Source of the DNA: Akkermansia muciniphila
GTDB lineage: Bacteria; Verrucomicrobiota; Verrucomicrobiia; Verrucomicrobiales; Akkermansiaceae
Direction of reading: 5' to 3'
Assembly: GCA_945901795.1 (NCBI GenBank)
Contig: CAMDLP010000023.1
Location: forward strand, 1-46,175
DNA: 46,175 bases
Shown here piece after piece: positions 1 through 46,175 of the stretch. Under the pieces are notes generated by a model. That model did no database searches. It was not told the DNA's origin and saw nothing but the letters and a program-made list of their open reading frames with translations. Position numbers and translations under genes: made by a program. Positions within the stretch are counted from its first letter, which is position 1. Each line of letters begins with the position of its first letter.

Positions 1-2
1 AC

Positions 3-145
3 GAAGCTTTGCTCGCGCCCACGGCAGCTCCGGCTCTGCCGGATGCGGCGCGGAGCTCTTCAGGCGCTGGCGCCGGGAAGAGGAAGAGCTCCGCACCGCA
101 TGGAGCAGAGCTTCCATCCCCCAAGGCGGCAGCAGAGCGTGCCGC
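3..145. repeat. GC-rich nested palindromic repeat
   Basis: A 12-bp perfect inverted repeat (50-61 with 83-94, GCGGAGCTCTTC/GAAGAGCTCCGC) sits inside a second, nearly perfect pair (3-14 with 103-114, one G-U type mismatch). A third small hairpin follows at 126-145 (GCGGCA/TGCCGC). There is no coding potential. It resembles REP-like intergenic palindromes; the left edge is cut by the window start. Confidence 0.6.
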
Positions 146-485
146 ACTCTAGGGAGGTCAGCGGGCTGCCCGGCTCCAATCCTTAAAGGCATTGGCCTGA
201 GGTCGGCGGCCCCGATTTTTAAAAAAATTCAGCACCTGAGCCCTCCGAACGGGAGGGCGGCAAATTCATTCGTCAGGCCAAATAGCCCGCTTAACCGTAA
301 TATCGACCATTGGCCGCCCATTTCGACCACTTGATTTTATTTGAAATTAAAAAGTAAACTTTAATTAATTTTTTCTTGCTGGGGCCGGAAAAGTCGTGCT
401 AGAACCCAACCGTTAACTGTTACCGCCCTCGAGATTCGCGGTGACGACGGTCTTAAATCCACCTCTCTCCACACACACACCGATC
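146..485. other. Gene-free leader region, AT-rich before the PEP-CTERM gene
   Basis: No convincing gene. A short hairpin is visible near 242-257 (CCCTCC-GAAC-GGGAGG). The stretch 310-385 is AT-rich, in contrast to the GC-rich surroundings, and probably holds the promoter of the gene starting at 486. I could not fix -35/-10 boxes with confidence. The phrase CTGAGGTCGGCGGCCCC near 199 resembles the terminator at 1537-1573, so it may be the terminator of a gene to the left of the window. Confidence 0.35.
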
Positions 486-1501
486 ATGAAGCCAACTCGC
501 AATCTGTTCGCCAGCCTTCTCTCGCTTTCCGTTATCACCCTGGCCGGTTCCCATAGCGCCCAGGCGGCCACCCGGACCTGGGACGGCAGCACAAGCGGCG
601 ATTGGAACGAGCCGACCAACTGGAGTGGTAATTCCCTGCCTTCCGCGAACAACGATAACGCGTCCTTTGCCGGGGCCTTTGGAATCGGAGGCACCGCCAT
701 CACCCTTGGGGCCAATCAAAATACGGAAACCCTGCCAATTTCGACAGCGACCGATTTCAGTCTTAACGACTTCACCCTGACTCTCGCCTCCGGCGACATC
801 ACCCGCTCTGCGACCACCGGCACGCTGCGGGCGACCACCAGTGCGAATGCGCTGGGCTTGGGCACTCTGAACGTGGCCACTGGATCCGCCACCGAGCATC
901 CGATCCGCACGAAAGTAGCTCTCGGTGCCAACCAAACCTGGAGCGTGACCGATATCGCCCAAGTTCTCAACGCCACCAACGAGATCAGCGGCGGCTTCGC
1001 CCTCACCAAGGCCGGTAACGGAAACCTGACCTTCACCGCCGCAAACACTTACACCGGCGACACGATCATCAAGGCCGGAACCCTGGAGCTCAACGGAATC
1101 GCCAGCGTCCTCAGCACCAAGATCATCGTTGGAGACACCGGTTCCAATGGCGCGGTTCTGGACGTGAGCGGCACGACCAGCAACTTCGAGGTGACCGCCA
1201 GCCAGACGCTCAGCGGTATCGGCACTATCAACGGTGGGGCGAGCACCATTCAGGTGAACGGCACCATCGCTCCCGGCGACGTCGATAGGGGGAACCTTGC
1301 GAGCGCAGGAATATCAATTTTGCCAACGGTTCCTACACGCTAGTGTCGCAACAATTATTGGTCAGCTACTTCGGGGACTCTGTAAACAACAGCTTCACCG
1401 GTGGTAACGATTTCGTCATGGTCACCGTGCCGGAACCCAGCGCCGCCCTGCTCGGTGGTCTCGGAGCCCTGTTCCTGCTGCGCCGCCGTCGGAACGCGTA
1501 A
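486..1501 (+). pseudogene. PEP-CTERM protein with autotransporter-type strand repeat, frameshifted
   Basis: Starts MKPTRNLFASLLSLSV, a typical signal peptide ending near AQA; an upstream in-frame ATG at 441 would spoil it. The body contains the autotransporter-associated beta-strand signature (NTYTGDTIIKAGTLELNG, then a GTIAPGD turn). The first frame stops at 1343, but another frame, open from before 1318 to the TAA at 1499-1501, continues logically: INFANGSYTLVSQQLLVSYF, then VPEPSAALLGGLGALFLL and RRRRNA. That is a complete PEP-CTERM sorting tail: VPEP motif, hydrophobic helix, arginine cluster. The frame break lies about 1280-1318, perhaps at the G-run AGGGGG. It may be a real pseudogene, phase variation or a sequence error. 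If intact, the product would be a surface or exported protein anchored through exosortase. No exosortase gene is in the window. Confidence 0.75.
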
Positions 1502-1536
1502 CTGATTTTCGGAGTTAATGGATTTTCTCCGGATTT

Positions 1537-1573
1537 ACAGGGTCGCTGGCTGAGGTCAGCGGCCCTGTTTTTT
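1537..1573 (+). terminator. Intrinsic terminator after the PEP-CTERM gene
   Basis: Stem ACAGGG-CGCTG with CAGCG-CCCTGT (one bulge per arm), loop around GCTGAGGT, followed directly by TTTTTT. It lies 36 bases after the stop at 1501. Confidence 0.8.
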
Positions 1574-1579
1574 GTGCGA

Positions 1580-1643
1580 GAATGTGTTCCGGCTGTTTCA
1601 GCCAGATACATCACTCCCGGCTGAGACAGCAGGGACACATTTT
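1580..1643. repeat. Imperfect palindrome carrying the 3' end of the next gene
   Basis: Arms 1580-1603 and 1619-1643 are near-complementary; both read like AATGTGT-CC-GCTGT-TCAGCC in their own orientation. The right-hand gene on the minus strand (stop at 1598) reads its last 15 or so codons through this element. It looks like a dispersed repeat that has replaced or extended a gene end. Confidence 0.6.
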
Positions 1644-2164
1644 GATAGTTCCCCGGCTTCACCCGGCCAGCCTGTTTCGGAAACCTCGCGAGACGCCCGT
1701 TGCAGGGTGGGGATCCAGAGGCCTTCGCGGGCGATTTGCTCGCCGTCGCGCGGGTAGTCGGCTCGGCCCAGGTTTTTTCCGGCGAGGTGGAAACAGGCCC
1801 AAGCGCGCCACGAGCGGATTTCCGCGCGCGGGCCGCTCATCCGGCTGGCGAGGTGTTGGAAATGGCGGACGGGATTGCCCAGATAGCCGCACTCGCCGCT
1901 CGCCGCCGTTTCAAGAATCCAGACCAGCGCGCGGTAGGGCGGCGGGTTGGTCAGCAGCACCGGATCGCCGCCGGAAAGGTCCGCCATCCAGGATTTATTG
2001 AGCTGGAGAATGGCTTGGGCGGGTTTCCCGGCGAGCCACTGGGACTGCGCGTAACACAGCGCGTCCAGATAGAATTCCGCGCCCTTCGCCGCGCCGTGGC
2101 GGCGGGTGAGCGCGAAATCATGGATTTCCGCCACCGCGGGCAGCCACGGGCAGGCAGGGTTCAC
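1598..2164 (-). CDS. Conserved hypothetical protein
   Basis: 188 codons from a GTG at 2162-2164 (reads VNPACPWLPAVAEIHDFAL); no in-frame ATG lies upstream nearby. Soluble, no signal peptide or membrane segment. It is rich in Trp, Ala and charged residues and contains a helical stretch like a TPR unit (YAQSQWLAGKPAQAILQLNK). I recall similar proteins in Verrucomicrobia but know no function. The C-terminus (CVPAVSAGSDVSG) is encoded by the palindromic repeat 1580-1643, so the ancestral end was probably different. Divergent from the phosphofructokinase gene; the 109-bp gap should hold both promoters. Confidence 0.65.
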   Translation of the reverse strand: MNPACPWLPAVAEIHDFALTRRHGAAKGAEFYLDALCYAQSQWLAGKPAQAILQLNKSWMADLSGGDPVLLTNPPPYRALVWILETAASGECGYLGNPVRHFQHLASRMSGPRAEIRSWRAWACFHLAGKNLGRADYPRDGEQIAREGLWIPTLQRASREVSETGWPGEAGELSKCVPAVSAGSDVSG

Positions 2165-2273
2165 GAAAGTTGGAGAATGCGTGTCGATGCGCCGAACGGA
2201 TAAGTGAATTCCGCACGGATCTCAACCTCTTCACGCTTGCATCTCACTCCGGATCGTCAATTCTCGCCGCCCC

Positions 2274-3500
2274 ATGAGCAATCGTTTAGAAGGAAAAGTC
2301 CTTGTCGCCCAAGGTGGTGGCCCCACTCCCGTGATCAACCAAAGTGTCGTCGGCGTCGCCCTGGAGGCCCGCAAATTCAGCCAGGTGACCTCCATTTACG
2401 GCGCGGTCCACGGCGTCCGCGGCATCATCGATGAAAACTTCGTCGATCTCACCCGCGAGACCACGCACAACCTGGAACAAGTCGCCGGCACGCCGTCTTC
2501 CGGCCTGCTTTCCACCCGCGACAAACCCGACGAGGAATACTGCGCCCGAATGTTCAAGGTGATGCAAGCGCACGACATCCGCTACTTTTTCTACGTCGGC
2601 GGCAATGATTCGTCCGACACCGTCCGCATCGTCAACGAGCAGGCGAAGGAGGCGAATTACGAACTGCGGGCGATCCACATCCCGAAGACGATCGACAACG
2701 ACCTTGAGGAAAACGACCACTGCCCGGGCTTCGGCTCGGCGGCGCGCTTCGTGGCGCAGGCGTTCTCCGGCGTGAACCTCGACAACCGCGCGCTGCAAGG
2801 CGTTTACATCGGTGTGGTGATGGGCCGCCACGCGGGATTCCTCACCGCCGCTTCCTCGCTGGCGCAGAAGTATGTGGATGACGGCCCGCACCTCGTTTAC
2901 GTGCCGGAGCGCCATTTCGTCATGGAAAATTTCCTCGCCGACGTGGACCGCGTCTATCAACAGCACGGCCTCTGCACGATCGCCGTTTCCGAAGGAATTT
3001 CCGATCCCGACGGCACCGCGATGATCACCAAGCTGCTCGGCACCGAGGAGCGTGATTCGCACGGCAACATCCAGCTCTCCGGCACCGGCGCGCTCGGCGA
3101 CCTGCTTTCTAACGAGATCCGCAAGAACCTCGGCATCAAGCGCGTGCGCTCCGATACTTTCGGTTACCTGCAACGCTCGTTCATGGGCATCCAGTCGGAC
3201 CGCGACGCCCGCGAGGCGCGTGAAGTCGGGGAAAAAGCCGTGCAGTTCGCGATGTGGGACAACGTCGATGGCTCGGTGGTGATCCGCCGCCCGGTGCTCA
3301 ACTACAGCGTGGATTACGAACTGGTGGACATCAAAAAAGTCGCCGGCAAAACCCGCCACATGCCGGACAATTTCATCAACGCCACGGGCAACGGCGTGAC
3401 CGAGGATTTCAAGAACTACTGCCGCCCGCTGCTCGGAACGCATCTGCCGGAGCCGCACCGCCTGCGCGCGCCGAAGGTCGCGAAGATACTTCACAAGTAA
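2274..3500 (+). CDS. pfp: 6-phosphofructokinase, PPi-dependent type
   Basis: Phosphorylates fructose 6-phosphate to fructose 1,6-bisphosphate in glycolysis, probably with pyrophosphate. Visible motifs: GGGPTPVINQS at the N-terminus, GGNDSSDT (residues 109-116), IPKTIDNDL with Lys138, and MGRHAGF. In the PFK family an Asp after the GG-x position and a Lys before TIDND (both glycine in the E. coli ATP enzyme) go with PPi use; both are present here. The Asn in GGND is a known variant. 408 residues is normal for this long bacterial class. No Shine-Dalgarno precedes the ATG. A single transcription unit is likely, as a palindromic repeat follows at once. Confidence 0.9.
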   Translation: MSNRLEGKVLVAQGGGPTPVINQSVVGVALEARKFSQVTSIYGAVHGVRGIIDENFVDLTRETTHNLEQVAGTPSSGLLSTRDKPDEEYCARMFKVMQAHDIRYFFYVGGNDSSDTVRIVNEQAKEANYELRAIHIPKTIDNDLEENDHCPGFGSAARFVAQAFSGVNLDNRALQGVYIGVVMGRHAGFLTAASSLAQKYVDDGPHLVYVPERHFVMENFLADVDRVYQQHGLCTIAVSEGISDPDGTAMITKLLGTEERDSHGNIQLSGTGALGDLLSNEIRKNLGIKRVRSDTFGYLQRSFMGIQSDRDAREAREVGEKAVQFAMWDNVDGSVVIRRPVLNYSVDYELVDIKKVAGKTRHMPDNFINATGNGVTEDFKNYCRPLLGTHLPEPHRLRAPKVAKILHK

Positions 3501-3507
3501 GGCTTGC

Positions 3508-3662
3508 CCGTGGACCGCTGGCAGCCTGCTGCCGCTATCAGGTGTTGCCAGCCTGCTGGCGGACGCGGGATTAACGTGCGCTCACGGCTGCCACTCCATG
3601 CCATGCCATGCCGCAGCAGGCTGCGAGCATCATAGCGGCAGCTGGCTGCACGCAGTCCACGG
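3508..3662. repeat. 155-bp palindromic intergenic element
   Basis: The ends (3508-3538 and 3632-3662) are reverse complements with few mismatches; the core motif GCAGCC-GCTGCCGCTAT is shared by both arms. Inside, a second imperfect pair (GCCAGCCTGCTGGCG against CGCAGCAGGCTGCG) and a CATGC triplet run near the tip are visible. It fills the gap between the convergent pfp and rhodanese-like genes. It is non-coding and could act as a bidirectional terminator or be a MITE/REP-like unit. Confidence 0.7.
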
Positions 3663-3668
3663 CTTCAC

Positions 3669-4205
3669 TCAATCCATCTCGACGCGATAGCGCGGGATGG
3701 ACTTGTCGATTTCACGGCTCCACGCGTCGATCCCGCCGAGCAGGCCGTAGGTCTCGTTCATTCCGTGGCCGCGGAACCACGCGACCTGGTCGAGCACGTT
3801 CCGCCCGCTGTGGTCGTAAAGCAGGATCCGGGTGTTAGGATCGCCGGCGAAGAGCTGCTGTTGGAGTTCCTGGGTGAAAAATTCCGAGCCGGGAATCACC
3901 ACCGCCTCGTGCTCCTCACGCATACGAAGGTCGATGAGACGCAGTCCGGAAATCTGCTCATGCGCGACGGACGGCTCCATCCACATCGCGGAATCGTGGA
4001 CGTGGCTGGCGAGCAAATGTGCAAGCACCTCGTCCACCGGGATTTCCGAGCGGGCGCAAAGTTCGGCGAGAGTCTCGTCGTTAGAAAACGCGCAGCTCTG
4101 GCAGCCACCGAGATGGTAGCGGGCGAAAATCGCGCGTTTCGCGCCGGGCAGGGTTTCGAGAATCAACCCCATCGGGGAATCGGCGGAAAGATCGGCGGGT
4201 TGCAT
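3669..4205 (-). CDS. Rhodanese-like domain protein without the catalytic cysteine
   Basis: Start chosen at MQPADLSADSP (4205); the longer frame to 4322 would overlap the KH gene and begins with an implausible Arg/Lys stretch. N-terminal part (about residues 10-60) has FARYHLGGCQSCAFSNDETL, a CxxC signature like the small DUF1858/hybrid-cluster-associated domain. The C-terminal half is a rhodanese fold (LRLIDLRMREEHEAVVIPGS and LLYDHSGRNVLDQVAWFRGHG). The active-site loop, normally YCxSGxR, reads YDHSGRN, so the sulfur-carrying Cys is Asp. Sulfurtransferase activity is therefore unlikely; a regulatory or binding role is possible. Downstream partner of the KH gene, 37 bp apart, same strand. Confidence 0.75.
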   Translation of the reverse strand: MQPADLSADSPMGLILETLPGAKRAIFARYHLGGCQSCAFSNDETLAELCARSEIPVDEVLAHLLASHVHDSAMWMEPSVAHEQISGLRLIDLRMREEHEAVVIPGSEFFTQELQQQLFAGDPNTRILLYDHSGRNVLDQVAWFRGHGMNETYGLLGGIDAWSREIDKSIPRYRVEMD

Positions 4206-4242
4206 CGCCGGAAAGCTAGCCGTCTCGCAGTGGAAAACAACC

Positions 4243-4860
4243 TTATGCTCCCGCCCCTTTTTTGGCGAGAAACGCCGCCTCTTCCTCGTGCGAGTGGATT
4301 TGTAGCAAGGCCTGCACTCCATGCAGTGCGGCGTTGGCTTTCAGAATGCTGCGGATCGCGGCAGCGGTGTGACCTTCCCGGCCGATGAGGAGCACCACAT
4401 CCTTTTTCACCAGCACGAGTTTGAAGCGCAGCCCGGTCGGCCCCATTTCGGAAACCTTGATCTGCGCGTGGTTAGGCTCGTCGATCAGGTTCACGGCCAC
4501 GTATTGGAGGAAATTCTTCAGGCGGAGAATGATCGCCTGCATTTCCGACGGGCTGATGCTTTTTGCGACCGGCGCAACCGGCGTGGAGCCTCTGAAATCC
4601 CAGTTCATCACCTTGTAACTGGCCATCCGTTTGAAGAAACCGATCACATCGACCTCTTGATTCGCCGCCTTCCTCACTGCGGGCAGGGCGGCCCGGAAGT
4701 CCCACTCCATCACCTGCACTCTCCCTAACCGCTTCAGCGACCGGGCGATTTCAAGCTCCCGGATCTCCGTGTTCAGGAGGCCCATGAAATCCCAGTCGGT
4801 GACTTGGGTTTCCCCGAGCTGCTTGAGAGAACTGGCGATTTTGGAGACACGGTTCGGCAT
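4243..4860 (-). CDS. KH-domain RNA-binding protein with N-terminal triple repeat
   Basis: The C-terminal third is a KH domain of the KhpA/YlqC kind: LKNFLQYVAVNLIDEP, then LIGREGHTAAAIRSILKA, where GREG is the nucleic-acid-binding GxxG loop. The family binds small RNAs and rRNA. The N-terminus has three copies of a roughly 18-residue unit ending in a WDF triplet: residues 8-25 (..QVTDWDF), 38-55 (..QVMEWDF) and 73-89 (..KVMNWDF). ATG at 4860 is preferred over a GTG at 4875. It is probably the first gene of a two-gene unit with the rhodanese-like gene, divergent from pssA. Confidence 0.75.
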   Translation of the reverse strand: MPNRVSKIASSLKQLGETQVTDWDFMGLLNTEIRELEIARSLKRLGRVQVMEWDFRAALPAVRKAANQEVDVIGFFKRMASYKVMNWDFRGSTPVAPVAKSISPSEMQAIILRLKNFLQYVAVNLIDEPNHAQIKVSEMGPTGLRFKLVLVKKDVVLLIGREGHTAAAIRSILKANAALHGVQALLQIHSHEEEAAFLAKKGAGA

Positions 4861-5005
4861 GATTTTCGGCCACACTCTAAACCTTGGTAAGCCAGCCGCT
4901 CAAATCAAAAAACGCGCGGCGTCCATCCAGCGACGGCAAGTTTACTGACAAAACCGGGGATTTTTACGCTGTTTCCAGCGCGCAATCCGTGGCTAAACTC
5001 CCGGC

Positions 5006-5884
5006 ATGCCGAGGGAACGCGATCCGGACGAACCGAAAATCTACTTTTTGCCGAACTTGATGACGGCTCTGAATCTGGCCTGCGGGTTTTTCGCCGTGGT
5101 GATGATCGTCGTCGGACTCATCGAGGTGCAGAGAAGATCCGGCGAGGTCAAACTGCCCGACAAGGAGTATTACGAAATCTCCAAGCGCTATTACGAATAC
5201 GCGATCCTGCTGATTTTCGGCTCCTGCCTGTTCGACCTTCTCGACGGCCGGCTGGCGCGGCTCGGCGGCCAGGAATCCCCCTTCGGCCAGCAGTTCGACT
5301 CGCTCGCCGACATCATCTCCTTCGGCATGGCTCCGGCGATGCTGCTTTCCCGCGCGGTGCTTTTCCCGCTCGGCAACACCGGCTGGGCGATCGCCCTGAT
5401 CTATCTGGTCTGCGGCGCGATGCGGCTGGCGCGGTTCAACTGCCTCGCCGCCCTGCCGAAAAGGCCCGGCGCTTCCACCGATTTCCGCGGCCTGCCGATC
5501 CCGATGGCCGCCGGTTTCATTGCTTCGCTGACCTTCCTGCTCATGGACCTTTACAAGAACGACCACGAGCTCGGCCTGTGGAAATACATCCTGGCAGGCG
5601 CCATGCTGGGGCTTTCCCTGCTGATGATCAGCGACATCCGCTACCCGAGTTTCAAAAAAGTCGGCTTCCGGACCCGCGGCACCTTCGGCGCGATCGTCAT
5701 CGCCGTGCTGGTCATCTACGTGACCGTGCAGTTTCGCTACGTGATGCCGGTGGTGCTGTTCAGCATCTATCTGCTTTATGGAATGATCCGGCCGTGGATT
5801 TCCCAGCGTTTGAGAAAGGAAATCGAGGTGGAAACCGACGGCGATGAGGAGCCCGCGCCCCCTGAATCGAGAAAAGAAGTCTAG
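5006..5884 (+). CDS. pssA: CDP-diacylglycerol-serine O-phosphatidyltransferase
   Basis: Makes phosphatidylserine from CDP-diacylglycerol and serine in the membrane, the precursor of phosphatidylethanolamine. The full CDP-alcohol phosphotransferase signature DGxxARx8GxxxDxxxD is present: Asp80, Gly81, Ala84, Arg85, Gly94, Asp98, Asp102. N-terminal YFLPNLMTALNLACGFFAV is typical of PssA, and several further membrane helices are visible (for example AIVIAVLVIYVTV). 292 residues. The C-terminal tail is acidic and soluble. It is followed one base after its stop by the M28-like gene, so the two are co-transcribed. Confidence 0.9.
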   Translation: MPRERDPDEPKIYFLPNLMTALNLACGFFAVVMIVVGLIEVQRRSGEVKLPDKEYYEISKRYYEYAILLIFGSCLFDLLDGRLARLGGQESPFGQQFDSLADIISFGMAPAMLLSRAVLFPLGNTGWAIALIYLVCGAMRLARFNCLAALPKRPGASTDFRGLPIPMAAGFIASLTFLLMDLYKNDHELGLWKYILAGAMLGLSLLMISDIRYPSFKKVGFRTRGTFGAIVIAVLVIYVTVQFRYVMPVVLFSIYLLYGMIRPWISQRLRKEIEVETDGDEEPAPPESRKEV

Positions 5885-5885
5885 C

Positions 5886-6788
5886 ATGGACGCTCCGAAA
5901 CGCCGCTCGCCGTGGGTCATCTTCCTGCTGGTCCTGCTCCCCGTCTGGCTGGTCGCATCCGGCATCGGCGCGCTCTGGTATTATTTTCACCGCGAGAAAA
6001 AGCAGGCGCTCGTCGAGCAGGAGCGCTTCGTCCAAGCCGTCTCCGCACCCCTGTTGGCGGATGATTTGCGGAAAATCGTCGAAGTCATCGGCGAGCGGAA
6101 CGCATCCTCGGAAACCGCTGCCGCCAACCTCTCCCGCACCGCCTCGATGATCGAGGGCTTGCTCGGCCCGTCGAACACCGGCTACCCGGTCCGCCGCACC
6201 AACGGCCCCGGGAAATGGCCGATTCTCCAAGTCACCCTCGCCGGAAAAAATCCGGAAACCCCAGCCGTCTGGGTGCTCACCTCCTACGACAGCCGGATCG
6301 GATCGCGCGGCGCCGAAGCCAACGCCACCGGCCTCGCCGCCACCCTCGCCGCCGCCCAGGCGCTCGCCCGCGACAAGCCGAATTTCCCCATCCATTTCGT
6401 CTTCCTGCCCCACGCGAACGATTTGGAATCGCCGGTCGTCGAGACCGCGGCGAAATTTGCCGAACTCGCTAAATCGCCCAAAGCCGTCCTCTGCATCGAG
6501 TCGATGGGCGCGGGCGAAACATTATGGCTGAGTTCCCGCGATACCACCGCCGCACCCCTCAATCTCGTCTCCGGCCTCGGCGCAGTTTACGGCGCGGAAG
6601 TCATTTGCCTCGGGGAAGACACCGACTTGGCGAGCACGCTGTTTCAAATGAACCTGCCCGCCGTCCGCGCCGCGACCCGCCCGCTGCTGCTCCCCGACGA
6701 GGCAGACGAAAAGCTGCCGTTCGCCCCGACCGTGGCCGCCTCCACCGGCCGCCTGATCGAGTTGATCCGCCGCTGCGCCGCCAAGTAG
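5886..6788 (+). CDS. Membrane-anchored M28 peptidase-like protein, metal site degenerate
   Basis: Start at MDAPKRRSP (5886), one base after the pssA stop. One N-terminal membrane anchor (VIFLLVLLPVWLVASGIGALWY) leaves the rest outside the inner membrane. Residues about 95-150 look like the M28 zinc-peptidase core (VWVLTSYDSRIGSRGAEANATGLAATL laid on the family pattern aHYDs..GA.DNasG). The His becomes Ser and the bridging Asp is missing, so at least two zinc ligands are lost. Peptidase activity is doubtful. Coupling to pssA hints at an envelope role, but this is inference only. Confidence 0.6.
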   Translation: MDAPKRRSPWVIFLLVLLPVWLVASGIGALWYYFHREKKQALVEQERFVQAVSAPLLADDLRKIVEVIGERNASSETAAANLSRTASMIEGLLGPSNTGYPVRRTNGPGKWPILQVTLAGKNPETPAVWVLTSYDSRIGSRGAEANATGLAATLAAAQALARDKPNFPIHFVFLPHANDLESPVVETAAKFAELAKSPKAVLCIESMGAGETLWLSSRDTTAAPLNLVSGLGAVYGAEVICLGEDTDLASTLFQMNLPAVRAATRPLLLPDEADEKLPFAPTVAASTGRLIELIRRCAAK

Positions 6789-6887
6789 ATCAAGATTCCT
6801 CGTTGCAGAAATCCCGATGCGGTCCAAAATCTAATTCTCACACGAAATCGCCAGGAACTTCCCGCCGATTCCTCCCCACTTTCTTCC

Positions 6888-8081
6888 ATGCGCCCCACCG
6901 ACCTCGACCCTACCTTCATCTCCCACGCCCCCGGCTATTGGTCGGACGAAGCCACGGAAAACTGGGATGACCACCGCTGGCAGCTCAGAAATCGCGTTGA
7001 TTCCCTCGCGGATCTCGACCTGCGGCTCAATCTGACCGACGAAGAACGCGCCGGCGTCCTGCTCGCCGGCACCAAGCTCGCGATGTCGATCACGCCGCAC
7101 TTTTTCAATCTCATCGACCGCGATGACCCGGATTGCCCGATCCGCCGCCAGGTGATTCCGCGCATCGAAGAAGGCTGGAACGCACCCGAGGAAATGGCCG
7201 ATCCCTGCGGCGAGGATTCGCACATGCCGGTTCCGGGCCTCGTCCACCGCTACCCGGACCGGGTGCTGTTCCTGGTGACCGACCGCTGCGCCTCCTACTG
7301 TCGCTACTGCACCCGCTCGCGGGTCGTCTCCGGCGTCGGCGAGCAACACTTGGAAACCCAGTGGGAACCGGCTTTCAAATATCTCGAAAAGCACACCGAA
7401 ATCCGCGACGTCCTGCTCTCCGGCGGCGATCCTCTGCTCTTCTCGGACGACCGCCTCGATAAAATCCTCACCCGCCTGCGGGCCATCCCGCACCTCCAAT
7501 TCATCCGCATCGGCTCGCGGATCCCCATTTTCCTGCCCCAGCGGATCACCCCCGAACTCTGCACGATGTTGAAAAAGCACCACCCGCTTTTCATCTCCAT
7601 CCACAGCAACCACCCGCGCGAACTCACCAGCGAAGTCCGCGACGCCCTCGGCCGCCTCGCCGACGCCGGCATCCCGCTCGGCAACCAAAGCGTCATGCTC
7701 CGCGGCGTGAACGACAGCGTGGAAATCCAAAAGGCGCTCGTCCAGAAGCTCCTGATGTGCCGCGTGAAGCCGTATTATCTCTACCAGTGCGACCTCATCA
7801 ACGGCTCGTCCCACCTCCGGACGCCCGTCGCGGAAGGCGTGGCGATCATCGAAGGCCTCCGCGGCCACACCACCGGCTACGCCATCCCCCAGTTCGTCAT
7901 CGACGGCCCCGGCGGCGGCGGGAAAATCCCGATCAATCCGAATTACGTAGTCGATACCGCGACCGGCAAGATCACCCTGCGGAATTTCGAAGGCGAAATC
8001 TTCGAGTATCCCGATCTGACACCGATCCCGGCCTTGGATTTGGAGCGACTGCATCAGCAAGCGCTGAGCCGCTCGATCTGA
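6888..8081 (+). CDS. KamA/EpmB-family radical SAM lysine 2,3-aminomutase
   Basis: Converts L-lysine to beta-lysine with a 4Fe-4S cluster, SAM and PLP, or modifies EF-P (EpmB branch). Cluster motif CxxxCxxC at Cys134, Cys138, Cys141 (CASYCRYC). The PLP lysine of the family is Lys346 in the GGGGKIPINPNY loop, and LSGGDPLL follows the cluster. 397 residues fits full KamA enzymes rather than the shorter EpmB (about 340), and the GGGGK-IP-NPNY tail is KamA-like. No acetyltransferase (ablB) or EF-P ligase (epmA) gene is adjacent, so the product's fate is unknown. ATG 6888 lacks a Shine-Dalgarno; the 82 bases to purL suggest possible co-transcription. Confidence 0.85.
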   Translation: MRPTDLDPTFISHAPGYWSDEATENWDDHRWQLRNRVDSLADLDLRLNLTDEERAGVLLAGTKLAMSITPHFFNLIDRDDPDCPIRRQVIPRIEEGWNAPEEMADPCGEDSHMPVPGLVHRYPDRVLFLVTDRCASYCRYCTRSRVVSGVGEQHLETQWEPAFKYLEKHTEIRDVLLSGGDPLLFSDDRLDKILTRLRAIPHLQFIRIGSRIPIFLPQRITPELCTMLKKHHPLFISIHSNHPRELTSEVRDALGRLADAGIPLGNQSVMLRGVNDSVEIQKALVQKLLMCRVKPYYLYQCDLINGSSHLRTPVAEGVAIIEGLRGHTTGYAIPQFVIDGPGGGGKIPINPNYVVDTATGKITLRNFEGEIFEYPDLTPIPALDLERLHQQALSRSI

Positions 8082-8163
8082 TCTGCCGGCCCATTCCGCT
8101 TGCGCTCACGGTCCTGCGTCCTAGCATCCAGCGCTTTCCAAAGCTCTGTCGCTCACCGCTCCC

Positions 8164-11100
8164 ATGAATCGCATTTTCGTCGAAAAAAAAGCCGGACACA
8201 ACGCCGAGGCCCGCCACCTTCTGCATGATCTCCACGAGTCGCTCGTCCTTCCCGGCCTTGCCAGCGTCCGCATCGTCCAACGCTATGACATCGATGGACT
8301 TAGCGACGAGGAATTCAGCTCCGCCGCGCGCCTAATCCTGTCCGAACCGCAGGTCGATTCCATTTCGGAAACCCTCTCCATCGCGGAAAACGAAACCGCT
8401 TTCGCCGTCGAGTTTCTCCCCGGCCAATTCGACCAACGCGCCGACTCCGCCGCCCAATGTGTCCAGATCCTCACCGGCAAAGAACGCCCCGCCGTCATCT
8501 CCGCCAAGGTCATCCTCCTCACCGGCACGCTCTCCGCTGACGAAATCACCCGCATCAAGAATTTCTTCATCAACGCGGTCGATTCCCATGAAGTCCCCGT
8601 AGCGGCGATCACCGGTCGCCGCGAACCCACCTCCCCGCCCGACGTCGCCATCCTCACCGGCTTCGCGACTCTCGATCCCGCCACCCTCCGCGCCGATCTC
8701 GGCCTCGCCATGTCCGCCGAGGACGTCACCTTCTGCCAGAACTATTTCCGCGACGAGGAAAAGCGCGACCCGAGCCTCACCGAGCTCCGGATGCTCGACA
8801 CCTACTGGTCCGACCACTGCCGCCACACCACTTTCCTCACCAAGATCGACGAGGTCACCTTCGGCGAAAACACCGAGCCCGTTCAGCGCGCCTGGCAAAG
8901 CTATCAGGAAACCCGCATCGCGCTCGGCCGCGAGGACAAGCCGGTCACGCTGATGGACATCGCCCTCATCGGCATGCGCGAGCTGAAAAAATCCGGCGAG
9001 CTCGACAACCTCGAAGTCTCCGAGGAAGTCAACGCCGCCTCCATCGTCGTCCCGGTCACCATCCAAAATTCAAAATCCAACATTCAAAATTCCACGACGG
9101 AGGAGTGGCTCGTGATGTTCAAGAACGAGACGCACAACCATCCCACCGAGATCGAACCTTTCGGTGGTGCCGCCACCTGTCTCGGCGGCTGCATCCGCGA
9201 TCCGCTTTCCGGACGTTCCTACGTCTATCAAGCCATGCGCGTCACCGGCGCCGGCGACCCGCGCACGCCGTTTGCCGAAACGCTGCCGGGCAAGCTCCCG
9301 CAGAAAAAAATCTGCCAAGTCGCTGCAAAAGGTTACTCGTCCTATGGCAACCAGATCGGCCTCGCCACCGGCCAAGTCGCGGAGGTCTATCACCCCGGCT
9401 ACGTCGCCAAGCGCATGGAAATCGGTGCCGTCGTTTCCGCCGTCCCGCGCTCCCATGTTTTCCGCGGCTCCCCCGCCCCCGGCGATGTCATCCTGCTCAT
9501 CGGCGGCCGCACTGGCCGTGACGGCGTGGGCGGCGCGACCGGCTCCTCGAAGGAGCACACCGACACCGCGCTCGAAAATTCCGCGGAAGTCCAGAAGGGC
9601 GACGCACCCACCGAGCGCAAGATCCAGCGCCTGTTCCGCAACCCGGAACTCACCCGCAAAATCAAAATCTGCAACGACTTCGGTGCCGGCGGCATCTCCG
9701 TCGCCATCGGTGAAATCGCCACGTCGTTAGAAATCAACCTCGACGCCGTTTCCAAGAAATACGACGGCCTCGACGGCACCGAACTCGCGATTTCCGAATC
9801 TCAGGAACGCATGGCGATCTGCGTCGATCCTTCCGAGATCGACTATTTCATCACCGAATCCGACAAGGAGAACCTCGAGTGCAAACACGTCGCCAACGTC
9901 ACCGACAGCGGCCGCCTCATCATGACTTGGCGCGGCAAAACCATCGTCAACCTCTCCCGCGCCTTCCTCGACACCAACGGCGTCCAACAGACTGCGACCA
10001 TCCATGTGGCCGGGGCATCCTGCCCCAGTCCGTTGCATGAGCGTCCCGCTCCGTCGCTTGTCTCGCGCCTTTCCGAGCTCAACACCTGCTCCCAAAAAGG
10101 CCTCGGCGAAATCTTCGACGGCTCCGTCGGCGCGGGCACCGTGCTGTGGCCCTTCGGCGGTGACCGGCAACTCACTCCTCCCGACGCGATGGTCGCCAAG
10201 CTTCCGCTGCTAGAAGGCGACACCGACGTTTGCACCTACATGAGCTGGGGCTTCAACCCGGAGATTTCCTCGTGGTCGCCCTTCCACGGCGCGCTCTACG
10301 CCGTCACCGAGTCCGTCTGCAAGGCGGTCGCCGCTGGCGCGCGACTCCCCGACATCCGGCTCACGCTCCAGGAATATTTCCCGAAACTTGGCAACGATGC
10401 ATCCCGCTGGGGCCTGCCGTTCGCCGCGCTGCTCGGTGCCTATCAGGCGCAGCACTCGCTCCGCCTCGCCGCCATCGGTGGCAAGGACTCGATGTCCGGT
10501 TCCTTCAACGACCTCGACGTGCCACCGACGCTCGTTTCCTTCGCGCTCGCACCGGGCAAAGCCAGCCTCGCGATTTCCCCGGAATTCAAACAAGCGGGAT
10601 CGACGATCTCCTTCGTGGAAATTTCCCGCGATGCCGATCAACTCCCCGACTTCACCGAGCTCCGGCAAGTCGCCGCCGCGCTGCATGAGCTGAATGTGGA
10701 AGGACGCATCCTCTCGCTCCATCACATCGGGCAGACCGGCATCGCCGCCGCGCTGGCGAAGATGGCATTCGGAAACCACATCGGCGCGGAAATCAACACG
10801 ACCCTCGACCTCGCGCGCGAACGTTATTTTGTATTCCTGATCGAACATGTCGAGCCACTGCCAGTGGAATTCAGTTCGGTTGAAATCGGCCACACCACCG
10901 AGGTCGGCACGCTCGTCCTCAACAGCGAGGCCCACACCCTCACCGAACTCCAGGACGCCTGGACCGGCACGCTGGAACCGATCTATCCAACGCAGCCGGA
11001 AAAGACCGGAGATCAAAGATCGAAAATCGTCGATGCTCCACTCTTCTCTCCCAATCAAAAATCCAAAATCAACAATCATCAATCGTCAATCCGCCCCAAG

Positions 11101-11892
11101 GTCATCATCCCCAGCTTCCCCGGCACCAACAGCGAATACGATTCCGCGAAAGCCTTCCGCGAAGCCGGAGCGGACGCGGAGATCCTGGTATTCCGCAACC
11201 TAACCGCCAAACACATCGAGGAGTCGCTCAGCGCCCTCGCCGCGCAGATCCGCGCCTCCCAGATCCTGATGTTCCCTGGCGGCTTCAGTGCCGGCGACGA
11301 ACCGGACGGCTCCGCCAAATTCATCGCCACCATCATCCGCAGCCCGCGCGTGGCGGATGCGATCATGGACCTGCTCAAAAACCGCGACGGCCTCATCCTC
11401 GGCATCTGCAACGGCTTCCAAGCCCTCGTCAAAACCGGACTCGTCCCCTACGGCGAGATCCGCGACGCCGCTGCCGACGCGCCGACGCTCGTTCATAACA
11501 GCCTCGGCCGCCACATTTCCTGCTACGCCCGCACCCGCGTCGTCAGCCAACTTTCCCCGTGGCTGGCCGACTGTGAGATCGGCGACATCCACCGCGTCCC
11601 GGTCTCCCACGGCGAGGGTAAATTTTTCGCCAGCCCGGAAGTCATCGCCGCACTTGCCGCCAGCGGCCAGATCGCGACGCAATATTGCGATGCCGACGGC
11701 GCTCCTTCCATGGACATCGCCATCAACCCGAACGGCTCGCTCGCCGCCATCGAAGGCATCACCAGCCCCTGCGGCCGCGTCTTCGGCAAAATGGCCCACA
11801 CCGAACGCGCAGGAACACAGGTCGCGAAAAACATTCCCGGCGAAAAACACCAACTGATCTTCACGGCGGGGGTGCGGTATTTCCAAGCTTAG
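8164..11892 (+). CDS. purL: Phosphoribosylformylglycinamidine synthase, single chain
   Basis: Converts FGAR, glutamine and ATP to FGAM in purine synthesis. 1242 residues with synthetase and glutaminase in one chain. Motifs: SDHCRHTTF near residue 217, KNETHNHPTEIEPFGGAAT with LGGCIRDPLSGRSYVYQAMR, and the glutaminase part from about residue 978 (PKVIIPSFPGTNSEY). The glutaminase has nucleophile Cys1082 in GICNGFQ and His1212/Glu1214 in AHTERAG, so the triad is complete. Two short segments look foreign: residues 300-311 (IQNSKSNIQNST) and about 948-977 (RSKIV...NQKSKINNHQSSI). Both are AT-rich direct-repeat DNA read in frame at domain borders. No Shine-Dalgarno. Confidence 0.95.
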   Translation: MNRIFVEKKAGHNAEARHLLHDLHESLVLPGLASVRIVQRYDIDGLSDEEFSSAARLILSEPQVDSISETLSIAENETAFAVEFLPGQFDQRADSAAQCVQILTGKERPAVISAKVILLTGTLSADEITRIKNFFINAVDSHEVPVAAITGRREPTSPPDVAILTGFATLDPATLRADLGLAMSAEDVTFCQNYFRDEEKRDPSLTELRMLDTYWSDHCRHTTFLTKIDEVTFGENTEPVQRAWQSYQETRIALGREDKPVTLMDIALIGMRELKKSGELDNLEVSEEVNAASIVVPVTIQNSKSNIQNSTTEEWLVMFKNETHNHPTEIEPFGGAATCLGGCIRDPLSGRSYVYQAMRVTGAGDPRTPFAETLPGKLPQKKICQVAAKGYSSYGNQIGLATGQVAEVYHPGYVAKRMEIGAVVSAVPRSHVFRGSPAPGDVILLIGGRTGRDGVGGATGSSKEHTDTALENSAEVQKGDAPTERKIQRLFRNPELTRKIKICNDFGAGGISVAIGEIATSLEINLDAVSKKYDGLDGTELAISESQERMAICVDPSEIDYFITESDKENLECKHVANVTDSGRLIMTWRGKTIVNLSRAFLDTNGVQQTATIHVAGASCPSPLHERPAPSLVSRLSELNTCSQKGLGEIFDGSVGAGTVLWPFGGDRQLTPPDAMVAKLPLLEGDTDVCTYMSWGFNPEISSWSPFHGALYAVTESVCKAVAAGARLPDIRLTLQEYFPKLGNDASRWGLPFAALLGAYQAQHSLRLAAIGGKDSMSGSFNDLDVPPTLVSFALAPGKASLAISPEFKQAGSTISFVEISRDADQLPDFTELRQVAAALHELNVEGRILSLHHIGQTGIAAALAKMAFGNHIGAEINTTLDLARERYFVFLIEHVEPLPVEFSSVEIGHTTEVGTLVLNSEAHTLTELQDAWTGTLEPIYPTQPEKTGDQRSKIVDAPLFSPNQKSKINNHQSSIRPKVIIPSFPGTNSEYDSAKAFREAGADAEILVFRNLTAKHIEESLSALAAQIRASQILMFPGGFSAGDEPDGSAKFIATIIRSPRVADAIMDLLKNRDGLILGICNGFQALVKTGLVPYGEIRDAAADAPTLVHNSLGRHISCYARTRVVSQLSPWLADCEIGDIHRVPVSHGEGKFFASPEVIAALAASGQIATQYCDADGAPSMDIAINPNGSLAAIEGITSPCGRVFGKMAHTERAGTQVAKNIPGEKHQLIFTAGVRYFQA
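8598..8625 (+). repeat. 28-bp repeat half-site inside purL
   Basis: The 28 bases are identical to 38630-38657, where they form the left arm of a perfect palindrome at the end of yihY. Here they encode AAITGRRE in the variable linker of the purL N-terminal domain, with no matching right arm. Identity over 28 bases between unrelated genes points to a dispersed element, not common ancestry of the proteins. Confidence 0.75.
9061..9095 (+). repeat. AT-rich in-frame repeat in purL
   Basis: ATCCAAAATTCAAAATCC followed by a second CATTCAAAATTC unit, inside otherwise GC-rich coding sequence. It encodes Ile300-Thr311 between PVT and EEWLVMFKNETHNHP, just before a strictly conserved block. Frame is kept, so it lengthens a surface loop. 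Confidence 0.7.
11005..11093 (+). repeat. Second AT-rich in-frame repeat in purL, at the domain linker
   Basis: About 89 bases of GATCAAAGATCGAAAATCG and AATCAAAAATCCAAAATC type repeats, in frame, encode about residues 948-977 between the synthetase and glutaminase domains. Sequence of this style is normally seen between genes. Confidence 0.7.
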
Positions 11893-11919
11893 CAAAAACC
11901 GCATCCATTCGCCACCAGC

Positions 11920-13398
11920 ATGCTGAACCCGCTGTTCCTAGCCCAAAGAGCTGCCCGGTTCCGCTCCATGGCAGAAGGCGGCCCGCTGGATTTTTTGATT
12001 GTCGGTGGCGGGATCAGTGGTGCGATGCTCCATGATGTGTTATGTCGGCGGGGGTATCGGGTGGCCATGGTGGACAAAAGCGATTTCGCCTCCGGCACCA
12101 GCCAGGCATCCGGCATGTTGGTCTGGGGCGGCCTGCTTTATCTGAAAAACCTGGATTTTGCGACTGTCGCCAGCCTGTGCAAGGCACGCAAGGCGCTGAT
12201 GGAAAAATGCGCCCGTCAAATCAAACCCCTGGACATCCACTACCTAACCGGAGGAGCCCCTGCCGCAAGCAAAGCCTTCGTTTGGGCCGCCCTGCAATTT
12301 TATTGGTTGCTCGGCGGTTGTGAACTGGATCGCCCCCGCTTCAAGAAATGCCCTTCGGGCGATGCACTGATCTATCAGGAGGGCATGCTGTGTGAATCGG
12401 ACAGCCGCTTCGTGATCGACCAAATCGCCGCGCAGGATTCGGAACAGAGCATTGCCCTGAACCATTGCAGGGTGGCGACTGCATCACGCGACTCAAGCCA
12501 CGGCCTGTGGCGGATTGGGTTGAATGACGAACTCACCGGCACGGAACACCAGGTCACAGCCAAGGTGCTCATCAACGCGGCGGGCGTGTGGGCGGATGAA
12601 CTGAACCGGCTTGCGGGCCTCGAATCCCGCTACAAGCATGTTTTCAGCAAGGGCGTGTATCTTGCGTTTCCACGCGGGGATTCGGTCGAGGCCCGCATCT
12701 ATCCGATGCTCGGCCGCAATGACGTGCTCACCCATGTGCCTTGGGGGCCGGTCTCGATGTGGGGGCCCACGGAAACCAGCATCCAAAACATGAAAGCGGG
12801 TTTCTCTGCCGACCGCGACGACGTCCGCTTCCTGCTCGATCAGGCGCGCCGCCAACTTCGCGGTCAACACCGCGCCGAGGATGTGGTTTCCATCCGCTGT
12901 GGCATCCGTCCTCTCGTGGTGCCACGCAATTACAATCGCGAGGAATATCCGCTCAGCCTCTCACGGCGGCATCAGGTGGAAATACACAAGGAGAAGATGG
13001 CCATCACGATGTATGGTGGCAAATTCACCTCGGCCATGACGGTGGCGGAACACACTGCGAACCTATTGAAACGATGGATCCCGCCCGCCCGGTTTTCGCC
13101 TCCCACTCGTCATCACGCACCGGAAACCCGCATCCACGATGGCCTCGGCCATGCATTCGTCACACCCGAATGGGCGCGCGACCGTGAATCCTGTGCGACC
13201 CTGGAAGACTATCTCCGCCGCCGCACCAACATCGCGCAGTGGATGCCGCGCATGGGACTGGGTCATCAAAACGAGCAGCGCGATGCCTTGCTGGAAACCG
13301 CCAGCGCATTTACCGACGAACCGAACCATGCAGAGGCGATGGTGTGCGCGTATGAGCAACGCGTCCGCAGCTTGTACGACCCCCTGCTCTCTGCCTGA
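11920..13398 (+). CDS. GlpD-like FAD-dependent oxidoreductase
   Basis: Dinucleotide-binding motif FLIVGGGISGAML at about residues 25-37 and the family block DFASGTSQASGMLVWGGLLYL, which corresponds to DFASGTSSRSSKLIHGGLRYL of glycerol-3-phosphate dehydrogenase. The later block INAAGVWADELNRLAG is the FAD-contacting strand of the same family. 492 residues. The His of GlpD HGG is Trp here (VWGG), so the substrate may not be glycerol 3-phosphate. It is probably membrane-associated and electron-transport-linked if it behaves like GlpD. Seventeen bases separate it from the DegT-family gene downstream, a clear two-gene operon. Confidence 0.8.
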   Translation: MLNPLFLAQRAARFRSMAEGGPLDFLIVGGGISGAMLHDVLCRRGYRVAMVDKSDFASGTSQASGMLVWGGLLYLKNLDFATVASLCKARKALMEKCARQIKPLDIHYLTGGAPAASKAFVWAALQFYWLLGGCELDRPRFKKCPSGDALIYQEGMLCESDSRFVIDQIAAQDSEQSIALNHCRVATASRDSSHGLWRIGLNDELTGTEHQVTAKVLINAAGVWADELNRLAGLESRYKHVFSKGVYLAFPRGDSVEARIYPMLGRNDVLTHVPWGPVSMWGPTETSIQNMKAGFSADRDDVRFLLDQARRQLRGQHRAEDVVSIRCGIRPLVVPRNYNREEYPLSLSRRHQVEIHKEKMAITMYGGKFTSAMTVAEHTANLLKRWIPPARFSPPTRHHAPETRIHDGLGHAFVTPEWARDRESCATLEDYLRRRTNIAQWMPRMGLGHQNEQRDALLETASAFTDEPNHAEAMVCAYEQRVRSLYDPLLSA

Positions 13399-13415
13399 CC
13401 CCTCCGTTTACCTTC

Positions 13416-14609
13416 ATGAACCCCATCGTCACACTTGATCAGGATGCCCTGCTGAAATGGCCGGATTTCACTGAGACCGAAGAAGCGGCCGTGTTGCGGA
13501 TCATGCGCGACGGCAACGTCAGCACCCATCCGGTGATTCAGGAACTCGAGGAGGATTTCCGCACATTCACCGGCAGACAGCATGCGCTGGCACACTGCAA
13601 TGGCACCACCGCTCTGATGGCTGCCTTCCACGCTCTTGGATTGGAGCCCGGCGACGAAGTGCTGGTGCCCACCGCCACATTCTGGGCATCCGTGTTGCCC
13701 ATGATCTGGTGCGGGCTGGTGCCTGTGTTCTGCGAAAGCGAGGCCGAAACCCTGGGCCTCAATCCTGACGATGCCGCGCGGCGCATCACGCCCCGCACCA
13801 AGGCAATCGTGATCGTCCACTTGTGGGGTCTCCCGTGCAAGGTGACTCAACTCCGAGAACTGGCCGATGCCCATGGGCTGAAAATCATCGAGGACGCATC
13901 CCACGCCCACGGGGCCTCCGTAGATGGCGTGCCCTGCGGGCGCTTCGGCGACATCTCGGTTTTCAGCATGCAGGGAGATAAGCTGGTGCCCGCAGGAGAA
14001 GGCGGAGTATTCCTAACGGGAAACGATGAATTTTACCGTCGCGCGCTTCTGCTCGGTGATATCACGCGCATCATCCGGATGCCGATGCCGGATATGCGCT
14101 TCGCCGCCACCAGCTTCGGCATCAAGACGCGGATCGCACCGATGTCGGCCGCACTTGGCCGCGCGATGCTCGCACGGTTGCCCGATACGAACTCTGTCCG
14201 GAATCACAACCACCAACTCCTGCTCGACGCCATCGAGCCGCTGGGTTTCGATGGATTTCGCGCACCGCCGGGCACCCAACGTGTCTGGTTCGAGTTCATC
14301 ATTCGGCACCGTGATCCCGATGTGGACATCAAGCGCATGGTCGGCATTCTTCAAAAACTGGGTTGCCGCGTTGGCGTGCCACGCTATCCGCTGCTGCACC
14401 AACAGCCATTCTTCACGGAAGGACACTGGAAAGCCATCGGTCGCTATCCGGAAAACCAACAGTTGCCGGACATGACTGGCGCATCATTCCCAAAGACAGA
14501 ATCCGCAAATGGCAGCCTGATCCGTCTGCCCAATTTCACCCATCCGGATGCTGCGCCACTCGTAGCCCAATACGCGGAGGCTTTCCAGCACGCGGTTGGA
14601 CAGCTCTGA
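13416..14609 (+). CDS. DegT/DnrJ/EryC1/StrS-family aminotransferase
   Basis: PLP enzyme that transaminates keto sugars or keto cyclitols. Motifs: GNVSTHPVIQELEEDF at the N-terminus, HCNGTTALMAAFHALGLEPGDEVLVPT, EDASHAHGA and the PLP-binding lysine Lys189 in SMQGDKLVPAGEGG. 397 residues is full length. The natural partner would be the FAD oxidoreductase upstream: that enzyme would make a ketone and this one would aminate it. No glycosyltransferase or other sugar-pathway gene is adjacent, so the product cannot be named. A sugar- or cyclitol-amine for cell envelope or osmolyte use is an inference. Confidence 0.85.
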   Translation: MNPIVTLDQDALLKWPDFTETEEAAVLRIMRDGNVSTHPVIQELEEDFRTFTGRQHALAHCNGTTALMAAFHALGLEPGDEVLVPTATFWASVLPMIWCGLVPVFCESEAETLGLNPDDAARRITPRTKAIVIVHLWGLPCKVTQLRELADAHGLKIIEDASHAHGASVDGVPCGRFGDISVFSMQGDKLVPAGEGGVFLTGNDEFYRRALLLGDITRIIRMPMPDMRFAATSFGIKTRIAPMSAALGRAMLARLPDTNSVRNHNHQLLLDAIEPLGFDGFRAPPGTQRVWFEFIIRHRDPDVDIKRMVGILQKLGCRVGVPRYPLLHQQPFFTEGHWKAIGRYPENQQLPDMTGASFPKTESANGSLIRLPNFTHPDAAPLVAQYAEAFQHAVGQL

Positions 14610-15384
14610 ACGCCGCGCGATTTTTTCGAGTGTCGCTTTGTGGAATTATCCCGTCTGATCGACTCATGAACCTCACAGTTGGTCAATTCTAACAAAAATG
14701 AAAACTAAGCCGGTAGACGACTCTCGACTTGGTGCTCCAATGTCCAAAAATCCGAACACGATCGGGTTTATCAAAAAACAGCAGGGTCCAAATCCCATTC
14801 GTCCGCCTCACCACCGTTGATTCAGCCATGGTATTACTCAACACCTCTGGCAAAGTTCTCCGCCCGAGCCCATCTCTTTTAATGAGCAATAATTCGCTCA
14901 AAATAGCCAATATTAAATATTTTTGCGCATATAACTGCTCATAATAATTAAACCTAAAAAGGAAAATGGGCGTGTTAGCTGAGCGCCTTGTGCGGGCGTT
15001 TGGGTTTTCTTCAGGTTGTGGCAAAGCGATCGGTTTTTCACCCGCTGAGCAGGAGTTCGGCTTCGTCAGGCAGGCCGGGAAGCCATTTTCCGCATCGGCG
15101 CATCCATGACGTTCGTTTTACGTCACTTGCCGCGTTCTGGCGATCTTTCCATTTTCCTTTTTAGGTTCAAAGGAGATGGCAAGGAGCGCGGCAAACTCGG
15201 CATTCCTCCGAAGCGCTCGATGGGCATCGCGGACTCCGGCACGCTGACGCTGGTGTGGATGCCTCAACAGTGCAACGGGTGAAAGCAATTTGGGCGGTCG
15301 CGGCTTAATGCGCCTATTGAGTTCCGTTGGTTTGTGACTTTCGGAATTCAATGCGCTTTTAATGCATTCGGTCATTTCCGACCA
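14610..15384. other. AT-rich, largely gene-free stretch
   Basis: 14690-14970 is clearly AT-rich against the surroundings. A minus-strand frame 14689-15024 (ends VVYRLSFHFC) has no recognisable domain. A second minus frame 15118-15375 also looks spurious. On the plus strand 15178-15282 is open (SGTLTLVWMPQQCNG before a TGA) without a clear start. I see no confident gene. Its position between a possibly acquired operon and tRNA-Tyr suggests an old insertion scar. Confidence 0.3.
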
Positions 15385-15385
15385 A

Positions 15386-15410
15386 CAAAAAGGGAGCCTT
15401 TCGGCTCCCT
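15386..15410 (-). terminator. Intrinsic terminator of tRNA-Tyr
   Basis: On the minus strand AGGGAGCC-GAAA-GGCTCCCT followed by TTTTGTT; eight-base perfect stem with a GAAA tetraloop, 20 bases beyond the tRNA 3' end. Confidence 0.9.
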
Positions 15411-15429
15411 AAGTCGTTGACTTTAAAAA

Positions 15430-15515
15430 TGGTGGGTAGAGATGGATTCGAACCAACGTAAGCTTACGCTAGCAGATTTACAGTCTGCCCCCTTTAGCCA
15501 CTCGGGCATCTACCC
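15430..15515 (-). tRNA. tRNA-Tyr (GTA)
   Basis: Reading the minus strand: acceptor GGGTAGA pairs with TCTACCC, the discriminator is A, and CCA is encoded (15430-15432). D-arm CCCGAGTGGCTAAAGGGG, anticodon loop ACTGTAAATC with GTA, a long variable arm (GCGTAAGCTTACG) as expected for class II tyrosine tRNAs, and TTCGAATCC in the T-arm. 86 bases including CCA. Confidence 0.97.
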
Positions 15516-15536
15516 ATTCCGCTTGCGCGGGGCGGA

Positions 15537-15565
15537 TGTATGAGGATCGATGCCGGATCTGACAA
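15537..15565 (-). promoter_or_regulatory. Probable sigma-70 promoter of tRNA-Tyr
   Basis: On the minus strand TTGTCA (15560-15565), 17 bases, then CATACA (15537-15542), placing transcription start about 15 bases before the tRNA 5' end. The match is fair at -35 and weak at -10; support comes mainly from spacing and position. Confidence 0.45.
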
Positions 15566-15631
15566 GAGGAATTTCGCCCCGGCGGGACATTTTCTCGGAA
15601 TTCCTAGGATCGCACCGCCGCCCCTCCCCTC

Positions 15632-16201
15632 TCAAGCTCCCATGGCGGAGGCGGATTTCCGCAACTCCATCACCGTGAGCGGTGGGACGTTGAGCAGGCA
15701 GAGGTCGCTGCGCGAAAGATCGAAAAGCTTGTGTTCGGAGATCCGCAGCGAGAATTGATAGGTGATGAAAACACTGTCCGGCCCCATCGCCAGCGAGATA
15801 TTGGCGAGCAACTTCTCGCGCAGCTCGTGCTCCATAATGGTGAACGGGATGCCGGAAACGATGTAGTCGGGGTTGGAGATGCCCATTTCTGCCAGGGTTT
15901 CCGCCAGGTGCAGGGCGTCGGTGTGCACCACCGTCACCCGGTCGTCGTGGGCGAACTGCTTTTCAAGATGCTCGGCGAAATGGTCGTCGAGCTCGATGAG
16001 CACCAGCTTGGATTCCGCATTCATCCGCCGGACGATCTGGCGGGTGTGGCAGCCCTCGCCCGGGCCGAGCTCGATGACCACCCGCGGCCGCGAGAAATCG
16101 ATACGCCTCGCGGTTTTCCGGGTGAGAAACCCGGAGCTCGGGACGAGGTAGCCGACTCGGACCGGATTCGCGAGGACGCGTTTGAAGAAAAGAAGGCTCA
16201 T
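15632..16201 (-). CDS. PmtA-like phospholipid N-methyltransferase
   Basis: SAM-dependent class I methyltransferase: motif I IELGPGEGCHTRQI at residues 43-56, acidic end of strand 2 (LIELDDHF), HTDALHL and the SGIPF post-motif-IV block that matches SGLPF/L of phosphatidylethanolamine methyltransferases. The N-terminal FKRVLANPVRVGYLVPSSGFL is the typical PmtA membrane-binding start. 189 residues. It would methylate phosphatidylethanolamine towards phosphatidylcholine; an rRNA dimethyltransferase-like role is less likely. pssA in the same window supplies an upstream step but is not adjacent. The leader is CT-rich (see 16202-16544) and has no Shine-Dalgarno. Confidence 0.75.
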   Translation of the reverse strand: MSLLFFKRVLANPVRVGYLVPSSGFLTRKTARRIDFSRPRVVIELGPGEGCHTRQIVRRMNAESKLVLIELDDHFAEHLEKQFAHDDRVTVVHTDALHLAETLAEMGISNPDYIVSGIPFTIMEHELREKLLANISLAMGPDSVFITYQFSLRISEHKLFDLSRSDLCLLNVPPLTVMELRKSASAMGA

Positions 16202-16544
16202 GCGGAGGTGGAGGTGGAGGAGGAGTAAAGCCGCGACCGGGCCGCAGGTCTAGCACGAGATTCAGAGTCGGGCCATCCCGCCGTGGGCATCCGCGCCAGA
16301 ATGATCCGGTCAACCCGCCCCACGCGCGACAATAGTTCCCGTTTTCCGAGCTCCCCAAGCCGCGAACCCGCGCCCGGGAAATCCTGTTTTTCTTTGATTC
16401 CGAGCGACTTGAATCACGCACTGCCCGCCTCGCATGCATCCTGCGAAAAGCACATCGAAAATCCGCCCCGCCGCGATGCCGCGAGGTGAAATGAGTCCAC
16501 CCGCAGGGCGTCACGCGGCTGGAGCAGCGCGTGGTGCACCCATG
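16202..16544. other. Gene-free stretch with CTCCAC microsatellite
   Basis: No gene seen. 16204-16226 is GGAGGTGGAGGTGGAGGAGG on the plus strand, that is (CTCCAC)n-like pyrimidine-rich leader directly before the methyltransferase start on the minus strand. The rest is ordinary GC-rich spacer downstream of tamA. Confidence 0.4.
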
Positions 16545-18539
16545 TTAGAACGCCACGCCGATGGCGAAATGCAGCGTGCCGACTGGATCGCCCGGGTCCC
16601 GGGTGAGGTTATAGCCGTATTCTAACCGTATCGGGCCGATCGGCAGATCCAGCCGCAGCCCCAGCCCGATCGCGAGCTCCACATCGCCGGAGCCGAGCTC
16701 GTCGAACCGCCGGGAAAGGCTGCCGGCGTCGAGAAATCCGACGGCTTTCAGACTACCGGCAAGCCCACGGATCAGCTCGGCATTAGCGTGCCACATGCCT
16801 TCCCCGCCGGTCGGATGGCCATCAACGGTGGGGCCCAGTTCGCGTTCGGGAAAACTGCGGACACTGCGCGCGCCGCCGTTGAACAAGCGGAGATTGATCG
16901 GAAGATCCGCGCCATCACCAGACGGCACAACGACTCCGTAAGCCGCGCCGAGCACGATCTGATAGTCGCTTTCAAACGTATGATACCAAGCGCCGGAAAC
17001 CTCTCCCCGGACATAGGAAGTGGATAGATTGCCAAAGGCGGCACCGATTTCCAGCGGGGCCGCCAGATGCCAACCATTCTTGGGCAGGACCGCGCTATCC
17101 CGGTAGTCGAGCGTCTGGGTGACGCGGATGCGGGGCTGGCCGTAAACGGTCTCCCCGAGTTCAGATACAGGAAGCCCGTCCTCGTTGAGATTCACGAAGG
17201 AATAGCCGGCGAGAGCCTCGATCTTGTAGTGATCGCCGATCCCCCAGGCACCGCTTGCCTCCAGACCGGTTTCAAACGAGCTGTATCCCTCACGGCCGTA
17301 AATGAGGGCAAAGAGACGGGCACTCGCGGCCACATCGGAGCCTAAAAACCACGGGTCGGTGAGGCGCGTTTCTCCCAGAACCCCACGCGAACTGAACTCA
17401 AATCCAGCGCTGAAACCGAGCAACTCGCCCATAAAATTCCGGTCGGTGTAAGTGGTCCGCAGAAGCGCCCCGAGATAGGAATCAAATCCACCGGCAAGGC
17501 TGATCTCCTTGGCCCGGGCTTCTACCAGATGCAAGGTCGCGTCGATGCTGTCTCCCGGGATCTCGCGGGTTTCGAGACGGACGGAGGAAAACGCACCGAT
17601 GGCCAGCAACCCACGGAGACGCTTATTCATTGCCGCCTCGTCATACCAATCCCCTTCGAGATTTTTCAAACGGGCTTCAACCCGCTTGGGATTGGTGCGG
17701 ACCAACCCTTCGATTTCAATCCGGTTGAGGCGCACGCGTTTTCCGAGCCCGATGGAAAACTCGGGGACAAACCGCGTGCCGGCCAGAGTGCGGGTCATCG
17801 AGATTTTCGCATCCGGATACCCACTGCTAACAAACGCCTCGTCCACCGCGAGGCGCATGGCGTTCAAATTCCCGGTGGTCGCGGTCTTGCCAGCATAAGG
17901 CTTCACGGCGGCCTGCGCTTCCGCCACTCCGCGACCGTCCAGGCTCACGATCTTCGCCTCACTGATGCTGTATAACGGGCCGGAACGCGCATCGATCGTT
18001 AGATCGACCGAACCGGAAGCCGGATCCGTCGCGCGGGAGGTGACGGCGACCTCCGCCCCCCAATGGCCTTGGGCGTTGAGTTCCTGACGAAGATAGGACA
18101 GGCCGGTTTCCACGTCCTCCTCGCGGAACGGGGCGGCACCCGGGATGAACGATTGGCCTTTCATCGCGGGCCGGCTGTAAAGTTTCGCGAGCTTTTCCGC
18201 CTTGGCGGGCGGCACGCCATCCACACGGACACGCCCCAGCGAAAGACGCCCTCCCTCATGCACGGTGAGTGAAATTTCCGTCAGGCTAACGATTTTCCAA
18301 TCCACCCGGACATCGCTGTAGCCGTTTTTCCGCAGCGTTTGCCGCACAAGAAATGCGGCGTCATCCGCGCGGGACGGAGCCGCGTCATTCGCCCTGACAT
18401 GCGCCAACCTGCCGCCCATTAGATCAAGGATCTCGTTCTCGGTATTTTGCTTCATGCCGGTGATCCGCACGCGTGTCTCCGCGACGGCGGGCAGGGCCGT
18501 TAGCAGGATCATCAAACTGGCGCGGAACACATTCATCAC
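16545..18539 (-). CDS. Omp85/TamA-like outer-membrane protein
   Basis: 664 residues. Signal peptide MMNVFRASLMILLTALPAVA, then POTRA-like repeats (about residues 20-330; pattern VRVDGVPPAKAEKLAKLY, LNRIEIEGLVRTNPKRVEARL) and a C-terminal beta-barrel ending in Phe. The conserved barrel loop (VRGF in BamA, VRGY in TamA) reads VRSFPERELGPTVDGHPTGG. Acts in insertion or translocation of surface proteins, or in lipid transport with TamB. Its ATG overlaps the tamB stop by four bases (ATGA), so translation is coupled. This pairing makes TamA more likely than BamA. Confidence 0.85.
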   Translation of the reverse strand: MMNVFRASLMILLTALPAVAETRVRITGMKQNTENEILDLMGGRLAHVRANDAAPSRADDAAFLVRQTLRKNGYSDVRVDWKIVSLTEISLTVHEGGRLSLGRVRVDGVPPAKAEKLAKLYSRPAMKGQSFIPGAAPFREEDVETGLSYLRQELNAQGHWGAEVAVTSRATDPASGSVDLTIDARSGPLYSISEAKIVSLDGRGVAEAQAAVKPYAGKTATTGNLNAMRLAVDEAFVSSGYPDAKISMTRTLAGTRFVPEFSIGLGKRVRLNRIEIEGLVRTNPKRVEARLKNLEGDWYDEAAMNKRLRGLLAIGAFSSVRLETREIPGDSIDATLHLVEARAKEISLAGGFDSYLGALLRTTYTDRNFMGELLGFSAGFEFSSRGVLGETRLTDPWFLGSDVAASARLFALIYGREGYSSFETGLEASGAWGIGDHYKIEALAGYSFVNLNEDGLPVSELGETVYGQPRIRVTQTLDYRDSAVLPKNGWHLAAPLEIGAAFGNLSTSYVRGEVSGAWYHTFESDYQIVLGAAYGVVVPSGDGADLPINLRLFNGGARSVRSFPERELGPTVDGHPTGGEGMWHANAELIRGLAGSLKAVGFLDAGSLSRRFDELGSGDVELAIGLGLRLDLPIGPIRLEYGYNLTRDPGDPVGTLHFAIGVAF

Positions 18540-21500
18540 CGGAATGAAAGACGCCAGATGGCGAGGACGCGGGAGTCGCCGGTGCCGCTCATACCGGCGG
18601 AGAGGAACCAGCGGTCCGTGATCGAAAGGGTGGCGGTGGAGAACGATTCGCTAGAATAAGGATCAGCCTCGGCAAGGCTGAAATCGACCCGGTCCAGCAA
18701 ACCTAACAATGGTCGGAGCTGCTTGCCGAAGCGGAACCGCCCGCGGCGCATTTCCTCGACGAGGAGCTGCAGGGCGCGAGAGGACGCCGCCTGCGGATCT
18801 TCCAGCCCGCTGGTGGTGGTGCCGGTGGCGAGCAGGGTCATGATTTCATTTTCCGGCAGCGGCGGATTCGAAGTTAGAACCAGCTGGGGATCCGAGACGC
18901 GGCCGTAAGCATAAACGGTCACGCGGTAAGGACGGGGCTCGGCGGTGCCGCGGATTTCCAGGACCGGATCGAATCCAGACGCAGGGGTGAAGATCGCCGT
19001 GCCCGACCTAACGGACAAGGTGCTGAACGGCAAGGCGGCGCGGAAACCCTTGATTTCAAACACTCCATCCGGCGCGGGAGCCCCAAACGTGCCACCGATG
19101 CGGACGCTTCCGGTGATGTCGCCGGTGGCGAGATTCCCGCGGATGAGCAGCGGTTCCTCGGTGCGGACCTGCACCTTGAGCACCCAGTTCCGGAAGGGTT
19201 CAGGAACCGAACTCGCCTCCCTTTTCGGTGCGTCGATTTTCGGCAAGGCCGCCGCCTTGGGAGTGACGAACGGAGAGCCGATGGGCAGCAGCTCGATGTC
19301 TCGATAGAAAATACTGTCCACCACGCCGACGTTGCCGGAGAGCGTCGGCAGTTGCCACGGGCCTTGCAGACGGAGATCAGCGTTGGCGCGGAGAATCAGG
19401 ACGTCGTTGCGAACCAGCGGAAGGTGATTGCCACGGAGGCGCAGGTCGATCTCGCCCGGCTTGCCGCCAGTGATCGCGAGCGAGCCGTCGCCCTGCAAGG
19501 TGCCGCCCGCGACGGTGCTTTTGAGGCTCTTCAGGGTGATACGGTCCAAGGCGAGCTCCACCGCCGCGGACGCGCCTTCGATGGCGGGAAAGCGGCCGTC
19601 CTTGAAACGAAAGCCGATCCCGGTTAGGTCGATGGCACCCTTGAGCTCGGGTTTGCCGACCTTTCCCGAGACGACGATGTTGCCGGTGGCGATTCCGGCG
19701 ATTCGTTCGGCGGCGGGAAACAGCGAGCCGAAACGCGAGAGGTCCAAGCGCGGGAGATCGACGCGCGCCTCCACCGGCTCGTCCTGGATCAGCCCGGGCG
19801 ACTCGGCCCATTCGGACGGACGGAACGCCATCGACGCCTTCATGACCGCCGCGGGGAAGTCTGGAGCGGTCGCGCTTCCATCCAGTGTTAGGCGTCCGTC
19901 GCGGGCGCCCAGCACGATTTTCAAATCGGCTGGCGGGAGCTTCGGTTGGGCCGGAGAGCGGAGATCCTTGGCTTCCAAAACCGCATCGACCACCGGCTCG
20001 GAATAGCTTCCTGAAATCTGGATATCGAGCTGGCCGGTGGAGCGCGGGTCGAGCTTTTCCATGGCCGGGAGCCACTCGTTGAGCAAGCCCAGCGAGAGCA
20101 CCCGCGACTTGATGGAGACCGCCAGCGGCCGGGCGTCCTTGGCGAGCGTGTCGCGCCATTTCGAGAAATCCAGCGGCACCGGCAGGCTGGCGCGGCCCTC
20201 GGCGAGCTCCTCCTTGCCGTCGCTCCAGAGGAAATGGCGGAGTTCCAGCAGATTGTTAGCAAGCGCGGCTTCGAGCGCAACCGTCTGCTCGTTCATCCGC
20301 AGCCGCAGGCCCTGGGTTTCGAAGCCCGCCGGCCAGTCGTAGCGGATGCCGCCGATGGCGGTGACCGGCGGCGCGGCCTCACGCGCCCAAGTGGCTTGGG
20401 AGAGCGACAGCTCGCCGAGGTGTTTACCAGTTTTTAATTCCCCCTTGCCGGTCCACAGTCCTGATAGGTTTGCAGCGGCACCGGGCGTCACCCTCACGAG
20501 GGAGAGCCAGCGGTCAATCCGGCGACTGTCGAACCCATCAAACTCCAGCAGGCCATGATAGGTAGCTGGCTCAATGTGATAGTTGATCGCCGCTCTCAGG
20601 CCATCGAGCGCGAGATCCGCGCCGAGCGGTTGGTCTCGTGCCCAGCGGCCCTTGAGCGCGACGGGAGAAGCGAGCTCGTCGTCGTCCGGTTTCAAGACGA
20701 GGTCGGCGGTGGCGGCTTGGGGCTTGTTCGCGAGGAAGGTGACGTTGAAACTCCCATCCACCCTCGACGGCGGCACCGGAGCCTTAGGGTCAATGGCCGG
20801 CGCGCGGGCCGCCAGTTCGCACAGGAGCTTGGGCACGTCGGCGATGTTGAAGCGGCCCTGCGCGTCGCCGAGGATCAGGCCGTTTTCCCCTCGCGTGACG
20901 GGGGCCGCGGCATCCAGCGAGAGGCTGGTCCCCAGCATGGAGCCATGAGCGGTAACGTACGCCTGACCGGCGGCAAGCGTGGCGTCCATCACCAGCTCGG
21001 GCGCGCGCCAATCCTTCCACTCGATGTTTTCCAATAACAACCTAACTGTTCCGGTCGCCGCTTTCGGCTGTGGCAGGATTTGATCCAGCTCGACCGCCAG
21101 GGAAGTGAGCGTCGCATGGGCCGGGATCTCGAATCCGAAGCGCTTCGCCGCTTGCGCAACATCGAGCTTGCCCTCGCGAAGGTCGATGCCAACCGATGCG
21201 AACCCCGCCGCGCCGGTGATCACGAACACCGCGTCGTCCAGATGCAGCTCCGCCTCCGCCGATGGCTCGCCGCCGGCCGGAAGCCGCACCACCAGATCGC
21301 GCAAACTGACGCCCGGATAGGGATCGACGCGCACGATCAAAAGCGCGTCGGGTGCCCAGGTGATGGAGGATTGCCGGGCCGGCCACTCGCGGCCACTTGC
21401 GTCGGTGAGCTTGCCGAGTTCAAGTAGGATGCCCGAGCTGCTAGATTTACGGGAAACGCGGCTGGGCGCGAGTGATAGAAACGCTTTCCCGTCACGGGTG

Positions 21501-22048
21501 GCCGCAAGGCTGATGTTCTTGAGATCAAAATCCACGGGCATGATCCTCCCCCGCACGCCGCGCAGGGTTTCCACCAGCTTCTTCAAATCCAGCGGCGGTT
21601 TTTCGCCATCGTCCTTCTTCAATCCAAGCCGGAGATCCACATGCACGCCGTCCACCACCAAGCCTTCCAAGCACCCCTTCAAAAGACCGCGCCATTGGTA
21701 ATCCGGGGTCACCCGGTCGATGCTCAGGCTGGCGAGCTCCTTATCGCCCTCGATTTTCAGATCGGAAAACGACAGTCCGCCGGTGAGGCTTCCGCCGACC
21801 TTGAAGTTTCCGCGCAGCCCGGCCTTTTCCAGAAAATGCACCGCCACGCGGGGAGCGATCAGCCGGATTCCCGGACCGTTCAGCCACACCAAGCCGAGCA
21901 CCAGCACGCCGACAAAACCCCAGCGCCGATACCTCCTGCGTCGCTTGGGGCGCGCCTCGGCTTTCTCACCTGCTGTTTCCAAGTCTGACAAAACGTCGCT
22001 AGTTTCGCCGGAACTTGCACTCCGGTCAATCACTCGCTTTCCCGGCAT
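18536..22048 (-). CDS. tamB: TamB-like (DUF490) envelope protein
   Basis: About 1170 residues from the ATG at 22048; the longer frame to 22147 would run through the thiC riboswitch and starts with unconvincing sequence. A basic stretch (PKRRRRYRRW) precedes a single N-terminal membrane helix (residues about 43-57), followed by a very long beta-rich periplasmic body with DLKIEGD-type strands and the C-terminal TamB domain (NPPLPENEIMTLLATG). TamB-like proteins span the periplasm and move phospholipid or assist outer-membrane protein insertion. First gene of the tamB-tamA operon, divergent from thiC. AGGGA sits upstream of the ATG, one of the few SD-like strings here. Confidence 0.85.
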   Translation of the reverse strand: MPGKRVIDRSASSGETSDVLSDLETAGEKAEARPKRRRRYRRWGFVGVLVLGLVWLNGPGIRLIAPRVAVHFLEKAGLRGNFKVGGSLTGGLSFSDLKIEGDKELASLSIDRVTPDYQWRGLLKGCLEGLVVDGVHVDLRLGLKKDDGEKPPLDLKKLVETLRGVRGRIMPVDFDLKNISLAATRDGKAFLSLAPSRVSRKSSSSGILLELGKLTDASGREWPARQSSITWAPDALLIVRVDPYPGVSLRDLVVRLPAGGEPSAEAELHLDDAVFVITGAAGFASVGIDLREGKLDVAQAAKRFGFEIPAHATLTSLAVELDQILPQPKAATGTVRLLLENIEWKDWRAPELVMDATLAAGQAYVTAHGSMLGTSLSLDAAAPVTRGENGLILGDAQGRFNIADVPKLLCELAARAPAIDPKAPVPPSRVDGSFNVTFLANKPQAATADLVLKPDDDELASPVALKGRWARDQPLGADLALDGLRAAINYHIEPATYHGLLEFDGFDSRRIDRWLSLVRVTPGAAANLSGLWTGKGELKTGKHLGELSLSQATWAREAAPPVTAIGGIRYDWPAGFETQGLRLRMNEQTVALEAALANNLLELRHFLWSDGKEELAEGRASLPVPLDFSKWRDTLAKDARPLAVSIKSRVLSLGLLNEWLPAMEKLDPRSTGQLDIQISGSYSEPVVDAVLEAKDLRSPAQPKLPPADLKIVLGARDGRLTLDGSATAPDFPAAVMKASMAFRPSEWAESPGLIQDEPVEARVDLPRLDLSRFGSLFPAAERIAGIATGNIVVSGKVGKPELKGAIDLTGIGFRFKDGRFPAIEGASAAVELALDRITLKSLKSTVAGGTLQGDGSLAITGGKPGEIDLRLRGNHLPLVRNDVLILRANADLRLQGPWQLPTLSGNVGVVDSIFYRDIELLPIGSPFVTPKAAALPKIDAPKREASSVPEPFRNWVLKVQVRTEEPLLIRGNLATGDITGSVRIGGTFGAPAPDGVFEIKGFRAALPFSTLSVRSGTAIFTPASGFDPVLEIRGTAEPRPYRVTVYAYGRVSDPQLVLTSNPPLPENEIMTLLATGTTTSGLEDPQAASSRALQLLVEEMRRGRFRFGKQLRPLLGLLDRVDFSLAEADPYSSESFSTATLSITDRWFLSAGMSGTGDSRVLAIWRLSFR

Positions 22049-22105
22049 CCCGGTTTCCCTGTAGCCAGTTTCTTGACTTCCCGGCCGGACGCGACATCCT
22101 GCGCG

Positions 22106-22199
22106 CCGACAGGGGTGCTCTTCGATCGCAGAGCCGAGATTTTCCAACGCGCGGAAAAGACCCTCCGAACCTGACGCGGGTCATGCCGCCGTAGGAAGT
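22106..22199 (+). promoter_or_regulatory. TPP (THI-box) riboswitch of thiC
   Basis: Conserved THI-box parts in order: ACAGGGGTGCTC, GAGCCGAGATT (variant of GCTGAGA), ACCCTCCGAACCTGA and CGGGTCATGCCGCCGTAGGA. The intervening hairpin TTTCC...GGAAA is present. Thiamine pyrophosphate binding would turn off thiC. It lies on the strand opposite to the upstream region of tamB. Confidence 0.93.
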
Positions 22200-22226
22200 C
22201 GAAACACCATCCGTTTCCCTTCCCCC

Positions 22227-22254
22227 GGCCGTGCAAGTTCCGCGCGGCCTTTTT
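22227..22254 (+). terminator. Expression-platform terminator of the TPP riboswitch
   Basis: GGCCGTGC-AAGTTCC-GCGCGGCC followed by TTTTT: eight-base stem with one G-U pair. Located 28 bases after the aptamer, so control is probably by premature termination. 120 bases of leader remain before thiC; they include TGATCACTGATCACT-type repeats near 22300. Confidence 0.85.
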
Positions 22255-22370
22255 CATTTCCACCACCCACCTTCCATCCCTCCTCTCCAATCACTCTTCT
22301 CTGATCACTGATCACTCGGCACTTCCTCTTCTTCCCTGATAACTTCAAACTGAACTCTAGCAAACTCTAA

Positions 22371-24398
<2,028 letters not shown>

Positions 24399-24844
24399 GT
24401 CCTATAGGACGTATCTCGATACCCGCCCACCCGAGGTTCTGGCGAACATCGCTATTTGCCTAATCCATCAGGCAAATGCCTTCCTCCGTCCCCCAGAAGC
24501 ACGGAATCGAGAACCGGCATACATCTCGCGCGTCCGTGGATTCCCGCATATTTAGATGACACGGGGCGGCGGCTAATTGCATGCCGCCGGCCGACGCCGC
24601 GATTGGGGATTGAATCCCGCAGGCAACGGGGCCAAGCTGCGGCCTGGCCGGATTCATGCATGGCACCCGCGTCTGCCAAACGCCAACAGTGTCAACCGCG
24701 TCAGTCGTGTCAAAGGCTCCTTGGCGGATTTCCCACTCCAGTCCGGACGCACAAGCCCACCCAAAAATTGAATCATGAAAATCCATTCAAGCACCTTCAG
24801 GAGAAGCTTTGGCATCGCTTTGATTTTCACAACTCATTGATTTC
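24399..24844. other. Gene-poor stretch with hairpins and a 21-codon ORF
   Basis: 24398-24410 holds the palindrome GTCCTATAGGAC; 24453-24476 holds ATTTGCCT-AATCCATC-AGGCAAAT, possibly the thiC transcript end though without a T-run. A small ORF at 24775-24840 reads MKIHSSTFRRSFGIALIFTT plus His, like the first residues of a signal peptide cut short, and ends four bases before the glycosyltransferase start. It may be a leader peptide or the stump of a lost exported protein. Confidence 0.35.
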
Positions 24845-25669
24845 GTGATGATAAAAAACTTCACAATCATCACTCCGAGCCTGAACTACGGACGCTTCCT
24901 CGGCGACTGCCTAGAGAGCGTCGCACGTCAGACCGGAGTCACGTTAGAGCATCTGGTGATCGACGGCGGATCGACGGATGACAGCGCGGAGGTGGCGGCG
25001 CGGTTTCCCCATGCGAGGTGGTCGCAGGAAACGGACGAGGGGATGTCCGACGCGATCAACAAGGGCTTTGAGCGGGCGCAGGGCGACTGGGTGATGTGGC
25101 TCAACGCGGACGACCGGCTCAAGCCCGGAGCGCTGGCGGAAATCCGGGTTCTGTTGGAGAAATCCAAGGCGGACGTGGTTTACGGCGACTGGGATTTCAT
25201 CGACGAGGCGGGGAACTTCCTGCGTCACGTGAAAGCTCCGGGGTGGTCGCTTTTCGTGCACGTGCATCATCATTGTTATGTGGGATCCACCGCAGCATTC
25301 TATCGGCGGGCGACGGTGACCGGGGAAGGGCACAGGCTGCGGGAGGATTTCCGCTACGTGATGGACGGCGAGTTCTACGCGCGGCTGGACGCGGCAGGGA
25401 AACGCTTCGAGCACGTGCCGGTGACGGTGGCGGATTTCCGGCTGCACGGGGCGAACGCCTCGCAGCGGCATCTGGGGAAGACCCGCGAGATGGAGGTCGT
25501 TCTAGCGGCCGAGCGCCAGCACGTCGAATCGCGGGCGATCCGCCGGGCTTACGGCATCACGCTGTTCGAGGATCCCTATCTGAACGGGCTGGTGGACGGG
25601 GTGTTGTGGATCGCCGCGCGAGCCTGGAAGCTGTGCATGAAAGGAACGGGAAATAAGTCGCAGACCTAA
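24845..25669 (+). CDS. Family 2 glycosyltransferase
   Basis: GT-A fold start FTIITPSLNYGRFLGDCLESV, VIDGGSTDDS for the nucleotide sugar and NADDR (residues 86-90) as the DxD-type metal site; the acceptor part has YVMDGEFYARL. 274 residues, soluble except perhaps a C-terminal amphipathic helix. Similar to WcaA-like enzymes that decorate polysaccharides or lipids. It stands alone between thiC and a decayed gene, so the acceptor is unknown. Confidence 0.85.
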   Translation: MMIKNFTIITPSLNYGRFLGDCLESVARQTGVTLEHLVIDGGSTDDSAEVAARFPHARWSQETDEGMSDAINKGFERAQGDWVMWLNADDRLKPGALAEIRVLLEKSKADVVYGDWDFIDEAGNFLRHVKAPGWSLFVHVHHHCYVGSTAAFYRRATVTGEGHRLREDFRYVMDGEFYARLDAAGKRFEHVPVTVADFRLHGANASQRHLGKTREMEVVLAAERQHVESRAIRRAYGITLFEDPYLNGLVDGVLWIAARAWKLCMKGTGNKSQT

Positions 25670-25701
25670 TGGCCCGAAGGAATGGGTCACCGCCACACGC
25701 T

Positions 25702-26088
25702 TCAGCCCGGCTGGAACGACGTTAGATAATCCGCCAGGCGGGTCCGGGTTTCGTCCGGGATGAGGAGCGTGTGCGGCATGCTGGAGCACCTTCGATCATT
25801 TGACCGGTATGAGGGTGAAGTCCCACGCGCCCGAGCCAGAGCCTTCTTGGCCTCCTCGCCCGCCTTGTCCAAAGCGGCCTTCTTCTGCCCGCTGACAGCC
25901 GGCAGGGCTTTGGTGATTTCCGCCTGCAACCCCTTGTGGGCGGATGCGTATTGCGCCTCGAGTTTCTCCCCTGCGGCGTTCAATGGCACGGCTGAACTTG
26001 CCGGCTTTGGTTTGGCGGACACGGTGCCCGCGCCCATGACGAGTCCGAGCCCCAGGAAAAGAATGCGCGATCGATTTACAGTTAGCAT
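25702..26088 (-). pseudogene. Remnant of an exported coiled-coil protein
   Basis: Begins with a good signal peptide (MLTVNRSRILFLGLGLVMGAG...VSAKPKP) and the helix-rich part LNAAGEKLEAQYASAHKGLQ with ALPAVSGQKKAALDKAGEEA. I recall this as the start of much longer exported Verrucomicrobia proteins. After about residue 85 the sequence changes to RARGTSPSYRSNDRRCSSMP and an unrelated-looking tail PHTLLIPDETRTRLADYLTS. The junction suggests an internal deletion fusing start and end of one gene or pieces of two. It could still be expressed as a 128-residue protein. Confidence 0.5.
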
Positions 26089-26307
26089 GACCGTGCAAAC
26101 CTGGGATCGGATGGTTTTGTTTCATCCATCGGCCAGGAAATTTCTTTTTGCGGCTCGGACCGGCATGCGGGAGCGGGCGTTTGCGAATCGTGAACCCGTT
26201 TCTTGGTGGCGGTTGATAGACCGCGGACTGAAGTCCCCGACGACTTTTAAAAAATCCCGCTTGCGATGGATGGCGCGGTGGCGAGAATTTCCCCAGATTT
26301 GATCTCC

Positions 26308-27078
26308 ATGACAAAATTCCGCCCGTGCATCGACCTCCACCAAGGACAGGTGAAACAAATCGTCGGCGGCAGCTTGCGCGACGACGGCGCGGGGCCGACG
26401 GAGAATTTCGTGTCGGACCGGCCGGCGGGTTGGTTCGCGGAGACTTTCCGCGACGACGGGCTAACGGGCGGGCATGTGATCAAGCTCGGGCTCGGAAATG
26501 ACGCGGCGGCGCGCGAGGCGCTGGCGGCTTGGCCCGCCGGTTTGCAAATCGGCGGCGGAATCCACGAGCGCAATGCGGCGGAGTGGCTGGACGCCGGCGC
26601 GAGCCATGTGATCGTGACTTCCGCGCTGTTTGACGCGGCGGGGAAATTTCTGGAAGAGACGTTGCGCTCGTTGGTCGAAAAAATCGGCCGCGAAAAACTG
26701 GTCATCGACCTTTCCTGCCGCCGGACCGCGGCGGGCTGGACGGTGGCGATGAACCGTTGGCAAACGCTGACCGACCTGACGGTGGATCACGCCACTCTCG
26801 ACCGACTCGCGCCGTTTTGTGACGAGTTCCTGATCCACGCGGCGGACGTGGAGGGCTTGTGCGGCGGAATCGACGCGGAATTGGTCGCGCTGCTCGGTAG
26901 CTGGGGAAAACGCCCGGTGACCTACGCGGGCGGCGCGGCGACGATGGCGGATCTGTTACTCGTGGAGCAGGCCGGGCGCGGTTCGGTGGACGTGACGGTG
27001 GGCAGCGCGCTGGATCTTTTCGGCGGCAAGGGACTACGTTACAAGGACTTGGTCGCCTGGAACCGGCGCGAGGCATGA
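26308..27078 (+). CDS. hisA: Phosphoribosylformimino-AICAR isomerase, eukaryotic-type HisA
   Basis: Histidine pathway isomerase (ProFAR to PRFAR). Start at MTKFRPCIDLHQGQVKQIVG; a longer frame from 26266 adds unlike sequence. The chain follows yeast HIS6 closely: FVSDRPAGWFAETF, GGHVIKLGLGNDAAAREAL, LQIGGGIHERNAAEWL, VIDLSCRR-WTVAMNRWQTLTDL, FLIHAADVEGLCGGID and the tail LDLFGGKGLRYKDLVAWN. This is the separate eukaryotic/TIGR02129-type branch rather than the usual bacterial HisA. 256 residues. No other his gene is nearby. Its last 78 bases plus 14 downstream bases recur at 32402-32492. Confidence 0.9.
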   Translation: MTKFRPCIDLHQGQVKQIVGGSLRDDGAGPTENFVSDRPAGWFAETFRDDGLTGGHVIKLGLGNDAAAREALAAWPAGLQIGGGIHERNAAEWLDAGASHVIVTSALFDAAGKFLEETLRSLVEKIGREKLVIDLSCRRTAAGWTVAMNRWQTLTDLTVDHATLDRLAPFCDEFLIHAADVEGLCGGIDAELVALLGSWGKRPVTYAGGAATMADLLLVEQAGRGSVDVTVGSALDLFGGKGLRYKDLVAWNRREA

Positions 27079-27092
27079 GTTTGCGGGAAAGC
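27002..27092 (+). repeat. Direct repeat, copy 1 (3' end of hisA)
   Basis: 91 bases covering codons for GSALDLFGGKGLRYKDLVAW, NRREA, the TGA and 14 bases after it. 86 of 91 bases match 32402-32492. The five differences are all third-position transitions that keep the amino acid. The two copies bracket the 5.3-kb accessory unit. Confidence 0.95.
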
Positions 27093-27856
27093 CTGAGAAA
27101 GTTGTTAGCTCCGATCTTGGAAAGAGATGCACAGAGGGCTGCGGGCGATCCATCAGAAATAAATGTTACGTTGCGGGAACCGACCCCGGAAACAAGCCGG
27201 AGCGAGGACATCACTTGACGCCGTTAGCGCCCGGAGGTGGCCGCGCGAGCCGCCGATGTGGACGACACGAAAGACGTTCCCGAAGCGCAATTCCCAGAGC
27301 CTCGCGACGGGAATCTTGTGGGGCCGGAGGCATGGTGTGAGGCACGAAACACGATGCCGCAGGCCGAGGCGCGGAGCATCTTCGCGGCGGGGGGTGGGCG
27401 GCGAGCCGGGAGGCGGTGAAGCGGAGCGGAACCGGGGGGGCGGGCACCGCCTCCCGGCTGGCCGTGCGGCGTGAGGTGGCCGGAGGATGCGAGTGATAAC
27501 GAGCCTAACTTGCGGCTGGCGCGGGAGCTGCACAGGCCGGAGGGCACTTGTGACTGCGACGGGTAATGCTGCCGAGGGTATTCCCCGAGGGAACATCCGG
27601 GGAGGGAGGGGCCCGCTTGCGGGAGGCACCCGGACCGAGATGCAGCATTACCCCGCGCACGTCACATGTTCCCGCAGGACCAGCAGCTCACGTGATCAGC
27701 CGCCAGCGGGATGTCTCGCGGTGCGGAGCGACGATCTTTTGGGAGTTTTGCCAGTGGCCCGGAGAAAGATTATCCTAACATGTTAATCCGCGAGGCCTGA
27801 CCCGATTCATGACCCAATTCATTATGTTTCCTCAAATCATGACGCGGGCAGTATAG
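27093..27856. other. Highly structured gene-free stretch, candidate RNA or mobile palindromes
   Basis: No confident gene in 764 bases. Two long stems stand out: 27404-27418 with 27445-27459 (15 perfect base pairs, AGCCGGGAGGCGGTG) around a 26-base loop, and 27546-27572 with 27642-27669 (12 perfect pairs GGGTAATGCTGC plus an imperfect extension) around a 69-base loop. That loop itself folds (CCCGC-TT-GCGGG). The open frames here (for example 27163-27474) have Arg/Gly/Pro-rich products of random type. It may be a structured RNA, a MITE-like pair of palindromes, or the 3' region of the accessory operon. Confidence 0.45.
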
Positions 27857-28888
27857 CTACGCGCGACGTTTCAAGGCAAGCGCGACGATCACAAGCAACA
27901 CGAGTATTCCAACAAGCCACGGCCAGACCGCCGACTCGCGCTCAACCGGAACAGCGGGAGTTTGTGCAATGGGCGTTGTTGGCACTGGCGAAGCGGTCGG
28001 TGCTGCAGCATGCACGGATGTCGGCGGAGGGTTAGACACGCCCGGCACTGATGCGGGATTGATTGGCCGTAGCGCCACGCTTTTGGGAGCCGCTACCTTC
28101 TGTGTCGCAACCTGCAAATCAGGAGTCTGCCACGGCGGGTATTTCTCCAAAAGGGACTTTGCCAAGAGTTGCAGTATCCACGAAGAGTTGGCGATCCATT
28201 GGCGAAGCTTCCGCTCTCGATCAGCGTTATTCATCGCTGGTCCTGCTGCCGGTTCCCATGGCGCAATCTCGTTGCCTTGGATCTGCCTCGCCTGACCAAG
28301 CTCAGCGCGCAGCATTGCTCGCTCAGTCTCGGGAAGTTCAATGTTTTCCACGAACCATGAGGCGGCATCGAGCGGTGATCGCTGGAAGAGATAAATGATC
28401 AGTCGGCTTTGTGTTACACCCGCTCCTTCCTCCAATGCACGGCGATAGACAGAAAAGTCCCGGCGTCCTTCAGCATTCGGCGTTTGCACGACCTCAATGT
28501 CGATGAGAAGCCTTTCCGCTGTGGCTTCAATTTCGGGTTCACGAGATGCGAACAACCGACTAAACGCTTGCGCCTTTTCCTCCCGCGTGGTGGCGCTCGC
28601 ACCGATAAGAAAACGGGCTGCCTCCGCCGTGCGCTCCCGATCGGCGGACTGAACTTGAGAAGCGATTCCCATGGCAAGCGCGCTCAAAAACTCAATGCGT
28701 TCGGGTGGAGGCAAAGACGCAACCTGTGCCTGCACGTCTTTTTGCAACTGTAGCCATGCAGCGTCAGTCTGCGCAGCCTTGGCTCTTGTTAAGGCCGCTT
28801 GTGCGAATGATGCGCCCTCCGCCGCCCCAACGGACAACGGCGCCATATACAGAAGTAACACTGCGAGGATGGCTGCGATCGCTTTCAT
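27857..28888 (-). CDS. Exported protein with C-terminal membrane anchor, unknown function
   Basis: Start at MKAIAAILAVLLLYMAPLSVG (28888), a signal peptide; the longer frame to 28966 would overlap the preceding gene. Mature part about residues 25-260 is helical and charged (DAAWLQLQKDVQAQVASLPP, ERTAEAARFLIGASATTREE), resembling helical-repeat folds. A Pro/Ala/Thr/Val-rich linker (SVHAAAPTASPVPTTPIAQT) leads to a C-terminal helix VWPWLVGILVLLVIVALALK and RRA. Topology would be a periplasmic domain tethered by its C-terminus. Third gene of the accessory operon, 13 bp after the hydrolase gene. I do not recognise the family. Confidence 0.7.
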   Translation of the reverse strand: MKAIAAILAVLLLYMAPLSVGAAEGASFAQAALTRAKAAQTDAAWLQLQKDVQAQVASLPPPERIEFLSALAMGIASQVQSADRERTAEAARFLIGASATTREEKAQAFSRLFASREPEIEATAERLLIDIEVVQTPNAEGRRDFSVYRRALEEGAGVTQSRLIIYLFQRSPLDAASWFVENIELPETERAMLRAELGQARQIQGNEIAPWEPAAGPAMNNADRERKLRQWIANSSWILQLLAKSLLEKYPPWQTPDLQVATQKVAAPKSVALRPINPASVPGVSNPPPTSVHAAAPTASPVPTTPIAQTPAVPVERESAVWPWLVGILVLLVIVALALKRRA

Positions 28889-28901
28889 TCTTCTATATGT
28901 T

Positions 28902-31178
28902 TCAAGGCGCAACATGAGTCTTGATGGCTGAGTGTAGGTCTTTCTGCACCGTTGGATCTGAGTCAATCGAGGTGTGGCCGAGCGAGCTTCCCCAAGTCGT
29001 GGTATTCACATCGAGATTCACCGCAGCTCCGGTAACAGCATTGCTCCTTATCGAAAGATGTCTCTGGTAATAATTCCAGTGGTAAAGCGAACTAGGCGGG
29101 TATCGGGTTTCCGCAGCCGGATCGAACGTGCCGCCGTCGTGTTGAATGGCATCCATATACCCGGTGAAGTTTATCCCGAAGCTTCCCAAGCTCGACCGAG
29201 TGTCATTCAGTTTCTTGGATATGTCGTGCGTTGCCCCGCCGCCGTGGCTGTGACCGAACATTCCGATGTCCCGCACGAAGCATTGCCAAATTTGGAAACC
29301 GGCCTCTCGGGATGCGGGATCGCCCGATGTGGTGTTGATTCCGTTAACGTCATAGTAAGCAACATTGTAACCCTCCAGATAGAGCTTCTGGCAGACACTA
29401 AACATCCCGTTTCCGTTAGAGCTGCCCGAGTAGAAGGTTTCACCAGATAGGCCAACGATCAGTTCCTTGTAAGTGATGAACTTGAGCTTGCCTGCGGTGC
29501 CAATGACGTTGGTGCCGGACTTGAGTTGCCATTCCAATTCGCCTTCCCCCTGGTCAATTGCTTCTACCCAAATGGTTTTCGCACCTTGAGCATTCAACGT
29601 CAGTTCCTTCTCATCCTCGTTCTTGAGGATTGCGGTGCCCTTTTCCTTCGCTTCCCACGTGCGCAGTTTCGAGTTGCTTCGCTTAAGGAACACTTTGATG
29701 CCCGTCATTCCAGCGAGCCCCGGACAAGAGAACTCCACTTTGATCAGGTCGTTTTCTCCGCTCACTGAGTCCTCGTCAGCATCGGACTTATAGGGACTGT
29801 CGTAGTCGTCATTATCTCGGTTCACGCGGATTCTCACACCGGGATTCAACTCCTCAGCGTCTGGGATAACTAACTTGGTCTGGTCGCTTGGCCGCAAGTC
29901 AACAGACTGCTGCACCATCTCAGGCCGGTAAGCCTTTATCTCCACAGGCAGGAGGCCAACAGCGACAAGGCTTGGAAGTGTCTCATCTGAAAAGTTTGTG
30001 GCACCGACCTCAACTTGAATGGTGAGATCCGAGTCTGGCGGTGCCGTGAGACCACGGACTTGCTCAATGTGGACCGGACTTGGCAACCCCGGTAGCGTGG
30101 TGCCATCGACAACATCGATTTCCCACTCCGAGTGGCGTTCGTTCACGTTGATGGAGCCATTGATGGAATCGCCTTGAGAGGGAATCACATGCCATTCCAG
30201 AAGATCGTTGAATCCAGACTGAACCCCTGTCCAATACGGGAACTCTTCACTGGCAATGGCGACGGATAGAAGTGCGCTTTGACCGGCGGGAATAGTCAAA
30301 GTCCCGGTCCGAGTGATTTTCTCCTGCGCTGCGCCGTTGCCATGAACGGTGATCCACCGGCGGGAGCCTGATGCGTCCGCGCTGACGGGATTTGTGCCGC
30401 TTTGCAACTCCTCAAGCGTGCTGGCACCATCGCTGTCAGGGTCGGCATTCGGGTCGACTGTGGACAAACCTCCGTTCGGCGGGTTTTCTCCGAAATTCAA
30501 GGCCAGCCAGAGATCCGGAACGCCTGGTATTGTGTCGGCAAGCAAGGGATTCAGCCCCAAAGCCAATTCCTCCGCATTCGTGACGCCGTCGCCGCCGGTA
30601 TCTATATCTCCGACGGCGACGCGCCAGAAGAGCTTGTCGGGGGTGCTGCCGTTCTCCTGAGTGAGCGGAATGCCATATTCGGTGATGCTGCCGTTGCCGT
30701 TGTAGGGCGCTTCGACGGGCTGCCAGCTTCCCTCGGAAAGGTCGGGTGAGTAGTGCAAGGTGTATTGTTTGCCGGGAAGCGTGGGCCAGGTGAGGGTGAC
30801 GGCCTCGGGGGTGAGGATTTCCGGGTCGCCGCTTGCTCCGGTGATGTAGGTGGCGGGGATATGGACGATGTCCGGGCGGATGATGCCGTCGGGCGGATTG
30901 GGATCGAAGGGGTTGGTGCCGGCGGCGGCTTCATGGGTGTTCGTCCAGCCGTCGCCGTCGGGATCGGCCTGGGGAACGAGGTTGGGTAGGAGATTGCCGT
31001 TGTTGAAGTGCTTTTCCCAAATGTCGCTGACGGTGTTATTGTTAGTATCAACGATGGCGGGGGCGGGAAGAGATGTAAGAATCCAGAAGCCAGAGACAAG
31101 GAGGAGGAAGACGGAGCAGGATGCTCCGGTCACGGTCTGGCGCGATACGCGCCAGCTACGCTTCAGGGAGGTGCTCAT
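28902..31178 (-). CDS. Secreted Ca-repeat protein with C-terminal alpha/beta hydrolase domain
   Basis: 758 residues. A hydrophobic segment near residues 22-41 is the export signal. It is followed by thrombospondin-type-3-like Ca-binding repeats: DTNNNTVSDIWEKHF, ADPDGDGWTNTHEAAAGTNP, DTGGDGVTNAEELALGLNPL and DPDSDGASTLEELQSGTNP. A long beta-rich middle follows. The C-terminal part has the nucleophile elbow G-H-S644-H-G-G and a likely catalytic His735 (LGHTSIDSDP), so a lipase/esterase-type serine hydrolase is likely. The acid residue is not clear. Its ATG overlaps the upstream stop by four bases. The fusion of Ca repeats to a hydrolase suggests a surface or secreted enzyme. Confidence 0.75.
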   Translation of the reverse strand: MSTSLKRSWRVSRQTVTGASCSVFLLLVSGFWILTSLPAPAIVDTNNNTVSDIWEKHFNNGNLLPNLVPQADPDGDGWTNTHEAAAGTNPFDPNPPDGIIRPDIVHIPATYITGASGDPEILTPEAVTLTWPTLPGKQYTLHYSPDLSEGSWQPVEAPYNGNGSITEYGIPLTQENGSTPDKLFWRVAVGDIDTGGDGVTNAEELALGLNPLLADTIPGVPDLWLALNFGENPPNGGLSTVDPNADPDSDGASTLEELQSGTNPVSADASGSRRWITVHGNGAAQEKITRTGTLTIPAGQSALLSVAIASEEFPYWTGVQSGFNDLLEWHVIPSQGDSINGSINVNERHSEWEIDVVDGTTLPGLPSPVHIEQVRGLTAPPDSDLTIQVEVGATNFSDETLPSLVAVGLLPVEIKAYRPEMVQQSVDLRPSDQTKLVIPDAEELNPGVRIRVNRDNDDYDSPYKSDADEDSVSGENDLIKVEFSCPGLAGMTGIKVFLKRSNSKLRTWEAKEKGTAILKNEDEKELTLNAQGAKTIWVEAIDQGEGELEWQLKSGTNVIGTAGKLKFITYKELIVGLSGETFYSGSSNGNGMFSVCQKLYLEGYNVAYYDVNGINTTSGDPASREAGFQIWQCFVRDIGMFGHSHGGGATHDISKKLNDTRSSLGSFGINFTGYMDAIQHDGGTFDPAAETRYPPSSLYHWNYYQRHLSIRSNAVTGAAVNLDVNTTTWGSSLGHTSIDSDPTVQKDLHSAIKTHVAP

Positions 31179-32044
31179 CGTGCGACTCCTTTCTCGGCGG
31201 CGGGTTTTTCTGTGCGCCAGTAGTTGAGGATGATGTCTTTGGGTTTGGGCGGGTTGGCTTTTAGCTCGGCTTCATGTTCCCGTTGGGCGCGCTCGCGGCC
31301 TTCGCAGGCTGTTTTGAGACGGTCGTATTCGCTGTTATATAGATCATGGAGGGACTGGATGGAGGCGAGGGTTTGCTTGCCGGGATTTCCAGAGACAATG
31401 TGGAAAGTGGCTTTTCCTGCGGGAAAATCAGGGATTTGTGGGCTTTCCGGGCCAAGTTCGTTTTGGAGGGCGGTTCTCGTTTCGATTTCGGAAACGCCCC
31501 ACATGAGGAACAAGCTGCGGGTTCCTCCATCGGAGCCGATGAAGTTTCCAATGCCGGAAATCAGTGCGAAATCGGCGGATGACCAGAAGACGACGGGTTC
31601 GCCTCTGCCCTGCGGCCAGGTGTGGACGAGCGACAACGGCCGCGAATCCTTCGGGCGGAAAACGCTGGCTCCGGCGCAGAGGAATTCGTCGGCGGGATGT
31701 TCTTCACGGGCTTCAGCGATTCGTTCTTGGATGGCCGGGTCGTTGATGTCGAGCGGCGGGGCGACCTGCGGGGGCGGGGGGAGCGGGATGAGGTTGATTT
31801 TCCTAACGGTGATGGTGCGCCCGCCCTGCTGGTGGGTGGTGGTTTCGAGGATATCTTTTGCCGGGACGATGAACTTGGGTTTCGGCGACTCGGGAGGTGG
31901 CGGGGTGCCGTCGGGGATTTCGCCGAGGATGCGGGCGGTGGTGGAAGTTACCGGAGAGTCGGTAGTCGGCTTATCCTGTGCGTGGACGAGCACCGTGGTC
32001 GCCAAGGCGGCGAGAAGCGCGAGGGGAATTGGGATTGGTTTCAT
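31175..32044 (-). CDS. Exported proline-rich protein, unknown function
   Basis: 289 residues from the ATG at 32044; the minus frame stays open to 33283 but that part is antisense to pdhA. Signal peptide MKPIPIPLALLAALATTVLVHAQ, then a Pro/Thr-rich region (IPDGTPPPPESPKPK, LIPLPPPPQVAPPLDINDP) and a globular part with FLMWGVSEIETRTALQNELG. The C-terminus is charged and ends KPAAEKGVAR. First gene of the three-gene operon; four-base ATGA overlap with the hydrolase gene shows coupling. Family not recognised. The proline-rich region may span an envelope layer. Confidence 0.7.
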   Translation of the reverse strand: MKPIPIPLALLAALATTVLVHAQDKPTTDSPVTSTTARILGEIPDGTPPPPESPKPKFIVPAKDILETTTHQQGGRTITVRKINLIPLPPPPQVAPPLDINDPAIQERIAEAREEHPADEFLCAGASVFRPKDSRPLSLVHTWPQGRGEPVVFWSSADFALISGIGNFIGSDGGTRSLFLMWGVSEIETRTALQNELGPESPQIPDFPAGKATFHIVSGNPGKQTLASIQSLHDLYNSEYDRLKTACEGRERAQREHEAELKANPPKPKDIILNYWRTEKPAAEKGVAR

Positions 32045-32401
32045 GAGGAAGGTCGGGTTGGAATCGTCCTTCCTGGTGGACGGGGAGTTAGAAAGCTGGC
32101 AATAGTCAGCTGCAACGGCCTTTAGCCCCCTCCGAAAAGACGGCCTAGACATGCGCCGCCGCCTCCCCGGCCGTTTGGTCGGTTTGGCGGCATCGTTGCG
32201 GTCGATGCCGACCGCTATTGCTTGGATTTCTAAATCCCTGTCCGCCGAAGCGAGCAAATATGAAGAGGGGCAATCTCCAGCAGGATGGCAAGGACGAATT
32301 CCAGGAATTCGACAAATCCACGGATGAATTACGTCCGCTCCCCCAGGTGGAACTCTCCCGACGTTTAGAATAAAGTTCAGCCAGTCCGGCAGGCAAATCT
32401 C
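32045..32401. other. Upstream region of the accessory operon
   Basis: No gene seen. It should carry the minus-strand promoter for the three-gene operon. A short perfect palindrome CGAATTCCAGGAATTCG is visible near 32301-32317. The region ends exactly where the hisA-derived direct repeat begins. Confidence 0.35.
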
Positions 32402-32492
32402 GCAGCGCGCTGGATCTTTTCGGCGGCAAGGGGCTGCGTTACAAAGACTTGGTCGCTTGGAACCGACGCGAGGCATGAGTTTGCGGGAAAGC
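32402..32492 (+). pseudogene. hisA 3'-end fragment, direct repeat copy 2
   Basis: Same orientation and extent as 27002-27092, including the stop codon and 14 bases after it; 86 of 91 identical. It encodes ALDLFGGKGLRYKDLVAW and NRREA without a gene in front. All five differences are synonymous (GGA/GGG, CTA/CTG, AAG/AAA, GCC/GCT, CGG/CGA), as if both copies diverged while under coding constraint. Ends 38 bases before pdhA. Confidence 0.93.
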
Positions 32493-32530
32493 GGTTGCAG
32501 GTTCCGCATGCACTGTCTTAGGCTCGCCGC

Positions 32531-33580
32531 GTGCCGCACTTGGATATGCAATCTTTCGCCGACGGGGTGGTGATGAACCGCGATTTCCTGCGGTCGGTGT
32601 TTCAGTCGATGCTCCGCGCGAGGATTTTGGAAAACAAGCTTTCGAGCCTCTACAAGGCCGGGAAAATCGTCGGCGGCGTCTATCTCGGCCGCGGCCAGGA
32701 AGCGGTCAGCGCGACGCTCGGCACCGCCTTGATCCAAGGCACGGATTTCTTCGCCCCGCTGATCCGCGACCAAGCGGGACGCACCGCTTTCGGCGAGCCG
32801 ATGCTCGACTGCACGAGGACTTATCTCGGCTCGGTCGAGGGTCCGATGCGCGGGCGGGACGGCAACATCCACCGCGGGCGGCCGGGTATGGGCATGCCGG
32901 CGATGATTTCCCACCTTGGCGCGCAGGTCCCGGTGATCGCCGGAATGCTGTTTGCAAAACGCCTGCAAGGCACGCTGGCTGGACGCGTCGGCGCGACCTG
33001 CATCGGCGACGGCGCGACTTCGACCGGCGCGTTTCACGAAGGCTTGAATCTGGCAGCCGTCGAGCGCCTGCCGATGGTGATCGTCGTGGGAAACAACCAG
33101 TTCGCCTACTCGACGCCGAACCACCGCCAGTTCGCTTGCGCGGATCTGGTGGAAAAAGCCCGCGGCTACGGCATCGGCGGGTTCTCGGTGGATGGCACGG
33201 ATTTGCTGGCCTGCACGTCGGTGATCGGCGAGGCCGTCCGGCGGGCGCGCGAGGGCGGCGGGCCGCAAATGGTCGTCGCGCATTTGCTGCGTCTATCCGG
33301 CCACGGCGAGCATGACGACGGCTCCTACGTGCCGGCGGAAATCCGCGGTGGTCACTACGGCCGCGACTGCGTCGAGGTGGCGATGCGCCAGTTGGTGGAA
33401 AACAACCTCGCCACCGTGGACGAAATCCTCGTCTGGCAGGACCAGTTCGCCGACGAGGTCCAGCGCGCCGTGGCCCAGGCCCAACAGGAAGCGGTGCCCG
33501 ATCCCTATCACGAAGACTGGACCGCGCTTTCCACCCGTTTCCCCCTGACCGAGTCAGTTTCCCAGCCATTTTTATCGTGA
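32531..33580 (+). CDS. pdhA: Pyruvate (2-oxoacid) dehydrogenase E1 alpha
   Basis: TPP-dependent decarboxylase subunit. Thiamine motif GDGATSTGAFHEGLNLAAV ending in NNQFAYST; GGVYLGRGQEAVSATLG and GRDGNIHRGRPGMGMPAMIS are typical E1-alpha blocks. 349 residues from a GTG at 32531; an ATG at 32546 (MQSFADGVV) is an equally good start. Branched-chain or acetoin substrates cannot be excluded from sequence, but linkage to rex favours pyruvate. Stop overlaps the next GTG by four bases. Confidence 0.88.
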   Translation: MPHLDMQSFADGVVMNRDFLRSVFQSMLRARILENKLSSLYKAGKIVGGVYLGRGQEAVSATLGTALIQGTDFFAPLIRDQAGRTAFGEPMLDCTRTYLGSVEGPMRGRDGNIHRGRPGMGMPAMISHLGAQVPVIAGMLFAKRLQGTLAGRVGATCIGDGATSTGAFHEGLNLAAVERLPMVIVVGNNQFAYSTPNHRQFACADLVEKARGYGIGGFSVDGTDLLACTSVIGEAVRRAREGGGPQMVVAHLLRLSGHGEHDDGSYVPAEIRGGHYGRDCVEVAMRQLVENNLATVDEILVWQDQFADEVQRAVAQAQQEAVPDPYHEDWTALSTRFPLTESVSQPFLS

Positions 33581-34542
33581 GTGTGACCTACATCGACGCC
33601 ATCCGCGAGGCCCAGGAAAAACTCCTGCGCGAGGACGACCGCGTGTTTCTATACGGCCAGGACATCGCCACTTTCGGCGGTGCGTTCAAAGCGACCAAAG
33701 GCCTTGCCGAGCAATTCCCTAACCGCGTGTTCGACGCGCCGATCTCGGAAGACGCGATGATCGGCATGGCGGTCGGCGCGGCCATCGAAGGCATGCGGCC
33801 GATCGTGGAAATGCAGTTCGCGGATTTCTCCTCGGTGGCGTTCAACCAGATCGTCAACCAGGCGGCGACGCATTTCTATCGGACCGGGATGCCGATCCCG
33901 ATCACGGTGCGCCTGCCCTCCGGCGGGACTCCCGGCTCCGGCCCGTTCCACAGCCAGAGCATGGAGGGAATCTACGCCCAATATCCCGGCCTCGTGGTGC
34001 TGACTCCGGCGACCGTTTCCGACGCCTATCACATGCTGCTCGACGGCGTGGCTTTGGACGACCCGGTCATCTACTGCGAGCACAAGTTTCTCTATCGGTG
34101 GCTCAAGGCGAAGTCGATCAACGGCGACCACCTGCCCATCGGCCAGGCGCGGATCACCCGCCCCGGCAAGCACGCGACCGTGGTGGCCTACAGCGCGATG
34201 GTCCACGAGGCGGTGCGCGCCGCGGAACGGTTGGCGCACGACGGCTGGGAAATCGAAGTGGTCGACCTGCGCTCGGTGAAGCCGCTGGATCTCGACACGA
34301 TTCTGGCATCCGTCGCACGGACCGGGCGCTTGCTGGCGGTGGGCGAGGCCTTCCCTTGGGGTGGCGTCACCGCGGAAGTCGTCGCGCGTGTCACCGAGGA
34401 GGGGTTCCACCTGTTGGACGCTCCGCCGCAGCGCTTGAACGCCCGCGACACGCCGGTTCCCTATCATCCCAAACTCTGGGCCGCCCATCGGCCGACGCCC
34501 GAATCCATCTGCGAGGCGCTCCGCAAACTGCTTTCCTTCTAG
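33577..34542 (+). CDS. pdhB: Pyruvate (2-oxoacid) dehydrogenase E1 beta
   Basis: Pairs with E1 alpha to form the decarboxylase. Visible blocks: VFLYGQDIATFGGAFKATKGL, RVFDAPISEDAMIGMAVGAA, MRPIVEMQFADFSSVAFNQI and SGGTPGSGPFHSQSMEG. 321 residues, full length. GTG start inside the pdhA stop (GTGA overlap), hence translational coupling. The E2 gene follows after 41 bases. Confidence 0.9.
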   Translation: MSVTYIDAIREAQEKLLREDDRVFLYGQDIATFGGAFKATKGLAEQFPNRVFDAPISEDAMIGMAVGAAIEGMRPIVEMQFADFSSVAFNQIVNQAATHFYRTGMPIPITVRLPSGGTPGSGPFHSQSMEGIYAQYPGLVVLTPATVSDAYHMLLDGVALDDPVIYCEHKFLYRWLKAKSINGDHLPIGQARITRPGKHATVVAYSAMVHEAVRAAERLAHDGWEIEVVDLRSVKPLDLDTILASVARTGRLLAVGEAFPWGGVTAEVVARVTEEGFHLLDAPPQRLNARDTPVPYHPKLWAAHRPTPESICEALRKLLSF

Positions 34543-34583
34543 TTTCAGCATTTCAGTATTTCAGGTTCTCAGCTTTTACCAAA

Positions 34584-35822
34584 ATGCCAACCGTTCCCAT
34601 TTTCATGCCCCAGCTCGGCGAATCCATCGCCGAGGCCACCGTCATCCGCCTCGGAATCCAAGTCGGCGATTCCGTCCGCACCGACCAGGAGATCATCGAG
34701 GTCGAAACCAACAAGGCGGTCATGGGCGTGACCACGCTTTGCGATGGGGTGGTCTCCGAGCTGCGGGCCCAGGAAGGGATCTCCTACTCGGTCGGAACAT
34801 TGTTAGGACTACTCGAAGTCACCGAAGAGGAAGTCACCCGCACCGGCGTGGAATCGCTCGAGTCCATCGAGGCGAAACGCGCCGCCAGCAGCCAGTCCAA
34901 CAGCCCGGGGCAAGCAGAGGCGAACTTGCATTTCGCCCTCGACGACGACGCTTACGAGGAAGCTCCCGCCGTCGTTCCCAGCGTGAAAGGCCTGCCCGTC
35001 CCCACCGGCGTGATGGGCGCCCACTACATTTCTCCCAGAATGCGGGCGCGGATGGACGACCTCGGAATCCGCGAGGCCGACATTTCCGCCATCGCCGGGA
35101 CCGGTGCCGGCGGACGCGTCACGGTGGAAGACCTTGAGCGCTTCCTCGACTATCTCGACACCTGGCCGAGCTCCGCCGCCTCGCCGATGCGCCTGGCGGT
35201 GGCCGACGCGATGCGCCGCAGCTGGACCCGTCCGCTGGCAACCGTGGGCCGGCCGGTCCTGTTGGATCGCACGTTCGATCACCGCCGCGACCAATCGCCC
35301 AAGCCAGGCCTGACGCTCTATCTGCTCCGCGCCTTCGCCCTCGCGCTGACGGAAAACCCGACGACCGCCGGTTACCTGATCGGCGACAAGGTCGTCCATC
35401 CGCGCTCGTTCGACATCGGCGTGGCCGTGCAGGTCGAGGACGGCGTGGTCGTTCCCGTCGTCCGCAAAGTGGACCAGAAATCCCTGCGCGACCTCGTCTC
35501 GGAATACGACGACCTGGTAGATCGCGCCCGCCGCCGCCGCCTCACCGAGCAGGATTGCAGCGGGGGCATCGCCACCGTGACCAACTTCGGCACCTTCGGA
35601 CTCACCACCGGCACGCCGATTCCCCTGCCGAATGAGACCCTCATCCTCGGCATCGGCGCCGGCGTGAAAAAGCCGGTCTGGAGCGTGCAAGTCGAGGCAT
35701 TCCTTCCAGCAACGGAGGCGGACCTACTGCTCACCTTCGACCACCGCGTCGTCGATGGCGGCGGTGCCGGAGTCCTGCTCAACCGGGTTTCCGCGCTGCT
35801 CCAGAAACCCGAGGACCTCTAA
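34584..35822 (+). CDS. Dihydrolipoamide acyltransferase E2
   Basis: Start at MPTVPIFMPQLGESIAEATV (34584); the frame is open to 34098 only as a shadow of pdhB. Domains: one lipoyl domain with lipoylated Lys44 in ETNKAVMGV, a variable linker, the peripheral-subunit-binding domain (about 150-190, ISPRMRARMDDLGIREADIS-GTGAGGRVTVEDL) and the acyltransferase domain ending with the active-site DHRVVDGGGAG. 412 residues. A classical E1a-E1b-E2 operon; E3 is not in the window. Confidence 0.9.
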   Translation: MPTVPIFMPQLGESIAEATVIRLGIQVGDSVRTDQEIIEVETNKAVMGVTTLCDGVVSELRAQEGISYSVGTLLGLLEVTEEEVTRTGVESLESIEAKRAASSQSNSPGQAEANLHFALDDDAYEEAPAVVPSVKGLPVPTGVMGAHYISPRMRARMDDLGIREADISAIAGTGAGGRVTVEDLERFLDYLDTWPSSAASPMRLAVADAMRRSWTRPLATVGRPVLLDRTFDHRRDQSPKPGLTLYLLRAFALALTENPTTAGYLIGDKVVHPRSFDIGVAVQVEDGVVVPVVRKVDQKSLRDLVSEYDDLVDRARRRRLTEQDCSGGIATVTNFGTFGLTTGTPIPLPNETLILGIGAGVKKPVWSVQVEAFLPATEADLLLTFDHRVVDGGGAGVLLNRVSALLQKPEDL

Positions 35823-35833
35823 CTCCCTACACC

Positions 35834-36472
35834 TTGGAACCTCCCGACAAAGTCGTCAGGATCGACATCCCGAAAAAGGCGATCTATCGGCTATCGATCT
35901 ATCATCGCTGCCTGCAGAAGCTGCACGACAACGGCGTGGAGACCGTGAGCTCCACCACCCTCGCCCGCGCCGCCGGGGTGAAGCCCGCGCAGCTCCGCAA
36001 GGACCTCGCCTACCTCGGACAATTCGGCACGCGCGGCCTCGGCTATCCGGTCGAGACGCTTTCCTCGATCATCCGCGAGACCCTCGGCCGCGAACACCTC
36101 CAGCCGGTCATCCTCGTCGGCGCCGGCAACCTCGGCTCAGCGCTGCTCCGCTACCATGGATTCGAGAAGGAAGGCTTCGAGGTCATCGCCGCGTTCGATG
36201 CCAATCCGGAAGCCGCCGTCGCCCGCGGAGTCACCATCCCCGTCTTCCAGGACTCGGAGTTAGAATCCTTCATCTCCAAAAAATCCGTCAAACTCGCGAT
36301 CCTCTGCGTGCCCGTCGAGTTCGCCCAGGCCGTCGTCAACCGCCTCGTCGCCGCCGGCATCCAGGGCGTGCTGAATTTCTCCCCGCTCATGCTCGAAGTG
36401 CCGCCGCTGGTCACCGTCAACAACGTTGATCTCGCGCTCGAGCTCGAGCACCTCAGCTATTTCATCCGCTAA
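35834..36472 (+). CDS. rex: Redox-sensing transcriptional repressor Rex
   Basis: Winged-helix N-terminus (AIYRLSIYHRCLQKLHDNGV, VKPAQLRKDLAYLGQFGTRGLGY is the recognition part) and a Rossmann domain VILVGAGNLGSALLRY that senses NADH/NAD+. The C-terminal helix that swaps between subunits is present (NVDLALELEHLSYFIR). 212 residues from TTG at 35834; no other start fits before the DNA-binding helices. It follows the E2 stop by 11 bases, so it belongs to the pdh operon. I found no clear Rex operator upstream of pdhA. Confidence 0.92.
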   Translation: MEPPDKVVRIDIPKKAIYRLSIYHRCLQKLHDNGVETVSSTTLARAAGVKPAQLRKDLAYLGQFGTRGLGYPVETLSSIIRETLGREHLQPVILVGAGNLGSALLRYHGFEKEGFEVIAAFDANPEAAVARGVTIPVFQDSELESFISKKSVKLAILCVPVEFAQAVVNRLVAAGIQGVLNFSPLMLEVPPLVTVNNVDLALELEHLSYFIR

Positions 36473-36507
36473 CACGCCGCCTTCGGAAGAAGCCACTTTC
36501 TCCCAAA

Positions 36508-37701
36508 ATGCAACCACTCCACCCTGATGATTCCCGCCTGACCGCCTACGTTCTTGGCGAGCTCGCGCCGGAAGACGCCGCCGCCATCGAGCGGGCCGCC
36601 GCTGCGGATACCGGGCTTCGGACGAAGATCCAGGAAATCACGGACGTCCAGGATTTCCTAACTGGAAGACTCGCCGCATCCGCCGACCCGCGTCTTCCCC
36701 GCCAGCGCGAAAACATCCGCCGAAACCCGCAGCAGACGAAGTCCCGCCGCTTTGCATCGCTCCAAATCTGGCTCATCCCCGCCGCCGCTGTCGTGGTCCT
36801 GGCGCTGGCCACGCTCATCCTGACGCGCATGCCTGCAGACAAGCCGCTCGCGGCCGCCGGCCGCCATCAAGAACTGTTAGAACCCGCGCCGGTCCTGCCA
36901 CCAGCCGCCGTCCTGCCACCGGCCCCTGCCGCATGGTTTCTGCCAGAAAACGCCGCCGGTTCGCTGCCACTCGATCTGCCAGTCACATCCGAGAGATCCA
37001 GTTTAACCGAGATTTCCAAATCCATCCGCGAAGACGGCCTCCTCCCGCCCCACCACTCCGTCCGGCTTGAAGAGATTCTCAACAACTTCTCCGTCCGCCT
37101 GAACGGAGTCACCGCCATCGCGCGCGACGCGGCTGGCAATCATTCGCCGGACGGACGCGAAACCGGCATCCCCAGCCACATCGCCACGCTTGCCACCGAG
37201 ATGATCCCCTGCCCGTGGAAACCCTCGGCCTCCCTGCTCCTCATCTCCATCCGCGGAAACGGCCAAACAGACTGCAATGTCAAAATCACCTTCCATCCGG
37301 ATACTGCTAACATCTTCCGCTACCGCCTCCTCGGCTTCAATCCCGTCGCAGGCCAGACACCGGGAATTCTCCCCTCCAAGCTACCCGCGAAATCCGTCAC
37401 CACGCTGGCCATCGAAATCGAGCCTTCCACCCCGGCAGGCAACCTCGGATCACTCGAATGGTCCGCTAACGGCAAGCCTGCACCCGGCATTTCCCTCGTC
37501 CGCAAGGGCGACGCAGAACCTTCCGACGACGCCCGCTTCGCCGCCCTCGTCTGCACCTTCGCCCAGTGGCTTGCCGCCCGTCAGAACGGACTAATCGATG
37601 CCGAGATCGTCGCCGCGCTCGCCCGCGAAATCGCCTCCACCACCCTCGCCGCCGACCGCACGGATTTCCTCAACCTGATCGACCGCTCACTGCACCTGTA
37701 G
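36508..37701 (+). CDS. YfbK-like membrane protein lacking the VWA domain
   Basis: N-terminus (LTAYVLGELAPEDAAAIERA) resembles anti-sigma-factor-type cytoplasmic tails. One membrane helix lies at about residues 86-106 (IWLIPAAAVVVLALATLILT), then a Pro/Ala linker. The periplasmic part begins like the YfbK N-domain: ISKSIREDGLLPPHHSVRLEEILNNF and MIPCPWKPSASLLLISIRG. It goes directly into the DUF3520-like end (VKITFHPDTANIFRYRLLGF, AKSVTTLAIEIEP, RFAALVCTFAQWLA). In YfbK a VWA domain with DxSxS sits between these parts; none is visible here. 35 bases after rex, possibly co-transcribed. Confidence 0.7.
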   Translation: MQPLHPDDSRLTAYVLGELAPEDAAAIERAAAADTGLRTKIQEITDVQDFLTGRLAASADPRLPRQRENIRRNPQQTKSRRFASLQIWLIPAAAVVVLALATLILTRMPADKPLAAAGRHQELLEPAPVLPPAAVLPPAPAAWFLPENAAGSLPLDLPVTSERSSLTEISKSIREDGLLPPHHSVRLEEILNNFSVRLNGVTAIARDAAGNHSPDGRETGIPSHIATLATEMIPCPWKPSASLLLISIRGNGQTDCNVKITFHPDTANIFRYRLLGFNPVAGQTPGILPSKLPAKSVTTLAIEIEPSTPAGNLGSLEWSANGKPAPGISLVRKGDAEPSDDARFAALVCTFAQWLAARQNGLIDAEIVAALAREIASTTLAADRTDFLNLIDRSLHL

Positions 37702-37753
37702 CCCGCCTGATTTGCATTTGCAGCAACCGGAGACCCCGCCCAAACTGAACCCC

Positions 37754-38689
37754 ATGGAAAAACGAATGCCGAAAACCATTCGGTTCGCCAGCCGCGTGCT
37801 GCGCGACTTTTTCCTGCGCAACCACGGCCTGCTGCTCACCGCCGCCGTCGCCTATAACATGATGCTCTCGCTGATTCCCCTGTCAGCCGTGCTCATGGTC
37901 ATCTTTTCGCACTTCATCGACGAGGCGCTGCTGCTGGAAACCATCACCGCGGAAGTCTCGCTCATCGCGCCCGGTTTCACACCCACTCTCATCGAGGTAC
38001 TCACCGGATTCATCCAGTCCCGAAATTTGATCGGCTGGGTCGGCGGCGTTTCCCTGCTCGTTTTCAGCTCACTCGCCTTCCGCGTCATGGAAAACGCCAT
38101 CGCCATCATTTTCCACCGCCCACTCCAGCCGCTGAAACGCAAGTTCTGGATCTCCGCCCTGATGCCCTACCTCTTCATCCTCATCGTCGCCGCCGGCCTG
38201 ATAGGAATCACCGCCGTCAACGCCGTCATCGACGCCCAGGACCAGAAGAACTACAGCTTCCTCGGCATCGACGCGCTACTTCAACAACACCTGAACCATA
38301 TTATCTATCTGATCGGAGTGCTCGGCCTCGTGCTGCTTTTTTCGCTCTTCTACAAGATCATGCCAGTGGCGAAAGTCTCGTTCCGCCGCGCCCTCGCCGG
38401 AGGCCTGACCGCCACCATCCTCTGGGAGATCGTCCGCCACCTCCTCGTTTCCTACTACACGCAAATCTCCATGGTCAACGTCCTCTACGGCTCCATGGCC
38501 ACCATCATCATTGTCCTCCTCACCCTGGAAGCCGTCTCGCTCATCCTGCTGCTAGGAGCCCAGGTCATCGCCGATCTCCAGCGCAGCGCGAACGCCGGCG
38601 TCCCGTGGCACGAGGACCCGGACGACGACCGTAGCGGCGATCACCGGTCGCCGCGAAATCTATCAAACAGCAACCTCGGCGACCGGTGA
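37754..38689 (+). CDS. YihY/BrkB-family membrane protein
   Basis: Start at MEKRMPKTIRF (37754). Six or so membrane helices: LLLTAAVAYNMMLSLIPLSAVLMV, LIGWVGGVSLLVFSSLAFRV, LMPYLFILIVAAGLIGITAV, IIYLIGVLGLVLLFSLFY, ATILWEIVRHLLVSYY and MATIIIVLLTLEAVSLILLL. The AYNMMLSLIPL and YKIMPVAKVSFRRALAGGLTAT blocks are typical. Physiological role of the family is not settled. The last 20 residues (RSGDHRSPRNLSNSNLGDR) come from a palindromic repeat, so the native end has been altered. Confidence 0.85.
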   Translation: MEKRMPKTIRFASRVLRDFFLRNHGLLLTAAVAYNMMLSLIPLSAVLMVIFSHFIDEALLLETITAEVSLIAPGFTPTLIEVLTGFIQSRNLIGWVGGVSLLVFSSLAFRVMENAIAIIFHRPLQPLKRKFWISALMPYLFILIVAAGLIGITAVNAVIDAQDQKNYSFLGIDALLQQHLNHIIYLIGVLGLVLLFSLFYKIMPVAKVSFRRALAGGLTATILWEIVRHLLVSYYTQISMVNVLYGSMATIIIVLLTLEAVSLILLLGAQVIADLQRSANAGVPWHEDPDDDRSGDHRSPRNLSNSNLGDR

Positions 38690-38696
38690 TCGCCGC
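38630..38696. repeat. Perfect 20-bp palindrome over the yihY stop
   Basis: Arms 38634-38653 and 38677-38696 are exact reverse complements (GCGGCGATCACCGGTCGCCG) with a 23-base loop. The left 28 bases (38630-38657) recur identically in purL at 8598-8625. The yihY stop TGA lies in the right arm. It may also end yihY transcription, but there is no T-run. Confidence 0.9.
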
Positions 38697-38705
38697 CACC
38701 CAACC

Positions 38706-39791
38706 ATGAAACCCGTTAGCGACATCCACGTCAGTTCGAACCTCGTCCTCCCCACCCCGCTCGACCTGCTCAAACAACTGCCGCCCAGTGACAGCGACAC
38801 GGATTTCATTTTCCAAAGTCGCCGTGAGATCCGGGAAATCATCTTCGGGAACGATCCCCGCCTGCTCGTCATCGCCGGCCCCTGCTCCATCCACGACATC
38901 GCCGCCGGCCGCGAATACGCCGAGCGCTTCGCCAAGCTCGCGGACCGGGTGAAAGACGAAATGCTGCTGGTGATGCGCGTCTATTTCGAGAAACCCCGGA
39001 CCACCGTCGGCTGGAAGGGACTCATCATGGACCCACGCCTCGACGGCAGCAACCGCATCGCGGAAGGGCTCCACATCGCCCGCCAATTTCTGTTGGACAT
39101 GATCCGTCTCGGCATCCCCACCGCCACCGAGTTGCTAGACCCGATCACCCCGCAATACATCGCGGACTTGATCTGCTGGTCCGCCATCGGCGCGCGCACC
39201 ACCGAATCCCAAACCCACCGCCAGATGGCCAGCGGGCTCTCGATGCCGCTCGGTTTCAAGAACGGCACGCTCGGCAATCTCGAGCCCGCCATCAACGCGA
39301 TCAAAGCCGCCGCCCAGCCGCAGACCTTCCTCGGCGTCGGCATGGACGGCCGCGCCTCCGCCGTCACCACCACCGGCAATCCCGACTGCCACATCATCCT
39401 GCGCGGCGGCGAGAGCGGACCTAACTTCGACGAAAAGAGCGTGGCCGAGACCCGCGACATGCTCGTCAAACACGGCTTGAAACCCGCCATCATGATCGAT
39501 GCGAGCCACGGGAATTGTGCGAAGGACCACCACCTCATGCCCGCAGTCTTCGAGGAAATCGTCCGCCAGCGCGCCGCCGGAGACACTTCGATCATCGGCA
39601 CCATGCTAGAAAGTCACCTCATCGGCGGTGCCCAGAAATTTCCCCAACCCCTCGACCAGCTCGTTTATGGGCAGAGCATCACGGATGCGTGCATCGACTG
39701 GGAGACGACCGAGAAGTTGCTCCTCGCGGCCGCCACAACTTTGAGCGCGGTGAATGAAAATCGGCCGAACCCGCTGGCGGATCGGGAGTAG
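38706..39791 (+). CDS. 3-deoxy-7-phosphoheptulonate (DAHP) synthase, AroG type
   Basis: First step of the shikimate pathway: PEP plus erythrose 4-phosphate. Class I-alpha motifs: VIAGPCSIHDIAAGREYAERF, RVYFEKPRTTVGWKGLIMDP, IGARTTESQTHRQMASGLSM, GFKNGT, MIDASHGNCAKDHH and IGTMLESHLIGG. 361 residues, full length, with the Cys, His, Glu and Asp metal ligands in place. Which aromatic amino acid inhibits it cannot be told. Sixteen bases after yihY; no Shine-Dalgarno. Confidence 0.95.
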   Translation: MKPVSDIHVSSNLVLPTPLDLLKQLPPSDSDTDFIFQSRREIREIIFGNDPRLLVIAGPCSIHDIAAGREYAERFAKLADRVKDEMLLVMRVYFEKPRTTVGWKGLIMDPRLDGSNRIAEGLHIARQFLLDMIRLGIPTATELLDPITPQYIADLICWSAIGARTTESQTHRQMASGLSMPLGFKNGTLGNLEPAINAIKAAAQPQTFLGVGMDGRASAVTTTGNPDCHIILRGGESGPNFDEKSVAETRDMLVKHGLKPAIMIDASHGNCAKDHHLMPAVFEEIVRQRAAGDTSIIGTMLESHLIGGAQKFPQPLDQLVYGQSITDACIDWETTEKLLLAAATTLSAVNENRPNPLADRE

Positions 39792-39827
39792 GACAAAAAG
39801 CCAGGATGTCGACGCGGATTCCAAAGT

Positions 39828-40085
39828 TCACAACTTGACCACTTCGGGGAGGATTTTTTCACGAAAACGATGATCATTGCGTAATTCAAGCGACACCTGC
39901 CCGCCCTGTTGAGAGAGGTCGCCAACAGTGAAAGCAACATCCTGCAAAAGGGCCGTAAGCGCGAAAATGTCGCCATGCTCACCCCATTCAAGGCCGAGCC
40001 CGCCAAAGCCCGCGAGCTCGGAAATTCCCGCCGCTGCCCATCGGCTTGGGTTGAAGTTCGAATGGTGACGTGGATCGCGGAAGCC
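39828..40085 (-). pseudogene. Startless 85-codon reading frame, probable gene remnant
   Basis: Minus-strand frame open from after a TAG (40086-40088) to TGA (39828-39830) with no ATG, GTG or TTG at a sensible place. The product looks like real protein: DPRHHSNFNPSRWAAAG, then LGLEWGEHGDIFALTALLQD and LELRNDHRFREKILPEVVKL. It may be the 3' end of a lost gene or a repeated element that happens to be open. Function unknown. Confidence 0.35.
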
Positions 40086-40145
40086 CTAGAGTCGATTTCC
40101 CCGTGCGCAAAGACCCCGCGCGGAGCTTTCGCGATGCATTGGCCA

Positions 40146-40165
40146 GGCGGACAGGAGTGTCCGCC
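40146..40165. repeat. Hairpin repeat downstream of the aldo/keto reductase
   Basis: GGCGGACA-GGAG-TGTCCGCC, a perfect 8-bp stem immediately after the minus-strand gene's stop at 40170. On the minus strand there is no T-run, so it may be a dispersed palindrome or a Rho-type 3' end rather than an intrinsic terminator. Confidence 0.6.
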
Positions 40166-40169
40166 CTCC

Positions 40170-41288
40170 TTACCATTCAGATCCGAGGCCGTGGCGGCCG
40201 GCGAGCTCCAACAGGTCCTCGCGCATCGGCCACTCGTCGGGGCGCTCGCTGGTGGCGTGACGTTTGCTGGCGCCTTTCAGGGTCATGCAGCCGGTGTTGT
40301 CGCCGATGCGGCGGATGGAATCGACTTCCTCGGAATCAAAACGCACCGCCGGCAGCTTGGCGAACTCGCGGATCTTGTCCTCGATGAGGCGCGCGCCTTC
40401 GCCGGCTTCCTGGATGAAAGTCGGCACCACGCTTTTCACCGCGGGATGACTGAGGTTCCAGATGCAGGCAAATTCCAACATGCTCAGGCCGTATTTCTCA
40501 GCGAGCGGGCGCATGCGGTTGGCCTTTTCCATGCCGTGCTGGACCCAGCCTTCCGGGCGATAGGTGCGGTGGTCGCCGGGCTTGAAGCTGTGCTCGGGGC
40601 CGCCGATGTCGTCGTGGAAGACGCCGCCGTAATCGACGACGCGGGTCATCACCTTGACGCCGTGTTTCTCACAGACCGGCAGGGTCAGCCCGACGGGCCA
40701 GGGCTCGAGCGGATTGAGAATGAGCATCGACCAGTCGATGAGCGTGCCGAATTTTTCGAGGCAGTAAATCAAGTCGAGTGAGAAGCCGTTAGCCGGACCC
40801 GGCGCGATGCCGAGGCGGTCGGTGAGGCCTTCGGTTTTCGCGCCTTCGAGCGCCTGCCAGAGCGGCTCGCTGGTGTAACCGAGTTCGTCCGGGTTGTGGA
40901 GCATGAGCAGGTCGAACTTGTCCACGCCGCAGCGCTCGAGCTCTTTCGAACACGCCATTTTAATAAAATCCGAGTAACCTTCCGGGCCGCGCAACTCGGG
41001 CGAAGTGAAGCGCGGGTAGCCTTGGCTGCCCTGGCGCTGGCCTTCGTAGAAATCGTGGCCGATCATGCCGACGAGGCTGTAAGTGGAGCGGTCGATGCCT
41101 TTGAGCGCCACGCCCAACAACTCGTCGGCCTTGCCGTTTCCATAGACGTCGGAGGTGACGAAGGTGCGGATGCCGGCTTCGTAAGCGGTCTCAATGCAGC
41201 CGATGAAGCGCTCCTCGGAAAGGGTTTCGCCAAAGTGCATGAAGCGTCCGCCGCTCCAGGTTCCGTATGCTGTGGTGGTAGGTTCCAT
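40170..41288 (-). CDS. Aldo/keto reductase-family protein
   Basis: Start at MEPTTTAYGTWSGGRFMHFG (41288); the frame is open to 41603 only because of the mtnP shadow. The AKR signature FVTSDVYGNGKADELLG supplies Asp47 and Tyr49. FDLLMLHNPDELGYTSEPLW corresponds to the catalytic His strand. The strand that should carry the catalytic Lys (VIATK in other members) reads YSLVGMIGHD, with no Lys at the expected place. 372 residues, somewhat long. Substrate unknown; oxidoreductase activity needs care because of the missing Lys. Confidence 0.8.
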   Translation of the reverse strand: MEPTTTAYGTWSGGRFMHFGETLSEERFIGCIETAYEAGIRTFVTSDVYGNGKADELLGVALKGIDRSTYSLVGMIGHDFYEGQRQGSQGYPRFTSPELRGPEGYSDFIKMACSKELERCGVDKFDLLMLHNPDELGYTSEPLWQALEGAKTEGLTDRLGIAPGPANGFSLDLIYCLEKFGTLIDWSMLILNPLEPWPVGLTLPVCEKHGVKVMTRVVDYGGVFHDDIGGPEHSFKPGDHRTYRPEGWVQHGMEKANRMRPLAEKYGLSMLEFACIWNLSHPAVKSVVPTFIQEAGEGARLIEDKIREFAKLPAVRFDSEEVDSIRRIGDNTGCMTLKGASKRHATSERPDEWPMREDLLELAGRHGLGSEW

Positions 41289-41313
41289 GGTGGGAAAATT
41301 GTAAGTTCTGAAA

Positions 41314-41378
41314 GTAGTCGAGGACTTCAGTCCGTTCTTTGCGGGAGAATTGAAGAATGGACTTAAGTCCTTGACTAC
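41314..41378. repeat. Palindromic repeat between mtnP and the aldo/keto reductase
   Basis: Arms 41314-41338 and 41355-41378 read GTAGTC-AGGACTT-AGTCC in opposite directions with three or four mismatches and a 16-base loop. The TAG stop of mtnP (41375-41377) lies in the right arm. Confidence 0.75.
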
Positions 41379-42253
41379 ATTAATCGCCCGAGGATCGGCG
41401 CCAGATCCCTCGCCGCCTGCTCCGGCCACAGCACGCGGGGCGTGAAGATCGCGGTGTCGAGGACGCGGTGGCAGGGACTCTCCGGAGTTTCGGGAATCAT
41501 GCCGACGGCGCTGCGGATGATCCGTTTCGCCATGGCGCTGTTGGCGTGGAGGTTCTCGATCACGGTCTCCACCTCGACGGCGACTTCGTCCGTTTTCCAA
41601 CAATCGTAGTCGGTCACGAGGGCCAGCGTCGCTGCGGCGATTTCCGCCTCGCGGCAGAGCCGGGCTTCCGGGCCGTTAGTCATACCGATGATGTCCGCGC
41701 CGCTCATCCGGTGAAAATTCGCCTCGGCGCGGGTCGAGAACGCCGGTCCGTTCATGCACAGATAGGCGCCGCCGTCGTGGACTTTCGGCGCGAGCGAGCG
41801 GGCGGCGGTCAGCAGGATTTCCCGCAGCTCCGAGCAATACGGATCGGCGAAACCGATGTGCGCGGCGATGCCGTTTCCGAAAAACGTGTGCTTGCCGGCC
41901 GTGCCGGTGCGGTCGATCAACTGGTCCGGCACGACGATCTCGCGTGGCGCGAGTTCCTCCCGCAGGCTGCCGACGGCGGTGACTGAAATCACCCAGCGCA
42001 CACCGAGCGAGCGCAGCGCCCAGATGTTAGCCCGGTGGTTGATCTCATGCGGCATCAGGCGGTGCCCCACCCCGTGGCGAGGCAAAAAACAAACCCGCCG
42101 CCCGGCGATGCGGCCGCTGACTAACTTGTCCGACGGATCGCCGAACGGGGTCTTGATCGACTGCTCCGAGATCTCCTCGAAGCCCTCCATTTCGTAAAGC
42201 CCGCTGCCGCCGACAATTCCGATAGCAGGCTCATTCGTGCGTTCAACATTCAT
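41375..42253 (-). CDS. mtnP: S-methyl-5'-thioadenosine phosphorylase
   Basis: Phosphorolysis of methylthioadenosine to adenine and methylthioribose 1-phosphate, in methionine salvage. Motifs: GIVGGSGLYEMEGFEE (phosphate site), FLPRHGVGHRLMPHEINHRA, GPAFSTRAEANFHRMSGADI with IGMTNGPEARLCREAE. The FSTRAE block separates MTA phosphorylase from inosine/guanosine phosphorylases. 292 residues. The adenylate-kinase-like gene lies 31 bases upstream on the same strand, so adenine salvage may be linked. Confidence 0.92.
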   Translation of the reverse strand: MNVERTNEPAIGIVGGSGLYEMEGFEEISEQSIKTPFGDPSDKLVSGRIAGRRVCFLPRHGVGHRLMPHEINHRANIWALRSLGVRWVISVTAVGSLREELAPREIVVPDQLIDRTGTAGKHTFFGNGIAAHIGFADPYCSELREILLTAARSLAPKVHDGGAYLCMNGPAFSTRAEANFHRMSGADIIGMTNGPEARLCREAEIAAATLALVTDYDCWKTDEVAVEVETVIENLHANSAMAKRIIRSAVGMIPETPESPCHRVLDTAIFTPRVLWPEQAARDLAPILGRLM

Positions 42254-42284
42254 AGGACAAGTCAGCGGATGATGGAGGCGGAAA

Positions 42285-43484
42285 TCAGCCGCGGCGGATT
42301 TTCGAGCCTTCGAAGAGGATCGTCATGCGGTAAACCCGCTTCTCTCGGGTTTCGATCTTGCCGGTGACGAGGTCGAAACGCTCGGGGATTTCCTGGCGGT
42401 GGATGTCCACGCTGGCGCGGAATCCCCGCTCGGAGAAGACGTCGATGAGGATCGCGATGGCGACCGGATCCTCGAACAGCATGTCCTCGGTATTGATCAT
42501 CGCCCGGCCGCTGACGGCGTAGCGCTTGATGATCGGCATCATTTTTCCCTGGATGAAATCGACGACCGAGTGCAGCCGGTCCGGGCATTCGAGCTGATAG
42601 CCATCCAGCCGGTTGACGAGTTCCTGGCGCGCCTGCACGACGATTTCATCCGCCAGCGGGATGTGGCGTAGGCTGTCGTAAGTGAGCGGGTCGAGCTCAA
42701 GCGAGCTCTGATAGGCGAGCTCGTTGATGATGTTCTGTTGGACGATCTCGATCGGCGCCTGGGCGTTGATAAAATGATAGTGGAAGATCTGCTTGAGCGA
42801 GACGAGCGCGTCGTAGGTCTTCTCCTTGAAGGTGCGGTAGCGGTTGCGAGCGAGCTCGGGATGGAAGTCGGTGTTGCGCTCCTCCTCCAACTCCCCGACG
42901 CCGGACTGGCGGATCTCGGCGTTGCGGGCGAGCGCCTCCCGGCCGCGCTTGAGCTGGCGAACAATGCTTTCCGCCTCATCCACGAACAACACCATGATGT
43001 GAAACGTCGGCTGCCGGAAATGCATCGCCTTCGGGGTGCCGGAAAACTCGCGGCGCAACTGGATCATCTGGTCGTAAAACATCTTGAGGCACTCGACCTG
43101 CACGGTGGTGCGGGGGAAACCATCGAGCACCGCGCTGTCCCGGAACTGCGGCTTGAGGAGCTCGTGGAGGAGCAGGCGCAGCACCTCCTCGTCGCCCACC
43201 ATGCCGCCGCCGGCCTTGATCTTCCTGGCTTCCGGGGAGTCCAGCAACTGACTGATCACGATGGGTGCCGCGGTGATGCCGCGGACCCGGCAGATGAAGG
43301 CGGTGTTCGTCCCCTTGCCGGAGCCGGGCGCGCCTCCGAGCAGGATGAGCTCCTTGGGGAAAAGCAGGTTTTCCCGGCCGAGTTCCTTCTCCAGTCCTTT
43401 CCAGACCCGGTTAAAAATCAGCTGGGCGTCCTTGATTTCAAGATCGGGACTGAAAACTGCGCTGGAAGATGGGTTTGGATTCAC
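42285..43484 (-). CDS. Long adenylate-kinase-like nucleoside monophosphate kinase
   Basis: 399 residues against about 215 for adenylate kinase. Walker A LLGGAPGSGKGTNT (Gly51-Thr59) and VLDGFPRTTVQVECL are the hallmarks of the NMP-kinase core at residues about 45-140. The lid region is modified (FHIMVLFVDEAESIVRQLKRGREALARN). A C-terminal extension of about 150 residues (from LDPLTYDSLRHIPLADEIVV on) contains RAMINTEDMLFEDPVAIAIL and has no name that I recognise. Probably a relative with extra regulatory or binding function. Same strand as mtnP. Confidence 0.75.
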   Translation of the reverse strand: MNPNPSSSAVFSPDLEIKDAQLIFNRVWKGLEKELGRENLLFPKELILLGGAPGSGKGTNTAFICRVRGITAAPIVISQLLDSPEARKIKAGGGMVGDEEVLRLLLHELLKPQFRDSAVLDGFPRTTVQVECLKMFYDQMIQLRREFSGTPKAMHFRQPTFHIMVLFVDEAESIVRQLKRGREALARNAEIRQSGVGELEEERNTDFHPELARNRYRTFKEKTYDALVSLKQIFHYHFINAQAPIEIVQQNIINELAYQSSLELDPLTYDSLRHIPLADEIVVQARQELVNRLDGYQLECPDRLHSVVDFIQGKMMPIIKRYAVSGRAMINTEDMLFEDPVAIAILIDVFSERGFRASVDIHRQEIPERFDLVTGKIETREKRVYRMTILFEGSKIRRG

Positions 43485-43530
43485 TTGGGGGACTACACGA
43501 TATCGCCGGACCGCGGTCCAGAGCGTCTTG

Positions 43531-43569
43531 AAAAAATCGCGGCCCCGCCCGTGAAGGCGGAGCCGCGAC
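43531..43569 (-). terminator. Intrinsic terminator downstream of the rhaT remnant
   Basis: Minus strand: TCGCGGCTCCGCC-TTCACG-GGCGGGGCCGCGA then TTTTTT; 13-bp stem with one mismatch. It shows that the rhaA-rhaT unit was a normal transcript before decay. Confidence 0.9.
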
Positions 43570-43599
43570 GATGAAGTTCAGTGGAATTCCAACAGCCGA

Positions 43600-44291
43600 T
43601 CAATGGCCGCCGCCACTTCCGACGTAGTTGCCGTAGCCGATAATCATGGTGGATAGCACGAGAATCGCGAGGCCGGCGAAAAGCAGCCCCTTCGATTTGG
43701 CGCTGGCGCCTTTCCACTCCCTCAAGGCGAGTCCCCAGATGGAGCTGAAAATGATAATCGACGCCATGTGAAGGGTCCAACTGCTAAATTCATATTCGCC
43801 CATCTGGGTTTCACCCATCGAGTAAAAGAAGAATTGGAAGTACCAGAGCGTCCCGGCCAAGGCGGCGGAGATGTAGTTTCCAACGAGTGGGATTCGCCGA
43901 TCGCCTCCATTGCCGTTGAGGTTCTTTGATCCTGTCAACTCCTCGGCAGGAGCGTGCCAAACACGGTGCAATAGCCGAGCGCCACCGCCATGCCCAGCGA
44001 CATGCCGAGATAACGCATCGCAAGACCGAATGTCAGACCGCCGATACCCCACAACGCGCCGAAAAGGTAGCTGTAAAACCAGACCTGCCCGGGGGTTTCC
44101 TTGAGAACCGTGATCGGATCCGTGGTATTCAAGGTTGCAAAAACCCAAGGCGCGATGATCCACGAAAAAATCCCGGCTGCCAGCCATGAAGTTTCCTAGG
44201 ACCAGCGCTTCACGCCGCGGAATGGAACATAGAAGGAGCCGGATGCAAGGCCCCCAAGCCAGTGATAGATAACGCCGACAATTGGATTCAT
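43600..44291 (-). pseudogene. rhaT: Broken L-rhamnose/H+ symporter
   Basis: Start MNPIVGVIYHWLGGLASGSF is intact, but codon 32 (Trp in RWSWETSW) is TAG at 44196-44198. Reading continues to ITVLKETPGQVWFYSYLFGA and GMAVALGYCTVFGTLLP, then stops at 43935. Another frame supplies the C-terminus (NYISAALAGTLWYFQFFFYS, SSWTLHMASIIIFSSIWGLA). Roughly 115 residues in the middle are absent. So there is one nonsense mutation, one frame change and one large internal deletion. It can no longer transport rhamnose. Confidence 0.88.
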
Positions 44292-44333
44292 AATAGTGTG
44301 TCAGTTGGATTTTTGGATTGAGATGAATTTTGA

Positions 44334-44894
44334 TTAGATGCGCTTGCTGAGCACCGCAGTCTCGTATTGCCGGACCTCGGTGAGCCAATCGCTGCCGGCT
44401 GGAACGCTCTGCGATTCGCAATAAGCATCCCAAACCGCGCCCCATGGCAATCTCTTGGATTTCTCCATCAGCGCGAGGCGGGTGGTGTAGTCGCCGGATT
44501 TCTCGGCGTCGCGGAGGGCCGCCGGCTCCAACAAAGCCATGAGCAGCGCCTTGAGCGTGTTGCGCGTGCCGATGGTCCACGCGGCGATCCGGTTGATGCT
44601 GGCGTCGAAGAAATCCAGGCCGATGTGGGTGCGGGCGAGTAGTTTGTTACGAACGAGCTCGGCGGCGATGGACTGGAGCGCATCGTCGAGGGTGACGACG
44701 TGGTCGCTATCCCAGCGCACGCCGCGGCTGACGTGCAGGAGGATTTCCGGCACATACATCAGCGCGGAGGACAGCTTGTCGGCGATGCCTTCCGTCGGGT
44801 GGAAATGGTCGGCGTCGAGGCAGAGTAGCTTCTGGTTTTTGATCGCATAGCCCATGTAGAATTCATGGGAACTGAGCGTGAGTGCCGCCTGATT
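44334..44894 (-). pseudogene. rhaA: C-terminal fragment of L-rhamnose isomerase
   Basis: Open from 44894 without a proper start: [14 protein letters not shown], then [20 protein letters not shown] and [20 protein letters not shown] with the metal-binding Asp/His residues. The natural stop (ETAVLSKRI) is kept. About 186 codons remain of roughly 420; the N-terminal half is replaced by unrelated sequence at about 44890. Adjacent to broken rhaT, as in intact rhamnose operons. Confidence 0.85.
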
Positions 44895-45090
44895 TCATGC
44901 ATACATTCTGCCTCCCTCGCACGGGCCTCGGCTTGCAAGCCGGCGATCTCCTGCTCGTGGGTCTTCGCATCGGGCATTCCCGCGCTGGCTTCGGGGACGG
45001 CTTCGAGGAAATTGAGCGGATAGCTGCTCTTCACCGCGTAGTTTACGTTCTGCGTCACAGCGCCACCGCTCCAGCCCCCAATGCTTGTTA
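44895..45090 (-). pseudogene. C-terminal scrap of a trypsin-like secreted protease
   Basis: In one minus frame: IGGWSGGAVTQNVNYAVKSS, YPLNFLEAVPEASAGMPDAK and a short charged coil EIAGLQAEARAREAEC. The QNVNYAVKSSY-LNFLE pattern is what I associate with the end of S1-type serine proteases with a C-terminal tail. No catalytic triad remains. It abuts the rhaA scrap directly, so two deletions met here. Confidence 0.5.
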
Positions 45091-45110
45091 GTCGGGATTG
45101 ACCCCAACGA

Positions 45111-45126
45111 GTTGGTGCGCATGAGG
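45111..45126 (+). repeat. 16-bp direct repeat flanking the esterase gene, copy 1
   Basis: GTTGGTGCGCATGAGG, identical to 45940-45955. The 813 bases between the copies hold just one gene (45153-45905). Confidence 0.85.
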
Positions 45127-45152
45127 GGCTAAAGAGCGGTTCGAAGGCGGCA

Positions 45153-45905
45153 TCAGGGGGGGTATTTGGAACCCTTGGCACCCGCTGGCGAACTTTTTTC
45201 AATAAGCTCAATGGCTTTGGCCGCAAATCGCGCGCCAAGATCAGGATACTTGTCCCCCGGGTAGTGGACATCATCGTTGGGCCCATTGAGGTCGTCAGTG
45301 TCGATCCAGTCGCCATCGTCAGCGTCTTCCGCAAGCTTAACCTGCGCGGCTCTTACTCTCTCCCATTGCTCTGCCAATTCTCCGTTGAGCCCTGCATCAC
45401 TAATGCGGCCAATCACGAAACCGATATCTTTACGACCTAAATCCGCCTTCAGTCGCCCCAGCAACCTTAGAAAGCTTTCCCCGTATACTTCTCCAAGAGC
45501 CCGGCCCGCGTCCGACTCGCCCTGCATCCAGATGAACGTGACCGTGTCATGCGTCTTGCCCTCGGCCGCCTCGCCGGCCGCCTGAATCAATTCCCCGTAG
45601 AGCGTACCATGCTGCTTCAAGTGTTTCTCCTCCGGTGCAGTCTCTTTACCCGGAAAGCGATAGTTGTCGGGAAACTTGTAGTCCTTGTCCCAGAATCGGA
45701 GACCCCGCCCGGACTCGCGTTGATGGACCACGGTGACATTCTCCTTGCCGTAGCGCTCTTCCATAACACGGACAAAGCCGTCCTTGAGTGCGGGCGTCAT
45801 ATTCGACTGGCCGGAGAGTATGAACAGGCGCTTCGCCGGTTCGGCAGCTTCTGCCGCTGCGACCATCAGCACCATCGTGATAATCGCATTAACTCGCATT
45901 TTCAT
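45153..45905 (-). CDS. Sialate O-acetylesterase-like (SASA domain) exported esterase
   Basis: Signal peptide MKMRVNAIITMVLMVAAAEA, then LFILSGQSNM with the catalytic Ser of the SASA/SGNH family, FIWMQGESDAGR and the late block DDVHYPGDKYPDLGARFA that provides Asp and His. About 250 residues is normal for a single SASA domain. Would deacetylate acetylated sugars or polysaccharides in the periplasm or outside. Start at 45905 preferred over GTG 45938, which lies at the edge of the flanking repeat; MRVN at 45899 is an alternative. It is intact amid decayed neighbours. Confidence 0.85.
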   Translation of the reverse strand: MKMRVNAIITMVLMVAAAEAAEPAKRLFILSGQSNMTPALKDGFVRVMEERYGKENVTVVHQRESGRGLRFWDKDYKFPDNYRFPGKETAPEEKHLKQHGTLYGELIQAAGEAAEGKTHDTVTFIWMQGESDAGRALGEVYGESFLRLLGRLKADLGRKDIGFVIGRISDAGLNGELAEQWERVRAAQVKLAEDADDGDWIDTDDLNGPNDDVHYPGDKYPDLGARFAAKAIELIEKSSPAGAKGSKYPP

Positions 45906-45939
45906 TCGACTGCTGGCTGCTAAGAAATTGCTTTTCACG

Positions 45940-45955
45940 GTTGGTGCGCATGAGG
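45940..45955 (+). repeat. 16-bp direct repeat flanking the esterase gene, copy 2
   Basis: Same 16 bases and orientation as 45111-45126. Confidence 0.85.
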
Positions 45956-46092
45956 ACAGGTCAGAGGCGGGATTTGGGCTTCAATGGTGTGCCAACGGAT
46001 CGCACGGGTTTTCCCACCCTTGCAAGGAGGCTCTTGATGGAATTCGGTGGAAATTCTTGCGGCAAGTGTCCGGGGTCGGCAAGACTTTCCTG
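45956..46092 (+). other. Probable left end of an ISL3-type element with leader ORF
   Basis: Contains AAGGAGG (46024-46030), the only perfect Shine-Dalgarno I found, six bases before ATG 46037. That ORF, MEFGGNSCGKCPGSARLSW, ends with TGA at 46094-46096, overlapping the transposase GTG. Terminal inverted repeat not identified because the other IS end is outside the window. Confidence 0.4.
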
Positions 46093-46175
46093 GTGAAAAG
46101 CACCGATTTTTACCGTCAGATTCTTGGGATCTCCGCTCCGTGGAAGATCGTGAACGTGGAACTCGACATGGAGGC
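46093..46175 (+). CDS. ISL3-family transposase, 5' part only
   Basis: Reads MKSTDFYRQILGISAPWKIV and NVELDME, from a GTG, and runs off the window. The FYRQILGI--PWKIVNVELD pattern is the standard N-terminal start of ISL3 transposases (YxxLLGLxxPWxVxxVxLD). Start codon overlaps the stop of the leader ORF. The frame is also open upstream to at least 46021 (KFLRQVSGVGK), so the true start could be earlier. Confidence 0.75.
   Translation, partial: MKSTDFYRQILGISAPWKIVNVELDME

What the first reader, a model, noticed from the sequence alone, without database searches (positions are those of the whole stretch)
27002..32492. 5.4-kb accessory unit bracketed by 91-bp copies of the hisA 3' end
The two direct copies (27002-27092, 32402-32492) match at 86 of 91 bases, include the stop codon and 14 bases beyond it, and then diverge sharply. 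All five differences are synonymous third-position transitions. Elements that insert at the 3' end of a conserved gene and restore it leave exactly this picture (attL/attR), but no integrase is visible between the copies. Alternatives are a tandem duplication with loss of the second hisA body, or import of the unit from a relative with its own hisA. Recombination between the copies would excise the unit and leave hisA whole.
Basis: partly seen in the sequence, partly recalled or inferred. Interest (0 to 1): 0.75.

Follow-up and report, generated by a model that had tools for sequence, protein, structure and literature searches.

The report
Mobile toxin operon parked behind hisA
A likely bacterium-versus-bacterium toxin operon has been inserted next to a histidine-synthesis gene, leaving a copied gene end on both sides, and it begins with a folded RNA missing from the RNA-family catalogue that also precedes DNA-defence genes in related bacteria.

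Summary
The repeat is real: 27002-27092 and 32402-32492, 86 of 91 identical, all five differences third-position transitions. Of 80 hisA loci from other species, 20 have pdhA in reach; in 16 it follows hisA directly, so the empty site is probably ancestral. A second species, G004, has the same right junction, a second hisA end and different cargo. The unit looks like a polymorphic toxin-immunity module: accessory gene, secreted TSP3 effector with a rare C-terminus, membrane-anchored immunity candidate. The module family recurs in the genus; a phage-like contig carries two modules, one beside a tyrosine integrase. Best reading: site-specific insertion at the hisA 3' end, integrase since lost; recombination without an integrase is the main rival. 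Unexpectedly, 18 nt before the first gene (32063-32229, minus strand) lies a pseudoknotted RNA with strong covariation and no Rfam match above threshold, present in 38 of 73 genus genomes. Sampled copies precede toxin modules, other secreted proteins and type III methyltransferases. Its function is untested.

The parts
26266..27078 (+). hisA (270-aa ORF; the real start is probably about 12-14 codons further in, where homology to most relatives begins)
   Evidence: PF00977 E 5e-26; matched residues
27002..27092 (+). left copy of the hisA 3' end (attL-like), part of intact hisA
27093..27856 (.). GC-rich spacer with no gene recognised; parts of 27671-27764 resemble short repeats on three other contigs of the genome
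27857..28915 (-). immunity candidate (orf369 counted from an upstream TTG): hydrophobic N-terminus, body without known relatives, C-terminal TM segment and basic tail; start codon uncertain
   Evidence: no family match of note; similar layout in other modules
28902..31178 (-). secreted effector, 758 aa: hydrophobic start, TSP3 repeat, shared N-terminus, rare C-terminal domain with GHSHGG (GxSxG-like, recalled motif)
   Evidence: PF18884; N-terminus shared; C-terminal domain in 2 of 244 family genomes including its own
31175..32044 (-). orf289, accessory protein with hydrophobic N-terminus, overlaps the effector gene by 4 bp
   Evidence: match in 39 of 73 genus genomes
32063..32229 (-). structured leader RNA with pseudoknot, 18 nt before the orf289 ATG
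32402..32492 (+). right copy of the hisA 3' end (attR-like), joined to the native hisA-pdhA spacer
32531..33580 (+). pdhA, native downstream neighbour of hisA
   Evidence: PF00676 E 3e-53

Best explanation
The 5.3-kb unit is an interbacterial polymorphic toxin-immunity module that arrived as cargo of an integrative element (temperate phage or similar). The element inserted by site-specific recombination at the 3' end of hisA, using about 77 bp of gene end plus 14 bp as its attachment site, so hisA stayed whole and a second gene end was left before pdhA. The integrase and backbone have since been lost (or acted in trans), leaving an att-bounded cassette. Its operon runs leader RNA, accessory secreted protein, TSP3 effector with exchangeable C-terminal domain, then immunity protein; the leader probably controls translation. 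Shown: the repeat, the empty sites, the occupied second species with different cargo, the module family, the phage-borne copies, the RNA structure. Inferred: integrase action, toxicity, immunity, RNA regulation.
For: hisA directly followed by pdhA in 16 of 20 relatives with pdhA in reach; G003 reads TGAGTTTGCGGGAAAGC|GGTTGCAGG and G070 nearly so. G004 has the same right junction, a second hisA end and different cargo. Differences of the two right-hand copies from G003 hisA (5 and 4) are all at codon position 3, as expected of fragments taken from working hisA genes. The module family is multicopy (9 orf289 matches in G026); one large protein of it ends in PT-HINT plus an AHH nuclease. A phage-like IMG/VR contig carries leader, accessory gene, 1441-aa effector, ankyrin gene and then a tyrosine integrase, and a second module near its other end. 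Modules in G058, G017, G052 and G024 lie within about 8 kb of weak homologues of that contig's HTH or g149 genes; the G058 module lies about 1.7 kb from a phage-type DNA polymerase. G010 separately holds an orphan 116-bp hisA 3' end.
Against: No integrase on the window contig or on either G004 contig (C74, C119) by PF00589. Of 35 other module loci with sequence on both sides, none has a comparable flanking duplication; weak matches between flanks were as common on the reverse-strand control (7 versus 7 loci; best 32 bp, L205). In 76 hisA loci tested no other second hisA end was found. Two hisA-end patterns gave 0 hits in viral contigs and only chance-size matches in the phage stretch L340. The G004 unit is split over two contigs, so its continuity is inferred. 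The left junctions of G000 and G004 differ. The two copies within G004 differ at six coding bases, one of them at codon position 2, that change being in the left, intact gene. The G010 orphan adjoins a truncated gene and its differences are not third-position biased, so it may reflect another process.
Confidence: 0.57

Rival explanations
1. The module came in by homologous or homology-assisted illegitimate recombination (uptake of DNA from a relative already carrying hisA-module), without any integrase; the second hisA end marks an illegitimate join.
For: No integrase in the unit. The right copies look like ends of working hisA alleles. Divergence between G000 and G004 rises from 84.5% DNA identity in 32045-32401 to 64% protein identity in orf289 and no detected similarity in the effector beyond its N-terminal part, so cargo seems to be exchanged by recombination.
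Against: Needs a donor in which the module already sat behind hisA, so it does not explain the first insertion. The clean 91-bp core ending against the native spacer is what site-specific insertion predicts.
Confidence: 0.27
2. Transposition or break repair with an unusually long target duplication.
For: The duplication is direct and flanks the insert on both sides. The own genome holds a decayed module copy at another site (L217) and repeats near the left end (a RAYT-like label would be recalled, not tested).
Against: 91 bp is far longer than usual target duplications (recalled). No transposase among the three cargo ORFs. The right copies' differences from G003 are all third-position, unlike neutral decay.
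Confidence: 0.08
3. Tandem duplication of hisA followed by loss of most of the second copy.
For: The right copy is a hisA end in the correct orientation.
Against: No second hisA piece in the 76 loci tested; direct hisA-pdhA neighbours in 16 of 20; the unit's genes belong to a dispersed module family.
Confidence: 0.04
4. Assembly artefact joining two strains.
For: The window is one of 120 contigs, presumably of a metagenome assembly.
Against: G004, a separate genome, has the same right junction and a second hisA end.
Confidence: 0.02

Closest known systems
Polymorphic toxin systems (Zhang et al. 2012, PMC3482391; abstract start and 12 passages seen)
   Same: Large secreted proteins with exchangeable C-terminal domains, LamG adhesion domains, HINT and AHH domains in a relative, adjacent immunity genes including ankyrin proteins; the passages list many such families in Verrucomicrobia
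   Different: N-terminal TSP3 chassis with an upstream accessory gene (orf289 family) and, in many copies, a shared structured leader; 'TSP3' has 0 occurrences in the first 300,000 characters of that paper, which are all that is held
Integrative elements and temperate phages using the 3' end of a protein-coding gene (for example phage 21 and e14 at icd; recalled, nothing read)
   Same: Gene end duplicated, gene restored, synonymous differences between copies, empty sites in relatives
   Different: No integrase in the unit; hisA as a target was not seen in the one search made (23 papers hold the three terms, 15 listed, titles and abstract starts seen; in the first of them the six 'hisA' passages are a vector name)
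Cis-regulatory structured RNAs (riboswitch-like leaders)
   Same: Conserved pseudoknotted fold a short distance before start codons; possible hairpin masking a purine-rich stretch before the start codon
   Different: No Rfam 15 family at E<=1 except a sub-threshold sRNA-Xcc1 match in the window (26.4 bits, cut-off 53), not seen in four other loci with the leader; genes behind it are conflict genes and secreted proteins, not a metabolic pathway

Membership tests
Polymorphic toxin system | conserved N-terminal part with variable C-terminal domains | tested here: met
   N-terminus 58-71% identical between G000 and G004 with no similarity detected beyond it; C-terminal domain in 2 of 244 family genomes including its own
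Polymorphic toxin system | recognisable C-terminal toxin domain | tested here: inconclusive
   The window protein has only a GxSxG-like motif (recalled), no Pfam domain there, no solved relative, and a useless fold model at pLDDT 32; a relative has PT-HINT plus AHH
Polymorphic toxin system | immunity gene directly downstream, matched to the toxin | tested here: inconclusive
   In 23 modules with a next ORF (the window included; ORF picked by length), 18 have a hydrophobic N-terminus, 11 a C-terminal TM segment, 10 both, by a crude score; the only C-domain relative (G466) is followed by a protein of like length and layout but without sequence similarity; no activity tested
Site-specific integrative element | att duplication that restores the target gene | tested here: met
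Site-specific integrative element | unoccupied site in relatives | tested here: met
   16 of 20 with pdhA in reach; in 60 of the 80 loci pdhA was not in reach
Site-specific integrative element | own integrase | tested here: not met
   none among the cargo ORFs; 7 PF00589 matches in the genome, all on other contigs
Site-specific integrative element | free or attP form | tested here: inconclusive
   two hisA-end patterns, 0 hits in viral contigs; patterns allow only exact matches
Structured cis-regulatory RNA | conserved secondary structure with covariation | tested here: met
   A1: 98.7% of cells paired, five measures above all 500 shuffles; pseudoknot absent from the model yet 417 of 448 cells paired in 64 other copies; pseudoknot alone beats all shuffles on three of five measures
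Structured cis-regulatory RNA | lies just before genes | tested here: met
   46 of 75 copies with enough DNA have an ORF of at least 100 aa starting within 50 nt (random positions 1138 of 3857), 43 with ATG (random 429 of 3849); 29 have none
Structured cis-regulatory RNA | changes expression, binds a ligand or protein | not testable with these tools
   needs experiment
Integron cassette (attC) | cassette array with integron integrase | not tested
   IntI was not searched for

The most novel reading that the evidence does not exclude
A new class of pseudoknotted 5' leader RNA, about 170 nt and spread patchily through one bacterial family and its order, governs mobile conflict genes of two unrelated kinds, polymorphic toxins and type III restriction-modification methyltransferases. 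It would be a shared riboregulator of attack and defence that travels with the genes, also on phages, and whose modules settle at chromosomal sites such as the hisA 3' end.
Probability: 0.45. Interest if true: 0.78.

Novelty: new variant of a known kind. Interest (0 to 1): 0.62.

Why it matters
The locus shows a captured toxin-immunity type module with a clear footprint (a duplicated working gene end) and empty sites in sister species, so gain, exchange and loss of interbacterial weapons can be followed at one place in an uncultured Akkermansiaceae lineage. The leader RNA makes it directly testable whether toxins and restriction systems share one RNA-level switch, which would be unusual, since known shared leaders mark metabolic or ion regulons (recalled).

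Tried and rejected
Tandem duplication and assembly error were considered and are disfavoured. The expectation that other module copies would also carry duplicated gene ends was not met. A plasmid home for the unit's DNA and a sequenced-phage home for orf289 gave no match; peptide-pattern scans of viral contigs found no relative, but a leader pattern found one phage-like contig. A second leader pattern found nothing. The sRNA-Xcc1 match led to an integron idea that did not hold in related leaders. A fold of the effector C-terminus was worthless. Immunity homology between G466 and the window failed. The left-end repeats were not resolved. A first fold of the window's leader end was cut too short and showed nothing (z 0.87); the longer stretch was folded.

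Full report
Observation. The two copies at 27002-27092 and 32402-32492 are real: 86 of 91 bases agree, the five differences are transitions at third codon positions, and the match includes the stop codon and 14 further bases. They are the only matches in the 3.28-Mb genome.

Occupied and empty sites. I fetched 80 hisA loci from other species. pdhA is in reach in 20; in 16 of these 55-64 bases separate the last aligned hisA codon from pdhA, and in the other four the gap is larger. In the remaining 60 pdhA is not in reach, either because the contig ends or because the order differs. The two nearest empty genomes, G003 and G070, read hisA, about 14-16 bases, then the spacer that in the window follows the right copy. 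So absence is probably ancestral and the unit was gained. A search of 73 genomes of the genus found hisA 3' ends apart from the main gene in three: the window, G004 and G010. In G004 the hisA contig runs into other DNA just after hisA, and another contig holds a second hisA end before pdhA with the same cargo-side boundary as in the window. The two contigs are not joined in the assembly. In G010 a 116-bp hisA end (103 of 116 identical to its own hisA, last 48 bases identical) lies beside a truncated phosphodiesterase-like gene (gene name by eye). No further second hisA end was found in the 76 of 80 loci that could be tested, within at most 8 kb.

History of the right copy. Compared with the empty-site hisA of G003, the window's right copy differs at 5 and the G004 right copy at 4 of the coding bases, all at third positions. 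If positions were equally free, five of five has probability 0.004. Two of the G004 changes alter an amino acid (K to N, E to D), to residues also present at that place in HisA of other relatives (read from the sequences). This suggests that each right copy was taken from, or kept level with, working hisA genes, as for attachment sites or for exchange with empty-site strains. The two copies within G004 differ at six bases, one at a second position, and the G010 orphan shows no third-position bias.

What the cargo is. Three genes run towards hisA. The first (orf289) and the large second gene overlap by four bases. The pair recurs: orf289 matches in 39 of 73 genomes, up to 9 in one; the effector N-terminus in 57 of 73, though weak hits there may reflect TSP3 repeats. 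Between window and G004 the orf289 proteins are 64% identical and the effector N-termini 58-71%, with no similarity detected beyond; the third genes show none. Twelve large proteins of other modules were scanned: most carry TSP3, LamG or Ig-like domains, and one ends in PT-HINT plus an AHH nuclease. The window C-terminal domain has one weak relative among 244 family genomes. In 23 modules with a next ORF (window included), 18 have a hydrophobic N-terminus, 11 a C-terminal membrane segment and 10 both, by a crude hydropathy score, the layout of orf369. These are marks of polymorphic toxin systems (PMC3482391; abstract start and passages seen). Toxicity and immunity are inferred. The own genome also holds a decayed module on contig 6.

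Mobility. The unit's DNA matched no plasmid record and orf289 no sequenced phage. A leader pattern hit one IMG/VR contig, a 51-kb phage-like record with primase, clamp loader, ParB-like and minor tail families. It carries leader, accessory gene, a 1441-aa effector, an ankyrin gene and then a tyrosine integrase, plus a second, different module near its other end. Weak homologues of its HTH or g149 genes lie within about 8 kb of modules in G058, G017, G052 and G024, and the G058 module lies about 1.7 kb from a phage-type DNA polymerase. So such modules do travel on integrating elements. But the hisA unit itself has no integrase, no hisA end was found in L340 or by two patterns in viral contigs, and 35 other module loci with sequence on both sides show no comparable flanking duplication. 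I therefore put site-specific integration at 0.57, and do not file the unit as an intact integrative element.

The leader RNA. Directly before orf289 (32063-32229, minus strand) lies a stretch conserved in 15 loci, 14 of them 9-29 nt before an orf289-family start; the L234 copy points the other way (a decayed and a short match were left out). With a pseudoknot added by eye, 98.7% of cells pair, and all five measures beat every one of 500 shuffles. A model without the pseudoknot found 116 matches in 38 of 73 genus genomes (sum), and matches in 8 of 387 genomes across the phylum, three of the genus, three of the family and two of the order. I took 76 sources and got 79 copies. In the 64 copies not used for the model, 417 of 448 pseudoknot cells pair. 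Over all 79 the pseudoknot covariation score is 0.847 against 0.178 in shuffles, with slid controls at or below 0.144; two of the five measures (pairs with two-sided change, number of pair types) do not exceed the shuffles for this helix alone. The whole structure beats all shuffles on all five, but the alignment was fitted to it. The window leader folds at z -4.2, with a hairpin AGGAAGG/CCUUCCU just before the start codon. Of three relatives folded at that end, two are strong (z -3.4, -3.6) and one weak (z -1.2).

What follows the leader. Of 75 copies with enough DNA, 46 have an ORF of at least 100 aa within 50 nt (random positions 1138 of 3857), 43 of them with ATG (random 429 of 3849). Twenty-nine have none, 14 of these in one genome, G007 (my count). 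By sequence, 18 of 79 precede the orf289 family, the window included. I scanned ten chosen other products: five are type III methyltransferases, one an SNF2 helicase like known defence proteins, two carry TSP3 repeats, two match nothing; two of these six defence-type genes start 61-76 nt behind the leader, the rest 14-43. No Rfam family matched at E<=1 in seven loci, four of them with this leader, and in the window only a sub-threshold sRNA-Xcc1. One paper search on structured RNA in Verrucomicrobia listed three papers, none by title or abstract start on this element. I cannot say that it is unpublished.

Verdict. It holds a module of polymorphic toxin type, of a family that phages carry; the integration mechanism is likely but not shown. 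The strongest new item is the leader RNA, whose structure is well supported and whose role is open.

Noticed in passing
window 32063-32229 (minus); genus-wide copies, e.g. L267, L273, L282: Pseudoknotted leader RNA shared by polymorphic toxin type operons and type III methyltransferase genes, without an Rfam match above threshold.
   Followed up: yes
L300, L302, L303, L305, L307, L308, L310, L311, L313, L317, L325, L234 (all G007): One genome has 14 leader copies, none with an ORF of 100 aa within 50 nt; several share a similar non-coding stretch behind the leader (by eye). Why is unknown.
   Followed up: no
L199, L207, L213, L216 upstream of orf289 homologues: A second, different conserved upstream stretch (with ACTGCTTTTGCGACCA) precedes some modules; possibly another RNA class (by eye).
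   Followed up: no
L340 and L351 (IMGVR_UViG_3300007965_000005): A phage-like contig carries two different toxin modules with similar upstream genes.
   Followed up: partly
window 27671-27764; L002-L004: Short repeated motif on three other contigs, with GGGGTCA-type sequence nearby that recalls RAYT/REP elements (recalled, not tested).
   Followed up: no
L343:7405-7520 (G010): Orphan 116-bp hisA 3' end beside a truncated phosphodiesterase-like gene; a second lineage in which this gene end was copied.
   Followed up: partly
L015, just after hisA: In another species hisA is followed by an RHS-like protein (by eye), a further possible toxin locus at the same place.
   Followed up: no
L217:8163-8774 (own genome, contig 6): Decayed copy of the same module with part of its leader.
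   Followed up: partly
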